From positions 1 to 64,000 of the forward strand of contig CAMCFB010000001.1 in the NCBI GenBank assembly GCA_945874125.1: 64,000 nt of DNA, written 5' to 3'. The stretch's first letter is position 1. The number at the start of each line of letters is the position of its first letter. The stretch is from Verrucomicrobia subdivision 6 bacterium. Lineage in GTDB: Bacteria; Verrucomicrobiota; Verrucomicrobiia; Methylacidiphilales; Verrucolacustridaceae. Shown piece after piece: positions 1-64,000 of this stretch. The translations under genes were made by a program, and so were the position numbers. The notes beneath the pieces are model-generated. The model saw nothing but the letters and a program-made list of their open reading frames with translations. It made no database searches and was not told where the DNA came from.

Positions 1-725
1 TCCTCCGGATGGTAAAATAGCCCCACCTCTCGCGCCCGCACCTCCACCTCCTCTAAAAACTTTTTTCGGGTGGCGTCGAACTCTAAGTCGAGCGTCCCCG
101 CCTCCTCCAACCAAAGCCGACTGACCGATGTCCGATAATCCTCATACACCGCCTTCGCTTTTCCAGACTCCTCCTGCAAAACCCCCTCCACCATGCGCAC
201 CTTCTCCGAAGTGCCCGCCGCATCCGCCTTGGCCAAAACCAAAGTCCTTTCCAACTCCCGAATCTGGGGGCGGATGGGCGCTAACCTTCTTCCGTAATCC
301 CGCCGCAACCCCGCCAACCGCTCCGAAAAGTCGTAGAGAACCAAAACCTCCGGCCGATCGCCTAGCCGGATCTCATCTAAACTCACTTTTACTCGTACCA
401 CCGTTTTTCTCCACTCCACCCACACCCCATACAGCACCAGCCCCACCACCACCGCCCCGATCCATCCCCACACTTTCCGATTCCAACCCCGCATCGACTG
501 CAATAGACCCGACCCCAGATCTTGCACAATCCGACCTGCCCCCACCCTTCGCTCCTCCACCGCCGCGGCCGCCTCTACCCCTGGCTTGGCCGCTGGAACC
601 GCCGTAATTACCCGGCGCCTTTCCCTCGGCTTATTTTCCTCAATCGGCCGGATCTTGAGCCTTAGCTTCGGCTGGGGCCCTTTCCCCTCCCCCTCAGGCG
701 ACGACGGGTTCTTCTCTTCCGCCAT
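1..725 (-). CDS. Membrane-anchored hypothetical protein, C-terminus cut by window edge
   Basis: Reverse-strand frame open from ATG at 725 to the window edge (MAEEKNPSSPEGEGKGPQPKLRLKIRPIEENKPRERRRVITA...), with a hydrophobic segment then charged coiled-coil-like sequence; starts just after the pheA stop. Confidence 0.6.
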   Translation of the reverse strand, partial: MAEEKNPSSPEGEGKGPQPKLRLKIRPIEENKPRERRRVITAVPAAKPGVEAAAAVEERRVGAGRIVQDLGSGLLQSMRGWNRKVWGWIGAVVVGLVLYGVWVEWRKTVVRVKVSLDEIRLGDRPEVLVLYDFSERLAGLRRDYGRRLAPIRPQIRELERTLVLAKADAAGTSEKVRMVEGVLQEESGKAKAVYEDYRTSVSRLWLEEAGTLDLEFDATRKKFLEEVEVRAREVGLFYHPE

Positions 726-726
726 C

Positions 727-1788
727 CTAACGCTCTTCGGGGTAGCTGCCCAGAATTCGCAAATCTTGGGTCTTCTTTTCTAACTGCAAAAGTGCCCGGC
801 GAAAATCAACCCGGTCGACGTGACCCCGCACATCCACAAAAAAGACGTACTCCCACGGCTTCCCTGGGGCCGGACGAGATTCCACTTTTAACAAATTTAA
901 CCCCTTCGACGCCAGCACCCCCAGAGCCTGGTGCAGGGCCCCCGCCCGATGAGGCAAAGTGAAGAGCAGACTCGTTTTGTCCTTCCCCGTGGCGCGAGCC
1001 CCCTCATGCCCTAACAAATAAAACCGGGTGCAGTTTCCCGGACGGTCTTGCACGTCTCTCTGCCGGACTTGCAGCCGGTAGATCTGCGCTGCCCAAGAAC
1101 TGGCCAAGGCCGCCGCCCCTTTTTCCACCGAAGCCCTCCGCGCCCCCTCCGCCGTGCTGGCCACCTCGACCAACTTCGTTTCACTCAAGTTCATTGCCAA
1201 CCAGTGCCGGCACTGCGCCAAGGCTTGCGGATGACTGTAGAGAACTCGGATCGGCCCACTCTTCGTCTTGCTCAATAAAGCGTGCCGAATCGGCAGATAA
1301 ATCTCCCCGCAAATCGTCACCGTCGATGTGATCAATGCCTCTTGGGTGGCGCCCACCGCTCCTTCGGTCGAATTCTCGATCGGTACCACGCCCGCTTCCA
1401 CCTCCCCCCGGTCCACCGCCGAAAAGATCTCGGCCATCGTCGGGCAAGGCACCAGTTCCGTTCCTACCCCAAACCGCTCCCGCGCCGCCTGATGGCAGTA
1501 GGAAGCCTCCGGCCCGAGGTAGGCCACCCGCGTTCCCCCTTGCGATTGCCGACCTGTCGCCAAAATTTCTCGATAGATCGCCTTCAGGCTCTCTGCCTCC
1601 ATCTTTCCTTGCAGCTTGGCGGTTAATCGACGAAGCAGCTCCGCCTCCCGCGCGGGCGCGAAAACCGGCTGCCCACTGCTCCTCTTTTGCCGCCCAATCT
1701 CCCCCGCGATCACACTCCTCTGCTCCAGCAGACGGACGAGTTGATCGTCCAGTTGGTCAACTTTGCGGCGAAGTCTCGACAGCTTCAT
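727..1788 (-). CDS. pheA: Bifunctional chorismate mutase / prephenate dehydratase
   Basis: 353 aa; N-terminal chorismate mutase (KVDQLDDQLVRLLEQR), prephenate dehydratase (VAYLGPEASYCHQAA, PIENSTEGAVG), ACT domain (ESRPAPGKPWEYVFFVDVRGH). Confidence 0.93.
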   Translation of the reverse strand: MKLSRLRRKVDQLDDQLVRLLEQRSVIAGEIGRQKRSSGQPVFAPAREAELLRRLTAKLQGKMEAESLKAIYREILATGRQSQGGTRVAYLGPEASYCHQAARERFGVGTELVPCPTMAEIFSAVDRGEVEAGVVPIENSTEGAVGATQEALITSTVTICGEIYLPIRHALLSKTKSGPIRVLYSHPQALAQCRHWLAMNLSETKLVEVASTAEGARRASVEKGAAALASSWAAQIYRLQVRQRDVQDRPGNCTRFYLLGHEGARATGKDKTSLLFTLPHRAGALHQALGVLASKGLNLLKVESRPAPGKPWEYVFFVDVRGHVDRVDFRRALLQLEKKTQDLRILGSYPEER

Positions 1789-2377
1789 GCAGTAGCTCCT
1801 TTTGTTGGGGACCCGACGGATCGACCGGGGCGGGTAACTTCACTCTTCGCAACTCTTCCGAATTGGGCAACTCCTCCAAATCCCGCAGCCCGAAATGTTC
1901 CAAGAAGAGGGGCGTGGTCGAATATAAAATCGGCCGCCCAGGCGCATCGCTCCGCCCCGAAATTCGGATCACCCCCCTCTCGACCAAGGTGTCCAAGGTC
2001 CCACTACAATCCACCCCCCGCACCGCCTCGATCTCCGCCCGCGAAATCGGTTGCCGATACGCAATCACGGCCATGGTCTCCAGCGCCGGAGGACTCAAAC
2101 GGGGCGGACGCACCACCCCCTTCAACTTGGCCACCCAACCGGAAAGGTCGGGAGCGGTTCCAATCCGAAATCCCCCCGCCACCTCCCGCAAAATCAGCCC
2201 GCGCGGAGCCAATCTTTCCGCCAAGTGGGTCAACTCCTCCCGCACCTCGGCCTCTTTGACCTCCGGCCATCCCTGACCCCCCTCCGGTCCATCCCGTAAA
2301 ATCGTCGCCAGACGCGAAGGCTCCATCGGCTCCGTCGCCGCAAATAAAAGCGCCTCTAAAACTCGTGCCCATTCCAT
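1757..2377 (-). CDS. scpB: Segregation and condensation protein B
   Basis: 206 aa; ScpB motifs (ALLFAATEPMEPSRLA, LSPPALETMAVIAYRQPISRAEIEAVRGVDCSGTLDTLVERGVI); adjacent to scpA. Confidence 0.92.
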   Translation of the reverse strand: MEWARVLEALLFAATEPMEPSRLATILRDGPEGGQGWPEVKEAEVREELTHLAERLAPRGLILREVAGGFRIGTAPDLSGWVAKLKGVVRPPRLSPPALETMAVIAYRQPISRAEIEAVRGVDCSGTLDTLVERGVIRISGRSDAPGRPILYSTTPLFLEHFGLRDLEELPNSEELRRVKLPAPVDPSGPQQKELLHEAVETSPQS

Positions 2378-2389
2378 AGTTCGTATCCG

Positions 2390-3202
2390 TTAAACTGCGG
2401 AATCTCCACTCCGTTGGCCAGTTCCTTCCACCGCCGGGGCCTCCTCCGCGGGCACTCCGAGAATCCCATCCGGCGTTCGACGAATTCGGATCGGCTTCAG
2501 GGGCCCCTCTTGCACCGCCGAGAGTTGCCGGAGTCGAATCAACTCCAAAAGCGCCAAAAAAGTCACCACCACTTCGCCCCGCGAAGAAACGGTGCGAAAT
2601 AGCTCCTCAAAAAAGACCTCCTCGCCGGGCACCACTCGGTCCAAGAGAAACTCGATCTTCTGCCCTACGGTGAACTGCTCGTCTTCAAACTTACCCACCT
2701 TCGAGCGCTCCTCGACCGAGCGCAGAACTTTCTGAAACGCCCAGACCAGATCAAACATCGAGACTTGGCCCGGCCCCTGCATCGCCTGATTCACCACCAC
2801 CCGCTCTGGGATTCGTCCAAAGATGCGCGAATGCAACGCCTCCCGATCCCCCAACTGCCCCGCGGCCTCCTTGAACTTTCGGTATTCGATCAGTTGTCGG
2901 ATCAGCTCCCACTTCGGATCCTCATCCTCCACCTCCTCGGGCGGGCGATCCTGCACCGGCAGTAGGGTGCGACTTTTCAAATAAATTAGCGTGGCCGCCA
3001 TGACCAAAAACTCACCCGCCACCGCCAGATTCTCCTCCCGCATCTTGTCCAACCTCGCCAAATACTGTTCGGTCAACTTTTCTAACCGAATTTCATAGAT
3101 ATCCATTTCTTGCTCTTTGATCAGGTGCAGCAGTAAATCCAATGGGCCCGTAAAAGCGGAGAGCTCCACCCGTAGGGCTTCACTCCCGGGCGTCTCCAGC
3201 AT
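2390..3202 (-). CDS. scpA: Segregation and condensation protein A
   Basis: FTGPLDLLLHLIKEQEMDIYEI motif; start placed at MLETPG, just after the trpS stop. Confidence 0.9.
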   Translation of the reverse strand: MLETPGSEALRVELSAFTGPLDLLLHLIKEQEMDIYEIRLEKLTEQYLARLDKMREENLAVAGEFLVMAATLIYLKSRTLLPVQDRPPEEVEDEDPKWELIRQLIEYRKFKEAAGQLGDREALHSRIFGRIPERVVVNQAMQGPGQVSMFDLVWAFQKVLRSVEERSKVGKFEDEQFTVGQKIEFLLDRVVPGEEVFFEELFRTVSSRGEVVVTFLALLELIRLRQLSAVQEGPLKPIRIRRTPDGILGVPAEEAPAVEGTGQRSGDSAV

Positions 3203-3207
3203 CGGAA

Positions 3208-4173
3208 TCACTTTTGGGTCCCCACTGCCGCTCGCACCCGAGCCAACACCTGCTCGGCCGTCTTTCTGGCCTTGGCCGCACCATTCTTCATCCACGTTTC
3301 CACCCGCTTCGCATCGGCAGCCAACTCCTCCCTCTTTTTTCGCATCCCGTCAAACTCTCGCAAAACCAGATCGGCTAGCCCCTTTTTCAAATCCCCGTAC
3401 CCAGTGCCGCCTTTTTCCATCAGGGCGCGATATTCTGCGCGCTCGGCCTCCGTCCCCATCAATCGCACCAAACCCCACAGAGTACTACCTTCGACTGCTT
3501 TAGGAGCCTCCACTGGCGTGGAATCAGTTTTGATTCCCATAATCTTTTTTCGCAGATCTTTTTCCTCCGCAAAGATCTCGAGCGTGTTGCCGTAGGATTT
3601 ACTCATCTTCTGCCCATCGACCCCAGGGACGACTCCCGCATCCTCCCGAATGATCGACTCGGGCAACTTGAAAACCTGGCCGTACCTGTCATTAAATTTC
3701 CCCGCAATATCTCGCGCCACTTCCAAATGTTGCTTCTGATCCTGCCCGACTGGCACCCGATCCGCATCGTACAGCAAAATATCCGCTGCCATCAAAACGG
3801 GATAAGCAAAGAGACCGTGGGAGGGAGAAATCCCCTTGGCCACCTTGTCCTTATAGCTATGACACCTTTCCAGCAACCCCATCGGCGTGACGGTCGATAG
3901 ATACCAAGCCAACTCGTGCACCTCGGGAACGGCACTTTGCCGAAAGACAACCGCCCGTTCGGGATCCACCCCGCAAGCCAGCAGATCGAGAAAAGTCTCT
4001 CGAACCAACCCCTCGAGCTGACCTGGTTCACTTGCCCCCGTCAGGGCATGGTAGTCGGCCAAGAAGTAGTAAGCTTCCCCCTTGGCCTGTAACTCCACCG
4101 CGGGTCGAATCATGCCAAAGTAGTTCCCCAGATGAAGCCGCCCTGTCGGCTGAATTCCTGAGAGATAACGCAT
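3208..4173 (-). CDS. trpS: Tryptophanyl-tRNA synthetase
   Basis: SGIQPTGRLHLGNYFG, VPVGQDQKQHLEVARDIA, KMSKSYGN class I aaRS motifs. Confidence 0.96.
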   Translation of the reverse strand: MRYLSGIQPTGRLHLGNYFGMIRPAVELQAKGEAYYFLADYHALTGASEPGQLEGLVRETFLDLLACGVDPERAVVFRQSAVPEVHELAWYLSTVTPMGLLERCHSYKDKVAKGISPSHGLFAYPVLMAADILLYDADRVPVGQDQKQHLEVARDIAGKFNDRYGQVFKLPESIIREDAGVVPGVDGQKMSKSYGNTLEIFAEEKDLRKKIMGIKTDSTPVEAPKAVEGSTLWGLVRLMGTEAERAEYRALMEKGGTGYGDLKKGLADLVLREFDGMRKKREELAADAKRVETWMKNGAAKARKTAEQVLARVRAAVGTQK

Positions 4174-4299
4174 CCCACATCGTGGGCTTGGGCCCTCCTT
4201 TTCGACCAGAATTTTCCGACAAGTTGTTCAGCCGAAATGCGCAAAGATAGCTCCACTTGTCCGCTCGCACCGTGCTTCGATTCCTGTAAAATAACACCC

Positions 4300-5226
4300 A
4301 TGTCGTCCGCCATCTCGACCCTCGATTCGCCCGTTCCAGCGGGAGGAAATTCCTACGAGGCCTGCTCCAAGCTGGCCCGCGAGCACTACGAAAACTTCCC
4401 CGTCGGCCGCCTCGTTCCCAAGAAGCTCCGCCCCCACGTCCATGCTGTCTATGCCTTCGCCCGGGTGGCCGACGACTTGGCCGATGAAGGGTACGCCGAC
4501 CCTCGCCTCCGCGGTGCCTCCACCTCTGCCCCCACCGAGGCCGAGCGCCTCGCCGTTTTCCGCAACTACCGTCGGGCTTGGCAAAATGCCATCGCTGGGC
4601 AGGAGTACGACCCATCCTATGCTTGGATCTTCCAACCCTTACAAAAAACCAAGGCCGAGCTCGACCTGCCCGACTCGCTTTTTCTCGATCTCCTCAGCGC
4701 CTTCGAACAGGACATCCTCCAACGCCGCTACGAAGACTTTCCCGCCGTCCTCGACTACTGTCGCCGTAGTGCCAACCCCATCGGCCGACTCCTCCTCCTC
4801 ATTCATGGGGAGCGCAGCACCGAACTCGCCCAACTCTCCGATTCGATCTGCACCGGCCTACAGCTGGCCAATTTCTGGCAGGATGTCTCCGTCGACCTCG
4901 GCAAAGACCGCATCTACATTCCACAAATCGATCTGCGCCGCCTTGGCCTGACCGAAGCAGAACTCTTTGCTGGAACTGCCTCGCCCAACTTCCGCAACTG
5001 CCTCCGGTATCAGATGGAGCGCACTTGGAAGCTTTTTCGCGAGGGTGAACCTCTCTCCCAACGCTTACCCCGCCCTCTTTCCTGGGAAATCCGCCTGACC
5101 TGGCTCGGCGGCACAGAAATTCTTCGAAAAATTGAGAAGTTGAACTACGACACGCTTTCCCAACGCCCCACTCTTTCTAAGTTCGATTTCCTCCAGCTTG
5201 GGTTGAAAGCATTTTTGGGACAGTGA
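4300..5226 (+). CDS. hpnC: Squalene synthase-like protein HpnC
   Basis: YAFARVADDLADE and FWQDVSVDLGKDRIY Asp-rich motifs of the squalene/phytoene synthase family; first gene of hopanoid locus; start at MSSAIS. Confidence 0.88.
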   Translation: MSSAISTLDSPVPAGGNSYEACSKLAREHYENFPVGRLVPKKLRPHVHAVYAFARVADDLADEGYADPRLRGASTSAPTEAERLAVFRNYRRAWQNAIAGQEYDPSYAWIFQPLQKTKAELDLPDSLFLDLLSAFEQDILQRRYEDFPAVLDYCRRSANPIGRLLLLIHGERSTELAQLSDSICTGLQLANFWQDVSVDLGKDRIYIPQIDLRRLGLTEAELFAGTASPNFRNCLRYQMERTWKLFREGEPLSQRLPRPLSWEIRLTWLGGTEILRKIEKLNYDTLSQRPTLSKFDFLQLGLKAFLGQ

Positions 5227-7409
5227 ACACCCCCCAACTCAACGGAGGCACCGGCCAACGCATCACGCGAAAGAGCGGCTCGAACCTGGCTCTTTCCTTC
5301 ATCTGCCTACCCAAAGAGCAGCGCCAAGCGATGTCCACCTTCTACGCGTTTTGTCGCACGGTGGATGATATTGTCGACGAAACATCCCTTCCCCTGCATC
5401 TACGCCAAGGTCAGCTCCAAGCTTGGCGGGACGATGTCCAAGCCATTTATCATGGCAAGCCAACCCAGCCTCTGGCGCAGGAACTAGCCCCGGTTGTTCG
5501 ACAATACCTCATCCCCCCCGAACCTCTCCTCGAGATTCTCACCGGGGTCGAAATGGATCTGACCAAAACCCGCTACGAGACTTTCGAAGATTTAAGAAAA
5601 TATTGCTATGGGGTGGCCTCGGCCGTCGGACTTGTCTCGATCAATATCTTTTGCTGCCAAACTCGCGCCGCGGCCGACTACGCCATCGCCCTCGGCCTCG
5701 CCTTTCAACTGACCAATATTCTGCGAGATGTGGCCTACGATCTGCAAAAGTTTGGCCGAATCTACTTGCCGCAAGAGGAGTGGAAGACCTTTGGGGTCAC
5801 CGAGGAAGATTTTCGCAAAACCACCCTCACCCCCGGCATGGCCCGCCTTCTCCGCCTGCAATACTTCCGCGCGCGGCACTACTTCGAAAAAGCCGATCGC
5901 CTCATTCCCCCCACCGATCGCCCTCACCTTTCCGCCGCACTTCTCATGACCGGGGTCTATCGAAACCTTCTGGAAAAAATCCGTCAGAAAAACTTCGAGG
6001 TCCTCCAGGGTCCGATCAAACTTTCGCGTTGGGAGAAACTGCAAGCCCTGCGTCGGGGACGGCAACTTCTCAAAAAAGAAGCACCTCTGCGCCGACCCGT
6101 CTCGCGGATTGCCGTCATTGGCGGTGGCTATGCTGGTTGTGCCGCCGCCTTTGCCTTGTCGCGGGAGGGTCATCGGGTGGATCTCCTCGAGGCGAAGCCC
6201 CATCTGGGTGGCCGGGCTCACAGTTACCGGGAAGCCAAGACTGGGACCACCATCGACAACGGTCAGCATATTCTGATGGGCTGCTACCACCGAACTTTAG
6301 AAATGGTGGCGGAGATGGGAAATTTGGACCGTCTCGAGCGCCACGATCGGCTGGCTCTCCACTTTGTCAGCCCAACCAAAGGACAAACCGTCCTTCGCTC
6401 CTCTCCTCTCCCGCCACCCCTTCACTTGCTCGGTGGTCTCCTCGGGTTTGCTGAGCTCACTTGGATGGATCGGTGGGTGATTCTCAATCTCCCAGGCCGT
6501 GCCCAACGGAATCCCCCCAAGCAGGGCGAAACGGTGCAAGCCTGGCTGAATCGCATTGGCCAAACCTCCGGATCGGTTCGGGCACTTTGGGAACCGTTCT
6601 GCTTGGCTGCCCTCAACGCCCCCATCCAGTTGGCCGATGCCGCCCTTTTTTGGGAAGTCACTCGCCGCGCCCTTTTTGGCACATCCCAAGACGCGGCCAT
6701 CTATCTTGATCAGGACGGCCTCTCCAACCTGCTCTCCCCTGAACTCAACGCGTTCATTGAATCCGCCGAAGGCCGGGTACGCACCGCCACGCCCGTGGCC
6801 GAATTAACCTACGATGAGATTCATCAACACGTCCAAACCGTAAAATTCAAAGACGGCACGGAGGAGAAATATGATGCCGTTGTTCTGGCAGTGCCTTGGA
6901 CGCCGGCGGCCAAGTTGATTCCCTCTGGGGATCGTGCCTCGCAACTTGCCGCCACGCTCAAGCCAGGTCCCATTTTGGGGGTGCATCTGTGGACCGACCA
7001 GCCGCTCACCCCCAACCTGATCACCGGTTTTCTCGATTCCCCCCTGCACTGGGTGTTTGACCGCACCAGCACCCTGCCCAAAGGTTCCAAAGGCCACCTC
7101 TATGCCGCCGTGATTAGTGCGGTGACCGACCTGATCGATCAGACGGGAAAATATCTGGTCGAATTAATTATGGGCGAAATTCAGCGGATGGTTCCTGAAA
7201 GTAAGAATGCCCAAGTCACCCATCACGTGGTTTATAAGTCTCGCGATGCCACCTTCTGGGGGCAACCCGGCATGCCCCTCGCCCGCCCTGGGCCCGTCAC
7301 CTCGGTGGAGAATCTGTTTCTGGCCGGCGATTGGACGGAAACCAGCCTCCCCGCCACGATCGAGGGCGCCGTCGTCTCTGGCTTCCAAGCAGCCGAAGCC
7401 ATCGGATAA
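5223..7409 (+). CDS. Fused squalene synthase HpnD + FAD-dependent squalene-associated desaturase HpnE
   Basis: 728 aa, GTG start overlapping the hpnC stop (GTGA). Residues ~1-285 squalene/phytoene synthase (FCRTVDDIVDE, NILRDVAYDLQKFGRIYLP); ~300-728 FAD amine oxidase (RIAVIGGGYAGCAAAFALSREGHRVDLLEAKPHLGGRA ... LFLAGDWTETSLPATIEGAVVSGFQAAEAI). Confidence 0.9.
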   Translation: MNTPQLNGGTGQRITRKSGSNLALSFICLPKEQRQAMSTFYAFCRTVDDIVDETSLPLHLRQGQLQAWRDDVQAIYHGKPTQPLAQELAPVVRQYLIPPEPLLEILTGVEMDLTKTRYETFEDLRKYCYGVASAVGLVSINIFCCQTRAAADYAIALGLAFQLTNILRDVAYDLQKFGRIYLPQEEWKTFGVTEEDFRKTTLTPGMARLLRLQYFRARHYFEKADRLIPPTDRPHLSAALLMTGVYRNLLEKIRQKNFEVLQGPIKLSRWEKLQALRRGRQLLKKEAPLRRPVSRIAVIGGGYAGCAAAFALSREGHRVDLLEAKPHLGGRAHSYREAKTGTTIDNGQHILMGCYHRTLEMVAEMGNLDRLERHDRLALHFVSPTKGQTVLRSSPLPPPLHLLGGLLGFAELTWMDRWVILNLPGRAQRNPPKQGETVQAWLNRIGQTSGSVRALWEPFCLAALNAPIQLADAALFWEVTRRALFGTSQDAAIYLDQDGLSNLLSPELNAFIESAEGRVRTATPVAELTYDEIHQHVQTVKFKDGTEEKYDAVVLAVPWTPAAKLIPSGDRASQLAATLKPGPILGVHLWTDQPLTPNLITGFLDSPLHWVFDRTSTLPKGSKGHLYAAVISAVTDLIDQTGKYLVELIMGEIQRMVPESKNAQVTHHVVYKSRDATFWGQPGMPLARPGPVTSVENLFLAGDWTETSLPATIEGAVVSGFQAAEAIG

Positions 7410-7417
7410 AAGAGGCG

Positions 7418-8161
7418 TCACCTCGAAGGGGAGGATCTTTCCTGACTCAGACAATCCAAAAACTCCCCCAGCGCTTGCGACACTTGGTTGCGGGCATGAA
7501 TACATCCCGCCACCGCCGGCAGTAACTCCACCAAGCGCCACGGACGGAGGGCGAGATGAAGGCCTATTTTGCCTGGCGTGCTTTTCCCGGTGACCGCGTC
7601 GCAACCTAATAGAAAAAGATCCGCCGGCAAAAGTTTATCCGCGTGGTCACTCACCGCCCGAAGACCCACTAGGGGAGTTTTGTGCATTTGACACGCCTGG
7701 GCCACGTAATCCCACTCCATCTCCACGATTCCACAGCCAGTTTTTTTTCCTAAGGCAATCTTCGCCTCCCCCGTGGCGATGATTTCATGAGCGGTGTGCC
7801 ACTGCCCGCCCCGCACCCGCGCCTGACTTCCGCACCAACGATGAAAGGGGTCCCAATCTTCGGCGTGAAAGGACGTCACATCCCCCTCGTCCCAGGCCGG
7901 ATCTAAAGCCCCGGCCAGGCCCGCCAGAATCACTGCTTGGCAGGGATGCTCCTTCAGCCAGGACGAGATCTTTCTTTCCATACCTGCATGCCCCATCCCG
8001 ATTCGAGCGGAAACAATCGGCACCTCTCCCCATCTGCCGCAAACCGTTTCCAGCCCGTTCTCGAGCTGACTGTTTTTACCCAACTTTTTCCAAGTCGGCT
8101 CCGCCTCAAATTCCATCGGAAAAAGAATTCCGATTTCACCCGCCCGATCCAATGTCCCCAT
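7418..8161 (-). CDS. hpnG: Phosphorylase/nucleosidase family protein, probable hopanoid nucleosidase HpnG
   Basis: Purine nucleosidase fold motifs (SARIGMGHAGMERK, VILAGLAGALDP, GIVEMEWDYVAQACQ, VGLRAVSDHADK); adjacent to shc. Confidence 0.75.
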   Translation of the reverse strand: MGTLDRAGEIGILFPMEFEAEPTWKKLGKNSQLENGLETVCGRWGEVPIVSARIGMGHAGMERKISSWLKEHPCQAVILAGLAGALDPAWDEGDVTSFHAEDWDPFHRWCGSQARVRGGQWHTAHEIIATGEAKIALGKKTGCGIVEMEWDYVAQACQMHKTPLVGLRAVSDHADKLLPADLFLLGCDAVTGKSTPGKIGLHLALRPWRLVELLPAVAGCIHARNQVSQALGEFLDCLSQERSSPSR

Positions 8162-8190
8162 GAAAGTTTGGCCGGACCGATCGGGCTCTC

Positions 8191-10179
8191 TTAGTGAGCC
8201 CCACTACTTTGCACGATCTGCTGGTACTCCCCCAAAGCAAGGAGAGGCCAATTGATCCGGTACATGTCGTACCGAAGATAGAAAACACACGGAAAACCGG
8301 TTCCGGTGATCAACTTTTCTTCCCAAGTCCCATCCGCCTGCTGGTTTTGGATCAGGTAACGAACCGCCCGACGAACGCTCGGCCGCTGGATATCCCCACA
8401 GGCCAAAAGTCCCATCAAGCCCCAAGCGGTTTGCGAGGCCGTGCTCAAGCCACGCCCCTTCAAACGGGAGTCATCGTACGATCCGCAGCTCTCCCCCCAA
8501 CCGCCATCCGGATTCTGGGCACACTCCAACCAATCCCGCCCGCGAATCACCCAGTGCTCATTCATATCGTAGCCAATCCCATGCAATCCACGCAAAACCT
8601 GCCACGTTCCGTAGATATAGTTTACGCCCCACCGGCCATACCAGGAGCCATCCTCCTCTTGTGTCTCCTGTAAGAAACGAATGGCGCGTTCGATCTGGGC
8701 ATCCTTGCGGGAAACCCCGCACTTCCCCATCGTTTCCAACATCCGACCCGTGATATCCGCACAGGGGGGATCCAAAATCGCGTTGTGATCCGCAAAAGGT
8801 ACATCCTCCAACCACTTTTTATTTACGTTTTTGTCAAAAGCGCCATAGCCACCGTTGTCACACTGAAAACTTTTCGCCCAGGCCAAGCCCCGTTCCATCG
8901 CCGCTTTTTGGGCGGCCGGATCGCTCGCCCGAGCCATCCGCAAACCCAGCAAAACTTTGGCCGTGTCATCCACATCCGGGTACCAGTCGTTGAAGTACTC
9001 AAATGCCCAACCCCCCGTCACCCGCGTTGGATTTTTTACCACCCAATCGCCCCGCATCTTCACCTCTTTGGCCAACAGCCAATCCGCTCCCTTTTGCATC
9101 GCCGGGGCATCCGGCTTGATTCCCGTCGCGCCCAGGGCCGTCAGAGTAATCGCCGTGTCCCAAACTGGACTTAAACACGGTTGCACCCGAAAGTCCCCAT
9201 TCGCCACATCATCCACCTCCAATCCTTCGAGATCTTTCACCGCTTTGCGCATCCGAGGATGGTCATCCGAGTACCCCAAACACTGAAACGCAAGAATCGT
9301 ATTCATCATCGATGGGAAAATTGCCGCCAAACCCTCCGATTCAGGCCCCGTCCGATCCAAAATCCACTTCTCCGCAACTTTCAAAGCGTGCCTCCGGAAG
9401 GGTTTCCACGAAAGGCCCTCCAAAAAGCCCAGCAGTTCGTTCACTCGGACAAAAAAGTTTTTCATCGATAGGAAACGCCGCTCGACTGGGTGAAAAAATG
9501 GCCCTCCCTCCACCCCATACGGATACAACTCATGCAGCTGCTTTTCGGGAGGGAGGTGGGTGGTGGGTCGGAAGCTTCGAATGACCGAAAGAGTGACCAC
9601 AATCGCTCGGGTCCACGAACTCATCTCAAACATATTGAAAGGCGCCCAGTTGGGGAGGAGAAGAATCTCGGGCGGAATATTGGGAAGATATTTCCAAGGA
9701 TACTGACCCAACATCGCCAGGTAGAGTTTGCAGTACGTGTTGGTTCGCGGAATACCTCCCAGCCGCATCGCAGTGGCCCGTGCCCTCCTCATCTCCGGCT
9801 CTTCTGGAGTAAATCCCGCCAGCTTCAAACTGAAGTAACACTTCACCGTGGCAGTCACATTGCTGGGCCCGCCGGGATAGATCGGCCAACCCCCGTCCGG
9901 CAGTTGCCTCTGTAAAATATGCCGGACAATCTTCGCCTCTTTCGCTCGATCCACTTTCCCACGCAGATACATCAAAAGGTGGTAATCACACGCGACGGTC
10001 GAATCGACAAAGAGCTCCCCAATCCAGTGCCCATCCTCCTTTTGCTGACCTAACAAATAGTCCCGACACGCCTCGATCGTCTTGCGTAAAGCCCCCAGAT
10101 CCACATCCGCGGGGTCCATACCCACCAGCTCGGGGCTGGGCGCACGCTCGGCCGCAGTTGGGGTTAATTTCGCCGACAT
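8191..10179 (-). CDS. shc: Squalene-hopene cyclase
   Basis: DVDDTAKV (DXDD catalytic motif), repeated QW motifs (QQKEDGHWIGEL, QLPDGGWPIY, QEEDGSWYGRWGVNYIYGTWQVL, QNPDGGWGESCGSY); start at MSAKLT. Confidence 0.96.
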   Translation of the reverse strand: MSAKLTPTAAERAPSPELVGMDPADVDLGALRKTIEACRDYLLGQQKEDGHWIGELFVDSTVACDYHLLMYLRGKVDRAKEAKIVRHILQRQLPDGGWPIYPGGPSNVTATVKCYFSLKLAGFTPEEPEMRRARATAMRLGGIPRTNTYCKLYLAMLGQYPWKYLPNIPPEILLLPNWAPFNMFEMSSWTRAIVVTLSVIRSFRPTTHLPPEKQLHELYPYGVEGGPFFHPVERRFLSMKNFFVRVNELLGFLEGLSWKPFRRHALKVAEKWILDRTGPESEGLAAIFPSMMNTILAFQCLGYSDDHPRMRKAVKDLEGLEVDDVANGDFRVQPCLSPVWDTAITLTALGATGIKPDAPAMQKGADWLLAKEVKMRGDWVVKNPTRVTGGWAFEYFNDWYPDVDDTAKVLLGLRMARASDPAAQKAAMERGLAWAKSFQCDNGGYGAFDKNVNKKWLEDVPFADHNAILDPPCADITGRMLETMGKCGVSRKDAQIERAIRFLQETQEEDGSWYGRWGVNYIYGTWQVLRGLHGIGYDMNEHWVIRGRDWLECAQNPDGGWGESCGSYDDSRLKGRGLSTASQTAWGLMGLLACGDIQRPSVRRAVRYLIQNQQADGTWEEKLITGTGFPCVFYLRYDMYRINWPLLALGEYQQIVQSSGAH

Positions 10180-10258
10180 AAATGCGGATCTTACCGATCC
10201 ACCTTCGTGGGTCAAATCGCAACCTGGAAAGGCAAGTGGCTTGATCCGAACGTTTGAT

Positions 10259-12850
10259 CTACTCGGCCCAAGCAATCAGCCGCAGCTCGTGCGCCTGCGT
10301 CAACGAGGGGTGCGAGGGACGAATCCTGACGTTGAATTTGAAATTACCCGAATCCTCGACCGACACTCTGCCCCCATAACCTTGCCACCCATCCTTCGCC
10401 TCCCCTTGCGGCTCCAGTCGAACAACTTTCGATGTCCCGCCTGGTTCGACTGCCTTTAAATACGCTTCCACCGCCACTTCATTGGACTGTAAATCACCCA
10501 AAAAAACATGGGCCGTGACCGGCACGGTGTCGCCTACATTTACCGTGGTGCGAATCGGACCATTCCAAGTCACCGCATTGGCCCGTACTTTCCCCCAAGC
10601 CCGACGAACTTTATCTTTCCAAACCGCCAACTCTTTCGACTTTTGCCATCCATTCTCGGCAAACATGCGCCCTTTTTCCGCCGCCCGCCGATAAAACTCC
10701 CCCGCATAGTCTGCCACCATGCGCGATGTGTTATACACCGGTCCGATCGTTAAAAGGCTGCGCCGCACTCTCTCGATCCATCGTTTCGGCACGCCGTCCA
10801 CATCCTGGTCATAGTAGAGTGGCACAATCTCGTGCTTCAGAATTTCGTAAATGGAAAAGGAATCAAACTCATCCTGAACTTCAGGCTCAAGTCGGAACGT
10901 GTCGTCCCCGATCGCCCAGCCATTCGTTCCATCAAAGGCCTCATCCCACCACCCGTCCCGCACACTAAAGTTTAGACAACCGTTGGTGATCACCTTTTCC
11001 CCGCTCGTCCCGCTCGCTTCCAACGGACGCGTCGGATTGTTCAGCCAGACATCGCAGCCGTGGTAAAGGTGCCGAGCGACGTTGAAGTCGTAGTTTTCCA
11101 CAAAAACGATTCGATCCTTGAATTGCGGCAGCTGGGAGATTTGAAAAATCTGCTGAATCAGTTTTTTTCCACCCTCATCCGCCGGATGAGACTTTCCGGC
11201 AAAGAGAAACTGCACCGGTCGATCAGGGTCATTGACGATTTGAGCCAACTTATCCAGATCCCGAAAAAGGAGCGCCGCCCGTTTGTAGGTCGCAAAGCGA
11301 CGGGCAAAGCCGATGGTCAACGCTTTCGGATCGAGCATCTGATCCGTTTCCCGAATTTCCGCTGGCTTCGCCCCGTTCCGCAATCGCTGGGTGCGCACAT
11401 TCGCCCGGACAAATTGCAGTAAACGGAGCTTCATTTTTTGGTGAGTCGTCCAGTACTCCTTGTCCTTAAACGCGACTCTCTTTTTCCACTCTTCCGCCTT
11501 GGCCAAATCCTCCTCCGTCATCGCCCCACCCGCTCTTTCCAAAAGAGCCCGAATTTCTGGCGCCATCCAAGTGAAGGTGTGGATTCCGTTGGTCACATGT
11601 CGGATGGGAATCTCCGCTTTGGGAACCCCCGGCCAGACGCTTTGCCACATCCCACGCGAAACTTTACCGTGAATCGCGCTGACCCCATTGGCTTGACGCG
11701 AAATACGCAGGGCCAGAATCGTCATGCTAAAAGGTTCGTCCTCGTTGTACTCCCAAGGCCGCCCCAACTTGAGTAGATCCTGAAAACCGATTTGACACTC
11801 CGTCACATAACTTCCGAAATATTTCTCCATCAGTTTCGGTGAAAACGCATCGTTCCCGGCCGGCACGGGGGTGTGCGTCGTAAAGACACTGCTGGCCGCC
11901 ACCGATTGCAGCGCCTCGATAAAGGAGAGCTTGGCCTCCTTCACGAGCCGTTGAATTCGCTCCAACCCTAAAAACGCCGCGTGCCCCTCGTTCATATGAA
12001 AGACACTCGGTTGTAACCCCATCGCCGCCAGGGCTCGGACCCCGCCGATTCCCAAGACGATTTCCTGCTGGATTCTCATCTCATGATCGCCCCCGTACAA
12101 CTGGTAAGTGATCCGACGATCTTCCGGCGCATTTTCCGTCAAATCCGTATCCATCAAAATAAGCCGCGTCAGGCCGATGCTCACCTCCCAGGCTTTGGCT
12201 CGGACCGTTCGACCGGGCATGGCTAGCTCCACCACCACCGGAGTCTTTCCGTCCGAGGCCAACGCCTCCCGTATCGGTAGATCTTGGAAAACATTGTCGA
12301 TGGCCGATGCCTCCTGCCAACCATCCCGATTAATCTTCTGCGAAAAGTATCCAAACCGATAGAGCAAGCCCACCGCCACAAAGGGTAACCCAAGGTCACT
12401 GGCCGATTTACAGTGATCCCCCGCCAGAATTCCTAAACCACCCGAGTAGTTCGGCAAAGACTCGTGAAAGCCAAACTCGGCCGAAAAGTAAGCCGCCAAA
12501 GGAGAGTCCTTTTTTTCTTTCGGCAGGTTCCGGGTGAACCATGTTTCTTTCCGATGGAGGTAGGCCTCTAGCCGGTCGTGCACCTTTTCGACACGCTCGC
12601 GATACCCCTTGTCTTTAGCGGCGGCTTCCAGACGATTCTGCTTCACCAACCGCAACATTTTGATCGGGCTGTGCCCGCATGTCTCCCACAACTCAGGATC
12701 CAGCTCAGCAAAGAGCTCCAACGCATCGTAATTCCAACTCCACCAAAGGTTAAACGCGATATTTCTTAAACTCTCTAACCCCTCCGGAACTCGGGGGACC
12801 ACGGAAATCTGAATCGGCCACGCAGGTTGTTGATGATCGGCGAGTTCCAT
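10259..12850 (-). CDS. glgP: Alpha-glucan phosphorylase (GlgP family)
   Basis: 863 aa; YFSAEFGFHESLPNYSGGLGILAGDHCKSASDLGLP, FHMNEGHAAFL, PTRPLEASGTSGEKVITNGCLNFSVRDGWWDEAF. Confidence 0.94.
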   Translation of the reverse strand: MELADHQQPAWPIQISVVPRVPEGLESLRNIAFNLWWSWNYDALELFAELDPELWETCGHSPIKMLRLVKQNRLEAAAKDKGYRERVEKVHDRLEAYLHRKETWFTRNLPKEKKDSPLAAYFSAEFGFHESLPNYSGGLGILAGDHCKSASDLGLPFVAVGLLYRFGYFSQKINRDGWQEASAIDNVFQDLPIREALASDGKTPVVVELAMPGRTVRAKAWEVSIGLTRLILMDTDLTENAPEDRRITYQLYGGDHEMRIQQEIVLGIGGVRALAAMGLQPSVFHMNEGHAAFLGLERIQRLVKEAKLSFIEALQSVAASSVFTTHTPVPAGNDAFSPKLMEKYFGSYVTECQIGFQDLLKLGRPWEYNEDEPFSMTILALRISRQANGVSAIHGKVSRGMWQSVWPGVPKAEIPIRHVTNGIHTFTWMAPEIRALLERAGGAMTEEDLAKAEEWKKRVAFKDKEYWTTHQKMKLRLLQFVRANVRTQRLRNGAKPAEIRETDQMLDPKALTIGFARRFATYKRAALLFRDLDKLAQIVNDPDRPVQFLFAGKSHPADEGGKKLIQQIFQISQLPQFKDRIVFVENYDFNVARHLYHGCDVWLNNPTRPLEASGTSGEKVITNGCLNFSVRDGWWDEAFDGTNGWAIGDDTFRLEPEVQDEFDSFSIYEILKHEIVPLYYDQDVDGVPKRWIERVRRSLLTIGPVYNTSRMVADYAGEFYRRAAEKGRMFAENGWQKSKELAVWKDKVRRAWGKVRANAVTWNGPIRTTVNVGDTVPVTAHVFLGDLQSNEVAVEAYLKAVEPGGTSKVVRLEPQGEAKDGWQGYGGRVSVEDSGNFKFNVRIRPSHPSLTQAHELRLIAWAE

Positions 12851-12920
12851 GAAGGGTGGGAGGTTGGGCAGGAGAGGGTAGAGAGGCTAGAAAAATGTGT
12901 TCTAAACTGGGTGGAACTGT

Positions 12921-13454
12921 TTATTTCAACAAAGCTTGAATATCCTTAAAACACTTATGATCAGAGCTTTCTAACATTTCAAAAAGGACCGCCTCCACCG
13001 TGCTGATGACCACACGATCCGCCCTCATTTCCGCAAGGGCGAGCTCTCGATCCGCCACTTCACGCGAGCCGACCGCATCTGCCACCACAATCGGGGTCAG
13101 CTCTTTCAGCCTCAGATCGTAAACCGTTTGCCGAATGCAAACATGCGTTTCACAACCCGCCACCAAGATTCGTTTTTTGGCCAGGGTCTTGCCCTGCGCC
13201 GCCGCAGAAAATTCGGTTTTTGCAATCGGCTTACATCCGCGACCCGCCGCCTGCAAAATGGAGGGCGCCGTTTTGCCTAATTTGGCTGGAACCTGCTCTG
13301 TCACCACGATGGGAATTCCTAACAAACTCGCCCCCTTCACCAAAATCTCCAAACGATCTACCCAGCCCGTTGGCTGCTGCACGGCCGCGACGAGCTTCTC
13401 CTGTACATCCACGATGAGTAATCCCGTATCGCCAGAACTTAAACGCCACGACAT
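12921..13454 (-). CDS. Isochorismatase-family cysteine hydrolase
   Basis: TGLLIVDVQEKL, VTEQVPAKLGKT, KRILVAGCETHVCIRQTVYDL. Confidence 0.85.
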   Translation of the reverse strand: MSWRLSSGDTGLLIVDVQEKLVAAVQQPTGWVDRLEILVKGASLLGIPIVVTEQVPAKLGKTAPSILQAAGRGCKPIAKTEFSAAAQGKTLAKKRILVAGCETHVCIRQTVYDLRLKELTPIVVADAVGSREVADRELALAEMRADRVVISTVEAVLFEMLESSDHKCFKDIQALLK

Positions 13455-13455
13455 C

Positions 13456-15387
13456 TTACCCCTCCTCCCCTGCACCCGCTTGCAGCGATGCAATCACGTT
13501 AAAATCCTCCAGCGTCGTCACATCCCCTTTCACCGCACCCCCCGCGGCTACTTCCTTCAGCAAACGCCGCATGATTTTTCCACTCCGCGTTTTGGGCAAC
13601 GCCTCCGCAAATCGAATCTGGTCCGGCTTCGCAATCGGCCCGATCTCTTGGCTCACTCTTTCCCGCAAGGCGGCCACCAACTCAGGCCCGGACGCTTGTC
13701 CCGACTTTAAGGTAACAAACGCCACCACCGCTTGCCCCTTTAAGTCATCCGGTCTCCCCACCACCGCAGCCTCGGCCACGGCCGGATGCGTCACCAACGC
13801 ACTCTCCACTTCCGCTGTACCCAACCGATGACCCGAAACATTCAGCACATCATCGATCCTTCCCGAAATCCAAAAGTACCCGTCCGAATCCTTTTTCGCC
13901 CCATCTCCCGTAAAATAACATCCCGGGACATCACTCCAGTAGGTCTTGGCATAGCGCTCCGGATCCCCATGGATCGTTCGCAACATCGAAGGCCAAGGCT
14001 TTCGCACGACCAACTTGCCCTGCACCCCCGCCTTCACCTCTTTCCCTTTTTCATCCACCACCGCAACATCCACACCGAAGAACGGCAAGCCAGCCGACCC
14101 GGGTTTGGTCGCATGCACCCCGGGCAGGGTCGTGATGAGATGACTGCCCGTCTCCGTTTGCCACCACGTATCCACGATCGGACACCGCCCTCCGCCAATC
14201 ACCGCATGATACCAACGCCACGCTTCGGGATTGATCGGTTCCCCCACCGAACCCAGTAAACGCAGCGACGAAAGATCGTGTTTCTGAACCCACGCATCCC
14301 CCCACCGAATAAAGGACCGAATCGCTGTCGGGGCGGTATAAAAGATATTGACCCGATGCTTCTCAATGATGGCCCAGAACCGATCCGGCTCCGGTTGGTT
14401 CGGCACGCCCTCGTACATCAGGGTGGTCGTCCCGTTGCTTAGGGCGCCGTACACCGTGTAGCTGTGACCCGTCACCCAACCCACATCCGCGGTGCACCAA
14501 AAAAGATCCGACTCCTTTAAATCAAAAACCCACTTGGTCGTGAGGTGAGCCCCGAGAAGATAACCCGCCGTCGTGTGCAAGATGCCCTTCGGTTTGCCGG
14601 TGCTTCCACTCGTATACAAAATGAAAAGCGGGTCCTCACTATCCATTTTTTCGGCCGGACAAGTGGTCGGTTGCTTGGCGACCAAATCGTGCCACCAACG
14701 ATCAATCTCGTTCAGCTCGGCCATATGCCCCGTTCGCTTCAGGACAATGACTCGCCGCACTCCGGGGCAGGAAGCCACCGCCTGATCCACATTCGGTTTC
14801 AACGCACTGACTTGTCCCTTCCGATACCCACCGTCCGCGGTGATGACGAGGGTCGCCCCACAATCCTGAATGCGGTCTTTCAGCGACTCCGCACTAAATC
14901 CTCCGAAAACCACGCTGTGGACCGCACCGATCCGTGCGCAAGCCAGCATCGCGATGGCCGCTTCCGGCACCATCGGAAGATAGATCATCACCCGATCACC
15001 CTTTTTAACTCCCTCGCCTTTCAAGGCGTTCGCGAAGCGGCACACCTCATCGTGCAGCTGCTGATAGGTCAATACCCGCACATCTCCCGGCTCGCCCTCA
15101 AAAACAATCGCGGCCTTATTTCGCCGCGGCCCATCCAGATGCCGGTCGATACAGTTACTGCTCACATTCAGTTTCCCGCCGACAAACCACTTCGCGAAGG
15201 GCGATTTCCACTCCAAGGTCTTCTTCGGTTGGGTAAACCACGCCAACTCCTCTTTCCCGAATCGCCCCCAAAACTTATCTGGGCTCTTGAATGATTCCCG
15301 ATGCATCGACTGATAGCGAGCTAGGCTCGAAAACGTCGCTTGCTTGGCAAAAGAGGCTTTCGGTTTGTACTTGGTTGGATGGCTCAT
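13456..15387 (-). CDS. acs: Acetyl-CoA synthetase
   Basis: [81 protein letters not shown]. Confidence 0.96.
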
Positions 15388-15388
15388 C

Positions 15389-15955
15389 CTACTTCCTCCC
15401 TGCACTTTTTTTTATGATCTTTTCGATCGCCTGAACAATTTCCACCACGGGCGCCATTCGACCAGGGCCCTCGGTGCCACAGGCCAAACGTCCCTCCACC
15501 GGACCCACCCAATGCACGCCCCGTTGCCCCAAAAGCTTCACGTTTGCCTGGGTCGCGGCATGCCTCCACATATTCGTGTTCATCGCCGGCACCATCACCA
15601 CCGGAGCCTCCGTCGCCAAAAGAAGTGCTCCCAAAACATCCCCCGCCAAACCATGGGCCGCTTTGGCGATACAGTCCGCACTGGCGGGAGCCACCACCAC
15701 CACATCAGCCACCCGCGCTAGATCCAGATGCCCCATCCGCCCACCCATTCCCTCTTCCCACAGCGAGGTGTGAACCGCCCGATGCGTCAAAGCCGCCAAA
15801 GTCAGCGCCGGTAGAAATCTCTCTCCATCCGCGGTCAAAACCGCATGCACCTCCCACCCCTTCTGCACCATCGCACTGGCCAAGTCGGCCGCGCGAAACG
15901 CGGCAATCGAACCGGTCACCCCCAAAACAAGACAAGGAGCGCTAGGCTTCGACAT
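15389..15955 (-). CDS. coaC: Flavoprotein, phosphopantothenoylcysteine decarboxylase domain only
   Basis: 188 aa; [55 protein letters not shown]; no CoaB domain in the ORF. Confidence 0.85.
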
Positions 15956-16562
15956 TTTCTAAATCGAGCCTCCGACTCAAATAACGTTCCGCCCGAATAA
16001 TCGCCCGGAACTTAATCAAGTCCTCCTCCATCGAACTACTCAGAATCGTGTATCGATAACTTTTCCAATCCGACATTTCCTCAACCGCCGCCTCCATCCG
16101 CAGCGCAATCTGCTTGGCACTATCCGTGGCTCGCCCCTCCAATCGCCGCTTCAACTCCCCTAAATCGGGGGGCATGATGAAGATGTCGGCCAGTGCTTCT
16201 TTGATTTTGGCATCCCGACTCGCCCGAATCTGCCTGGCCCCTTGGACGTCGATATCCAATAGCACATCCCGACCCGCGGCCAGATGCTCTAAGACCGGAC
16301 CCTTCGGTGTCCCGTAGAACTGCCCATAAACCGTCGCCGTCTCCAACATCTCCCCCGCTTTCATCCGTTTTTTGAAATCTGCCTTAGAAAGAAAAAAGTA
16401 ATCCTCCCCATCCACTTCCCCAGGTCGGATCGGACGGGTGGTGCAGCTCACCGAATAAACCAAATCGGGAGTTTGTCGCACATTGGTGCACAACGTGGTC
16501 TTGCCCGCCCCCGACGGCGCCGACACGACAAACAAAATTCCGGATCGGGTGAAATTATTCAA
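15942..16562 (-). CDS. gmk: Guanylate kinase
   Basis: FVVSAPSGAGKTTL P-loop, SCTTRPIRPGEVDGEDYFFLS. Confidence 0.95.
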   Translation of the reverse strand: MNNFTRSGILFVVSAPSGAGKTTLCTNVRQTPDLVYSVSCTTRPIRPGEVDGEDYFFLSKADFKKRMKAGEMLETATVYGQFYGTPKGPVLEHLAAGRDVLLDIDVQGARQIRASRDAKIKEALADIFIMPPDLGELKRRLEGRATDSAKQIALRMEAAVEEMSDWKSYRYTILSSSMEEDLIKFRAIIRAERYLSRRLDLENVEA

Positions 16563-17430
16563 GGTTAGCCGCCTGTTCCCTAAGCTTCTCTAACTCCGAT
16601 TTAAATCCAATGGCAAATCGCGTCAGACCCAGATCCCCCGATTTCGATCCGACCGTATTCACCTCCCGTTGCAATTCTTGAATGAGAAATTCCAAGGTGC
16701 GACCGCCTGGCGCACGGGTGGAGGCCAACTCCTCCGCCTCTGCCAGATGGGCTCGAATCCGACCCAACTCCTCCGTCACGTCCCCCCGATCCGCCGCCGA
16801 AGCCACCTCTCGAACGACCCGCTCCGGCTCCAAGACGACCCCCGCCTCTCCCGCCAGCTCCTGAATTCGCGCGCAGATGCGCACCGCTTGTTTGCGCCTC
16901 ATCTGACCCGCCGCAGCCTCCATCTTTTTCCGAATCGCCTCCATCTTTTTCAAATGCACCCGCAAACCCCCGACCATCCTCACCCCTTCTCTCTCGCGCG
17001 ACTCCACCATCTTTTTCAGCGCCACCCGCACGGCCCCCAAGATTTTTCGATCCTCCGCCGGCATCACCATCAACTGGGTGTTCACCACGACCCCAGGCAG
17101 CCCCAAAAGGTCAGACCAAACCGGACCCGCCGATACCCCCAGTTTTTTTCCAGCGGTTCGAAGTTGACTGGCATACTCCTCCGCTTTTTTTAGATCCAGG
17201 CTGCGACTGTTTTGTGAGGGCGAAGATTCCAGCTCGAGCGCCACTGTCACTTTTCCCCGGGACACCGCCTCCGCCACCTCCTCCCGAATCTGCCGCTCCA
17301 AACGGGCCAGTCCCCCCGGAGTGTAAACCAGCACCTCCAGCCCACGCTTATTGACCGAGGTCACCTCGATCCGCACCCGCGCAAACCGAGTTGCTACCTC
17401 CATCGAGCCGAAACCGGTCATGCTGCGCAT
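16555..17430 (-). CDS. YicC family endoribonuclease
   Basis: MRSMTGFGS N-terminus, SVNKRGLEV, C-terminus GRTLEFLIQELQREVNTVGSKSGDLGLTRFAIGFKSELEKLREQAANLE. Confidence 0.93.
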   Translation of the reverse strand: MRSMTGFGSMEVATRFARVRIEVTSVNKRGLEVLVYTPGGLARLERQIREEVAEAVSRGKVTVALELESSPSQNSRSLDLKKAEEYASQLRTAGKKLGVSAGPVWSDLLGLPGVVVNTQLMVMPAEDRKILGAVRVALKKMVESREREGVRMVGGLRVHLKKMEAIRKKMEAAAGQMRRKQAVRICARIQELAGEAGVVLEPERVVREVASAADRGDVTEELGRIRAHLAEAEELASTRAPGGRTLEFLIQELQREVNTVGSKSGDLGLTRFAIGFKSELEKLREQAANLE

Positions 17431-17480
17431 CGGTAAATCCTACGGGCAACCGCCCTCGACTGAAACCCTTTTCACCCACC

Positions 17481-20400
17481 TCACCACTTAAATAAGTTCC
17501 CCACTCCCTGCAGGATTGCCCCCGCCGGCTGGGTGACCGCCCCGCCCGCCCCACCGACTGCCCCACCCGCCCCTTGCAGAATGCCCGATGGAGCATTGAG
17601 CAATAGATTAATCCCCCCCTCCGCCAGCATTTTTCCGACATCCATCTGCACTTTGGGGTCGGCCAGAGATCCCGTGATCGTGGCCGAACCGGGAATTTTC
17701 GTATAGTAATCATTGCTCGACCCAATTAACTGGGTCATCGCACCCTGCAACTGCCCACTGCTCTGCATCGCCTCTTTCGTCAAAGCAAACTTCAGTTTGA
17801 AATCCAAATTTTGGCTCCACCAGTTCAGCCACCCTTCCAGATTCGCCGACAACGCCGTCCCCGTGACCTGGAGATCGGGCACCTGAATTCGCTCCCCTTG
17901 CAAGGTGAAGTCCGATCCTAAATCATTAATCTCACTTCCCGCGATAAAGCTAGATCCCAACAAAGCTCCTGCTCCGGCCAAAGCTTTTTGCAGCGAGGGC
18001 AAACGCTCCAAGTGAGCCTGATACAGGCGAAAGCGACCTTGCCCCGTTAACGATTTGCGCAACTCCTCCCAAGTTGGTTTTCCTGCCTGGGCCGCCATTT
18101 GTAAATCGATCCATCCCCCGATCGGACCTTTGGCATCCGTGATAACATTCCCGAGAATTGCCCCCAACGGAAACTTGTTCATCACCAAATTGGCGGTCAC
18201 GGGTTGGTTGAGCCCAGCGGCCTGCACCACCGAAGCCCGAATCATACCCCCCTTCACTTGGACGACCGACGGCTCCAGATAAATCCCCTCCGGCCCCCAT
18301 CGAAACCGTGGAACCTGCACGGGCCCAACCTCTGCCTCCTCCACGATTATTTTTGCCAGCTCCAAAGAGAGATCCACCTTCCAAGGATCCTCCGGGGTGG
18401 GAGAGGAGGCTGGAGCTGGCTTGGCATTTCGGATGGCCTCGGTTTGCGCCAGCAGTCCGCGCAGATCCAGCGTTCCACCTCGTACTTGGGCGGTGACCGA
18501 ACTTTTTCCCACCCGAAGGGACGGAATCAGGACCGGACTATCGGGAAACTCCGCAAAGGTGATCGATCCATCTTTCCAGGAAAGACTCCGCACTCTGGAG
18601 TCGAAATCGAAATTCCCGTCCAGCCGGACCGATACGTCAGGCTCTTTTTGGTTCTCCACCAAACGCCCATCCATCAAGGTGACATCGATTTCACCGCTGC
18701 CCCCATACTCCGTGGGTTGCCAAAAACCCGCCCCCAGCACCAAATCCCCATCCACCCAGCGTTGGGGTTTGAGCCACGGGTCGACCAACCATGCGACCCA
18801 CCCCCTCGAAAAACGTCCTCCCTCCCAGGCCCAAGCTCCCTCTTTCTTCCAGGTCAACTTGGCGACCGACAGGTTGCCCTCTGCGCTTTTTGCGCTGAGC
18901 ACAACATCTTGGAGCGATTGACACTCACTTTTCCATTCGACGATTCCTTGGCTTTTGACCTCTGCCCCTTGAATCCCACCGCGATCCGCCACCCCGCCCG
19001 AAAATCCAGTGATGACGGCGCTGTAGCCAATCCTTCGACTCCCATCTTTCGGATCCCCTACTTCCGCCTGAAGACTCAAATCGCCATCCGAAATAAAATC
19101 ACTCCACCCCACCATCACCTCTTTCAATACCGCCAGATCCGCGGTGCCCTTGGCCATCAAGGCGGGCCGCGCCTCCCTCTCCACCGTAAAGTTCAACCAG
19201 CCACGCCCCGCCTTCTGCAGGTTCAGCTTCACCTGCGGAATGGTCAGCTCTCCTTTTTCGCCCAAGGTCACACTGGCTTTCAAACTGACTTGGTGATCCC
19301 GCAACTGCACCCTCGGTAGATCGACCGTAAAATCACTCATCTCCAAATCCACCTCCCCCTCCAAATATCCCTTCTTTCCATCGCTGCGAACCTTCACAAA
19401 TCCCGAAGCGGTTCCCATCATGGAAGTCTCCTTCGCCTGCGGAAATAGTAAGGGCGCAAACAAACCAATCGGCCAAGCTTTGTACACGACCGATCCCGTC
19501 GCCAACTCCTGCCCGCTGGGTCGCCAATCCCCCTCGCCCAGCTTTTCCAGCGTCAAAGTCTGATCGAGGGACACCTGCAAAGCATCACTTCCGTCCTGAT
19601 GTTGGGCACGAACCGATAACTCCTGAATCGCCAGCTTCCCTGTACTTCCTGTCGGCCAGGTCGCCTCGGCACTCGCCATCGCGGAAGAGAAATCCACCAG
19701 ACGTGTTTGACTCGAGGTGCCGGTCTCGACCCTCATCGATCCGTTGAGTTTTGCCTTCACCCGATCCTGCTGCCCTTTTCTCTCAAATTGGAGCGAACCC
19801 GAGCCCGCTGCCTCCTGCCACTTCCAGCTCGGCGTGATCAAACCCAACACGGGCACCAAGCAAGACGACTCCACCCGCGTCAAATCCAGGCTGGCCTTTC
19901 CCTCCCCACTTGCCGGAGTCCACACCACCGATCCCTGACTTTGCAGTAAAACTTGGCCCGCTTGCTCCGCTTGCCCCACGATCTCGGGCATCGACCATTG
20001 ACCTGCCTGGTGAATCAACTCCGTCGATGCCCTGCCCTTCCACGTGGCCACACCCTGCCCAGCCCAGTGCATGTTGTCTAACGTTAGCGAGGCCAAACCT
20101 TTGCCCTGATCCTGCAGATTCCCCGAAAACTCCAGATGCAACTTCGCCTGCCCCGAATCGGGCCACAGTTTGGCGGCCGACCACGCCTGCCCGAGTCCGG
20201 CTAAACCCACCTCCCCATCTCCCATCACCCAGCCCGACCCCTTCCCCCAGTCCCACTCGGCGGTCACCTTTGCCAGCAAATCCTGGACGGAGCCCCCCGC
20301 CCACGCCGCTTGCACCGTGCCCTCTTCCAAACGTACTTTTTTCGTACCATCCAAAACTCCCCGAAACTCGATCCCAGCCATCTCCACCCTCGCCTCCCCT

Positions 20401-21788
20401 TGCAACCAAGGCCCACTCGCCCGCATCGACCGACTCTCGACTCTCCCTTTTAGCTGAACGGTTCCACCTTGAATCTTTCCAGTTCCCTGGGCCGAAAGTT
20501 GGCCCCCTTGCACCTTGAGTTGATCCGGCGAAACCAAGAGCGGAGCCACTGTGGCCACTTCCACTCCTTGAAAAAACCACTGCAAAGTCGCCGCCTCGGT
20601 TGACGACGGCACCCCGCCCTGAAAAGAAAATTGAGCAGGTCGATCCAGACTGGCCTGCAAATCAGGCGTCCCTCCTTTTTGCCCCAACTCCAATCGAAAA
20701 TTTTCCACGCGCAACTCCTCCTTCTCCGCCAGCCAGCTGCCCGAGCCCACTCCCGCCAGTTCGGCAGGCCTCGGGGGCCAGACCAAGCCCGCACCCGAGA
20801 CAATCTGCACCCCTTGCCCTTGAAGTTTCGCCCGACCGAGGATCGGTTGATGAGTTCCTCCCTCCAGCTGAATCTCCCCGCCCAACGTGCCCGCCACCGA
20901 TTTCACCCCACGGGCCTGAAAGAGAATGCCGACCACCGCTAAATTCACCGGATCCAGATTCAAATTCATCTCCCAATTCCCCTGGGAACTCCAACCCCCC
21001 ACCGCCATGGCGGCCACCTTCGCTCCCCCGACACCCTCCCACGATCCATGGACCTTCTCCACTTTCCAATCTCCCCCCCGCGATACCGTCACCTGCCAGT
21101 CCAAAGCCAAGCGACAGGGCGCGACAAGGTCCAAATGCGCCATATCCACCACCGTGGCCACATCGGCGCTACACGTCCCGCTCCACCGATCCAACCCGGC
21201 TCCCGCGTCACTTTTTTGAGCCTGAAACCCCACCGACCCAATGCCCTCCTGTTTTCCCGGCCCGTTCCACGAAAGTTTTTCCACCTTGCCTTGAATCTCC
21301 CTCGGCGACCGCCCGTCCCATCCCTTGGCCTGGGCTTTCACCCCGCCTAAAATCCACGCCCCCGCACCTTGCCGAACTCTCCCTTCCGTAATCTCCAACG
21401 CCGCCTCCCGCAAAGAAAAAGGCACCTTGGGAATCGCCGTACCTTCCGCACTCTCTTGGACCTCCAAGTCGATCAGCCCAAACTTAAAATCCGCTTGCAC
21501 GATTTCAGGCTTGCCGGAAAGCAGACTCTCCAAATCCACCACGACAAAGGCGGAATCTAAATCGATGCGAGACTTGGCTGCATTCACCGCCTCCAGTCCC
21601 TCAATCTCTAACTTTCCTAAAGGGGTCAGACGGGCCGATACCGCCCTTACTTTCCAACCCACCGACTTGGCCAGCAGAGGTAACGTCACGCCGCGGAAGA
21701 CGTTCGGTTCAAAAAGGAGACTCGCCACCACCCCCAAAAGCGTGCCCGACGAGAGAAGCAGAAACTTAAAGAACCCTCCGAAATGCAT
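17481..21788 (-). CDS. Giant AsmA/TamB-like envelope protein
   Basis: ~1435 aa; N-terminal TM (FFKFLLLSSGTLLGVVASLLF), long beta-repeat-rich body, C-terminal AsmA-like segment (LEGWLNWWSQNLDFKLKFALT, GSATITGSLADPKVQM). Confidence 0.7.
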   Translation of the reverse strand: MHFGGFFKFLLLSSGTLLGVVASLLFEPNVFRGVTLPLLAKSVGWKVRAVSARLTPLGKLEIEGLEAVNAAKSRIDLDSAFVVVDLESLLSGKPEIVQADFKFGLIDLEVQESAEGTAIPKVPFSLREAALEITEGRVRQGAGAWILGGVKAQAKGWDGRSPREIQGKVEKLSWNGPGKQEGIGSVGFQAQKSDAGAGLDRWSGTCSADVATVVDMAHLDLVAPCRLALDWQVTVSRGGDWKVEKVHGSWEGVGGAKVAAMAVGGWSSQGNWEMNLNLDPVNLAVVGILFQARGVKSVAGTLGGEIQLEGGTHQPILGRAKLQGQGVQIVSGAGLVWPPRPAELAGVGSGSWLAEKEELRVENFRLELGQKGGTPDLQASLDRPAQFSFQGGVPSSTEAATLQWFFQGVEVATVAPLLVSPDQLKVQGGQLSAQGTGKIQGGTVQLKGRVESRSMRASGPWLQGEARVEMAGIEFRGVLDGTKKVRLEEGTVQAAWAGGSVQDLLAKVTAEWDWGKGSGWVMGDGEVGLAGLGQAWSAAKLWPDSGQAKLHLEFSGNLQDQGKGLASLTLDNMHWAGQGVATWKGRASTELIHQAGQWSMPEIVGQAEQAGQVLLQSQGSVVWTPASGEGKASLDLTRVESSCLVPVLGLITPSWKWQEAAGSGSLQFERKGQQDRVKAKLNGSMRVETGTSSQTRLVDFSSAMASAEATWPTGSTGKLAIQELSVRAQHQDGSDALQVSLDQTLTLEKLGEGDWRPSGQELATGSVVYKAWPIGLFAPLLFPQAKETSMMGTASGFVKVRSDGKKGYLEGEVDLEMSDFTVDLPRVQLRDHQVSLKASVTLGEKGELTIPQVKLNLQKAGRGWLNFTVEREARPALMAKGTADLAVLKEVMVGWSDFISDGDLSLQAEVGDPKDGSRRIGYSAVITGFSGGVADRGGIQGAEVKSQGIVEWKSECQSLQDVVLSAKSAEGNLSVAKLTWKKEGAWAWEGGRFSRGWVAWLVDPWLKPQRWVDGDLVLGAGFWQPTEYGGSGEIDVTLMDGRLVENQKEPDVSVRLDGNFDFDSRVRSLSWKDGSITFAEFPDSPVLIPSLRVGKSSVTAQVRGGTLDLRGLLAQTEAIRNAKPAPASSPTPEDPWKVDLSLELAKIIVEEAEVGPVQVPRFRWGPEGIYLEPSVVQVKGGMIRASVVQAAGLNQPVTANLVMNKFPLGAILGNVITDAKGPIGGWIDLQMAAQAGKPTWEELRKSLTGQGRFRLYQAHLERLPSLQKALAGAGALLGSSFIAGSEINDLGSDFTLQGERIQVPDLQVTGTALSANLEGWLNWWSQNLDFKLKFALTKEAMQSSGQLQGAMTQLIGSSNDYYTKIPGSATITGSLADPKVQMDVGKMLAEGGINLLLNAPSGILQGAGGAVGGAGGAVTQPAGAILQGVGNLFKW

Positions 21789-21873
21789 CCCGAGATCATG
21801 CCTCACCGTCACCCCCACCCGCAATCCCCGACAAGGACTCGCCACCCTAAAAAAAACCTATTAACTCAAAGGG

Positions 21874-22722
21874 GTGCGCTCTGCCTTTTTTATCCTCCTT
21901 CTCGCCGCTTCCGGAGTCTGGGCCCAAAATGACGCCCCTGATCTTAGAGCCTTGGCCAAAAAAACCCGGCCGGCTGTTTACCTTTTGGTTCTGCAGGACG
22001 AGGACGGAAAAACGATCGCCGCCGGCACTGGCTTCCTGATTTCTGGACAAGGTCTCTTGGTTACCAATCAACACGTCATCGCCGAGGCTCACACCATCAT
22101 CGCCAAAGCGGAAAATGGGGGTCTTTTTCCAATCAGCCGAGTCGTCGCGACCGACCCTCGCAACGATCTGGCCCTCCTCCAACTCGAAGGGAAAGATCTT
22201 CCTTTTCTTTCTCTCGCGCCCGACCACTCCGCTGAGGTTGGCACTCGTGTGGCCATCATCGGAAGCCCCCTTGGGCTAGAGGGAACATTGACCGAAGGAA
22301 TCGTTTCCGCTCGGCGCAGATTACCCAAAGAAAATCGCGATGTCTTGCAGATCAGTGCTCCCATCTCCAAGGGATCCAGTGGCTCTCCTGTTTTAGACTC
22401 TCAAGGTCGGGTCATCGGCGTGGCCTCGTTTCTTCTGCAAGATGGTCAATCCCTTAATTTTGCCTCTCCTTCAGAAAAGTTACGTCGCCTTCTCCACGCT
22501 AACTCCCTCACCCCTAGCTCACCTCTGCCTACGCAAACTCAGCCCGCTCAGAACACCAGTTACACCGTGAAGTCAGGCGACACCCTCGCCCAAATCTCTC
22601 GTGATCTAAAAAAACGTGGCATTTCTTTTTCGGTTGAAGAGCTTCGCACCTTCAATCGGCTCGCGACCAACTCTCTCATCAAACCTGGACAAGTTCTGCA
22701 AATCCCGCAAGGTCGACCTTGA
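21874..22722 (+). CDS. Secreted trypsin-like (HtrA-type) serine protease with C-terminal LysM domain
   Basis: GTG start; signal peptide; triad contexts VTNQHVIAEAH, DPRNDLALLQL, SKGSSGSPVLDSQGRVIGVAS; LysM YTVKSGDTLAQISRDLKKRG...KPGQVLQIP. Confidence 0.85.
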   Translation: MRSAFFILLLAASGVWAQNDAPDLRALAKKTRPAVYLLVLQDEDGKTIAAGTGFLISGQGLLVTNQHVIAEAHTIIAKAENGGLFPISRVVATDPRNDLALLQLEGKDLPFLSLAPDHSAEVGTRVAIIGSPLGLEGTLTEGIVSARRRLPKENRDVLQISAPISKGSSGSPVLDSQGRVIGVASFLLQDGQSLNFASPSEKLRRLLHANSLTPSSPLPTQTQPAQNTSYTVKSGDTLAQISRDLKKRGISFSVEELRTFNRLATNSLIKPGQVLQIPQGRP

Positions 22723-23678
22723 AAACCTCCCGCTTCCGCCTGCGTCCAACATCGACCCAAGGCTTCCTTAGCCAGACCTTTTTCGCCCGACGAGCTGGAG
22801 ACGACCAAAAGTATGTTCTCAAGGTCGGTAGCGAAATTCCCGAGCGTAGAAAATGGGCGCGGGAACTACGCGTCTTTGCAAGAGAGGTGGCCGCCTATCG
22901 TTTGCTGGCCCCGCTCCGCGGCCAGTTCTCCCCGAAAATGTACGCCGGGACATCGGCCCATCGAGGCGCGGATGGACTCCTCCTCATCGAAGAAATTCGT
23001 GGCGCTACCTGTCGCGACCAACTGAGCGGTCTCACCCTATCCGAAATTGCCTCCGTTGCCCGCACCATCGCTCGTCTTCACGCAAAGTTTTGGAATTCCC
23101 CTCGACTGCGGCGAGCCAGTGGATTGCCCTTCCATCGCTACATGCGGGCACACGAGGTAAGGCGTCATCTTCCCTCTTTCCTCCAGTGGACGAGGCGATC
23201 GGTGCCGGAAAGACACTTTGTCCCACAACTCCCTCCGCGCGTCTCTTTGGCCTTAGCCCACTTTCGGAAGCGACCGGTGACTCTTCTCCACGGCGACCTC
23301 CGCTCCGACAACATTTACTTCGGTCGCACCTCGATTCGTTTCATCGACTGGGGCCTCGCGCTGGCTGGCCATGGTGCCTTCGACCTCGCGCGACTGATCG
23401 GCGGCAGCGCCCGCACTCCCCTCACCTTAGCCCAGCAGATCACGATTTTTGAAGTTTGGCATCGCTCCCTAATTCGCGCTGGGGTTTCCCACTACCCGAT
23501 CGAAAAGGCTTGGCCGGATTATCATCACGCCGTCGCCCTCACCCTGACCATCCCCGTCACCAATGCACCAACTCTGGCTCGATTTTCCAGTCGCGGGCAA
23601 AAACTCGCTCAGCTGATTACGAAACGATTCCGGCAGTCGGCTCGACAACTGACCGCTGAAAGTCTCTCAATCCTTTAG
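22719..23678 (+). CDS. Phosphotransferase (APH/kinase-fold) family protein
   Basis: TTG start overlapping previous stop (TTGA); [41 protein letters not shown] catalytic loop. Confidence 0.75.
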
Positions 23679-24875
23679 CAAATATTTGGCGGCCTCGTTC
23701 ACATCCTTGTCACCCCGCCCGGATAAATTGACCAAAATAATCTGATCTTTCTTCAGCCGAGGGGCCTCTTTCATGGCAAAGGCTACCCCGTGGGCCGTCT
23801 CTAGCGCAGGCAAGATTCCCTCAATTTTGCCTAAGGTCGAAAAGGCATCCAGCGCCTCATCATCCGTGGCGTAGGTGTACTCCGCCCGACCAATATCCCG
23901 CAAGTGACAGTGCTCTGGCCCCACCGCCGCATAGTCCAACCCAGCCGAAACGGAGTGGGTCGACTCAATCTGGCCATCCGCATTTTGCAGGAGAAACGAT
24001 TTCGATCCCTGCAAAACGCCTAACTTCCCGCCTTGAAAACGAGCGGCATGTCGTCCGGGCTGAATTCCCTCCCCACCCGCCTCGACCCCGACGAGACGAA
24101 CTTCCGGATCATTCAAAAACGCATAAAAGATGCCAATTGCGTTACTCCCTCCCCCCACACAGGCGCAAATCACATCGGGCAATCTTTCCTCCCGCTGCAT
24201 CAACTGGGATCGTGACTCCTCTCCGATAACCTTGTGGAACTCCCGCACCATGTAGGGATAGGGATGCGCCCCATAGGCCGTTCCCAAAACGTAGTGGGTC
24301 GTGCGGACATGAGTCACCCAATCCCGCATCGCTTCGTTCACTGCTTCCTTCAGCGTTTTCTGCCCCGCCGTCACGCCCACCACCTTGGCCCCCAAAAGCC
24401 GCATCCGCGTCACATTCAAGGCTTGGCGCCGCATGTCCTCCTCTCCCATGTAAATGATGCACTCCATCCCATAGCGCGCTGCCATGGTGGCCGTCGCCAC
24501 CCCGTGCTGGCCCGCTCCCGTCTCCGCAATAATTCTCTTTTTCCCCATCCGGCGAGCCAAGATGACCTGTCCCAGAGCATTATTAATTTTATGAGCCCCG
24601 GTGTGCAGCAGGTCCTCCCGCTTGAGATAGATTTTTGCCCCGCCACAGTGCTGGGTCAGCCGCTCCGCATAATAGAGAGGGGTCGGACGCCCCGTAAAAT
24701 CCCTGCGCATCTCCTGTAACTCATGGAGGAAGGCTGGATCTTTCTGGGCCCGCGCAAACTCCGCCGCCAACTCCTCCAAGGGGGCGACCAAGGTCTCGGG
24801 GACGTACCTTCCCCCGTAGACACCAAAGTGTCCCGAAGCATCCGGTCCAACTGCGAGAGGGGCTGTTGTCGGCAT
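23667..24875 (-). CDS. trpB: Tryptophan synthase beta chain
   Basis: [46 protein letters not shown]. Confidence 0.97.
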
Positions 24876-24912
24876 CGAACTACTCTACCCTAAAAATCGC
24901 CCAATGAAACCC

Positions 24913-24936
24913 TCCTACTTTCCCGGGAAAGTAGGA
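24913..24936. repeat. Perfect 24-bp palindrome (TCCTACTTTCCCGGGAAAGTAGGA) in the trpC-trpB intergenic gap
   Basis: Arms TCCTACTTTCCC / GGGAAAGTAGGA read directly, no mismatch and no spacer. Confidence 0.9.
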
Positions 24937-24939
24937 CAG

Positions 24940-25722
24940 TTAACCCCTCAATCGCCTCAAGGCACCCGCCGGATCCCCATCCCGCATCAGGGTCTCCCCC
25001 ACTAACACGCAGTGAATCCCCTCCGCCTCCACCCGCTTCACATCCTCCCGAGTGCGAATCCCACTCTCGCTGATTCCCAGACAGTCGGACGGAATTTCAG
25101 AGGCCAACTCGTCCGTTGTCCCAAGATCCACCGCAAAAGTGTGCAAATTCCGATTGTTAATGCCGATAATATCCACCCCCGCCTCCAAGGCCCGATCCAT
25201 TTCAGCCAAGTCGTGCACCTCCACTAAAACATCCGACTGCAGGGTTTTGCCCAAGTCATACAAACGCCTCAACTCCTCGTCCGTCAAAGCGGCCACAATC
25301 AGCAAAAACGCGTCCGCCCCCGCCGCCACACTTTCATACACTTGCGCTTCCGTCAGAATGAAATCCTTCCGCAAGACGGGTAACGCCACCTCAGCTCGAA
25401 CTTGCCGCATGTGGTCCAAGGATCCCCGAAAGTACTCCGCATCGGTCAGAACCGAAATCGCGCCCGCCCCGCCTGCCTCATACAACTTGGCCTGCGCCAC
25501 CGGATCATAAGACGCGACAATCGACCCCGCCGTGGGCGAGGCTGCCTTACACTCCGCGATCACGGTGACGATCCCAGGCTGAAAAAGATTAGATCGGAAC
25601 CCTCGAAAATCATTTCTCAGCAGAGCCTGCCGGCGAAACTCCCCCTTCCTGCTCTCAATCGCCGCCGCTTCTTGGCGCTTGGTTGCCAGAATCTCCGCTA
25701 ACCGATCGGCTCCACTCTTCAT
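24940..25722 (-). CDS. trpC: Indole-3-glycerol phosphate synthase
   Basis: VIAECKAASPTAGSI, LPVLRKDFILTEAQVYES, VDIIGINNRNLHTF, SESGIRTREDV; start ATG overlaps prfB stop (ATGA). Confidence 0.95.
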   Translation of the reverse strand: MKSGADRLAEILATKRQEAAAIESRKGEFRRQALLRNDFRGFRSNLFQPGIVTVIAECKAASPTAGSIVASYDPVAQAKLYEAGGAGAISVLTDAEYFRGSLDHMRQVRAEVALPVLRKDFILTEAQVYESVAAGADAFLLIVAALTDEELRRLYDLGKTLQSDVLVEVHDLAEMDRALEAGVDIIGINNRNLHTFAVDLGTTDELASEIPSDCLGISESGIRTREDVKRVEAEGIHCVLVGETLMRDGDPAGALRRLRG

Positions 25723-26850
25723 TCCTCCTCTTCCTCCTCCGCTGGTCCCGACCTTTTTTTTCCTTTCAAGAATGCATTTAAAAACGGATCGATCTCCCCA
25801 TCCAACACCGCCTGCACGTCGCTGGTCTGCTCCCCTGTCCTCAGGTCCTTCACCATCTGATACGGTTGCAGCACATAGGAGCGAATCTGATGCCCCCAAC
25901 CGATCTGCCCTTTCGCTGCGTAGTTCTGCTCCTGCTCGGCCATTTTCTTGTCTAACTCAGCCTGCTTGATCCGCGCGGCCAGCACCTTCATGGCGGTGGC
26001 GCGGTTCTTGATCTGCGACCTCTCGTTTTGACACGTCACCACCAAACCGGTCGGAAAGTGGGTAATTCGAACGGCCGAATCGGTCGTATTCACCCCCTGC
26101 CCGCCATGCCCCCCCGCCCGAAACACATCCACCCGAATGTCCTTATCCGGAATCTCCACCTCCACCACTTCATCCGGTTCCGGCACAATTTCCGCCGAGG
26201 CGAATGAGGTCTGCCGTTTCCCCTGAGAATTAAAGGGGGAGATTCGCACCAGCCGATGCACTCCTCGGTCCGCCTTTAAGTACCCATACGCATTCTCGCC
26301 TGAGATGCGCAACATCGCGTTCTTAATGCCTGCCTCCTCCCCCGACAAAATATCCAAGACCTCCACCTTAAACCCCCTTCGCTCGGCCCATCTTTGGTAC
26401 ATCCGCATCAGGATGTTCGCCCAATCACACGCCTCCGTGCCGCCCGCCCCAGCATTCAGACTCAAAATCGCATTTCGGCGATCGTCTGGTTGCGACAAAA
26501 TAAACTGCACCTCCGTCTGCTCCAACAAGGCCAACCCCTCCCGTAGTTCCCGCGCGTAATCCGCTTGCGCCTGGGGAGATCCATCCTCCTCCGCTAACTC
26601 CAAGTGCACGGGTAAATCGCCAATCTTTCGCTCCAGCTCCCGCATTAAATCCAGTTTTTTTCGCAGCGCATTGGCCTCTGCCGCTACCTTTTGGGCCTGA
26701 GTGGAATCGTTCCAAAAGTCGGGAGCCGACATCCTCCCCTCAAACTCTTTCAACTGCCCTTCTAATTTCGCTGGGTCAAAGAAACCTCCGTAACTCCCGC
26801 AAGCGGGAGTTCACGGAGGCGAGGTCGATCGTTTCTGCGGCCAGGGTCAT
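25719..26850 (-). CDS. prfB: Peptide chain release factor 2, expressed by programmed +1 frameshift
   Basis: Frame 0 MTLAAETIDLASVNSRLRELRRFL-stop, slip at CTT TGA C, then DPAKLEGQLKEFEGRMSAPDFWNDS... with GGQGVNTTDSAVRITH (GGQ) motif. Confidence 0.95.
26775..26781 (-). promoter_or_regulatory. prfB +1 recoding site (CTTTGAC, preceded by SD-like CGGAGG)
   Basis: Reverse strand ACGGAGGTTTCTTTGACCC; in-frame UGA followed by C; downstream ORF open only in +1. Confidence 0.93.
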
Positions 26851-26880
26851 AAAATACCTTGGCCTTGCCTTGGGTTTGGC

Positions 26881-28434
26881 TCAAGCCACTTTCCTGCTCA
26901 TCCATATCCCCAATGCCACCAGAACCATCGAGATCCAGACCGGCCACTCTCCCCACTGTACATAAAACGTTTCCCTCGGCTCGGTTAAATCCAGCTCGCC
27001 CGCTAAAAAACCCGGCTCTTGAGGTGATCCACTCTCTGGATCGCAAAGTTCGGCAACCATCACCCCCCGCGGATGGATCAAGGCCGTGACCCCATCATTC
27101 GTTGCCCGCAAAAGAGGGAGTCGAGTTTCGATGGCCCGAAAGCGGGCATTCTCCAAATGCTGCCTCGCCCCGGCCGACTTCCCAAACCAAGCGTCGTTGG
27201 TGAGATTCACCAAGAGATGGGGCAACCTTTGCGCGGCTCGGCGAACCACCCGCGCCATCGAATCCTCAAAGCAGATCAGCGGGGCAATCCGGACACCGCT
27301 TCCCATCAACTCCAAAATTCCCGGCTCTTTTCCCGCCGTCAAATCCCCCCCTGGGGGGACCATCTTCCTCAACCACGGAAATATCCCGGCCAACGGCACA
27401 TACTCTCCCATGATCACCAAGTGCGACTTATCATAAACTTGCACAGGTTGCCCTTCCGCCCCCGTGAAAAGCACCGCGCTATTGAAGGTCTCGGGCCCAC
27501 GAATATCCAGTGAACCCGCCAAAAGGGAACGGGCGCCCAGCCTTCGCACCTTTTCCACCGCCGCTTGAAACGCCGGTTCCTCCCTCCATCCCGTTCCAGC
27601 CAAACTTTCCGGCCAAACTAAAAGGTCGACGGGAGCATGCGCCACCAGCGCAATCTCCGACCAGCGGGTAAGCTCCTCCGCCACCTTCACCATTTTGGCC
27701 GATCTCCACGGATCTTGCGGCACGGCGGGTTGGATGGCCGCGTAGCTCAGCGTCACCACGGGGTTTTCCTCCGGCCGCAAAACCGCCCTCGATCCGTACA
27801 CCATGGTGACTCCTAAAACCAAAACCCCCGCCGTGAAATCCCACCTCGGCTTCCACTTCTGGGACCCCCGAATCTCCAGCTCGAACCGCCGCGCGGTCAG
27901 GGTCAAGGTCAGCCCACCAAATGCCACCACCCAGGAAAGAATTGAAACTCCCCCCAAATCGGCCACTTGCGCCAGCAGGAGAAGGTTCCCCTGGGATACT
28001 CCCAATCCGTTCCATCCAAATCCGCTGAACACGATACCCCGCAACCATTCGGTCGCTACCCAGGCCGATGCCCCCAGCACCACATGACGGATATTCCCCC
28101 CACTGGTCATTCGTTCCGAGTCCCCACCCGCCCATCTGACCCACAAGACAAACCAGAGCGCTGGGTAGATCGCCAGGTAAACGCACAGAACCATCCACCC
28201 CGCCACCGTCACCGATGTCAGCCAGCTAAAAGTGGTCAAAAAGTGAGTCGCCCCCGCAAACCAGCCCAGCCAAAAACTTTTCCGCAGATTCGGCCTCTGC
28301 CGTACCCCGTAATAAGCCAAGGGGATCAACGCCAGCCACCCCGCCAAGGGCTGACTGAAAGGCGCAAAGCCCATCGTCAATCCCAAGCCAGTCAATCCAG
28401 CGCAAATCCAGCCGACGGAGGAGATTCCGAACAT
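26881..28434 (-). CDS. lnt: Apolipoprotein N-acyltransferase
   Basis: Multi-TM N-terminus plus nitrilase domain (LVWPESLAGTGW, YDKSHLVIMGEYVPL, IAPLICFEDSMAR, LVNLTNDAWFGKSAGARQH). Confidence 0.94.
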   Translation of the reverse strand: MFGISSVGWICAGLTGLGLTMGFAPFSQPLAGWLALIPLAYYGVRQRPNLRKSFWLGWFAGATHFLTTFSWLTSVTVAGWMVLCVYLAIYPALWFVLWVRWAGGDSERMTSGGNIRHVVLGASAWVATEWLRGIVFSGFGWNGLGVSQGNLLLLAQVADLGGVSILSWVVAFGGLTLTLTARRFELEIRGSQKWKPRWDFTAGVLVLGVTMVYGSRAVLRPEENPVVTLSYAAIQPAVPQDPWRSAKMVKVAEELTRWSEIALVAHAPVDLLVWPESLAGTGWREEPAFQAAVEKVRRLGARSLLAGSLDIRGPETFNSAVLFTGAEGQPVQVYDKSHLVIMGEYVPLAGIFPWLRKMVPPGGDLTAGKEPGILELMGSGVRIAPLICFEDSMARVVRRAAQRLPHLLVNLTNDAWFGKSAGARQHLENARFRAIETRLPLLRATNDGVTALIHPRGVMVAELCDPESGSPQEPGFLAGELDLTEPRETFYVQWGEWPVWISMVLVALGIWMSRKVA

Positions 28435-28516
28435 TATCTTTTTTCGTCCTCCCAAGCCCCCGAGTCAACGTTGACGCGAGCTTGTCGCCGAAGCCCTCCT
28501 GCTCTTACCTCATGGC

Positions 28517-29233
28517 GTGATCCCGGCTCGTCTTCGCCAATGGCTTTGGCAGTTTTTTCTGATCTGGGCCGGAATTGGCTTGGTGGCCGTCACTTTTCGA
28601 CTGACCCCCGCCTGGGCCGAAACCCTCCCCTTGCCTGCTGGGTTAGTTGGCTTCATCACTTTCTGTCTCCGCAATGGAGATTTCATCTCCATGCTTCTCG
28701 CCGCCAGCCATGTGTACTTCTCGGCGGTCGATCGATTAGGACTTCGCCGCGCACGCATCACCGCGGCGGCCATTCTCGTTTCCTCTGCACTTCTGGAAAC
28801 GGTCGGAACGATGAGCGGAATTCCCTTTGGCTCGTATCAGTATACCGACGCCTTTGGCCCGCGGATGGGTGGCGTCCTGCCCCTCGCCATTCCCCTCGCC
28901 TGGTTCGCGGTTGTGGCGGGAGCCAACCTTAGCCTGAGCCAATATTGGAGAGATGGTTCCCGTGCCCCCATCGCCATCGCCACCGGGGCTTTCGCCATGA
29001 CTTTCGATTTTCTAATGGAACCTTTTGCTTACGCCATTCGGGGTTACTGGCACTGGGCCGGCAACGTCGTTCCCCCCCAAAACTTCTTTGCCTGGTTTAT
29101 CTTTAGCGCCCTGATGGCTTGGGTCACCCCCATCTACGCCGAGCCCTCCACCCGTCCCGATCCTCGGCCGGCTATTACCCTCGGGTTAATGAGCGGGCTT
29201 TTTATTGCCGCCCGAATCGCCCACGGGGTTTAA
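28517..29233 (+). CDS. Carotenoid biosynthesis protein, CruF/DUF422-like membrane protein
   Basis: GTG start; multi-TM; GSYQYTDAFGPRMGGVLPLAIPLAWFAVV, DFLMEPFAYAIRGYWHW; convergent with phytoene synthase. Confidence 0.8.
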   Translation: MIPARLRQWLWQFFLIWAGIGLVAVTFRLTPAWAETLPLPAGLVGFITFCLRNGDFISMLLAASHVYFSAVDRLGLRRARITAAAILVSSALLETVGTMSGIPFGSYQYTDAFGPRMGGVLPLAIPLAWFAVVAGANLSLSQYWRDGSRAPIAIATGAFAMTFDFLMEPFAYAIRGYWHWAGNVVPPQNFFAWFIFSALMAWVTPIYAEPSTRPDPRPAITLGLMSGLFIAARIAHGV

Positions 29234-29244
29234 TCACGATCCAT

Positions 29245-30162
29245 TCAACTGTTTCGACGCCTCCACCAAATTCCCATCCCTCGCACCAGTTTCTGCCCCA
29301 TCGAGAGGCTGTGCCGCTTGGTAAACACATCGTAACCCGAGGCCTCGATCGGATCCAAAATCCCCGCGTACAGTTCCCGCATGAACCAGACCGACATCTG
29401 GGCTCCCCCGCGAGGGAGCAAGGCGATTCCGGGTTCGGCCAAACGATACTGCTCCCGAGCCCGCGAGACCTGAAACTGCATGAACTCCTTCCAGTGACCT
29501 GAAGGTCTTCCCAACAGAAGATCTTCGGCGCGCACCCCATACTGCTCCCGCTCCCGCGCCGGCAGGTAAATTCGACGGGCCCGAGCATCCTCGGCCACGT
29601 CACGCAAAATATTGGTCAGTTGCATTCCACGTCCCAAATCCAGTGCCCTCGGTTCTGCTTGGGGATCGTTCGATCCAAACACCCTCATCATCATGAGCCC
29701 CACCGTTCCTGCCACCCGATAGCAGTATAAATCCAACTCCTCCCACGTCTGCAGGTTCACCGGACCCGCGTCTCCCGCCACCCCGATCGCCAGATCTTCA
29801 AACCAGCGCCGCAAGATTTTGGTGCGCCGCGCACTTTCCCGAAATGCGGGCATCCACTCCTCCCCCGACCGATCTCCACCGTCCTCAAAGGCACGGATCA
29901 GCATCTCCCCCGCCACCTCGGGCCGAACCGATTCGCCTCGAGCGGCCACCTGATCCACCGCATCGTCGATCGAGCGACAACACGCGTAGACCGCATAGGC
30001 ATCCCGACGAACCGACGGCGTTAAAACATGAGAGGCAAAATAAAAGGTCCGAGCATGCTCGCGCGTGATCGCCTGAGCCGCACGATACGATTGGGCTAAA
30101 TCAGGTGACAAGGTTGCCACCCACCCGTCTAACTGCCCAAACGAACGGTCTGACGCACCCAA
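29245..30162 (-). CDS. crtB: Squalene/phytoene synthase family protein (probable phytoene synthase)
   Basis: CCRSIDDAVDQ and TNILRDVAEDARARRIYLP. Confidence 0.85.
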   Translation of the reverse strand: MGASDRSFGQLDGWVATLSPDLAQSYRAAQAITREHARTFYFASHVLTPSVRRDAYAVYACCRSIDDAVDQVAARGESVRPEVAGEMLIRAFEDGGDRSGEEWMPAFRESARRTKILRRWFEDLAIGVAGDAGPVNLQTWEELDLYCYRVAGTVGLMMMRVFGSNDPQAEPRALDLGRGMQLTNILRDVAEDARARRIYLPAREREQYGVRAEDLLLGRPSGHWKEFMQFQVSRAREQYRLAEPGIALLPRGGAQMSVWFMRELYAGILDPIEASGYDVFTKRHSLSMGQKLVRGMGIWWRRRNS

Positions 30163-31214
30163 TCAATCGCCTCGGAAATGGAGGCCTGCTCGGTACGGGT
30201 GAGGTGAGATTCTACCAAAAGACGGTTCGACTCCTCGAAAAGGGAGCGACACTTTTCCTGCATCGCTTGAATCGCTCCTGATTTGCGCAACAAATCCTGC
30301 ACTTTGGAAATGGAGGCCTCGCTGCGGGCGGACGAATGGAAGCACATTTGCAGGAAAGAGCGATCCACCTCCCCTAACCGTTGATAGGCCTCGTGAATGA
30401 GCAGGGTCTTTTTACCTTCCAAAAGATCGGTGGGGAGAAGCTGATCTTTCCCATCCAAATGCGAAATTTCCAGGAGGTCGTTTTGGATCTGAAAGGCCAG
30501 ACCCAGCGGTTCAGTCACCCTTGCCAAATCCTCCGCTTTTTCGGCCGAGGCGCCCGCCAAGAGAGCCCCAATGACGCAGGGGGCTTCAAAGGTGTAGCGC
30601 GTAGTTTTCAGTAAGTAGGTGATCTCAATATCCTCCCGGGTCACCCGGCCGATGTCTTTCGAACCCAGCAGAATGTCAAAGATCTCCCCCACACCGGTGT
30701 CCGTGATATAGGAGAGAAGTTTTCCCAGCGCCTGCTGCCGCGGACCCACGTCAAAAGCGCTCTGCTGGAGAGTTTCCACCGCGAGGGCGAAAAGAAGATC
30801 GCCCACCACCAAAGCAACCCCTTGGCCCGTTCGCTCGGCATGACTCATTCTACCCTGTCTCTGCTCGACCAACTTGTGGAACGTGGGCAGGCCGCGCCGC
30901 TTTTCCGACCGGTCAATCAAATCGTCGTGCACCAGAACGAAGGCGTGCAGCAGCTCCAAGGAGAGCGCCGCCTGAATCAAGGCCTTGTCCCCCCACTCTT
31001 TCTTGCCTCCCAAGGCCCGGTAGGTCAGCAGCAGCAGCAAAGGCCGGATGCGCTTCCCTTTCCGACCAACAAATTCACACATGTCGAAAAAAATCGGCTC
31101 AAATAACTCCCCAAAGTCGTATCGCTCTTTTTGCCGATGAAAGAATGCCTGCATCTCCTGCTCTAAAAGCCCAGGCAAACGCTCCCGCTCCGTTAAATGG
31201 GAAGTTAAACTCAT
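30129..31214 (-). CDS. Polyprenyl (probable geranylgeranyl) diphosphate synthase
   Basis: First Asp-rich motif VLVHDDLIDRSEKRRG; second motif region FQIQNDLLEISHLDGKDQL; overlaps crtB start. Confidence 0.85.
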   Translation of the reverse strand: MSLTSHLTERERLPGLLEQEMQAFFHRQKERYDFGELFEPIFFDMCEFVGRKGKRIRPLLLLLTYRALGGKKEWGDKALIQAALSLELLHAFVLVHDDLIDRSEKRRGLPTFHKLVEQRQGRMSHAERTGQGVALVVGDLLFALAVETLQQSAFDVGPRQQALGKLLSYITDTGVGEIFDILLGSKDIGRVTREDIEITYLLKTTRYTFEAPCVIGALLAGASAEKAEDLARVTEPLGLAFQIQNDLLEISHLDGKDQLLPTDLLEGKKTLLIHEAYQRLGEVDRSFLQMCFHSSARSEASISKVQDLLRKSGAIQAMQEKCRSLFEESNRLLVESHLTRTEQASISEAIDWVRQTVRLGS

Positions 31215-31269
31215 GGAATAGAATACGAGCAAAGATGGGGCGCAGGCCAATCGGAAAAGATCAAGTTAT

Positions 31270-32163
31270 TCATATCGTGTACTCACTTCCCTGGGGCCTT
31301 TCTGATTTGGGGATAATTTTTAAGGTCGCATGCTCGGCCAAGACAAGGTGATGGGGCGGAATGCTTTTGGTTAGGAATACTCCCCCTCCAACCGTGCTGC
31401 CCTCTCCCACCACCGTTTCTCCACCTAAAATCGTGGCCCCAGGGTAGATGGTCACCCGATTCTCGATCGTGGGATGGCGCTTTCGCCCACGCAAAGTCTG
31501 AGCCCCCGCGACCGAGCGAGCCCCCAGGGTTACCCCATGATAAATGCGAACCTCTTGACCGATCTCGGTGGTTTCCCCGATGACCACTCCTGTGCCGTGA
31601 TCAATGAAAAATGATGGGCCGATCACCGCGCCCGGGTGAATATCGATTCCGGTTCGGCTATGGGCCCACTCGGTCATCATGCGCGGAAAAAGCGGAACAC
31701 CCAAAAGATGCAGTTCGTGGGCCATCCGCTGCACCGCCACCGCCTCCACTCCGGGGTAAGCTAAAAGAATTTCCTCCACATTGCGCGCCGCCGGGTCCCC
31801 CGCCATGACCGCCTCCACATCGGTTTTCAGAATCGTTCGAATCGCGGGGAGACGAGCGAGGAAGGCTTGGACTTTACCTGCCGCCGTTTCCCCGGCGACG
31901 ATTTTGGCCGGCAGGCTCTTTCCGACCTCCCTTTCGAGAGACTTCTCCACTGAGCGCAAAAGGGATGTGATCGCCGGGCCCAGCTCTTTACCCTCCAAAT
32001 CGTCCCCGTCATAAAATCCGGGAAAAAGGAGATGGAGAAGATCCTGCGTGATGGCCGCGACCGCCCTTTTGGAGGGAAGTTGCGTTCCGCCCAAGTGGTT
32101 GATTGCCGCTAATTCGGCATAGGATCTGACCATTTTGTCGGTCAATTCGTGGTGGGTGCTCAA
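31270..32163 (-). CDS. cysE: Serine O-acetyltransferase
   Basis: Hexapeptide repeats: GIDIHPGAVIGPSFFIDHGTGVVIGETTEIGQEVRIYHGVTLG. Confidence 0.9.
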   Translation of the reverse strand: MSTHHELTDKMVRSYAELAAINHLGGTQLPSKRAVAAITQDLLHLLFPGFYDGDDLEGKELGPAITSLLRSVEKSLEREVGKSLPAKIVAGETAAGKVQAFLARLPAIRTILKTDVEAVMAGDPAARNVEEILLAYPGVEAVAVQRMAHELHLLGVPLFPRMMTEWAHSRTGIDIHPGAVIGPSFFIDHGTGVVIGETTEIGQEVRIYHGVTLGARSVAGAQTLRGRKRHPTIENRVTIYPGATILGGETVVGEGSTVGGGVFLTKSIPPHHLVLAEHATLKIIPKSERPQGSEYTI

Positions 32164-32306
32164 GGAGAAATCCTACTGGAAAGTCCCTGTCGGAGCAACT
32201 GGGGCGACGTGCGTTTTTGTTGGGCGGAATGGCCTTCCGATGGCTCAATGGGGGGGTGACGAACGAGGTTTATACTCCCCTGACCCTTCCACCCAAAAAA
32301 AAGGGA

Positions 32307-33158
32307 ATGGCGAGGTATGGAGTCATCGGCTCACCCATCGCCCACTCCCTCTCTCCGGTGATGCAGTTGGCGGGCTGGGAAAAGCTAGGGGTTCAAGCCG
32401 AATACTTTCGGATCGAAATTCCCGCGGGAGGATTGGAGGGGGCGGTGCCCCAGCTTCTACGTGCAGGATTGGATGGATGGAACTGCACTCTACCGCATAA
32501 GGGAGAAATGTTCCGATTCAGTGAAGTGCGCTCCCCTTCCGCTCTCCAAGCCCAATCGGTCAATACCGTCCAAGTGATCCAAGGAAAAATTCACGGCTCG
32601 AGCACCGACGCGGAGGGTTGGTCCCGAGCTATGCGAGAGATTTGGCCCGACTCTGTCCCTCCAAAGCGAACTCTTCTCTTGGGATGCGGAGGAGTGGGGC
32701 AAACGATCGCACGATTTCTCGCGTCCATCGGTTGCACCACCCTGACGCTTATCAATCGCGATTCCCAGCGAGCCGAGAAACTTTATGGTGAGCTCACGCA
32801 ACTTGGGGGGAATCGATTTCCGCTTCACGTTCTCGACTGGAATATGCCCAACCTAAGATTGGCTCTGTCGGAATCCGATCTACTGATCCAAGCCACCAGT
32901 TTAGGGCTGAAGGACGAAGACCCCCTTCCCATTCCCATCGAGCTCCTGAATCCCCCGCTCCAAGTCTACGATACGATTTATCGCAAAGGGGAGACATCGC
33001 TCGTTCGCGTGGCCCGTCAGCGGGGATGCCAGGCCGAGGATGGTTTGGGCATGCTTCTGCATCAAGGAGCTCTCTCTTTGGAAATTTGGTCGGGCCAACC
33101 CGCCCCTCTTTCCACCATGCGACAGGCGCTCTACCAAGCGGCCGGAAGAGACCTATGA
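32307..33158 (+). CDS. aroE: Shikimate dehydrogenase
   Basis: YGVIGSPIAHSLSPVMQ, GWNCTLPHKGEM, LLLGCGGVGQTIAR, DTIYRKGETSLV. Confidence 0.93.
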   Translation: MARYGVIGSPIAHSLSPVMQLAGWEKLGVQAEYFRIEIPAGGLEGAVPQLLRAGLDGWNCTLPHKGEMFRFSEVRSPSALQAQSVNTVQVIQGKIHGSSTDAEGWSRAMREIWPDSVPPKRTLLLGCGGVGQTIARFLASIGCTTLTLINRDSQRAEKLYGELTQLGGNRFPLHVLDWNMPNLRLALSESDLLIQATSLGLKDEDPLPIPIELLNPPLQVYDTIYRKGETSLVRVARQRGCQAEDGLGMLLHQGALSLEIWSGQPAPLSTMRQALYQAAGRDL

Positions 33159-33955
33159 TTCCAACACCTCTTCTTGTTTTTTTTGTTTTCATTTTTGGCG
33201 CCATTCTGGGGTCTTTTCTCAATGTGTGCATTCTGCGAATTCCTTTAGGTCAATCGATCGTGAATCCCCCTTCCCGTTGTGCGGCTTGTGGGCGTCAGCT
33301 CCCCTTGGGGGTCAATCTTCCCATCCTCGGATATTTTCTCCTTCGTGGCCGCGCCCGTTGCTGTGGCGCCCATCTGGATCCCCGCTACCCGCTCGTTGAA
33401 GCGGGCACAGCTTCCGCCCTGGCAGCCCTTTGGCTTTTGTATCCGCCCGAACTTTTCGCCATCTACGCCCTGCTCGTCGCAGGTCTGATCGTCGCCTCAG
33501 GAATCGACCTCGACTACTTGGTCATTCCTGACGCCCTGACAATCGGAGGAGTTGTCGCAGGTATTTCACTCAGCTATCTCTTTCCCTCCCTTCAAGGTAA
33601 AGAGGATCCTGCTGATGCCATGATCCGTTCCGCTCTTTCGGCCACGGTGGCCGGCGGATCGCTCTGGTTGGTCGCGCGGACCGCATCGTGGCTACTGCAA
33701 AAAGAGGCCATGGGAATCGGCGATGCGAAACTACTCGCCGCTTTAGGGGCCTTTCTGGGCTGGCAAAGTCTTCCCTTTATCGTGGCCATCTCCTCCCTCA
33801 TCGGAACGATCGTCGGAATTGGAATTCTCAAGAAGCGCAAACAAAAGTTAGGCGTCAAAGTTCCATTCGGTCCCTATCTAGCGCTAGCGGCACTTCTCTG
33901 GCTCCTCGGAGGAGCGAGGTTGGCCGTAAAATATCTTCCGAATAACTTTTCTTAA
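33155..33955 (+). CDS. pilD: Prepilin peptidase / type 4 leader peptidase
   Basis: GSFLNVCILRIP, CxxC..CC cytoplasmic segment, GIDLDYLVIPDALT, GIGDAKLLAALGAFLGW; ATG overlaps aroE stop. Confidence 0.93.
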   Translation: MIPTPLLVFFVFIFGAILGSFLNVCILRIPLGQSIVNPPSRCAACGRQLPLGVNLPILGYFLLRGRARCCGAHLDPRYPLVEAGTASALAALWLLYPPELFAIYALLVAGLIVASGIDLDYLVIPDALTIGGVVAGISLSYLFPSLQGKEDPADAMIRSALSATVAGGSLWLVARTASWLLQKEAMGIGDAKLLAALGAFLGWQSLPFIVAISSLIGTIVGIGILKKRKQKLGVKVPFGPYLALAALLWLLGGARLAVKYLPNNFS

Positions 33956-33969
33956 TATTTTATATGAAA

Positions 33970-33998
33970 TTGAATGACATGGTTTTACATTTTAACTT
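33970..33998 (+). promoter_or_regulatory. Possible sigma70-like promoter (TTGAAT-N17-TAACTT) upstream of outer-membrane protein gene
   Basis: Hexamers read in AT-rich intergenic region; not tested. Confidence 0.35.
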
Positions 33999-34071
33999 GC
34001 AGCCCCTATTTTATCCACAATTGCCACACCCCTAGATAGACTTTCCAGCGTTTGTACCCCTTTATATAGGG

Positions 34072-35358
34072 ATGCGAAGGCTGATAGCCACTACCTGTTG
34101 TATCGTCAGCGCTCTCTTACCCTTTGGCTCATTGAGTCACGGCGTTTCCTCGGCTCCCACCAATCTATCCTTGCAAGAGGATGGTTCGCTGGTCGTTTTT
34201 GACGCCAAGGGGGGAGTGGCTGAATTTGTTAAACAGGGAACCCCGAGACAGTCGATTCAGTTAGACGGGCAATCATGCAATGTCAGTTTTGGTTTCAACT
34301 CTGCTGGAAAACAAACGATTCTCGTTAGTCTTCCTCCTTCGGCAACCGCACCTGCGGTTTTTCTTCTGGGCGAATCCCAAGTTACCATTCCCCCCAAGGC
34401 TGGGTTAAGAATCACCCTCAATGAATCCCACAAAATCGAGAAGATGGATGGGGCCCCTGCCGGCACAGTTCAGTTCCAAAAAATTTCCTCTCAGGCCCCA
34501 ATGGCCCCAACCATGACCCCTCTTCCCCCCACCCAAGCCACCCCGGCCTCCGCTCCCGCTCCTATTCCTACTCCCTCCGAGGTCGCTGCTCCCACCACCT
34601 CCTCCGCCCAAGCCGAGGCCTCCGCACCCATAGCCAACTCCGCCCCAGCGGCCGACCCAATGGTGGGACAAATGAGCGCCATGTCCCAGCCCTCCACCGA
34701 ACTGGGCTGGCCGGGAAAACTTCTGCAATCCCCACTTTCCGAACCCCAAATGGATGAGGACTACTTCTACGTCCGAACCGAGGGCGGCGCCCGCTTCGTC
34801 AGCTCAATGAATATCGTCAATATCGTCGGGCCAAATGGACCAAGTAACCCAGCGATCCAGAAAGAAATCGCCTTCAGCACAGGCTATCGGCAGGACATCG
34901 ATATCGGCGTCTGGCTAACACCCTGGTTCGGCCTCGCGATCGAAACCGGTTTTGCCCTCAACGCCATCCGCGGAAACACCCAAAACATGAACGTCTCAAG
35001 CAGTACTTACTGGAGCGTGCCCATCATGGCCCAACTTTGCTTTCAGTATCCCAACGATACCGGATTTATCCCCTACCTAAACTTTGGCTTCGGTGGTGGT
35101 TGGAACTATTTCAATATCGGCAGCATCACATACCCAGGAAATTTTACAACTCTCTCTGGCGCGGGTAACGATATGAACAATGCCTATCAGATCGCAGCAG
35201 GTGTGCGTTGGAGAATTTGGGAGCAGATGGGAATCACTCTCGCCTATAAGTTTTATGGAACCAGTCAGCCCACCGTGGACATGGGAGACAATCAGCAGGT
35301 CACCTTTGGCTCTCCCGTCACCAACTCGATCGAGTTAGGCGGCCACTTTACGTTCTAA
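34072..35358 (+). CDS. Secreted outer-membrane beta-barrel protein with Pro/Ala-rich linker
   Basis: Signal peptide; PTMTPLPPTQATPASAPAP linker; C-terminal beta-barrel pattern ending ...NSIELGGHFTF. Confidence 0.75.
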   Translation: MRRLIATTCCIVSALLPFGSLSHGVSSAPTNLSLQEDGSLVVFDAKGGVAEFVKQGTPRQSIQLDGQSCNVSFGFNSAGKQTILVSLPPSATAPAVFLLGESQVTIPPKAGLRITLNESHKIEKMDGAPAGTVQFQKISSQAPMAPTMTPLPPTQATPASAPAPIPTPSEVAAPTTSSAQAEASAPIANSAPAADPMVGQMSAMSQPSTELGWPGKLLQSPLSEPQMDEDYFYVRTEGGARFVSSMNIVNIVGPNGPSNPAIQKEIAFSTGYRQDIDIGVWLTPWFGLAIETGFALNAIRGNTQNMNVSSSTYWSVPIMAQLCFQYPNDTGFIPYLNFGFGGGWNYFNIGSITYPGNFTTLSGAGNDMNNAYQIAAGVRWRIWEQMGITLAYKFYGTSQPTVDMGDNQQVTFGSPVTNSIELGGHFTF

Positions 35359-35364
35359 TTTCGC

Positions 35365-36459
35365 CTACTTCCGCGTAATTCCAACCTGCGCGCGATCACG
35401 CAAAAAATGGTCGGCCAAGACAAGGTAAGCCATCGCCTCCACCATCGGCACCGCCCGGGGCAGCACGCAAGGATCGTGCCGACCCCTCGCTTTTAAATCC
35501 GCACCTTTTCCACTCACCCCGACCGTCTTTTGCACCTTCGCAATCGTGGCCACCGGCTTGAACGCAACGCGAAAAACAATCTCTTCCCCATTGCTAATTC
35601 CACCCTGAACACCCCCACTGCGATTGGTTCGGGTCCGCACCCGTTTTCCATCCATATAAAACTCATCGTTGTGTTCCGAGCCACGCATCCGCACTCCGGC
35701 AAAACCTGACCCGATCTCAAACCCCTTGCTGGCAGGTAAACTCATGACCGCTTTGGCTAAATCCGCCTCTAATCGGTCAAACACCGGCTCCCCCAAACCC
35801 ACCGGACAACCTTTGACCACACACTCCACCACCCCGCCCAGGGAGTCCCCCTCCGATCGCACTCTCTCGATCAACTTCACCAACTGCTCCGACTCCTTGC
35901 GATCGGGCCAACGGACAGGGTTCGATTCGACCTCTTTCTGATCCACCTGACCCGCCTCGATCCGCGCTACGACCGTGCCCACTTGACGAACAAAGGTGGT
36001 AACCGAAAGACGATTCGCCAGCTGGCCAAACATCTTTTTCGCAATCGAACCTCCAATCACGCGACCGATCGTTTCCCGCGCCGAGGTCCGACCCCCACCT
36101 TGCCAATTTCGTATCCCATATTTCGCCTGGTACGTGTAATCCGCATGGCTCGGACGAAACATCGTCTCCATCTCCTTGTAAGCTTCAGGGCGCGCATCCT
36201 CATTTTTGACCCAAACCGAAATCGGTGTGCCCAATGTTTTCCCGCCAAAGACTCCCGAAAGAATTTCGCACCGATCCGCCTCTTTGCGGGGCGTGACAAT
36301 TTTGCTCTGCCCAGGGCGCCGGCGATCCAGATCAGGTTGCAGATCTTTTTCGGAGAGGGGGATCTGGGGCGGACACCCGTCCACCACCGCACCCACCCCA
36401 CCCCCATGGGACTCTCCCCAAGTGGTCACCCGATACAAATGGCCGAAGGTATTTGCCAT
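35365..36459 (-). CDS. aroC: Chorismate synthase
   Basis: [61 protein letters not shown]. Confidence 0.97.
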
Positions 36460-36550
36460 GGAATCACTATGCCCGAAAAATAGGTTTCCCCAAGCCTTGG
36501 AATCGACTCCCGCACTCGCCCAAAGGCCACTTCCCTGCCACCCTTCCACG

Positions 36551-37066
36551 ATGCAAAGGACCTCTCACCTCTGGCTCCTCGGCCTGAGCGGATCGGGCAA
36601 AAGCAGTGTGGGCCCTATTTTAGCCAAAAAGTTGTCCCTCCCTTTTATCGATACCGACCAAACCATCGCGGAAACCGCTCGGCTCTCGATCCCCCAGATC
36701 TTTGCCCAAGGTGGGGAGCAGGAGTTTCGTCGTTGGGAATCCAGAATTGTGAACCAGCTTTCCCTCCACCCACCATCCGTCATTGCTTGTGGCGCCGGCG
36801 TCATTCTCGATCCTCAAAACCGCCGCACCTTGGCCCAAACGGGGCAACGCATCTACTTGCGGGCCGAAATTGCCACACTCGTGCCGCGACTTTCCCATCA
36901 CCGGGATCGACCCCTTCTCCCCGCAGGTCAACTTCAACCAAAACTCACCCAACAGCTTTCCGAAAGAGCTCCGTGGTATGAGGAGAGTGAAATCCAGATT
37001 TCAATCGGATCCGATACCCCAGAGCAGATTTCCGAAAAGATTATCGCAACTCTCACCGCCCCGTAG
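36551..37066 (+). CDS. aroK: Shikimate kinase
   Basis: [18 protein letters not shown]-loop, [18 protein letters not shown]. Confidence 0.9.
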
Positions 37067-37069
37067 CCG

Positions 37070-38089
37070 ATGAACCGCGCGGAGGAGCTAAAAGAGGCCG
37101 CTCGCTCTTTGGGTTTCGACGCCCTCGGCATCACTTCCGCCCATATTCCACCCCACGCCGACCACCTCAAAGAGTGGCTCTCCCTTTCCTACCAAGGGGA
37201 GATGAAATGGATGGCCAGCCGACCCGAGATCCGATCCGACCCCCAAAAGTACGACTCCCTAGCCAAAACGATCATCGTGGCTGGCATCACCAGCCGCCAA
37301 ACTTCATCTCCATTGCCTCGCGGGAGAATCGCCGCCTACGCCCAAGGGGAGGATTATCATGAAGTCCTGCGCGATAAGTTGGAGCAGCTTGCCCAAAAGA
37401 CCCTCGCTCCGTGGGGCGGACACTATCGCGTGTGTGCCGACTCCTCTCCTATCCTCGAAAAACCGATCGCCGCCATGGCGGGCCTCGGCTGGCAGGGAAA
37501 AAACACGCTCCTCATCCACCCCCAACACGGCCCTTGGTTAATGCTCGGTTCCCTCCTGACCGATTTGGAAATATCAACCGATCCCTCCTCCCATGACCAC
37601 TGCGGTACCTGTACCCGCTGCCTCGATGCCTGCCCAACCCAAGCATTTCCCAAACCGTACGTTCTGGACGCCCGTCGATGCCTAGCCTACCTGACCATCG
37701 AACACCCGGGTTCCATCCCAGAGGAGTTCCGCCCACTCATTGGAGATCGACTCTTCGGGTGCGATGAGTGTTTGGCGGTTTGTCCATGGAACCGTCACGC
37801 CCAAGAATCACGCGAACTGCGCTTAACCCCTATCCCTCGAACCGACCTATCCAAAATGCTGACGTGGGATGATGCTCGATTTCGTCAAGAATTTCGCCAC
37901 ACCCCCATTTTTCGGCTCAAACGGGGCCGATGGCTGCGCAACATCTGCATTGTCTTGGGAAATATTGGCACGATCAAAGATCTGCCGGCTCTGCAAAAAG
38001 CGACCGAAGATTCGGACCCGCTCGTGCAAGAGCACGCCCATTGGGGAATTACGCGAATTAGGGAGCGAAATCCAACAACGAACGACTAA
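37070..38089 (+). CDS. queG: Epoxyqueuosine reductase
   Basis: Two 4Fe-4S motifs CGTCTRCLDACPTQAF and CDECLAVCPWN; LGWQGKNTLLI. Confidence 0.95.
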   Translation: MNRAEELKEAARSLGFDALGITSAHIPPHADHLKEWLSLSYQGEMKWMASRPEIRSDPQKYDSLAKTIIVAGITSRQTSSPLPRGRIAAYAQGEDYHEVLRDKLEQLAQKTLAPWGGHYRVCADSSPILEKPIAAMAGLGWQGKNTLLIHPQHGPWLMLGSLLTDLEISTDPSSHDHCGTCTRCLDACPTQAFPKPYVLDARRCLAYLTIEHPGSIPEEFRPLIGDRLFGCDECLAVCPWNRHAQESRELRLTPIPRTDLSKMLTWDDARFRQEFRHTPIFRLKRGRWLRNICIVLGNIGTIKDLPALQKATEDSDPLVQEHAHWGITRIRERNPTTND

Positions 38090-38886
38090 GACTTTGGCTT
38101 ACTCCCCGACTTCTCGACCGGCGGGAGCAAGGTTTTCAGCTCCTCCGCTTTCAATTTACTGTCGTCCTGCGTCGGGGCGGTCATCTGCTCTCCGGTTAAG
38201 TACCCCTTTTCCACCAACGAGTCGGCAAAGGTCGAGTTTGCATCGGGTGGGTAAATTCGGTAGGCCGAGGAAACAAATTCAGTCGCGGCGACCTTATCCC
38301 CCTGATGAAAGGCCTCGGCCGCTTTGGCAAAGTAGTAGATCGGGCTCATCGGATCAGGTTTCAGAGTGCTCAAATAGTCATTCGCTTTGCTGCTGTTTCC
38401 GCCAAGCAGGTCACAAAGATACATCTTATAGAGACCTAAGTCATTTTTGGGTTGGCTGTTGAGAAAGATTTGAAACTTTTCCCGCGCCTCAGGGTATTTG
38501 TTATTTAAAAAAAGAACTTCGCCCAAGTTAAATTGGGCCATCGGCAAATCGGGTTGTAGCTGCAGGGCGAGGCGAAACGCTTCCTCCGCTTTTACCCAAT
38601 CCCGTTTTCGGGTGAAAATGGCGCCTCGCAGATTGGCGTTGCTGGCCTGCTTTGGCTTTGCCTGATCCGAGACCTCCAGGGAGGTCAAAGCCCCCTCCAA
38701 ATCATTTCTCGAAAACGCTTGGGCCGCCTGAATATAGGCTACTTTGTACCGCTCCTCGGCGTCCTCGGGCAGGGGTTCCTGTGTCTTGGGCTTTGGGGTG
38801 GAAACCTCCCCCACCCGGTTCTCTTTTTTGCCACATCCAACCAATCCGACGAGACAGACTAGAAAGAAAAGAATGGTCTTACCCAT
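38086..38886 (-). CDS. TPR-repeat lipoprotein
   Basis: Lipobox-like LVCLVGLVGCGKK; TPR repeats (AEEAFRLALQLQPDLPMAQFNLGEVLFLNNKYPEA). Confidence 0.75.
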   Translation of the reverse strand: MGKTILFFLVCLVGLVGCGKKENRVGEVSTPKPKTQEPLPEDAEERYKVAYIQAAQAFSRNDLEGALTSLEVSDQAKPKQASNANLRGAIFTRKRDWVKAEEAFRLALQLQPDLPMAQFNLGEVLFLNNKYPEAREKFQIFLNSQPKNDLGLYKMYLCDLLGGNSSKANDYLSTLKPDPMSPIYYFAKAAEAFHQGDKVAATEFVSSAYRIYPPDANSTFADSLVEKGYLTGEQMTAPTQDDSKLKAEELKTLLPPVEKSGSKPKS

Positions 38887-38974
38887 AGACCTAAACTCCC
38901 AGAAGCTGAGGTAAGGCTCAAACCTAATTTTCCCGACCTTTTCAAACCACCCTCTTGCGGCACAATCTCTCCTC

Positions 38975-39868
38975 ATGAAATTCCTCGTTACGGGTGGAGC
39001 AGGCTTTATCGGAAGCCACCTCGTCGCCCATCTTCTGCCCCACGGGTCGGTCACCATCCTGGATAACTTCGTGTCCGGCAAGCGAGACAATCTAGCGGGG
39101 GTCTCGTGCAATTTGATCGAAGGCTCAATTCTCGATTCCCATCTTCTCGCCCAATCGCTGATTGGGGTGACTCACGTCTTTCATCTCGCCGCCATGGTTA
39201 GCGTGCCCGAGTCGGTCGCCCACCCAGCGGAATGTCACCAAATGAATGTCGAAGGAACCCGACGCGTTCTTCACGCTGCCACCCAAGCACGCGCCGCCCG
39301 CTTTGTCCTGGCCAGCTCTTGCGCGGTCTACGGCAATGACCCCGTCATGCCAAAAACCGAATCTCTGCCTCCAGCTCCCGCCAGCCCCTACGCCGAATCT
39401 AAGTTGGCGGGCGAACGATTGTGCGCCGAATCGGCTCTACCCGCAGTTGCCTTACGTTTTTTTAATGTCTACGGCCCACGCCAAGACCCGCGCGGCCCGT
39501 ACGCGGCCGCCGTCCCTCGCTTCCTCGAGTCCGCGCTGGCGGGCTCACCCCTGACCATTCATGGGGATGGCCGGCAGACGCGTGACTTTGTTTATGTCGA
39601 CGACATCACCGCCGCCCTGATTCATGCCGCTTTTCAGACCGAACTTCAGGGCGTCTATAATGTCGCCTCAGGCCAATCCACCTCGATTCTGGAACTCGCC
39701 CAGACCATTCGATCCATCGCCCACTCCTCTTCTCCGATCACTCACACCCCCGCGAGACCTGCCGATGTCCGCTTCTCCTCCGCTTCCATTGAGCGCCTGC
39801 GGGCAACCGGTTGGCAACCCCGCTTCCCTCTTTCCCAAGGACTCTCTCTCCTTCTCCAAGCCAAGTAG
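38975..39868 (+). CDS. NAD-dependent epimerase/dehydratase (UDP-glucose 4-epimerase-like)
   Basis: VTGGAGFIGSHLVAHL, YAESKLAGE, RFFNVYGPRQDPRGPYAAAVPRF. Confidence 0.88.
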   Translation: MKFLVTGGAGFIGSHLVAHLLPHGSVTILDNFVSGKRDNLAGVSCNLIEGSILDSHLLAQSLIGVTHVFHLAAMVSVPESVAHPAECHQMNVEGTRRVLHAATQARAARFVLASSCAVYGNDPVMPKTESLPPAPASPYAESKLAGERLCAESALPAVALRFFNVYGPRQDPRGPYAAAVPRFLESALAGSPLTIHGDGRQTRDFVYVDDITAALIHAAFQTELQGVYNVASGQSTSILELAQTIRSIAHSSSPITHTPARPADVRFSSASIERLRATGWQPRFPLSQGLSLLLQAK

Positions 39869-39927
39869 CCCGCGATACCGCTCCTTTTCTCGCTCCCGAC
39901 CCTCCTTTCGTCGTAGAGTCATTTACT

Positions 39928-40012
39928 GCCCGGGTGGTGGAATGGCAGACACAAGGGACTTAAAATCCCTTGGGGAGAAATCCCCGTGCGGGTTCGACCC
40001 CCGCCCCGGGCA
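39928..40012 (+). tRNA. tRNA-Leu (anticodon UAA)
   Basis: Acceptor GCCCGGG/CCCGGGC; anticodon arm AGGGA-CTTAAAA-TCCCT; long variable arm; T-arm GGTTCGACC; no encoded CCA. Confidence 0.95.
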
Positions 40013-40079
40013 CACACCTTAACCTCATTCGCTGTTCCAGAGTTGCCCCTCCACCAGACGTGTGTATTTTCCTAACTCA

Positions 40080-40319
40080 ATGGCTGACAAGACCCGCATC
40101 CTGAAAGAGAACGTCCCAGGCCAATGGTACGTCGACGATAGCTGCACCCCCTGCCACGTCTGCTTAGAAGAGGCTCCCAAACTTCTAAAATATAACGAGG
40201 ACCAAACCTACGTGTACTTTTTTAAACAACCGGAAACCCCGGAAGAGATCGATGCCGCCCAGCGTGCCCTCGATATCTGTCCCACGGGCTCCATTGGAAG
40301 TGATAACGCAAATGTCTGA
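40080..40319 (+). CDS. 4Fe-4S ferredoxin
   Basis: CTPCHVCLEEAPKLLKY...DICPTGSI single-cluster ferredoxin pattern. Confidence 0.88.
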   Translation: MADKTRILKENVPGQWYVDDSCTPCHVCLEEAPKLLKYNEDQTYVYFFKQPETPEEIDAAQRALDICPTGSIGSDNANV

Positions 40320-41442
40320 ACTCGCGACACCACCGGCGACTCCTGCTTTTAGCAGGAACAATCCGTTCTCCTCTCAGCTCAAAGAAAATCGTTGCCTCAA
40401 TCAGAAGGGTTCCAGCAAAGACACCCGCCACATCGTGATCGAGTTGGGCTCGTCCGGCCCCACCTACACCTGCGGGGACTCGCTGGGCGTGCTTCCCCGA
40501 AATCCAGATTCGCTCGTTCGCGAGTTTACCCAAAGATTAGGACTCCATGAAGACGCCGCTCTGCATGAAACCATCGCCACCTCCGCCGTCTTAAACCGTG
40601 TCGGCAAAAAGTTCGTCAAAGCGGTGGCGGAAAAAGCTACCGGTACTGCGCGGGATAAACTTCAGGCGATCTGTGCCGACGAAAAGAAGCTCGATGAATA
40701 TGTTTTCGACCGAGATGTCGTCGACGTCCTCCACGATGCCCCTGGCGTCCACCTCGAACCCTCAGAAATTCCAAATCTTCTTAACAAGATCGCCCCCCGA
40801 CTCTATTCGATCGCTTCATCGCCCGACCATCGTCCCGGCGAAGTTCATCTCACCGTCGCTCTGGTACAATATAACTCACATGGGCGGACAAAAAAAGGCC
40901 TCGCCTCGGGCTACTTGGCCGATCTTTCCGGCACCACCTCCATCCCCGTTTATGTCCAACCCACCCGACACTTTCACCTCCCCGCACCGGATCGGGATAT
41001 CATCATGGTCGGCCCGGGGACAGGGATTGCCCCGTTTCGCGCCTTTCTCCAACACCGCGCTCGTCACGGCCATACGGGTCGCAATTGGCTCTTCTTTGGC
41101 GACCAACACGCCAAGACCGACTTTCTCTATGCCGATGAATTCTCCGACGCGCAAAAGGCGGGTCATCTGCACAAGCTTTCGACTGCTTTCTCCCGCGATC
41201 AGGCCGACAAAATTTACGTCCAACATCGGATGGAGGAAGAAGGGGCAGAGCTGTGGCGCTGGTTGCAAAATGGCGCTTACTTCTATGTCTGCGGGGACGC
41301 CAAGCGAATGGCCAAGGACGTGCATGCTGCCCTGATCAAAATCGCGGCCCAACATGGCGGAAAAACCCCCGAGCAAGCGGAGGAGTGGGTCTCCGTTACA
41401 TTTTCTAAAACCGAAAAACGGTATCTGAAAGACGTGTACTAA
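40312..41442 (+). CDS. CysJ-like diflavin reductase module lacking flavodoxin domain (sulfite reductase flavoprotein-like FAD/NADPH reductase)
   Basis: PRLYSIASSPD FAD-binding, MVGPGTGIAPFRAFLQHRARHG, NWLFFGDQHAKTDFLYADEF, YFYVCGDAKRMAKDVHAAL. Confidence 0.88.
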   Translation: MSELATPPATPAFSRNNPFSSQLKENRCLNQKGSSKDTRHIVIELGSSGPTYTCGDSLGVLPRNPDSLVREFTQRLGLHEDAALHETIATSAVLNRVGKKFVKAVAEKATGTARDKLQAICADEKKLDEYVFDRDVVDVLHDAPGVHLEPSEIPNLLNKIAPRLYSIASSPDHRPGEVHLTVALVQYNSHGRTKKGLASGYLADLSGTTSIPVYVQPTRHFHLPAPDRDIIMVGPGTGIAPFRAFLQHRARHGHTGRNWLFFGDQHAKTDFLYADEFSDAQKAGHLHKLSTAFSRDQADKIYVQHRMEEEGAELWRWLQNGAYFYVCGDAKRMAKDVHAALIKIAAQHGGKTPEQAEEWVSVTFSKTEKRYLKDVY

Positions 41443-41448
41443 CACTCC

Positions 41449-41676
41449 ATGGCTCGTCGATCCCCATCAGGAAATCTCTTCGTGGGTTTGGTGGCGGGGG
41501 TTTTAATCTTGGTCGGAGTCGCTCTTTATTTGCGCGATCGCGGTCTTCTCCAGCTCCCCCAACCGACACAACCCGCGCCGGCCCAGCGGGCCGAAGATCT
41601 GGCAAAGAAGTATCCCGAGGCTGAGGCATTCGCCACCCCAAAAACCGCCGCCCCCGCAGATAAAAAAAAACGGTAG
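41449..41676 (+). CDS. Short TM protein; probable N-terminal membrane anchor of the following L,D-transpeptidase in another frame
   Basis: MARRSPSGNLFVGLVAGVLILVGVALYLRDRG TM; frame ends just after an A9 run; the -1 frame is open from that run into the downstream ORF. Confidence 0.65.
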   Translation: MARRSPSGNLFVGLVAGVLILVGVALYLRDRGLLQLPQPTQPAPAQRAEDLAKKYPEAEAFATPKTAAPADKKKR

Positions 41677-41732
41677 AGCAAGCGGACTCGGTCGAGGCCC
41701 CGTCCACCCCTATCGGCCCGCCGACCCCGCCC

Positions 41733-42629
41733 ATGGGCAAGGAGGTTCGCCGGGCTGAACCCATCGCGACCGATTCTCCACGTGACACCATTGCCATCGC
41801 CGGATGGCAAACCTTACTCGACCGAATGAACTTTTCTTGCGGAACCATCGATGGCCACTTCGCCAAACGCAGCCGTCGGGCCATCACGCAATTCCAAATT
41901 CATCGAACTTTAGCGACCACCGGTGAACTCGATATCGAGACACGAATCAACTTAGGGAAACCCGGGGACGCCTACATCGATTATATTCTCACGCCAGACG
42001 ACCTCCTTCGCGTGGTTCCTAAACCCAAAGGCTACGTCGCCATGAGCAAAGCGGCCGCTCTCGAATACAACGACCCTTGGGAAATGCTCTCCGAGAAAAC
42101 CCACTCCACCCCCTCCTTCTTAAAAGAGTTGAACCCGTCGGTCACCAACCTCGTGGCCGGAACGCAGCTGACCCTGCCCAATCTTGAGGGGACTCGCAAA
42201 CTTCCCCCCGTTTCGCGCATCGTGATTATGATCTCAGAAACCACTCTTTTGGCCTTCGATACGAACAATAAAGTCGTGGCCTGCTTTCCCTGCTCAATCG
42301 CCGCCAATAAAACCAAGGTTCCGAATGTGCCTTTGACTGTGGCGAATATTGCGCCGAATCCCAACTACACCTTCGACCCAAAAGTTCTTCTCCAAGTGGC
42401 CCAGCAGGAGGGCATCACCAACAAATTGGTGCTTCCCCCGGGGCCCAATAATCCTGTCGGGACGGCTTGGATTGGGCTCTCCCTCCAAGGGTACGGCATT
42501 CATGGGACACCCGAGCCGGAGGATATTTCCAGGACCGGATCCCACGGTTGCTTCCGACTGGCGAACTGGAACGCCACCAAGCTGGTGCGGGCGGTTCGCC
42601 CTGGCGTGCCCGTCGAGGTTGTGCCCTAG
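41733..42629 (+). CDS. L,D-transpeptidase (YkuD) with N-terminal peptidoglycan-binding-like region
   Basis: LLDRMNFSCGTIDGHFAKRSRRAITQFQ (PG_binding-like); catalytic GYGIHGTPEPEDISRTGSHGCFRLANWNA. Confidence 0.9.
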   Translation: MGKEVRRAEPIATDSPRDTIAIAGWQTLLDRMNFSCGTIDGHFAKRSRRAITQFQIHRTLATTGELDIETRINLGKPGDAYIDYILTPDDLLRVVPKPKGYVAMSKAAALEYNDPWEMLSEKTHSTPSFLKELNPSVTNLVAGTQLTLPNLEGTRKLPPVSRIVIMISETTLLAFDTNNKVVACFPCSIAANKTKVPNVPLTVANIAPNPNYTFDPKVLLQVAQQEGITNKLVLPPGPNNPVGTAWIGLSLQGYGIHGTPEPEDISRTGSHGCFRLANWNATKLVRAVRPGVPVEVVP

Positions 42630-42644
42630 TCCGACTTCGCTCCT

Positions 42645-43607
42645 TCAGGGTGATGCGATCCTTGATCGCGAAAAACTCAACCAAATCGGCCAGTGGTCAC
42701 TGGGAATATTTGAGTTTTGCCATACCCCGGCTTGGTATCTCTTCGAGCCAATCTTTTTCTGCCATCCTGGAGAAAGCAGAATGGCATCGAAATCCGTCGC
42801 GGGATACTTTCCCTCCTTGTCCGGTCGCACCGTCGCTCCCTTGGGCCACGGCACATCATGGGTAACCGATACCCATCCTTCCCCCAAAAGTCCCCACACT
42901 GTTTTCTCTTTCCGAAAGTCTGGATTTTTTAGCGAACAGTTAAAATCCCCACCCACCGCGATTGCGTCTGTGCCCGGCACCAAGCCACGGCGTTGCCAAT
43001 CCTGTCGGAGATATTCGATGGCTCGCTCTCTCCGTTTCGAGGTCACCTCCCTCCCCCCCCGGTTGCTTTTCAAGTGAACGACATAAGCGGTCCACGAACC
43101 CTGCCGCTGGGTTTTCCACTCCACCCCTAAAAAGCCTCGCACCGGACGGTCCAGCGTTAGCGGTAATTTTTCGAAATTCACCTCCCAAGCCTCCTGCCAA
43201 GGCACGCGACTACAAATGGCCAGATTTTGAGGGAGAAGGGTTTTCTCCTCATCCTCCGCTCGGTCAAAGCGCGTGACCGCCTGCCAGGGCAACTCACGAA
43301 CGCTCCGGCGTAGGGCTCCGGCATTCAATACCTCCTGAAACATTCCCACATCTGGCTTGAATCGATTCAGCCAAAAATGAACCGCGGCCTCATGCCTTTC
43401 TCTTTCCGTTTTCGATGCCAGCGGATTTCGCCCTGGAAACCATTGCAAATTCCATGTCATCCACCGCTGGGGCAGCTCGCGGGGAACAGCCCCGCCGGCT
43501 GGCTGGGATAACTCCGGCTCCCGCAGGACGGGGGGAGGAAGAGGCAGTTTGGCCTGGCTCTCTCCCAACCCTACGACCCAGAGTAATAAATAATATCCTA
43601 CTTTCAC
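42645..43607 (-). CDS. Endonuclease/exonuclease/phosphatase family protein
   Basis: TWNLQWFPG, VHLKSNRGG, AVGGDFNCSL, PATDFDAILLS, SDHWPIWLSF; GTG start. Confidence 0.8.
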   Translation of the reverse strand: MKVGYYLLLWVVGLGESQAKLPLPPPVLREPELSQPAGGAVPRELPQRWMTWNLQWFPGRNPLASKTERERHEAAVHFWLNRFKPDVGMFQEVLNAGALRRSVRELPWQAVTRFDRAEDEEKTLLPQNLAICSRVPWQEAWEVNFEKLPLTLDRPVRGFLGVEWKTQRQGSWTAYVVHLKSNRGGREVTSKRRERAIEYLRQDWQRRGLVPGTDAIAVGGDFNCSLKNPDFRKEKTVWGLLGEGWVSVTHDVPWPKGATVRPDKEGKYPATDFDAILLSPGWQKKIGSKRYQAGVWQNSNIPSDHWPIWLSFSRSRIASP

Positions 43608-43668
43608 TATAGGATATAACTCCCCAAATCAGACTAGGGTTCGGTTAAATTTTCACTAGGTTCGAGAT

Positions 43669-43902
43669 CTAATCTTCCGCCGGTCGTAGAGGCGGGCCAG
43701 CGGGATCGCGCTCAATCAGCTCACCGCTTTTCACTTTCCGGAGAAGCTCCTGCTTAGCCCCCTCCCTCAGCCACTCCTCCCGCTCACCCCTTCGGTTTGC
43801 CCAAACAAGGAGTCCGGATGCCCCACATAGAAGACTGACAAAAATAAAAATCTGTAATCGCAACTTAAAGCCATAATCCAAACGATCCCACCTTTCATCC
43901 AT
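43669..43902 (-). CDS. Small single-TM protein of unknown function
   Basis: MDERWDRLDYGFKLRLQIFIFVSLLCGASGLLVWANRRGEREEWLREGAKQELLRK. Confidence 0.55.
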   Translation of the reverse strand: MDERWDRLDYGFKLRLQIFIFVSLLCGASGLLVWANRRGEREEWLREGAKQELLRKVKSGELIERDPAGPPLRPAED

Positions 43903-44071
43903 ATGGTGCCTCCAGGTAAAACCTTTTCTATATTTTATCTCTTTTGGCATATAATTGATGATCAATGAAATACTACTGTATATCTTTGTCGCAGATTTGC
44001 CATATTTCAAGGGGTATCATAAAATATTTCTTACTCTCGTTTTACTGAATTTTCCGTAAGGTGTCCGGAAT

Positions 44072-44153
44072 GGGCCTGTGGCGAAACTGGCAGACGCGAC
44101 AGACTTAGGATCTGTTGGGGTAACCCATGGAGGTTCAAGTCCTCTCAGGCCCA
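44072..44153 (+). tRNA. tRNA-Leu (anticodon UAG)
   Basis: Acceptor GGGCCTG/CAGGCCC; anticodon arm ACAGA-CTTAGGA-TCTGT; T-arm GGTTCAAGTCC; no encoded CCA. Confidence 0.95.
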
Positions 44154-44238
44154 CTTTATTCCCTCTTGTTCTCAACTCATTTTTTCATGACATCCTAACA
44201 ACTTGGGACGGACAAAACTCTGCCCGATTCTTCCCCGT

Positions 44239-45900
44239 ATGGTCTTGGGTTTTCCAAAATCGGGGCGTTGGATTGTGCTTACTGCGCTGACCCTGTTTTC
44301 ATTCGCACCTCCCCTGCATGCCATGGACGAAGAAACCGCGAAAACGATTGCTGATCTTAAAGCTCAAATGCAGTCCCTGATGGACGAGGTAAAAAAACTA
44401 AAGAGTCAGCAGTCAAACAACCCACCGGTCGCCCGCCTTCGCCCTCCCACCCCTGAACCAACCGATCCAAACAAACCTCAGCCACCTCTGCTCCCTCATC
44501 CTTTCGGGTACACCCCATTTCTTACCCCAAAAGCTGCAAAACCAAATCGGAAGCCAATGCTTTCCTCGGAAGTACAAGAGCAATCTTCCATGGAACAGCA
44601 AGTCGAGGGCACCACAGAATCCACTCCAAAATCGGAGCAGCAACAACAGAGGGATCTCCCCCAGTTGGATGTATCAGAGAGAGGACTCATCTTCCGCTCC
44701 GCCGATCAACAACACCTGGTTCGGCTTGGAGGGCTTCTTCAACTGGATGATCGGCAGTTCGTCGACCCAGGGACAAGTGATATGTCCAAATTCCTCATTC
44801 GCCGGGCTCGCCCCTACGTGGCTGGTTTCTTTTACGATGATTGGGAGTACCGGTTTGCACCCGAATTCGCCCTTTCCGCGCCGAATGCCCAAACCTATCA
44901 AACGACCATTGCGGATGCTTTTATTAACTACGCCCCCATCGATGAAATCCAAGTTCAGGCAGGCAAGTTTACTCCACCCCTCGGCCTCGAAATGCTTACG
45001 CCCGCCGCGTTCGTTCCCTTTTCCGAACGCTCCTTAACCTCCAATCTGATTCCCAACCGTGAAATCGGCGTGATGACCCATGGCCTCGTCTTTTCGGAGA
45101 AACTCTCGTGGGCCGCTATGGTTGGAGCCGGATCACGGAATGATACCATCCAAAGCGGGCTCGATTACGGCACAGGTCCCGTGGGATATTTTCGAATATT
45201 CTGCCAGCCCTTTCGCAACGAATCGGACCTTCCCGAGGAACTGGAAGGTTTACACTTCGGCGTCGGTGGCAGTATTGGATGGCAAGCGCAGAATGACGGA
45301 GTCGATACCGCCAATTTATTTCAGAATTACAGCACCGACGGCGGAAATACATTTCTCACTTTCCCCAATGGGCTGAATGTTCAAGGCGAGGTTTGGAGAA
45401 TCAGCCCGCAACTTTACTATCGGTACGGCCCTCTCGCCCTGATCAGCGAATTCACCACCGAAAAGCAGGGGGTCAATACGGGCGGGGTGATTGGTTCGTC
45501 CGGGGGCGGTTTCACCAACTACCAGACCACTTCTTGGAATCTGGAACTCGATTGGGTTATCACGGGGGAAATCGCCTCCTTGGGCGGCGTCGTGCCTCAG
45601 CACCCTTTGGATTTTACCAACGGCGACATTGGCGCTTGGGAGATTAGCTTTCGTTACGATGGACTTGCCGCCGGTGCCAATATGTTTCGACCCATAGATC
45701 AGGGCGGTTTGGGAATCTCTCAAACCACCAGTGCCACCGGCGTGAATGGCGCCTCCCTGGCTCTCAACTGGTATCCCAATCGACTGATCCGCTTGGGTGT
45801 CACTCTCGAGTATAACGCCTTCACAGGCGGAGGTGCCCCCGGGACTGTCGTGGAAAATAATGAGCTCGGGTTCATTACCCGTCTCCAACTCCTCTATTAA
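44239..45900 (+). CDS. Phosphate-selective porin O/P-like outer-membrane porin
   Basis: Signal peptide, N-terminal coiled coil (ETAKTIADLKAQMQSLMDEVKKLKSQQ), OprP-like barrel (FIRRARPYVAGFFYDDWEYRFAPEF, LALNWYPNRLIRLGVTLEYNAF). Confidence 0.85.
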   Translation: MVLGFPKSGRWIVLTALTLFSFAPPLHAMDEETAKTIADLKAQMQSLMDEVKKLKSQQSNNPPVARLRPPTPEPTDPNKPQPPLLPHPFGYTPFLTPKAAKPNRKPMLSSEVQEQSSMEQQVEGTTESTPKSEQQQQRDLPQLDVSERGLIFRSADQQHLVRLGGLLQLDDRQFVDPGTSDMSKFLIRRARPYVAGFFYDDWEYRFAPEFALSAPNAQTYQTTIADAFINYAPIDEIQVQAGKFTPPLGLEMLTPAAFVPFSERSLTSNLIPNREIGVMTHGLVFSEKLSWAAMVGAGSRNDTIQSGLDYGTGPVGYFRIFCQPFRNESDLPEELEGLHFGVGGSIGWQAQNDGVDTANLFQNYSTDGGNTFLTFPNGLNVQGEVWRISPQLYYRYGPLALISEFTTEKQGVNTGGVIGSSGGGFTNYQTTSWNLELDWVITGEIASLGGVVPQHPLDFTNGDIGAWEISFRYDGLAAGANMFRPIDQGGLGISQTTSATGVNGASLALNWYPNRLIRLGVTLEYNAFTGGGAPGTVVENNELGFITRLQLLY

Positions 45901-47822
45901 CTCTTTCGCTCGGCCGCCACCCGCTTTTCCTCCCGCTCCTCACTCTCCCCCCCAAAACGATGATCCCGATAAAGGGTGATCGAGACGTCCTTATTCCTCC
46001 GAATGCACTCCTTGATTGCCTCCGGATCCTTTTCGCACCACAGCAATGTCTTCCAGCTCGTCAGATGCTTAGGCTTGTGGAAGTCGCTCCCAGCGATCAG
46101 AGGCAATCTCTTCAGCCCAACCGGATTAAAAAGATCATCCCGATTGCCAATTTCCCAAGCATCAATCAAAGGCCGAAACTCATCCTGCCGCTCCCACAAA
46201 TAAAGAGTGTCTTTTCCCCAGGCCGAACTCATGTGATGCGGGTGCGCCGCAATCGTCAACCCCCCCTGGGCGCGAACCTGCCCACAAATCTCTTTCAACG
46301 ATAGCGCAGGATCAATCGGACTCTGCAGATCGACCCCTAAAAGATGGGCCGATCCCTTCGCCGTGAGCCCATCATGGTTAAATTCCAGCCCTGGAAATAA
46401 AATCATCCGATACTTCGTCCAAGCCCGGTTCTTCTCCTCCCCCAACGCCCGAAAGTAGTCCGGTAAATCGTCCACCGTCAGGACTAAGCCTGAGAGATTA
46501 GCCAACCGCCCCAACAATCGCCGGCGATCAACCAGATGGTCGGTCACCGCCAATGCATCGAAACCCCTTCGGCCGTAAAAATCCACCAGTTCCCGCAGCG
46601 TCAGGCGCCCATCCGAAAAGATCGTATGGGCATGCAAATCCACCATGCGTAGACCTTTCTTCCCCGTGTGCCCATGATGAATCAGACGAAGTTCAGGGAC
46701 CCGTTCCATCTCGTTCGCCGATTGCGCCATCTGTAAGATTCGTCCCGCCAATCTCTCCGTTGCCCCCAACGACCGCACCGCCTCCTGCCGCGCCCTCCTT
46801 CCCCACTCCCGCAACCCCACCCCGCCCCCTTCCAAAGCTTGCCCGATTCGCGCCGCAATCTCAGACGGGGAGTCCGCCAGGGCACCACCCCCCAACCGCG
46901 TGACCAGCCGACAAATTCCCTTTCTTTTTTCCGAGTTCTTGCCTCCCTCCACCAGCACGGTCGGGCGACCCGTCGCCAGCACCTCCCGCACACTGATCGT
47001 GCCCGGCTTTGTCACCACCAAATCATGCGCCCGAATCATTCCCGCAAGATTTTTCACCCAGCCGTGAATCTCCAGCTTTCCCTGCGTCCCCGCAAAGGCT
47101 TTCCGTAAATCTCCCTTCAGCTCCTCCTCTTTGCCCACCACCGCCGTTACTTCCACATCGGGAAACGACAAAATCTTTTCGACCGTTCGCACGGCCTTTC
47201 GCCGGCGCGAGTTGATCAGATAAAGAATTCGAAAGGGTTCGCGATTTTTTCCTGATCCCCTTTTCCTCTCCTCCGCCGGCTCAAACGTCGGCCGAACGGG
47301 CCATCCTCCCGCCACGACTTCCTTCACCCTGGAGTTCGTCTCCTTTAACTCCTTCGCCGATCCCTCATCCGCCACCCATAAAAGATCCGCCGTCACTCCG
47401 TCCCAACCAGGCAACTCCTCCGCCTCCAAAACCACTCCCACTCTTTGAAAGCCTGCTTCCGATCGGTCCTGCACTCTCTCCTGCAACGCTAAGCCCACCG
47501 CAGGATGAAAAAAAACGACCACCTCAGGTCGCGCCTCCTCCAGAGTCAATGCTACTAACCGCCGCAACTGAGGCCACCCGGAGCTCCCCAATACATCCAT
47601 CCCCGCCCTCCGTATCCATCTCCCCAATGTCTCCCCTCTAGCCTTTCCCCTCCCCAACTTCCCCGAAATCCACCCCAACCACCCTTCGATCCCCCCCTGC
47701 CCTACCTCCCGAACCTCCACCCGTAACTCTGCCCCAGACTCCTCCTCTAAAACATCCCGCAACGCTCGCGCCACGTAGTGGTGCTCCTCTTGCCCCCCCG
47801 TCAGGATCAGAACGTCTTTCAC
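45897..47822 (-). CDS. Fusion of MGDG synthase/MurG-like glycosyltransferase and PHP-domain phosphoesterase
   Basis: N-terminal GT-B-like (VTKPGTISVREVLATGRPTVLVEGGKNSEKRKG); C-terminal PHP motifs DLHAHTIFSDGRLT, AVTDHL, GLEFNHDG, AAHPHH, AGSDFHKPKHL. Confidence 0.8.
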   Translation of the reverse strand: MKDVLILTGGQEEHHYVARALRDVLEEESGAELRVEVREVGQGGIEGWLGWISGKLGRGKARGETLGRWIRRAGMDVLGSSGWPQLRRLVALTLEEARPEVVVFFHPAVGLALQERVQDRSEAGFQRVGVVLEAEELPGWDGVTADLLWVADEGSAKELKETNSRVKEVVAGGWPVRPTFEPAEERKRGSGKNREPFRILYLINSRRRKAVRTVEKILSFPDVEVTAVVGKEEELKGDLRKAFAGTQGKLEIHGWVKNLAGMIRAHDLVVTKPGTISVREVLATGRPTVLVEGGKNSEKRKGICRLVTRLGGGALADSPSEIAARIGQALEGGGVGLREWGRRARQEAVRSLGATERLAGRILQMAQSANEMERVPELRLIHHGHTGKKGLRMVDLHAHTIFSDGRLTLRELVDFYGRRGFDALAVTDHLVDRRRLLGRLANLSGLVLTVDDLPDYFRALGEEKNRAWTKYRMILFPGLEFNHDGLTAKGSAHLLGVDLQSPIDPALSLKEICGQVRAQGGLTIAAHPHHMSSAWGKDTLYLWERQDEFRPLIDAWEIGNRDDLFNPVGLKRLPLIAGSDFHKPKHLTSWKTLLWCEKDPEAIKECIRRNKDVSITLYRDHRFGGESEEREEKRVAAERKS

Positions 47823-47926
47823 TCTCTTATGTGAATAAGTTGGGGAAAAGGGAGAGCAAGTCCGCCGAGGTTACAATTATGTGTCAAACTAGGACATCCT
47901 GACCATTCGTTACTTGTAATTTCAAA

Positions 47927-48469
47927 TTAACGTTTTACGCCGCTTTTATAGGTATTTTCCAACCTCTCTTTGGCTTCCTGCTCTAATCTTTTCCGTAGTG
48001 GGGATAACTCCTCACGAATCGCCTTTTCTGTGGCCATCTTCTCCATCCAGTAAGCCCGAACAAAAGCCTGCTCATTTTCCGGGCCCACTTGAAGATCGAA
48101 GTCCTTGGCCACGGCCAAAGCCTCCTTGGTCGATTTAGCCCAAAATTCATCAATCCTCTCGACCAATCTGACCCTCTGCTCCTCGGATAACTTTTTATAC
48201 ATGGGCCACGCCTCCAACTTCTCCCCCAACTGCTCACGCGGCACCAAAGCCAAAGCCATAATTTGCACAAAGCGATCCTGATCCGGCGGGCCCGCCCAGA
48301 ACTGATCCTTCTCTCTCTGCACCATATCCCTCTTCGGGACGAAAGGGGCATCCGGCACCCGAGGAGGGCGCGGCTTTTTCGCTTTCTCACTGCCATCTGT
48401 CTCTTGCCCATGCCCCGCCCCGCCCAAGAGAGCCAACGCCAGAATTGCCCGCAGAGCTACTCGCCTCAT
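47927..48469 (-). CDS. Secreted helical protein (DUF3106/Spy-like character)
   Basis: Signal peptide MRRVALRAILALALLGGAGHGQ; charged helical body; start overlaps preceding stop. Confidence 0.5.
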   Translation of the reverse strand: MRRVALRAILALALLGGAGHGQETDGSEKAKKPRPPRVPDAPFVPKRDMVQREKDQFWAGPPDQDRFVQIMALALVPREQLGEKLEAWPMYKKLSEEQRVRLVERIDEFWAKSTKEALAVAKDFDLQVGPENEQAFVRAYWMEKMATEKAIREELSPLRKRLEQEAKERLENTYKSGVKR

Positions 48470-48780
48470 AAGCCAGCCCACCAACGACTCTCCCGATCCT
48501 CTTCCACCATCGCGTCCAAGGCCGCAAATAACTCCGCGTCCGCCACCGAAGGCTGACTATCCCACCGCAACCATCCAACCGCCAAAATTGCCGCCCCCGC
48601 ACCCAGTAAAACCCACCTCGGCAAACCAAACCACCCCCTCTTCCTATCCTCCTCCCGCCGCAAACGCGCCATCGTCTTGGCCGCAAACCACGGCGGTGCC
48701 TTCGCTACAGGGTCCGCCGCCCATAGCCTCCCCAACTGCGGCCCCAGCCCATCCCCACCCTCATCTCTCGTCTTCTTCAT
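48466..48780 (-). CDS. Small single-TM protein, anti-sigma-like
   Basis: 104 aa, N-cytoplasmic acidic/Trp-rich segment then TM WVLLGAGAAILAVGWL; directly downstream of ECF sigma gene. Confidence 0.5.
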   Translation of the reverse strand: MKKTRDEGGDGLGPQLGRLWAADPVAKAPPWFAAKTMARLRREEDRKRGWFGLPRWVLLGAGAAILAVGWLRWDSQPSVADAELFAALDAMVEEDRESRWWAGL

Positions 48781-48802
48781 ATAGGATTAAACTACCATTT
48801 CT

Positions 48803-49402
48803 CTAACTAGGTTCGGTAAAAAATTCAGCTAGTCGATTCTTTAAATTTTCACGTGCCCTGAACATCAACGACTTAGCGCCGAGCTCGCTCACCCCAAGTA
48901 CTTTGGCGATCTCCGAAAACTCCATTTCCTCATGTTCTCGCAGGTGTACCACCAATCTCTGCTTTTTGGGTAAATGCGCACAAGCCAACCTCACCGCCTG
49001 AACCAGCTCCTTACCCGATAAATCATCTCGCGGATTTCTCTCCATGACCGACTCCTGACCACCCTCCACCTCTTCCCCCTCCTCATCCAAAACCACATCC
49101 GACACCACCAGCCGCTTCGATCGGTTATCACAAAAGGTAAACACCAGATTGCGGGTCACCGTCATCAACCACGTGGTAAATTTTGCTCGAGCTCGATAGG
49201 TCGGGGCCGCTCGCCAAATTCTTAAAAAGACCTGCTGAGCCAAATCCTCCGCATCCGGACCCGCCCCCCCAATCATTCTCGCCACCGTCCCATACACCCG
49301 ATCTTGATGTCGGATGATCAATTCCCGCAACGCCTCCTCATCCCCCTGCCCCATTCGCACCACCAGCGCATCATCCCCATCACCCTCTCTTTCGTTCACC
49401 AT
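48803..49402 (-). CDS. ECF RNA polymerase sigma factor
   Basis: Sigma2 region AEDLAQQVFLRIWRAAPTYRARAKFTTWLMTVTRNL and sigma4 LPKKQRLVVHLREHEEMEFSEIAKVLGVSELGAKSLMFRARENLK. Confidence 0.93.
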   Translation of the reverse strand: MVNEREGDGDDALVVRMGQGDEEALRELIIRHQDRVYGTVARMIGGAGPDAEDLAQQVFLRIWRAAPTYRARAKFTTWLMTVTRNLVFTFCDNRSKRLVVSDVVLDEEGEEVEGGQESVMERNPRDDLSGKELVQAVRLACAHLPKKQRLVVHLREHEEMEFSEIAKVLGVSELGAKSLMFRARENLKNRLAEFFTEPS

Positions 49403-49416
49403 ACATCTTCCTCCTC

Positions 49417-49629
49417 TCACCCGCCCGCCACGACTTTAACAAACTCCAACCGATCACCGTGCTCCACTTTTCTCTCCCCCCACTCCTGTCGCAACAGGGC
49501 CTCCCCATTTCGTTCCACCAACACACTGGCAGGCTCCAACTTCATCTCCCGCACAATCTCCATCACCGTCCGATCGGAATTCACCTGCCGGGCTTTCCCA
49601 TTCGTAAAGACGATCACCTTCGCCGCCAT
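49417..49629 (-). CDS. thiS: Sulfur carrier protein ThiS
   Basis: 70 aa ubiquitin-like, ends in GG (VKVVAGG); adjacent to thiH/thiG. Confidence 0.88.
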   Translation of the reverse strand: MAAKVIVFTNGKARQVNSDRTVMEIVREMKLEPASVLVERNGEALLRQEWGERKVEHGDRLEFVKVVAGG

Positions 49630-49632
49630 CCT

Positions 49633-50754
49633 CTACTCCGCGAAAGCCCGATCCCAATCTTTCCAAACCGGATCCAGCCCCCGACTCCGTAGCACCGTAC
49701 TCAACTCCTCCGCACTTCTCCCATCCGACACCTCAAACTGCTCCGTTGCCTCCGCCCCCTCCCACTCCCCTGCCTCTAGGGCCACCTCCCGCCCCCGGAC
49801 CGTCCGATGCAAGCGCCCCTTCCCCACACCCGTGTAACCACCAGGATCCGTCTCCGAACCCGCACTCATCATCGTCACCCCCAACTCCATCAATCCATCC
49901 CGCAACTTCGCCGGCTCGCGGGTCGATAAAACAATGCCTGCTTGGGGAAACGCGATTCGAAAAGCACAGATCGCCCGGACAAAATCCCGATCCGACATCG
50001 CCACTCTCGGCTGAAACCCCCCCGCCGCCGGCCTCAACCTCGGCAAAGCCAAAGTGATCTGCGACCGCCACCCGACCTTCATCATGTGGGAAACGTGCGC
50101 CGCCAACGCCACCAGCTCCCTCCTCCAATCCGCTAACCCCACCAACACTCCTAAACCGATTCTGCGAAAACCTGCCGCATACCCTCGCTCCGGCCCTCCT
50201 AATCTCTCATCAAAGTTCCGCTTGGGACCCGAAACGTGCATCTCCGCGTACGCCGCCCGATCATAACTTTCCTGATACAGCACCAGACCCTCCGCCCCCG
50301 CCGCCACAATCTCCCGATACTCCGCCGTCGCCAGCGGCGCCACCTCAATCGCCACCGACGGGAAAAGCCCCACCGTCCGCTTCACCGTCTGGGCCAAATA
50401 AGAAACGGGTACCTCTCGAGGATGCTCACCGCTCACCAGTAAAAGATTTCGAAAACCCTGCGCCGCTAAATACTTCGCCTCCGACTCCACCTCATCCAGA
50501 TTCAAGGTGACCCGCCGAATCGGATTCTCCTTCGAAAACCCACAGTATTGACAGCTGTTGACGCACTCGTTCGAAAGATAGAGCGGGGCAAAGAGCCGCA
50601 TCGTTCGACCAAAGTTCTTTCTCGTTTCACCCCTCGCCTCGTTCGCCAAATCCTCCAGCCGCTTCGGCCCGAACATCAACTCCGCAAACGTTTCCACCGC
50701 CCTCGACCTCGCAAAAGGCAACACCTCCAGCGGATCCCCCGGCACTCCACTCAT
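49633..50754 (-). CDS. thiH: 2-iminoacetate synthase ThiH (radical SAM)
   Basis: [22 protein letters not shown] radical SAM CxxxCxxC. Confidence 0.93.
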
Positions 50755-51551
50755 TCGTCTAAAAATCCAGTCAGGGGACTCGTGGCCATGGCCGTGCGCT
50801 GGGTGGGTCCCAACCCCGCCTCGTACCCCATCCGTCCCGCCTCCACTCCCAAGCGAAACGCCCGCGCCATCGCGGCCGGATCCTCGGCCACCGCAATCGC
50901 GGTGTTCACCAGCACCCCATCGGCTCCCATCTCCATCGCCTCCGCCGCGTCGGACGGAGCCCCCAACCCCGCATCCACAATCACCGGAACCTGCGACTGC
51001 TCGATCATAATCTCAATCATCGCCCGCGTTTCCACCCCTCGATTCGATCCGATCGGCGCGCCCAAGGGCATGACCGTCGCCGCCCCCACCTCCTCCAGTC
51101 GCTTGGCCAAAACCGGATCCGCCTGAATATAGGGCAAGATCGTAAATCCCTCCTTCACCAAAATCTCGGTCGCTTTCAATGTCTCAATCGGGTCGGGCAG
51201 GAGATATCGAGGATCGGGATGAATTTCTAACTTAATCCACTTCGGCAGACCGGCCGCCACCGCCAGTCGAGCCAATCGCACCGCCTCCTCCGCACTCATC
51301 GCTCCGCTGGTATTAGCCAGGACCAGATATTTGGCGGGATCGATCTCCTTCAACATGTCCGCCTGCGGATCCTTTCGCCCCGTTAAATCCACTCGTCGCA
51401 AGGCAACTGTGACAATCTCTGCTCCACTCGCCTCCAGCGCCGCTTGCATTGCCAGAACAGATGGAAATTTCCCAGTCCCCAAAAGGAATCGAGATTGAAA
51501 CTCCCGATCTCCTATCTTCCACCCCTTCTGCGTTGCCACTTGAGATGTCAT
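50751..51551 (-). CDS. thiG: Thiazole synthase
   Basis: [77 protein letters not shown]. Confidence 0.95.
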
Positions 51552-51653
51552 CGAATTACCCTACGCCAGCCGCTCCCGTCTTTCCAGCTTCTGTCCGCCC
51601 AATGGGTAAATCATACGCTTGCCTTTTCTCCCTAAACTTCGTCATATGTTTCC

Positions 51654-52535
51654 TTGGTGAACCCCAAAACATTTTGGAAATCCCGCCTCCCCTTGGTCGA
51701 AAAAGCGCTCGATCGCCTCATCTCCCCCCAAGCCAATCCACCCCTCATCCACCGCGCCATGCGCTACAGCCTGCTGGCCGGAGGAAAACGTCTGCGCCCC
51801 ATCCTTTGCCTGGCGGCGGCTCGTGCCGTCGGTGGCAAAGAGTCGTATGCCCTCCCTTCCGCCTGCGCCGTCGAATGCATTCACACTTACTCCCTCATTC
51901 ACGACGATCTTCCCTGCATGGACGATGATCATTTCCGCCGCGGTCGCCCGACCAACCACCGGGTCTACGGGGAAGCGGTCGCTGTCCTCGCGGGAGACGG
52001 CCTCCTGACTCAAGCCTTTGCCTCGGTCGCGCGGACCAAGCCCAACCGCCGCTACTCCCCGGCCGATCTCGTTACCGAACTCGCCCACGCCTCCGGTAGC
52101 CTCGGCCTCATCGCCGGCCAAGTTCTCGATCTCGATTCGGAAAAAAAGCGAATCCCTTTAAAGAGATTGGTCGAAATCCATCGCGCCAAAACGGGCGCTC
52201 TCATCACCACCTCCCTTCGCCTCGGCGCCATGTCGGTCGGTGCCCCTCCCGAAAAACTTCGCCACCTGACCCGCTTCGGCCAATCCCTCGGCCTGGCCTT
52301 CCAAGTTATTGATGATATTTTGGATATTACCTCCACCAAAGCAAAACTCGGCAAAAGCATCGGAAAAGATCAATCCGCAGGCAAAGCTACCTACCCTAAA
52401 CTTCTCGGTCTCGCTGGCGCCAAAAAAGAGGCCGGCCGCCTAACCGCCTCGGCCCGCGCCTCGCTCCGCCCACTAGGCTCCGCGGCCGCTCCCCTCCTCG
52501 CTATCGCGGACACTCTTCTTGGCCGCGATCACTAA
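51654..52535 (+). CDS. ispA: Farnesyl/geranyl diphosphate synthase
   Basis: SLIHDDLPCMDDDHFRRGRPTNH and VIDDILDITST Asp-rich motifs. Confidence 0.92.
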   Translation: MVNPKTFWKSRLPLVEKALDRLISPQANPPLIHRAMRYSLLAGGKRLRPILCLAAARAVGGKESYALPSACAVECIHTYSLIHDDLPCMDDDHFRRGRPTNHRVYGEAVAVLAGDGLLTQAFASVARTKPNRRYSPADLVTELAHASGSLGLIAGQVLDLDSEKKRIPLKRLVEIHRAKTGALITTSLRLGAMSVGAPPEKLRHLTRFGQSLGLAFQVIDDILDITSTKAKLGKSIGKDQSAGKATYPKLLGLAGAKKEAGRLTASARASLRPLGSAAAPLLAIADTLLGRDH

Positions 52536-53690
52536 GTTTCGTCTCGTCCGAATCGCGTCCTCCACCTCACGGGCCGCTCGGGATGCCGCCCCCGGACCAC
52601 CCAACTTTTTGGCCACCTCACGAATCCTACCCGCCATAACCTCTGCCCCCTTTGGATTTCGCAAAATCTGTAAAGCGGCTCGCGCCAGTCGCCCCGGCTC
52701 CGCCGCTCCCTGCAGGAACTCCGGCACCACTTTCTCGCCCGCGAGCACATTGACCATCGACAGGTAGGGTAACTTAACCACCATGCGCGCCACCCAGTAC
52801 GTCAGCCAAGAGGCCCGATAAATCACCAACATGGGCAAGCCGGCCATGGCACACTCCAAGGTCGCCGTGCCCGACGCCACCAGCGCCAGAGAGCAGCGCG
52901 TCAACTGCGTCAGGGACTGCCCCGAAACGATATCCAAACTCACGCCACTCATCGGATATGTCGCCCAAATTTCCTCCAACTTTTGCCTCATCTCATGGTC
53001 GGTCGCCATCGAAATAAATCGGACATTGCGCTCCTCCTGCACGATCCTCTGCGCCGTCCGCAATAAGATCGGCCAATGCTGATCGATCTCCTTCGCTCGA
53101 CTCCCCGGCAAGAGCGCCACACACGGAATCTCATCCCGCCCCGCATGGGACTGCTGAATCCAACGATCCGGCAACGGGTGCCCCACCCACTGGGTCCTCA
53201 ATTTTGGGGCGTGCTGGGCAAACCAATCCACCTCAAAAGGAAAGATGACCAACAGCCGCTCTAAGATTTTCTCCATCAACTTGGCTCGGCCCGCCTTCCA
53301 CGCCCACACCTGCGGGCTGACATAATAAATCAAGGCGGGAGAACCTGATTCCCGATGAAGGTCTCGAGCCAAACGCAAATTGAACCCTGGATAATCCACC
53401 AAGATCACCACGTCGGGATGGATCTCCGCAATATCGTGCTTCACCTCCCGGAAGATTTTCAGAAACTTCGGCAGATTCCGCAGCACATCGGTCAACCCCA
53501 CCACCGCATGTTTCGCCAAATCGAAACTCTGTTCCTGCCCGGCCGCTTTCAACATCGGCCCGCCCACCCCAAACGCCCGCAACTTCGGATTCTTCTTCAA
53601 CTCCCGTAAAAGATCCGCCGCCAACCGATCCCCGCTGGCCTCGCCGGCCACCAGGTACACCCGCGACTCCACCTGCTCTTTCAAACTCAT
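52473..53690 (-). CDS. lpxB: Lipid A disaccharide synthase
   Basis: VYLVAGEASGDRLAADLL, VDYPGFNLRLA, YYVSPQVWAWKAGR, LALVASGTATLECAMAGLPMLVIYR. Confidence 0.95.
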   Translation of the reverse strand: MSLKEQVESRVYLVAGEASGDRLAADLLRELKKNPKLRAFGVGGPMLKAAGQEQSFDLAKHAVVGLTDVLRNLPKFLKIFREVKHDIAEIHPDVVILVDYPGFNLRLARDLHRESGSPALIYYVSPQVWAWKAGRAKLMEKILERLLVIFPFEVDWFAQHAPKLRTQWVGHPLPDRWIQQSHAGRDEIPCVALLPGSRAKEIDQHWPILLRTAQRIVQEERNVRFISMATDHEMRQKLEEIWATYPMSGVSLDIVSGQSLTQLTRCSLALVASGTATLECAMAGLPMLVIYRASWLTYWVARMVVKLPYLSMVNVLAGEKVVPEFLQGAAEPGRLARAALQILRNPKGAEVMAGRIREVAKKLGGPGAASRAAREVEDAIRTRRNLVIAAKKSVRDSEEGSGRGA

Positions 53691-54613
53691 GCCCCCACCG
53701 GGGTCATCTGACCGCATATCTGGGAAGCCAACTTCAGCGCCTCAAACCCATGCGCCCCCGCCACGCGCGGATCCGTATTCTCACGCACATTCATCACAAA
53801 CTCCGCTAACTGATTCTTCAGCGGTTCCCCTTTCATCACCGGAATTTTATCCCGCGTGATTTTGCCCTCCAATCTCTTGTAAATCTCCCCCTCCTGTTTC
53901 ATATAGTCCAAGGACAGATACGCGTCGTCCTGAAACACCCGAATCTTTCGTAATTTTTCGGGGCTAATGCGGCTCGTCGTCAGATTGGCCACACACCCGT
54001 TGGCAAAACGAATTCGCGCATTGGCAATATCCTCGCCCTTGCTCAGGACAGGCACACCCACCGCATCCACCGAAGTCACGGGCGATCGCACCAGATGCAA
54101 AATAATCTCCAGATCGTGAATCATGAGATCCATCACCACGCCGATGTCGGTGCTTCTTCCCGGAAAGGGGGACAACCGATGCGCCTCAATAAAACGCGGT
54201 CGGCCTAACCTCTCCTCCAGCGCCGCCAGCACTGGATTAAATCTCTCCACATGCCCGACCGCTAATTTCGCCCCATGCTTCTCGGCCAGATCCACCAGCT
54301 TCCGCGCCTCCGCCGTATCCATCGCCATCGGCTTTTCCACCAGCACGTGCTTGCCTTGCCTTAAAAAAGGTTCCGCAATTGCTAAATGAGTCATGGTCGG
54401 CGTCACGATGCTGGCCGCGTCGACCGCCTCCACCATTTCTGCCAAAGAGGCAAACGCCCGCGTCCGACACTTCGCCGCAATCTTTCGGGCTGTCTCGGGG
54501 TTGGAATCATGCACCCCCACCAACTCCGCTTCGGCCAGCTCCGCATAGATCCGCGCGTGCTCCTTGCCCATGTGACCCACCCCCGCCACGCCTACTTTCA
54601 CTTTCTGGCTCAT
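53687..54613 (-). CDS. Gfo/Idh/MocA family oxidoreductase
   Basis: VGVAGVGHMGKEHARIYAEL, GKHVLVEKPMAMDTAEA; overlaps lpxI stop and lpxB start by 4 nt each. Confidence 0.9.
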   Translation of the reverse strand: MSQKVKVGVAGVGHMGKEHARIYAELAEAELVGVHDSNPETARKIAAKCRTRAFASLAEMVEAVDAASIVTPTMTHLAIAEPFLRQGKHVLVEKPMAMDTAEARKLVDLAEKHGAKLAVGHVERFNPVLAALEERLGRPRFIEAHRLSPFPGRSTDIGVVMDLMIHDLEIILHLVRSPVTSVDAVGVPVLSKGEDIANARIRFANGCVANLTTSRISPEKLRKIRVFQDDAYLSLDYMKQEGEIYKRLEGKITRDKIPVMKGEPLKNQLAEFVMNVRENTDPRVAGAHGFEALKLASQICGQMTPVGA

Positions 54614-55431
54614 TTGCCCCCCTTGCCCGCCTGCCCCCAAAGAGTGACTTTGTGCCGAAGGGCTAACTTTTTCACTTCATCCTGGTCCAAAATCAAAGTT
54701 TTTTTCGCCTCCACCACCAGCACACTCACCCTTCCCTCCGCCGCCGCTCGAATCGTTTGCGGTCCCACCACCGGCACATCAAAACGCATATCCTGCCCCG
54801 GGGAAGTTACTTTGATCGCGACCCCACCACCACCCGCGATGGCTCCACCCCTGCGCAAGGTCTCATCCGTGCCGTCAAAGCCCTCCACCGCCATCACCGT
54901 TCCCTGCTTCACCACCAAACTTTGCCCGATATTCAGCTTGGCCACCGCTTTGGCCAGGGGCCAACCGAAGGTAATGTCCGCCGCAAGATGCGCGGGCGGA
55001 TTCGGCCCGGCCAAAATCCCAGGCCCAGCCAAATGCTCCTCCATAAAAGTCGTTGCCGGTAAAACCCGGATGCCCGCTTTGCCCAACTCCGCCGCCACCG
55101 CCCCAAAAAGTGTCGCCGCATTTTTTTCCTTCAGCCGAGCCAGAATCCACAGCGCCCTCCAATCGGGTCGCAAATCGAAAAGTCGTTTGGGGGTGATCTG
55201 ACCCGCAAAAATCGCCTCCCGCACCCCCGCCTTTTTAAAAAACGAGATCAACTTCCCCAACTGCCCCACCCGCAACCACTCGGTCGGCTGCCCTCGTGCC
55301 GCCACCCTCGCTTCCGTCTCGCCCGTGAAGGCCGCCACCACCAAAGACACCCCCAGAGCCCTCGCCCCATCCAACACTTGGAGAGGATAGATCCCCCTGC
55401 CCGCCACCAAACCAATCTTGCCCTTCATCAA
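54610..55431 (-). CDS. lpxI: UDP-2,3-diacylglucosamine pyrophosphatase LpxI (DUF1009)
   Basis: IGLVAGRGIYPLQV, VVKQGTVMAVEGFDGTDETLRRGG, FDVPVVGPQTI. Confidence 0.92.
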   Translation of the reverse strand: MMKGKIGLVAGRGIYPLQVLDGARALGVSLVVAAFTGETEARVAARGQPTEWLRVGQLGKLISFFKKAGVREAIFAGQITPKRLFDLRPDWRALWILARLKEKNAATLFGAVAAELGKAGIRVLPATTFMEEHLAGPGILAGPNPPAHLAADITFGWPLAKAVAKLNIGQSLVVKQGTVMAVEGFDGTDETLRRGGAIAGGGGVAIKVTSPGQDMRFDVPVVGPQTIRAAAEGRVSVLVVEAKKTLILDQDEVKKLALRHKVTLWGQAGKGGK

Positions 55432-55597
55432 TGGGTTACACCCCAGAACGGGATGGCAATTTCATGGATTGACCGATTCATGGGTTTTGATACGATTTGA
55501 AAGGAGTCGTCTCGCGGCGGATGTTGGGTGGGAACTCGAAGGTTTCCACCCTTTTTTTCGCCAAAAGAGGTCTCCGAAAACCAAAAAAGATAAGCAC

Positions 55598-56860
55598 ATG
55601 AACACACAAGACTTCCTCACAGTACTCGATTACATGGAAAAGGAGAAGGGCATAAGCCGCAAGGTGATGGGCACAGTCATCGAGAATGCCCTGATTACCG
55701 CCGCCCACAAGACCTACCCTCTCGAGACTGAAATTCGCGTCAACCTCGACCAAAAATCGGGTAAGATCCAAATGTTCGCCAAACTCAAGGCCAGCGACCG
55801 GGCCCGTCCCAACGCGGACGAAATCTCCATCGTCAAAGCCCGGGCCGTTAAACCGAACGCGCACGTCGGTGAACTCATCGAGGTCGAACTCGATGCCAGC
55901 CAGTTCGGCCGAATCGCCGCCCAAGTCTTCAAGCAGGCCATGAATCAAAATCTGCGCTCGATCGAGAAAACCATGATCATGGAAGAGTTCCAAGGTCGCG
56001 TGGGCGATATCGTCGCCGGCACCGTCCGCCGATTCGAACGGGCCGACGTCGTCATCGATCTGGGTAAGTTTGAAGGCATCATGCCCTCCCGCGAACGCGT
56101 TCCGACGGAAGAGTACACCCCCGGGGAACGCATCCGCGCTCTCGTTCTCGCCGTCCAATCGGGTCAGCGTGGACCCGAAATCATTCTCTCCCGCTCCAGT
56201 CCTGACTTCGTGCGCCGTCTCCTCTCCCTCGAAGTCAATGAGCTGAACGATGGCACGGTACAAATTAAAGCCCTCGCCCGTGAACCCGGTTTCCGGACGA
56301 AGATTGCGGTTTGGTCGGACGTGGAAAAAGTCGATCCCGTCGGCGCCTGCGTCGGCATCCGCGGTTCCCGTGTGAAAAATATTGTGCGAGAGCTCAACAA
56401 CGAGAAGGTCGATCTTTTCCGCTGGTCCCCCAATATTCATGAACTGGTCATTGAAGCCCTCAAACCCGCCAAACTGCGTAAGATCGAAATCGACGAAACC
56501 AATCGCCGTGTCCGCGCTTTGGTCGACGCGGAGAATCTCTCCCTCGCCATCGGCCGAAAAGGTCACAACGCCCGCCTAGCCAGTCGCCTGACCGGCTGGA
56601 GCATCGACGTGGAAGAGGACAAAACGGAAGTCCAAGGCTTCGAACAAAAGCTGGAAGCCGCCGTCCAAGGCCTGGCCTCCATTCTTGGCATCGAACTCGC
56701 CCTCGCCCAAAAAATTGCGTCGGTCGGATTCAGCACGGCTGAGGCCATCGCCGAGGCCAGCGACTCGGACTTGGCTGAGGCCGTACCCGATCTCACCCCT
56801 GAACAAGTCCGGGAGATTCGCACCAAGGCTCAGGCAGCCCTCTCAGCCGCCAAGACCTGA
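55598..56860 (+). CDS. nusA: Transcription termination/antitermination factor NusA
   Basis: S1 (GDIVAGTVRRFERADVVIDLGKFEGIMP), KH (VGACVGIRGSRVKNIVRELNNEKVD, LSLAIGRKGHNARLASRLTGWSIDV). Confidence 0.96.
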   Translation: MNTQDFLTVLDYMEKEKGISRKVMGTVIENALITAAHKTYPLETEIRVNLDQKSGKIQMFAKLKASDRARPNADEISIVKARAVKPNAHVGELIEVELDASQFGRIAAQVFKQAMNQNLRSIEKTMIMEEFQGRVGDIVAGTVRRFERADVVIDLGKFEGIMPSRERVPTEEYTPGERIRALVLAVQSGQRGPEIILSRSSPDFVRRLLSLEVNELNDGTVQIKALAREPGFRTKIAVWSDVEKVDPVGACVGIRGSRVKNIVRELNNEKVDLFRWSPNIHELVIEALKPAKLRKIEIDETNRRVRALVDAENLSLAIGRKGHNARLASRLTGWSIDVEEDKTEVQGFEQKLEAAVQGLASILGIELALAQKIASVGFSTAEAIAEASDSDLAEAVPDLTPEQVREIRTKAQAALSAAKT

Positions 56861-56880
56861 AGCCCCCTCCCTCGCCCGGC

Positions 56881-58926
56881 ATGGCCACCTCGTCCACCAA
56901 AAAGACGGCCAAACCCGACGGGGAAGCCGCTCCCATAAAAAAACCACGCGCGGTCAAACCCGCCGCCCCGAAAAAGGCTCCGGCCAAGGGAAAAATTTCC
57001 CCAGCCGAACCCTCGCCCGTTGCCCCACCTGCGGTCTCTCTACCTCCCGAAGAAAAAGTTGCCCCGAAAAAAGTAGAAGCGGCACCCGCCGTCCCCCTAC
57101 CCACACCCCCAGCTCTGACGGAGGAGACGGTCGACGAATCCAAAATCATTCAGATGAAGCCCCCGATCCAGGTTCGGGACTTGGCGACTCGGCTCAATCT
57201 GAAGCCCTTCCAGCTGATTCATGAGCTGATGGAAATGAATGTCTTTGCCACCCTGAATCAAAATATCGAGGAGGCGGTGGCTAAAAAGATTTGCGAGAAA
57301 CGTGGGTTCGTATTTTTAGCGGAAAAACGCAAAGAGGGGGGTGGAGTCCACAAGGTCGCCCCGGTGATCGAGCCCCCCAAGGCCAAGCCCATTCCCTCCG
57401 CCAATCTCAAACCTCGGCCTCCCATTGTCACCTTCATGGGTCACGTCGATCACGGGAAAACCTCCCTGCTCGACGCCATTCGGCGAGCCAAAGTAGCCGC
57501 GGGCGAAGCGGGCGGCATCACCCAGCACATCGGGGCCTACACGGTGAAGCGGGGTGAAAACACGATTACCTTTCTCGATACCCCAGGCCACGAGGCTTTC
57601 ACCGCCATGCGTGCCCGCGGGGCCAACGTCACCGATATCGTGGTCCTCGTGGTCGCCGCGGACGACGGCATTAAGCCGCAAACTTTGGAAGCCCTTCGTC
57701 ACGCCCAAGCGGCCAAGGTGACCATTATGGTCGCCATCAATAAAGTGGATCTACCCAACGCCAACCTCGACAAGGTCAAAGGCCAACTGCAAGAGCTGGG
57801 CCTCGCCCCCGAAGAGTGGGGTGGCCAAACCGTCGTCTGCGAAGTTTCCGCCACCAAAGGCACCGGCATTGAAAAACTTTTGGAAATGATCGCTCTCCAA
57901 TCGGAAGTTTTGGAACTGCGGGCCGATCCGACAGGTCTCGCCCTTGCCCGCGTGATTGAGACCCAAATTGAGACGGGTCGCGGTCCCACTGCCACCGTCC
58001 TCGTCCAGCAAGGTTGCCTCAAGGTGGGCGACTCCTTTGTTTGCGGACCCCACCAAGGAAAAGTCAAAGCACTCTTTGATGATGGGGGAAATTCGATCAA
58101 AACGGCTGGTCCCTCGGTCCCCGCACGAATCGTCGGGTTAAGCGGTGCCCCCTCCCCTGGCGAAGAAGTTGTGGTCGTTGGCTCGGAGCGGGAGGCTCGC
58201 TCGATCGTCGAAGAGCGGCAAGAGGCCCAAAGGGCCACCCGCTTGGCCGCCGGACCTGGTGCTCCCGCGGGTGTCACCTTAGAAAATCTTTTCGCCAGTA
58301 TCGCCGAAGGTCAGAAAAAGTGTCTGCGCGTTGTCCTCAAAGGCGACGTGCAAGGCTCGGTCGAGGCGATCGTGGAGGCCATTCGCAAAATCCAAAGCCA
58401 AAAAGTGACTTTGGAAATTATTCTTTCCGCCATCGGACCTATTGCCGAATCAGATATTCTTTTGGCCAAAGCCTCGGGCGCAGTTGTGATTGGTTTCAAC
58501 ACCAAGACGGATAACTCGGCGGCCAACGCGGCCAAGCGCGAGGGAATCCAGATCAAACTTTTCAGTATTATTTATGAACTGGTCGATCAGGTGAAGGAGG
58601 CCATGACCGGCCTGCTCGATCCCGAACTTCGCGAAAGCCCGCTCGGAAACGCCTTGGTCAAAAAAGTATTCGAACTTTCCAAATTCATGGTCGCGGGTTG
58701 CCAAGTGCAGAGCGGACGAATCACCAAAAGCGGACGGGCCCGCGTCATCCGCAAGAAACAGCCGATTTACGACGGTGCCGTGGTTACCCTTAAACGATTC
58801 CAAGAGGATGTTCCCGAAGTGCGCCAAGGATTGGAGTGCGGGATTCGTCTGGGCAACTTCGACGAATACGAAGAGGGCGACATCATCGAGTGTTACCAAC
58901 TCGAAAAAGTCCCCCAAACTCTCTAA
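56881..58926 (+). CDS. infB: Translation initiation factor IF-2
   Basis: [43 protein letters not shown]; Lys/Ala/Pro-rich N-terminus. Confidence 0.97.
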
Positions 58927-58964
58927 CGACTTTCCTCCCCAACAAATTGGGCTAGGTTTTTTTC

Positions 58965-59315
58965 ATGCCCAGTCGTCGCCTCTTTCGGGTGTCAGAATCG
59001 ATCCGCTCGGTCCTCGCGCGCCTCGTGAGTCGCGAACGGACTCTCGAAGGAAAACTCATCACCATCACGGGGGTCGAGGTCAGCCCCGATCTTCGCCATG
59101 CCCAGATTTATGTAACTCACTTGGATGGGTCCTCGCCCGATGCGGACGTCATCCACACCCTCAATATGTTGAAAGAGGAGTGGCAGGGTGAGTTGAACAA
59201 GACCTTGCACATCAAGTACACCCCTCGCCTTCATTTCCATGTGGATGAAGCCCAGCGTCGCGGCGACCGGATTCTTCAGATCATGACCGAGATCGAACCA
59301 CCGCCCACCCCTTAA
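58965..59315 (+). CDS. rbfA: Ribosome-binding factor A
   Basis: VSESIRSVLARLVSRE, ITGVEVSPDLRHAQIYVT, KYTPRLHFHVDEA. Confidence 0.92.
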   Translation: MPSRRLFRVSESIRSVLARLVSRERTLEGKLITITGVEVSPDLRHAQIYVTHLDGSSPDADVIHTLNMLKEEWQGELNKTLHIKYTPRLHFHVDEAQRRGDRILQIMTEIEPPPTP

Positions 59316-59854
59316 ATCTTTTTCCCAGAGCCTTGGCCACCATCCCGTGGCTTGCCGCCCTTAGGCTCATCGCCCTCCTCTCCTCCTCCACTCTCCTCGT
59401 CGCCTGCCTCGCCCGACTCAAACTTCTTCTTCAACTCCTGCAGAAAGGGAGTCATATCCGAAACTTTGTCCCAAACACTCTTGGCGACAAAAATCGGCTT
59501 CTGCGTTTCTAGAGCCACCGCTACACAATCACTCGGCCGAGCATCGATCTCCGTGATTGAGGTGCCTCCTGGGGCAACTTGCCGCAACGTCAATCGGGCG
59601 AAATAGGTATCGTTGCGCAGGTCATTAATGATCACTCGATCCACCGTGATCGAAAAACCCTGCAAAATCAGATGAATCAGGTCGTGGGTTAAAGGTCGCT
59701 CCCGTTTTTCCCCTTTCAACAAAAGCGCAATCGAGGTTCCGACCCCGTGATCCACGTGAATGCTGAAGGTTTTTCTGTCATTCCCCAAAAAGACAGCCAT
59801 CCCGTTCGCCGCGGGCATCAACCCCAAAATCTGAACTTGGATGGCATCCGTCAT
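59312..59854 (-). CDS. Bifunctional nuclease (DUF151) family protein
   Basis: LPLIGNDRKTF-like VFLGNDRKTFSIHVDHGVG, RPLTHDLIHLIL, EIDARPSDCVAVALETQKPIFVA. Confidence 0.88.
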   Translation of the reverse strand: MTDAIQVQILGLMPAANGMAVFLGNDRKTFSIHVDHGVGTSIALLLKGEKRERPLTHDLIHLILQGFSITVDRVIINDLRNDTYFARLTLRQVAPGGTSITEIDARPSDCVAVALETQKPIFVAKSVWDKVSDMTPFLQELKKKFESGEAGDEESGGGEEGDEPKGGKPRDGGQGSGKKI

Positions 59855-59889
59855 GCCCTCACCTTATCGACTCCCCCTGCGCCCGCAAG

Positions 59890-61869
59890 ATGCTGAAAAT
59901 GAGTGGGAATCATTGCAATCTTTCCAACTCGTCGTATAAAGACTCCCACGTGGCCGATCCTATCGAACCCTGGTCTATCGACCGCTCTCTCTCCACCTAC
60001 GGAATCCCTCGTTGGGGTAGTGGCTACTTTGGCGTCAACCCCGCCGGAAACATGACCGTGCGGCCCATGAACGGAGATGGCGCCGAAATTGATCTCGTCA
60101 AAGTCGCCACTCGCGCCCGTGAACGTGGCCTCAACTACCCCCTCCTCGTTCGTTTCCACGATCTTTTGCGTCACCGTGTCCGCGCGATTAACGAAGCCTT
60201 TGCCGATGCCATCAAATCCGCCCGCTACAAAGGCAGTTACCGGGGTGTTTTTCCGATCAAGGTCAACCAGATGCGGGAGGTCGTGGAGGAAATACTCGAC
60301 GCGGGCGAACCCTTTCACTTTGGCCTGGAAGTTGGCAGTAAACCCGAACTCTTTGCTGGCCTCGCCCACCACCGCGATCCCGAAAGTCTCCTCGTCTGCA
60401 ACGGCTACAAAGATGCGGAGTTTATCCGAACCGCTCTGCTCGGCCGGAAACTGGGCAAAAAAGTCATCCTCGTCATTGAAAAGCCGGAAGAACTCCGACT
60501 GGCCGTGGAGACCGCCCGCACCATGCAGGTCCAGCTGCTCGTCGGTGTCCGTGTTCGCCTCTCCGCCCGCGGGGTCGGAAAATGGGCTCTCTCCGGTGGG
60601 GATGACGCCAAATTTGGTCTTTCTACCAGCGAACTTCTCGAAGCCATCGAATACCTGCGCAAAGAGGGTTGTCCCGAGGCCCTGCAAATGCTCCACTTCC
60701 ACGTCGGCTCCCAAATCCCCGACATTCTCGCCTTACGCCGAGCGGTTCGCGAAGCCACCCGCTTCTACGCCCAGCTCCACCATCTCGGTCTCAAACCGAC
60801 CTACCTCGACGTCGGGGGTGGACTCGCCATCGACTATGACGGTTCCCGCAGCGACTCAGAAAGCTCGATGAACTACACTTTGGCCGAATATGCCCGTGAT
60901 GTCGTTCGCTCCGTTGCCGAGGTTTGTCGCCAAGAAAAAGTTCCCCACCCGACTCTCGTCAGTGAGAGTGGCCGCGCCACCGTGGCCCACCACTCCGTCC
61001 TCTTGGTGGAGGTTTTCGGTACCATCAATAAAACCCCTCGCCCTTTCGTTCCGGCCAAAGAGGAGGACCCTGAATTCGTTCGTCAACTCTCCGAACTCGT
61101 CTTGAATCTCTCCCGCAAAAATCGCCGCGAATCCCTCCACGATGGCCTGACCGTCAAGGAAGAGGCCGCCGCGCGGTTCGACCTTGGCCTCCTCGATCTC
61201 CCCACCAAAGCCCGCGTGGAGGACTCCTTCTGGCATCTCATCTCCAAGATCTCTGGTCTTTACCAAAATGGTCGCCCTCCACCCGAAGAAATTCGAAAGC
61301 TTCAGGAACAGCTCGGCTGCCAATACCTCTGTAACTTTAGTGTCTTTCAATCCCTGATCGACCACTGGGCCCTCAAACAGCTCTTCCCGATCGTCCCCAT
61401 CCATCGCCTCCATGAAGCCCCAACTGAGCATGGGCGTCTGGTCGATATCACCTGTGATTCGGATGGTAAAATCGACCACTTCGTCGACGGCACCGGTACT
61501 CGCTCCAGCCTTCCCCTGCACACCCTCAATGGCCAACCGTACCTCCTCGGCTTTTTCCTTCTCGGTGCTTACCAAGACGTCATGGGAGACCTGCATAACC
61601 TCTTCGGTTCGGTGAACGAGGCTCACGTCTATTTGGATCCCGATGAACCGGACGGCTTCTATATCGAAGAAACTATCCCTGGTTTCTCCATTGGCAGGGT
61701 CTTGGGGAACGTGCAGTACGAGACCTCCCAACTTTCCCGTATGATCAAATCCCAAATCGATGATGCGATCAAACAGGACAAAATGAAGGCAACCGAAGGC
61801 ATGGATCTTTTGGAAAATTACGAAAAAGGGCTCTCCCACCCGACCTACCTCAGCCTCGAAACAGCCTAA
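59890..61869 (+). CDS. speA: Biosynthetic arginine decarboxylase
   Basis: IKVNQMREVVEEILDAG PLP-Lys region, FHVGSQIPDI, LDVGGGLAIDYDGS, SESGRATVAHHSVL. Confidence 0.95.
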   Translation: MLKMSGNHCNLSNSSYKDSHVADPIEPWSIDRSLSTYGIPRWGSGYFGVNPAGNMTVRPMNGDGAEIDLVKVATRARERGLNYPLLVRFHDLLRHRVRAINEAFADAIKSARYKGSYRGVFPIKVNQMREVVEEILDAGEPFHFGLEVGSKPELFAGLAHHRDPESLLVCNGYKDAEFIRTALLGRKLGKKVILVIEKPEELRLAVETARTMQVQLLVGVRVRLSARGVGKWALSGGDDAKFGLSTSELLEAIEYLRKEGCPEALQMLHFHVGSQIPDILALRRAVREATRFYAQLHHLGLKPTYLDVGGGLAIDYDGSRSDSESSMNYTLAEYARDVVRSVAEVCRQEKVPHPTLVSESGRATVAHHSVLLVEVFGTINKTPRPFVPAKEEDPEFVRQLSELVLNLSRKNRRESLHDGLTVKEEAAARFDLGLLDLPTKARVEDSFWHLISKISGLYQNGRPPPEEIRKLQEQLGCQYLCNFSVFQSLIDHWALKQLFPIVPIHRLHEAPTEHGRLVDITCDSDGKIDHFVDGTGTRSSLPLHTLNGQPYLLGFFLLGAYQDVMGDLHNLFGSVNEAHVYLDPDEPDGFYIEETIPGFSIGRVLGNVQYETSQLSRMIKSQIDDAIKQDKMKATEGMDLLENYEKGLSHPTYLSLETA

Positions 61870-61887
61870 AACACCCCCCTTTTACCA

Positions 61888-61916
61888 TTGGCAAGCCCTT
61901 GGGGCTAAGCTAGGTT
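61888..61916 (+). promoter_or_regulatory. Possible promoter TTGGCA-N17-TAGGTT upstream of dksA-like gene
   Basis: Hexamers with 17-nt spacer; -10-like element ends 9 nt before ATG at 61926. Confidence 0.4.
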
Positions 61917-61925
61917 TGATATTTC

Positions 61926-62624
61926 ATGGCAATGAAGTCGAAATCGAAAAAAGGCACAAAATCCTCTTCCCAGAAGTCCTCCAAGAAGAAGGCTCAGCCG
62001 CGTTCATCTCCAAAAAGTAAGAAGAAAAGCCCGTCCGCAAAGGTAGTGGCGCCAAAAAAACCTTCCGGGCCCCCTTTCCCAATCAAAACACCCGCTAATT
62101 TCCTCCGCCCACTAGAGGAAAACCTGAAACCAGCCAAACCCCCGAAATTTTCCCCCGCCTTTCTCGAGCGGCAAAAACTCAAACTTTCCGAGCTCAGGGA
62201 TCATATCGTCGATCAAATGCAGGGTGTCACGAAAGACAGCCTTCGCGAAAGGGGTGAAGGGGGCGGCTCGGCCTTCGGCATGCACCAAGCGGATGCCGGC
62301 AGCGACGCTTACGAAAAAGATTTTGCCCTCAGCCTTCTCAGCCAAGAGCAGGACGCTTTGTATGAGATCGAGTCCGCTCTGAAGCGCATTCAATCCCACG
62401 TCTATGGGGTTTGTGAAATGTCGGGTCAGCCCATCCCGGTGGCTCGGTTGGAAGCCATTCCCTTCGCTCGTTTTACCGTCGAATGCCAGACCCGTTTTGA
62501 ACAGGAACACAAAGGTAAAAATCGTTGGGAACCTGCCCAGCCGCTGATGGACTCGAACGAAACCTCCGAGGAGGAGAGTGGCGAAGAGTCCGATGAAGAA
62601 GAGAAAGTCAAATCCAAGGAGTAA
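61926..62624 (+). CDS. DksA/TraR family protein with Lys-rich histone-H1-like N-terminal tail
   Basis: [31 protein letters not shown] tail; C-terminal [29 protein letters not shown] (TraR-like, two of four Cys). Confidence 0.85.
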
Positions 62625-62629
62625 CGCGT

Positions 62630-62860
62630 ATGATCGTAAAAAAAGCCCGCCGCCCACGCCGTATGAATCGCTCTGCGCCCCGTCGCCGAATCGACATCAA
62701 CGGCCAAGCCATCGACTTCCGTAATGTGGAACTTCTCCGTAAGTTCATCACGGAAACAGGTAAAATTTTGCCCCGTAAAGTTACCGGAATGCCGGCCTAC
62801 CTCCATCGTCAACTCAACACCGCCATCAAGAGGGCCCGTAACGTCCTCCTCCTCAAATGA
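62630..62860 (+). CDS. rpsR: Ribosomal protein bS18
   Basis: [48 protein letters not shown]. Confidence 0.93.
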
Positions 62861-63120
62861 GCCGTCGTTGCCAAATCACAGGTGCCGTCCCCTCCCTGGG
62901 GCGCAAAATCATCCGGAGTGGTAAATCGAAAAAGTCGGGCGGTATCGGTACCCACGTGACCGCTAACACCGCCCGTCGTTTCCGCCCCAATCTGCGGACC
63001 AAGCGTATCTACGTCACCGAACTCGGGCGCCACATCACCGTCAAACTCACGGCCCGCGCCATGAAGACGATCGACAAGAATGGCGCCTACTCGACGCTTA
63101 AGCGCGCTGGGTTGGTTTAA
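62857..63120 (+). CDS. rpmB: Ribosomal protein bL28
   Basis: [18 protein letters not shown]...[14 protein letters not shown]...[14 protein letters not shown]. Confidence 0.93.
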
Positions 63121-63150
63121 TCCTGACCCTCGATCGGTGGGAGGTCAGAA

Positions 63151-63459
63151 TTGACGATTCTGCACCTTCTCGCCGCCCCCCCTCGTACCCCGGCCAATAC
63201 ACGATTCTGGCAAAGGGTTCCGGAGGAGTTGAGCGCCGGTAAAACCACCTCGGCTTACCTTTTGCACGAAGGGGCCAGCGCCCTCCTTGACCCTCGCCTG
63301 GCGAAACTCATCGGCCAGGGACTTCGCCTTTTTGCCTGCCCTCGTGCCGTTGACACCTTTGCCCCTCAGGCAAAAGTAGAGCTCGTTCTCGGAGGCCCAG
63401 GCCTTCTCGCTGAGCTGATCGAACGCTCCGCCTCCGTCGAATCCTATAACCCCTCATGA
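63151..63459 (+). CDS. Small DsrE/DsrF-like protein
   Basis: 102 aa, TTG start with upstream GGGAGG; TSAYLLHEGASALLDPRLAKLIGQGLRLFACPRAVDTF resembles DsrE/TusB-type fold. Confidence 0.5.
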   Translation: MTILHLLAAPPRTPANTRFWQRVPEELSAGKTTSAYLLHEGASALLDPRLAKLIGQGLRLFACPRAVDTFAPQAKVELVLGGPGLLAELIERSASVESYNPS

Positions 63460-63773
63460 AAAGAGTCGCCATTCTTTGCCAAACCGGCCCCGCCGGAAAA
63501 CGTCGTCTCGCGGAGGAGGCCCTTCGCCTCGCCGCGGGTCTCACCGCCACCGGTCGCTTGCGGGTTGATCTGATCCTCTCCGCCTCCGCCCTTGCCCTGC
63601 TGCAACCCGAAATGGGCGGCCCCATCGGCACCTGGGAATCAGTTATCTCCCCCCAAACCAGGATCCTCGTCCCCCCGGGAACCCCAGTTCCCTCCTCGCC
63701 CCCCGTTACCTTCCTCCCCAATGGAGACCCAGAGAAAGTTGCCCAAGGAGCCGATCTCATCCTGCGATTTTAG
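63456..63773 (+). CDS. Second small DsrE/DsrF-like protein
   Basis: 105 aa, ATGA overlap with preceding gene; MKRVAILCQTGPAGKRRLAEEALRLAAGLTATGRLRVDLIL. Confidence 0.45.
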   Translation: MKRVAILCQTGPAGKRRLAEEALRLAAGLTATGRLRVDLILSASALALLQPEMGGPIGTWESVISPQTRILVPPGTPVPSSPPVTFLPNGDPEKVAQGADLILRF

Positions 63774-63823
63774 GGTTTTCGCTCGACTCCCCACATTCTC
63801 TCCTCCATCCGATTAGAGATCCC

Positions 63824-64000
63824 ATGCTCGATCGCGCCCACCTGAAACACCTTCACTTCCTCGGCATCGCTGGCACGGGCATGGGCACGGTCGCGGCCAT
63901 GTTCCGCAAAATCGGCCTTCAAGTCACTGGCTCCGACCAAGCCGTCTACCCCCCCATGTCCGATTTCCTGCGCGATCAAGGCATCACCTTTCATGCAGGC
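63824..64000 (+). CDS. mpl: Mur ligase, probable UDP-N-acetylmuramate:tripeptide ligase Mpl (partial at window edge)
   Basis: HLHFLGIAGTGMGTVAAMFRKIGLQVTGSDQAVYPPMSDFLRDQGI; the VYPPMS segment resembles Mpl more than MurC. Confidence 0.75.
   Translation, partial: MLDRAHLKHLHFLGIAGTGMGTVAAMFRKIGLQVTGSDQAVYPPMSDFLRDQGITFHAG

Follow-up and report, generated by a model that had tools for sequence, protein, structure and literature searches.

A membrane-anchored L,D-transpeptidase gene probably expressed by programmed slippage at a conserved A9 run

Transcriptional slippage at a run of nine A residues (A9) has been described in dnaX of Thermus thermophilus (PMC1088944), and transcriptional frameshifting at an A11 run, with 20-25% slippage, in tssM1 of Citrobacter rodentium, where both forms of the protein and their ratio are needed (PMC4256274). 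When RNA polymerase inserts bases in A/T runs, it mostly inserts just one (PMC5574713), and a run that stays at A9 from homologue to homologue is taken as the mark of purposeful slippage during transcription (PMC1088944). Among 108 bacterial genomes surveyed, the conserved A9 cases were in six IS elements and one further group of genes (PMC1088944). Documented examples of conserved transcriptional slippage in chromosomal genes that are not mobile are few.

Here we analyzed a 64-kb stretch of DNA (the window) in which an A9 run separates a short membrane-anchor ORF from a YkuD-type L,D-transpeptidase ORF. We consider it probable that the two ORFs make up a single gene, encoding a membrane-anchored L,D-transpeptidase and expressed via programmed slippage at A9, most likely by RNA polymerase adding one A.

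Architecture of the split gene

The features of the locus are as follows, with the support for each in parentheses.

41449..41676, + strand: anchor ORF, frame 0, 75 aa (ORF list, hydropathy, motif in 35 species, third-position excess)
41662..41670, + strand: candidate slippage site, the A9 of GAT AAA AAA AAA CGG, containing an in-phase A_AAA_AAA (conserved in relatives)
41674..41676, + strand: frame-0 stop TAG, closing the predicted short anchor product (stop 1-8 codons past the run in 35/35 species)
41671..41732, + strand: Pro-rich linker in the -1 frame, VEQADSVEAPSTPIGPPTPP... (no -1 stops across 35 species; length variation by whole codons)
41733..42629, + strand: downstream ORF as listed, with peptidoglycan-binding and YkuD domains and the HGTPEPEDISRTGSHGCFRLANWN active-site block (Pfam PF01471 and PF03734; alignment)
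41449..42629, + strand: putative slippage gene as a whole, which codes for a 393-aa anchored L,D-transpeptidase once an A is added at the run (ORFs, run, orthologues)

Translation confirmed the arrangement given in the original prediction. The 75-aa ORF (41449-41676) has an N-terminal transmembrane helix, a Pro-rich stretch, a YPEAEAF motif and a 3' end that reads GAT AAA AAA AAA CGG TAG (D K K K R stop). In the -1 frame, no stop interrupts the sequence from the A9 run (KKTVEQADS...GPPTPPMGKEVRRAEP) into 41733-42629, and one inserted A yields a fusion of (1178+1)/3 = 393 codons, the length that had been proposed. Hydropathy analysis of the anchor revealed one clear hydrophobic helix, LFVGLVAGVLILVGVALYL, with a mean Kyte-Doolittle value of 2.75, and a Pfam search of this ORF matched no family. 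In the downstream ORF, Pfam matches were obtained to YkuD (5.5e-14) and PG_binding_1 (3e-6), the YkuD (PF03734) score of 53.4 bits lying above the curated cut-off of 23.4, and the catalytic-block residues H257, S270, G272, C273 and R275 were invariant in the alignment. The nearest solved chain to this YkuD L,D-transpeptidase was 8da2_A, and the NCBIfam LdtE model scored below its own cut-off against the enzyme. As had been noted previously, the ORF at its listed start has no signal peptide. Export or anchoring outside the cytoplasm would depend on a slippage event that joins the anchor ORF to it, and the helix of that anchor is a prediction from hydropathy.

Immediately upstream lies a CysJ-like sulfite reductase flavoprotein gene (window 40252-41442) with FAD/NAD domains and without the flavodoxin part. 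A gap of 6 bases separates the end of this gene from the anchor ORF, which suggests that the two are co-transcribed, and a promoter scan detected no separate promoter. The C-terminal end of a CysJ-like gene also precedes the anchor in several congeners, and in isolate GAS474 the preceding gene is a different one (type II secretion F-like end). A small 4Fe-4S ferredoxin ORF (Fer4_13; window 40062-40319) lies just upstream of the CysJ-like gene and overlaps it.

Apart from the run at 41662-41670, the 64-kb window contains no A9 or T9. Shuffles predicted 2.4, and a lone A9 in the window is not unusual by itself. The junction run stands above chance because of its conservation, in 19/19 readable congeners and in 16 species of six other families. 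Such runs are rare: the genome to which the window belongs contains six A9/T9 runs, one of them at this junction. Another, a T9 lying in frame near codon 50 of a transporter-like ORF (L194, G000:C32:7569-7579), is a possible unprogrammed slippage site.

Conservation of the run and of the frame relation

The gene was present in all 21 genomes of the genus, 19 of which were readable at the junction; in the other two, the contig starts inside the gene. In every readable congener (19/19), GAT is followed by exactly A9, with the anchor read in frame 0 and the enzyme lying in the -1 frame. The congener enzymes are down to about 81% identical, yet the A9 is unchanged, and the linker ranges from 23 to 52 codons ahead of the MGKEVRRAEP block or its equivalent. 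A search at the level of the order covered 62 genomes. The majority of the genomes are metagenome assemblies, and families carry anonymous labels (f1-f20), f1 being the window's own family, which consists of this genus only. Beyond the genus, 16 species of six other families had A9 or A10 at the same junction, and the split and the run were kept in families 47-54% identical. Altogether, 35 species in seven families carry the arrangement, with A9 in 29 and A10 in 6, and in 35/35 the anchor is in frame 0, a stop follows within 8 codons and the enzyme is in the -1 frame. These species share ancestry, and the counts are not 35 independent events.

Within the order, the arrangement was found in f2, f4, f5 (3/3), f6 (6/6 readable) and f9 (4/12), and outside it in a single genome (f20, G075) that belongs to a different order of the same class. 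The eight f9 genomes that make up the sister genus g13 carry the gene as an in-frame fusion lacking the run, and f3 and f7 are without this anchor type. In f8, no orthologue was found at the threshold used among 13 genomes (G037-G049), several of them complete; the gene has apparently been lost from this family, which probably includes methanotrophs. Genomes sampled elsewhere in the class lack an A9, and there the enzyme shares its frame with a signal peptide or membrane helix. An enzyme-domain tree, whose deepest long branches could not be placed with confidence, is most simply explained if the arrangement was gained once, at the base of the order or earlier, and lost three times. Because related lineages use an in-frame fusion (g13) or no anchor (f3, f7), the split arrangement is not essential to the enzyme.

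Several genomes were noted separately. An unplaced metagenome-assembled genome (MAG) left out of the 35 (L055) has A10 and the xPDAEVF motif described below. A Pedosphaera-type MAG (L062), without that motif, has an A8 run around 2995-3010 with transmembrane and YkuD ORFs in different frames, which may be a separate instance of the arrangement or reflect an indel error. Four further sequences (L022, L024, L060, L071) are verrucomicrobial relatives under the wrong organism names (Paceibacterota, Akkermansia muciniphila, Klebsiella pneumoniae).

Two cultured isolates carry the split gene. One is Verrucomicrobium sp. GAS474, sequenced by PacBio at 178x (65.8% GC, 3,763,444 bases; PMC5786674), which we take to be our genome G027, a single contig of 3,763,444 bases; this complete genome contains three A9 runs, one of them at the anchor/enzyme junction. 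The other is LW23 (G058), isolated from the rice rhizoplane (PMC7251102) and placed in candidate family UBA1321 of Methylacidiphilales (PMC8706344), whose Illumina isolate assembly has the same split.

The original prediction left a choice among recoding, phase variation and an indel, with a homopolymer sequencing error as the main alternative to a biological cause. The comparison of orthologues that it proposed was decisive: the anchor ORF is not consistently missing from orthologues in this order, recoding is strongly supported, and sequencing error, recent indel and phase variation are ruled out. An error in sequencing or assembly, or a recent indel inactivating an intact fused gene, might be suspected given that the window comes from a metagenome-assembled genome. 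However, the same split recurs in assemblies from many projects, including the Illumina isolate LW23 and the complete 178x PacBio genome of GAS474, and purifying selection acts on an enzyme domain that is still intact; of all the explanations that we weighed, this one is the least credible. Hardly more credible is phase variation by replication slippage, in which cells with A9 would be OFF and cells with A10 or A7 ON within a population. Homopolymer runs are hypermutable, and this explanation would lead one to expect close relatives to differ in run length, some being ON and others OFF. The genus is instead uniformly A9, the readable congeners being in one state, and the run sits in the frame that requires a slip in 35/35 species. 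The enzyme is thus almost certainly made by deliberate slippage of the machinery that reads the gene, as judged from the preservation of split and run in 35 species of seven families, and the split is neither a broken gene nor a sequencing error.

Selection acts on the linker in its shifted frame. Across 2,467 linker codons of the 35 species, the -1 frame contained 0 stops, the anchor frame 57 and the third frame 52, while shuffled linkers averaged 42 and never fell below 24; linker length differs among species only by whole codons. Changes per codon position (first/second/third) among close congeners were 0.094/0.049/0.332 in the anchor, 0.069/0.064/0.199 in the linker and 0.112/0.056/0.467 in the enzyme. 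In most species outside f1, the frame-0 stop is the first codon past the run, and further along the anchor frame stops make up about 1% of codons (21/2,047). The early frame-0 stop, the third-position excess and the stop-free -1 linker together make both termination and shifted extension look maintained.

Predicted slippage mechanism and products

We propose that RNA polymerase inserts one extra A at the run in part of the mRNAs. Unslipped mRNA would then encode the 75-aa single-pass anchor peptide ending at the run, and slipped mRNA the 393-aa enzyme, composed of the transmembrane helix, a Pro-rich periplasmic linker, the peptidoglycan-binding domain and the YkuD domain. Slippage might serve to hold the enzyme at a low ratio to the empty anchor. 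The two ORFs, the run, their frame relation, the early stop and the selection on the linker frame can be read directly from the DNA; from these we infer that slippage, whatever its efficiency, does occur, that it is transcriptional rather than ribosomal and that it keeps the enzyme scarce relative to the empty anchor.

The same products could arise from programmed -1 ribosomal frameshifting with little or no transcriptional slippage, the event then taking place in the ribosome. An in-phase heptamer of the X_XXY_YYZ type, A_AAA_AAA, is present in frame-0 codons of 35/35 species, and A_AAA_AAG/A are known bacterial -1 shift sites (PMC5009743). However, no conserved stimulator of such frameshifting was found: a Shine-Dalgarno-like sequence occurs at the usual upstream distance in 6/35 species and is not conserved, and a scan of the 35 species that covered simple stems near the run found none conserved downstream (mean z -0.38). 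The run starts at codon position 1 (GAT AAA AAA AAA), 3 (GTA AAA AAA AAG) or 2 (GAA AAA AAA AAG), always leading to the -1 frame, and the change needed in every species is one inserted A. For these three phases, the A's needed for A_AAA_AAA are 9, 7 and 8, and those seen are 9, 9 and 10; where the phase allows 7 or 8, the run thus exceeds the heptamer's need by two A's, and A_AAA_AAG is never used without further A's. The runs are 9-10 long and never interrupted by AAG, and lysine codons outside the run are AAA in 59% of cases overall, 72% in the genus and 24% in f5. Transcriptional slippage is favored over ribosomal frameshifting because the runs are uninterrupted and at least nine long in three phases, with no conserved Shine-Dalgarno sequence or RNA stem. 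Run length and two-ORF organization are moreover conserved in homologues of seven families, in line with the criterion for purposeful slippage (PMC1088944). We therefore regard a purely ribosomal event as rather unlikely, though both processes could contribute.

The original prediction supposed that slippage could tune a ratio of anchored to soluble enzyme, and this part was not supported. A soluble enzyme is unlikely: relatives do not all keep the downstream start, and a signal sequence is lacking. The products are more likely an enzyme-less short anchor and the full anchored enzyme. A related explanation is that two genes are present, one for a small membrane peptide and one for a soluble L,D-transpeptidase translated independently by reinitiation, with the ATG at 41733, 57 bases past the anchor stop, as its start. 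Yet this ATG is ATC in one congener (G006) and GTC in another (G011), and three species (G025, G026, G028) have no ATG, GTG or TTG from the run to the peptidoglycan-binding domain. In addition, candidate starts are seldom preceded by a Shine-Dalgarno sequence, an enzyme without a signal peptide would be cytosolic, and the linker ahead of the ATG stays open in the -1 frame. We reject two separate genes as very improbable. A perfect internal Shine-Dalgarno-like sequence, AAGGAGGT at 41739-41746, lies in coding sequence whose codons vary in congeners (AAGGAAGT, AAAGAAGT and others), and was rejected as a candidate.

All 35 slip-type genes have a motif with the family consensus xPDAEVF (YPEAEAF in the window), 9-54 residues before the anchor end. 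Its presence in all slip-type genes and its absence from the fused genus g13, a contrast resting on one evolutionary event, hint that the motif has a function connected with the short product, although this is speculative. As a tentative extension, one that we hold to be possible and somewhat doubtful, the short anchor may be a dedicated product that, via xPDAEVF, partners or restrains the full-length enzyme in the membrane, with polymerase slippage fixing the stoichiometry of a cell-wall cross-linking machine of two components throughout the order.

If our reading of transcriptional slippage at A9 is true, slippage would be a stable way to dose cell-wall remodelling over several families. The gene is likely annotated as two fragments in these genomes, and since isolates GAS474 and LW23 carry it, direct testing is possible.

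Comparison with known slippage systems

In the open-access literature, we found no earlier report of slippage or frameshifting in L,D-transpeptidases, YkuD proteins, peptidoglycan enzymes or this group of bacteria. Like known YkuD L,D-transpeptidases, the enzyme has a YkuD catalytic domain with an SHGCFR block and a peptidoglycan-binding domain; unlike them, it is split over two frames, with an anchor whose xPDAEVF motif has no Pfam match. E. coli dnaX-type -1 ribosomal frameshifting (A_AAA_AAG, Shine-Dalgarno, stem-loop) shares the in-phase heptamer (here A_AAA_AAA) and the -1 outcome, whereas the present sites lie in longer unbroken A runs, with no conserved upstream Shine-Dalgarno sequence or downstream stem. 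Shigella mxiE/spa13 and IS-element genes likewise consist of two overlapping ORFs that slippage at A or T runs joins into the long product (PMC1088944, PMC5009743), but are plasmid or mobile genes, while here the gene is a chromosomal, order-wide one for a cell-wall enzyme.

The dnaX gene of T. thermophilus is likewise a chromosomal housekeeping gene with A9 in the coding strand, and mixed run lengths in the mRNA would give short and long products in both cases. There, however, the unslipped frame gives the long product and here the short one; the protein is different, and slippage at our locus is predicted from the sequence. C. rodentium tssM1, like our gene, encodes a membrane-anchored envelope protein ending at a poly-A run, to which slippage adds a C-terminal periplasmic part. 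It has been described in two species only. Here, by contrast, several families retain the site, and what slippage would add is an entire cell-wall enzyme. Events of this kind are already known; what is unusual here is the depth of conservation in a non-mobile cell-wall gene.
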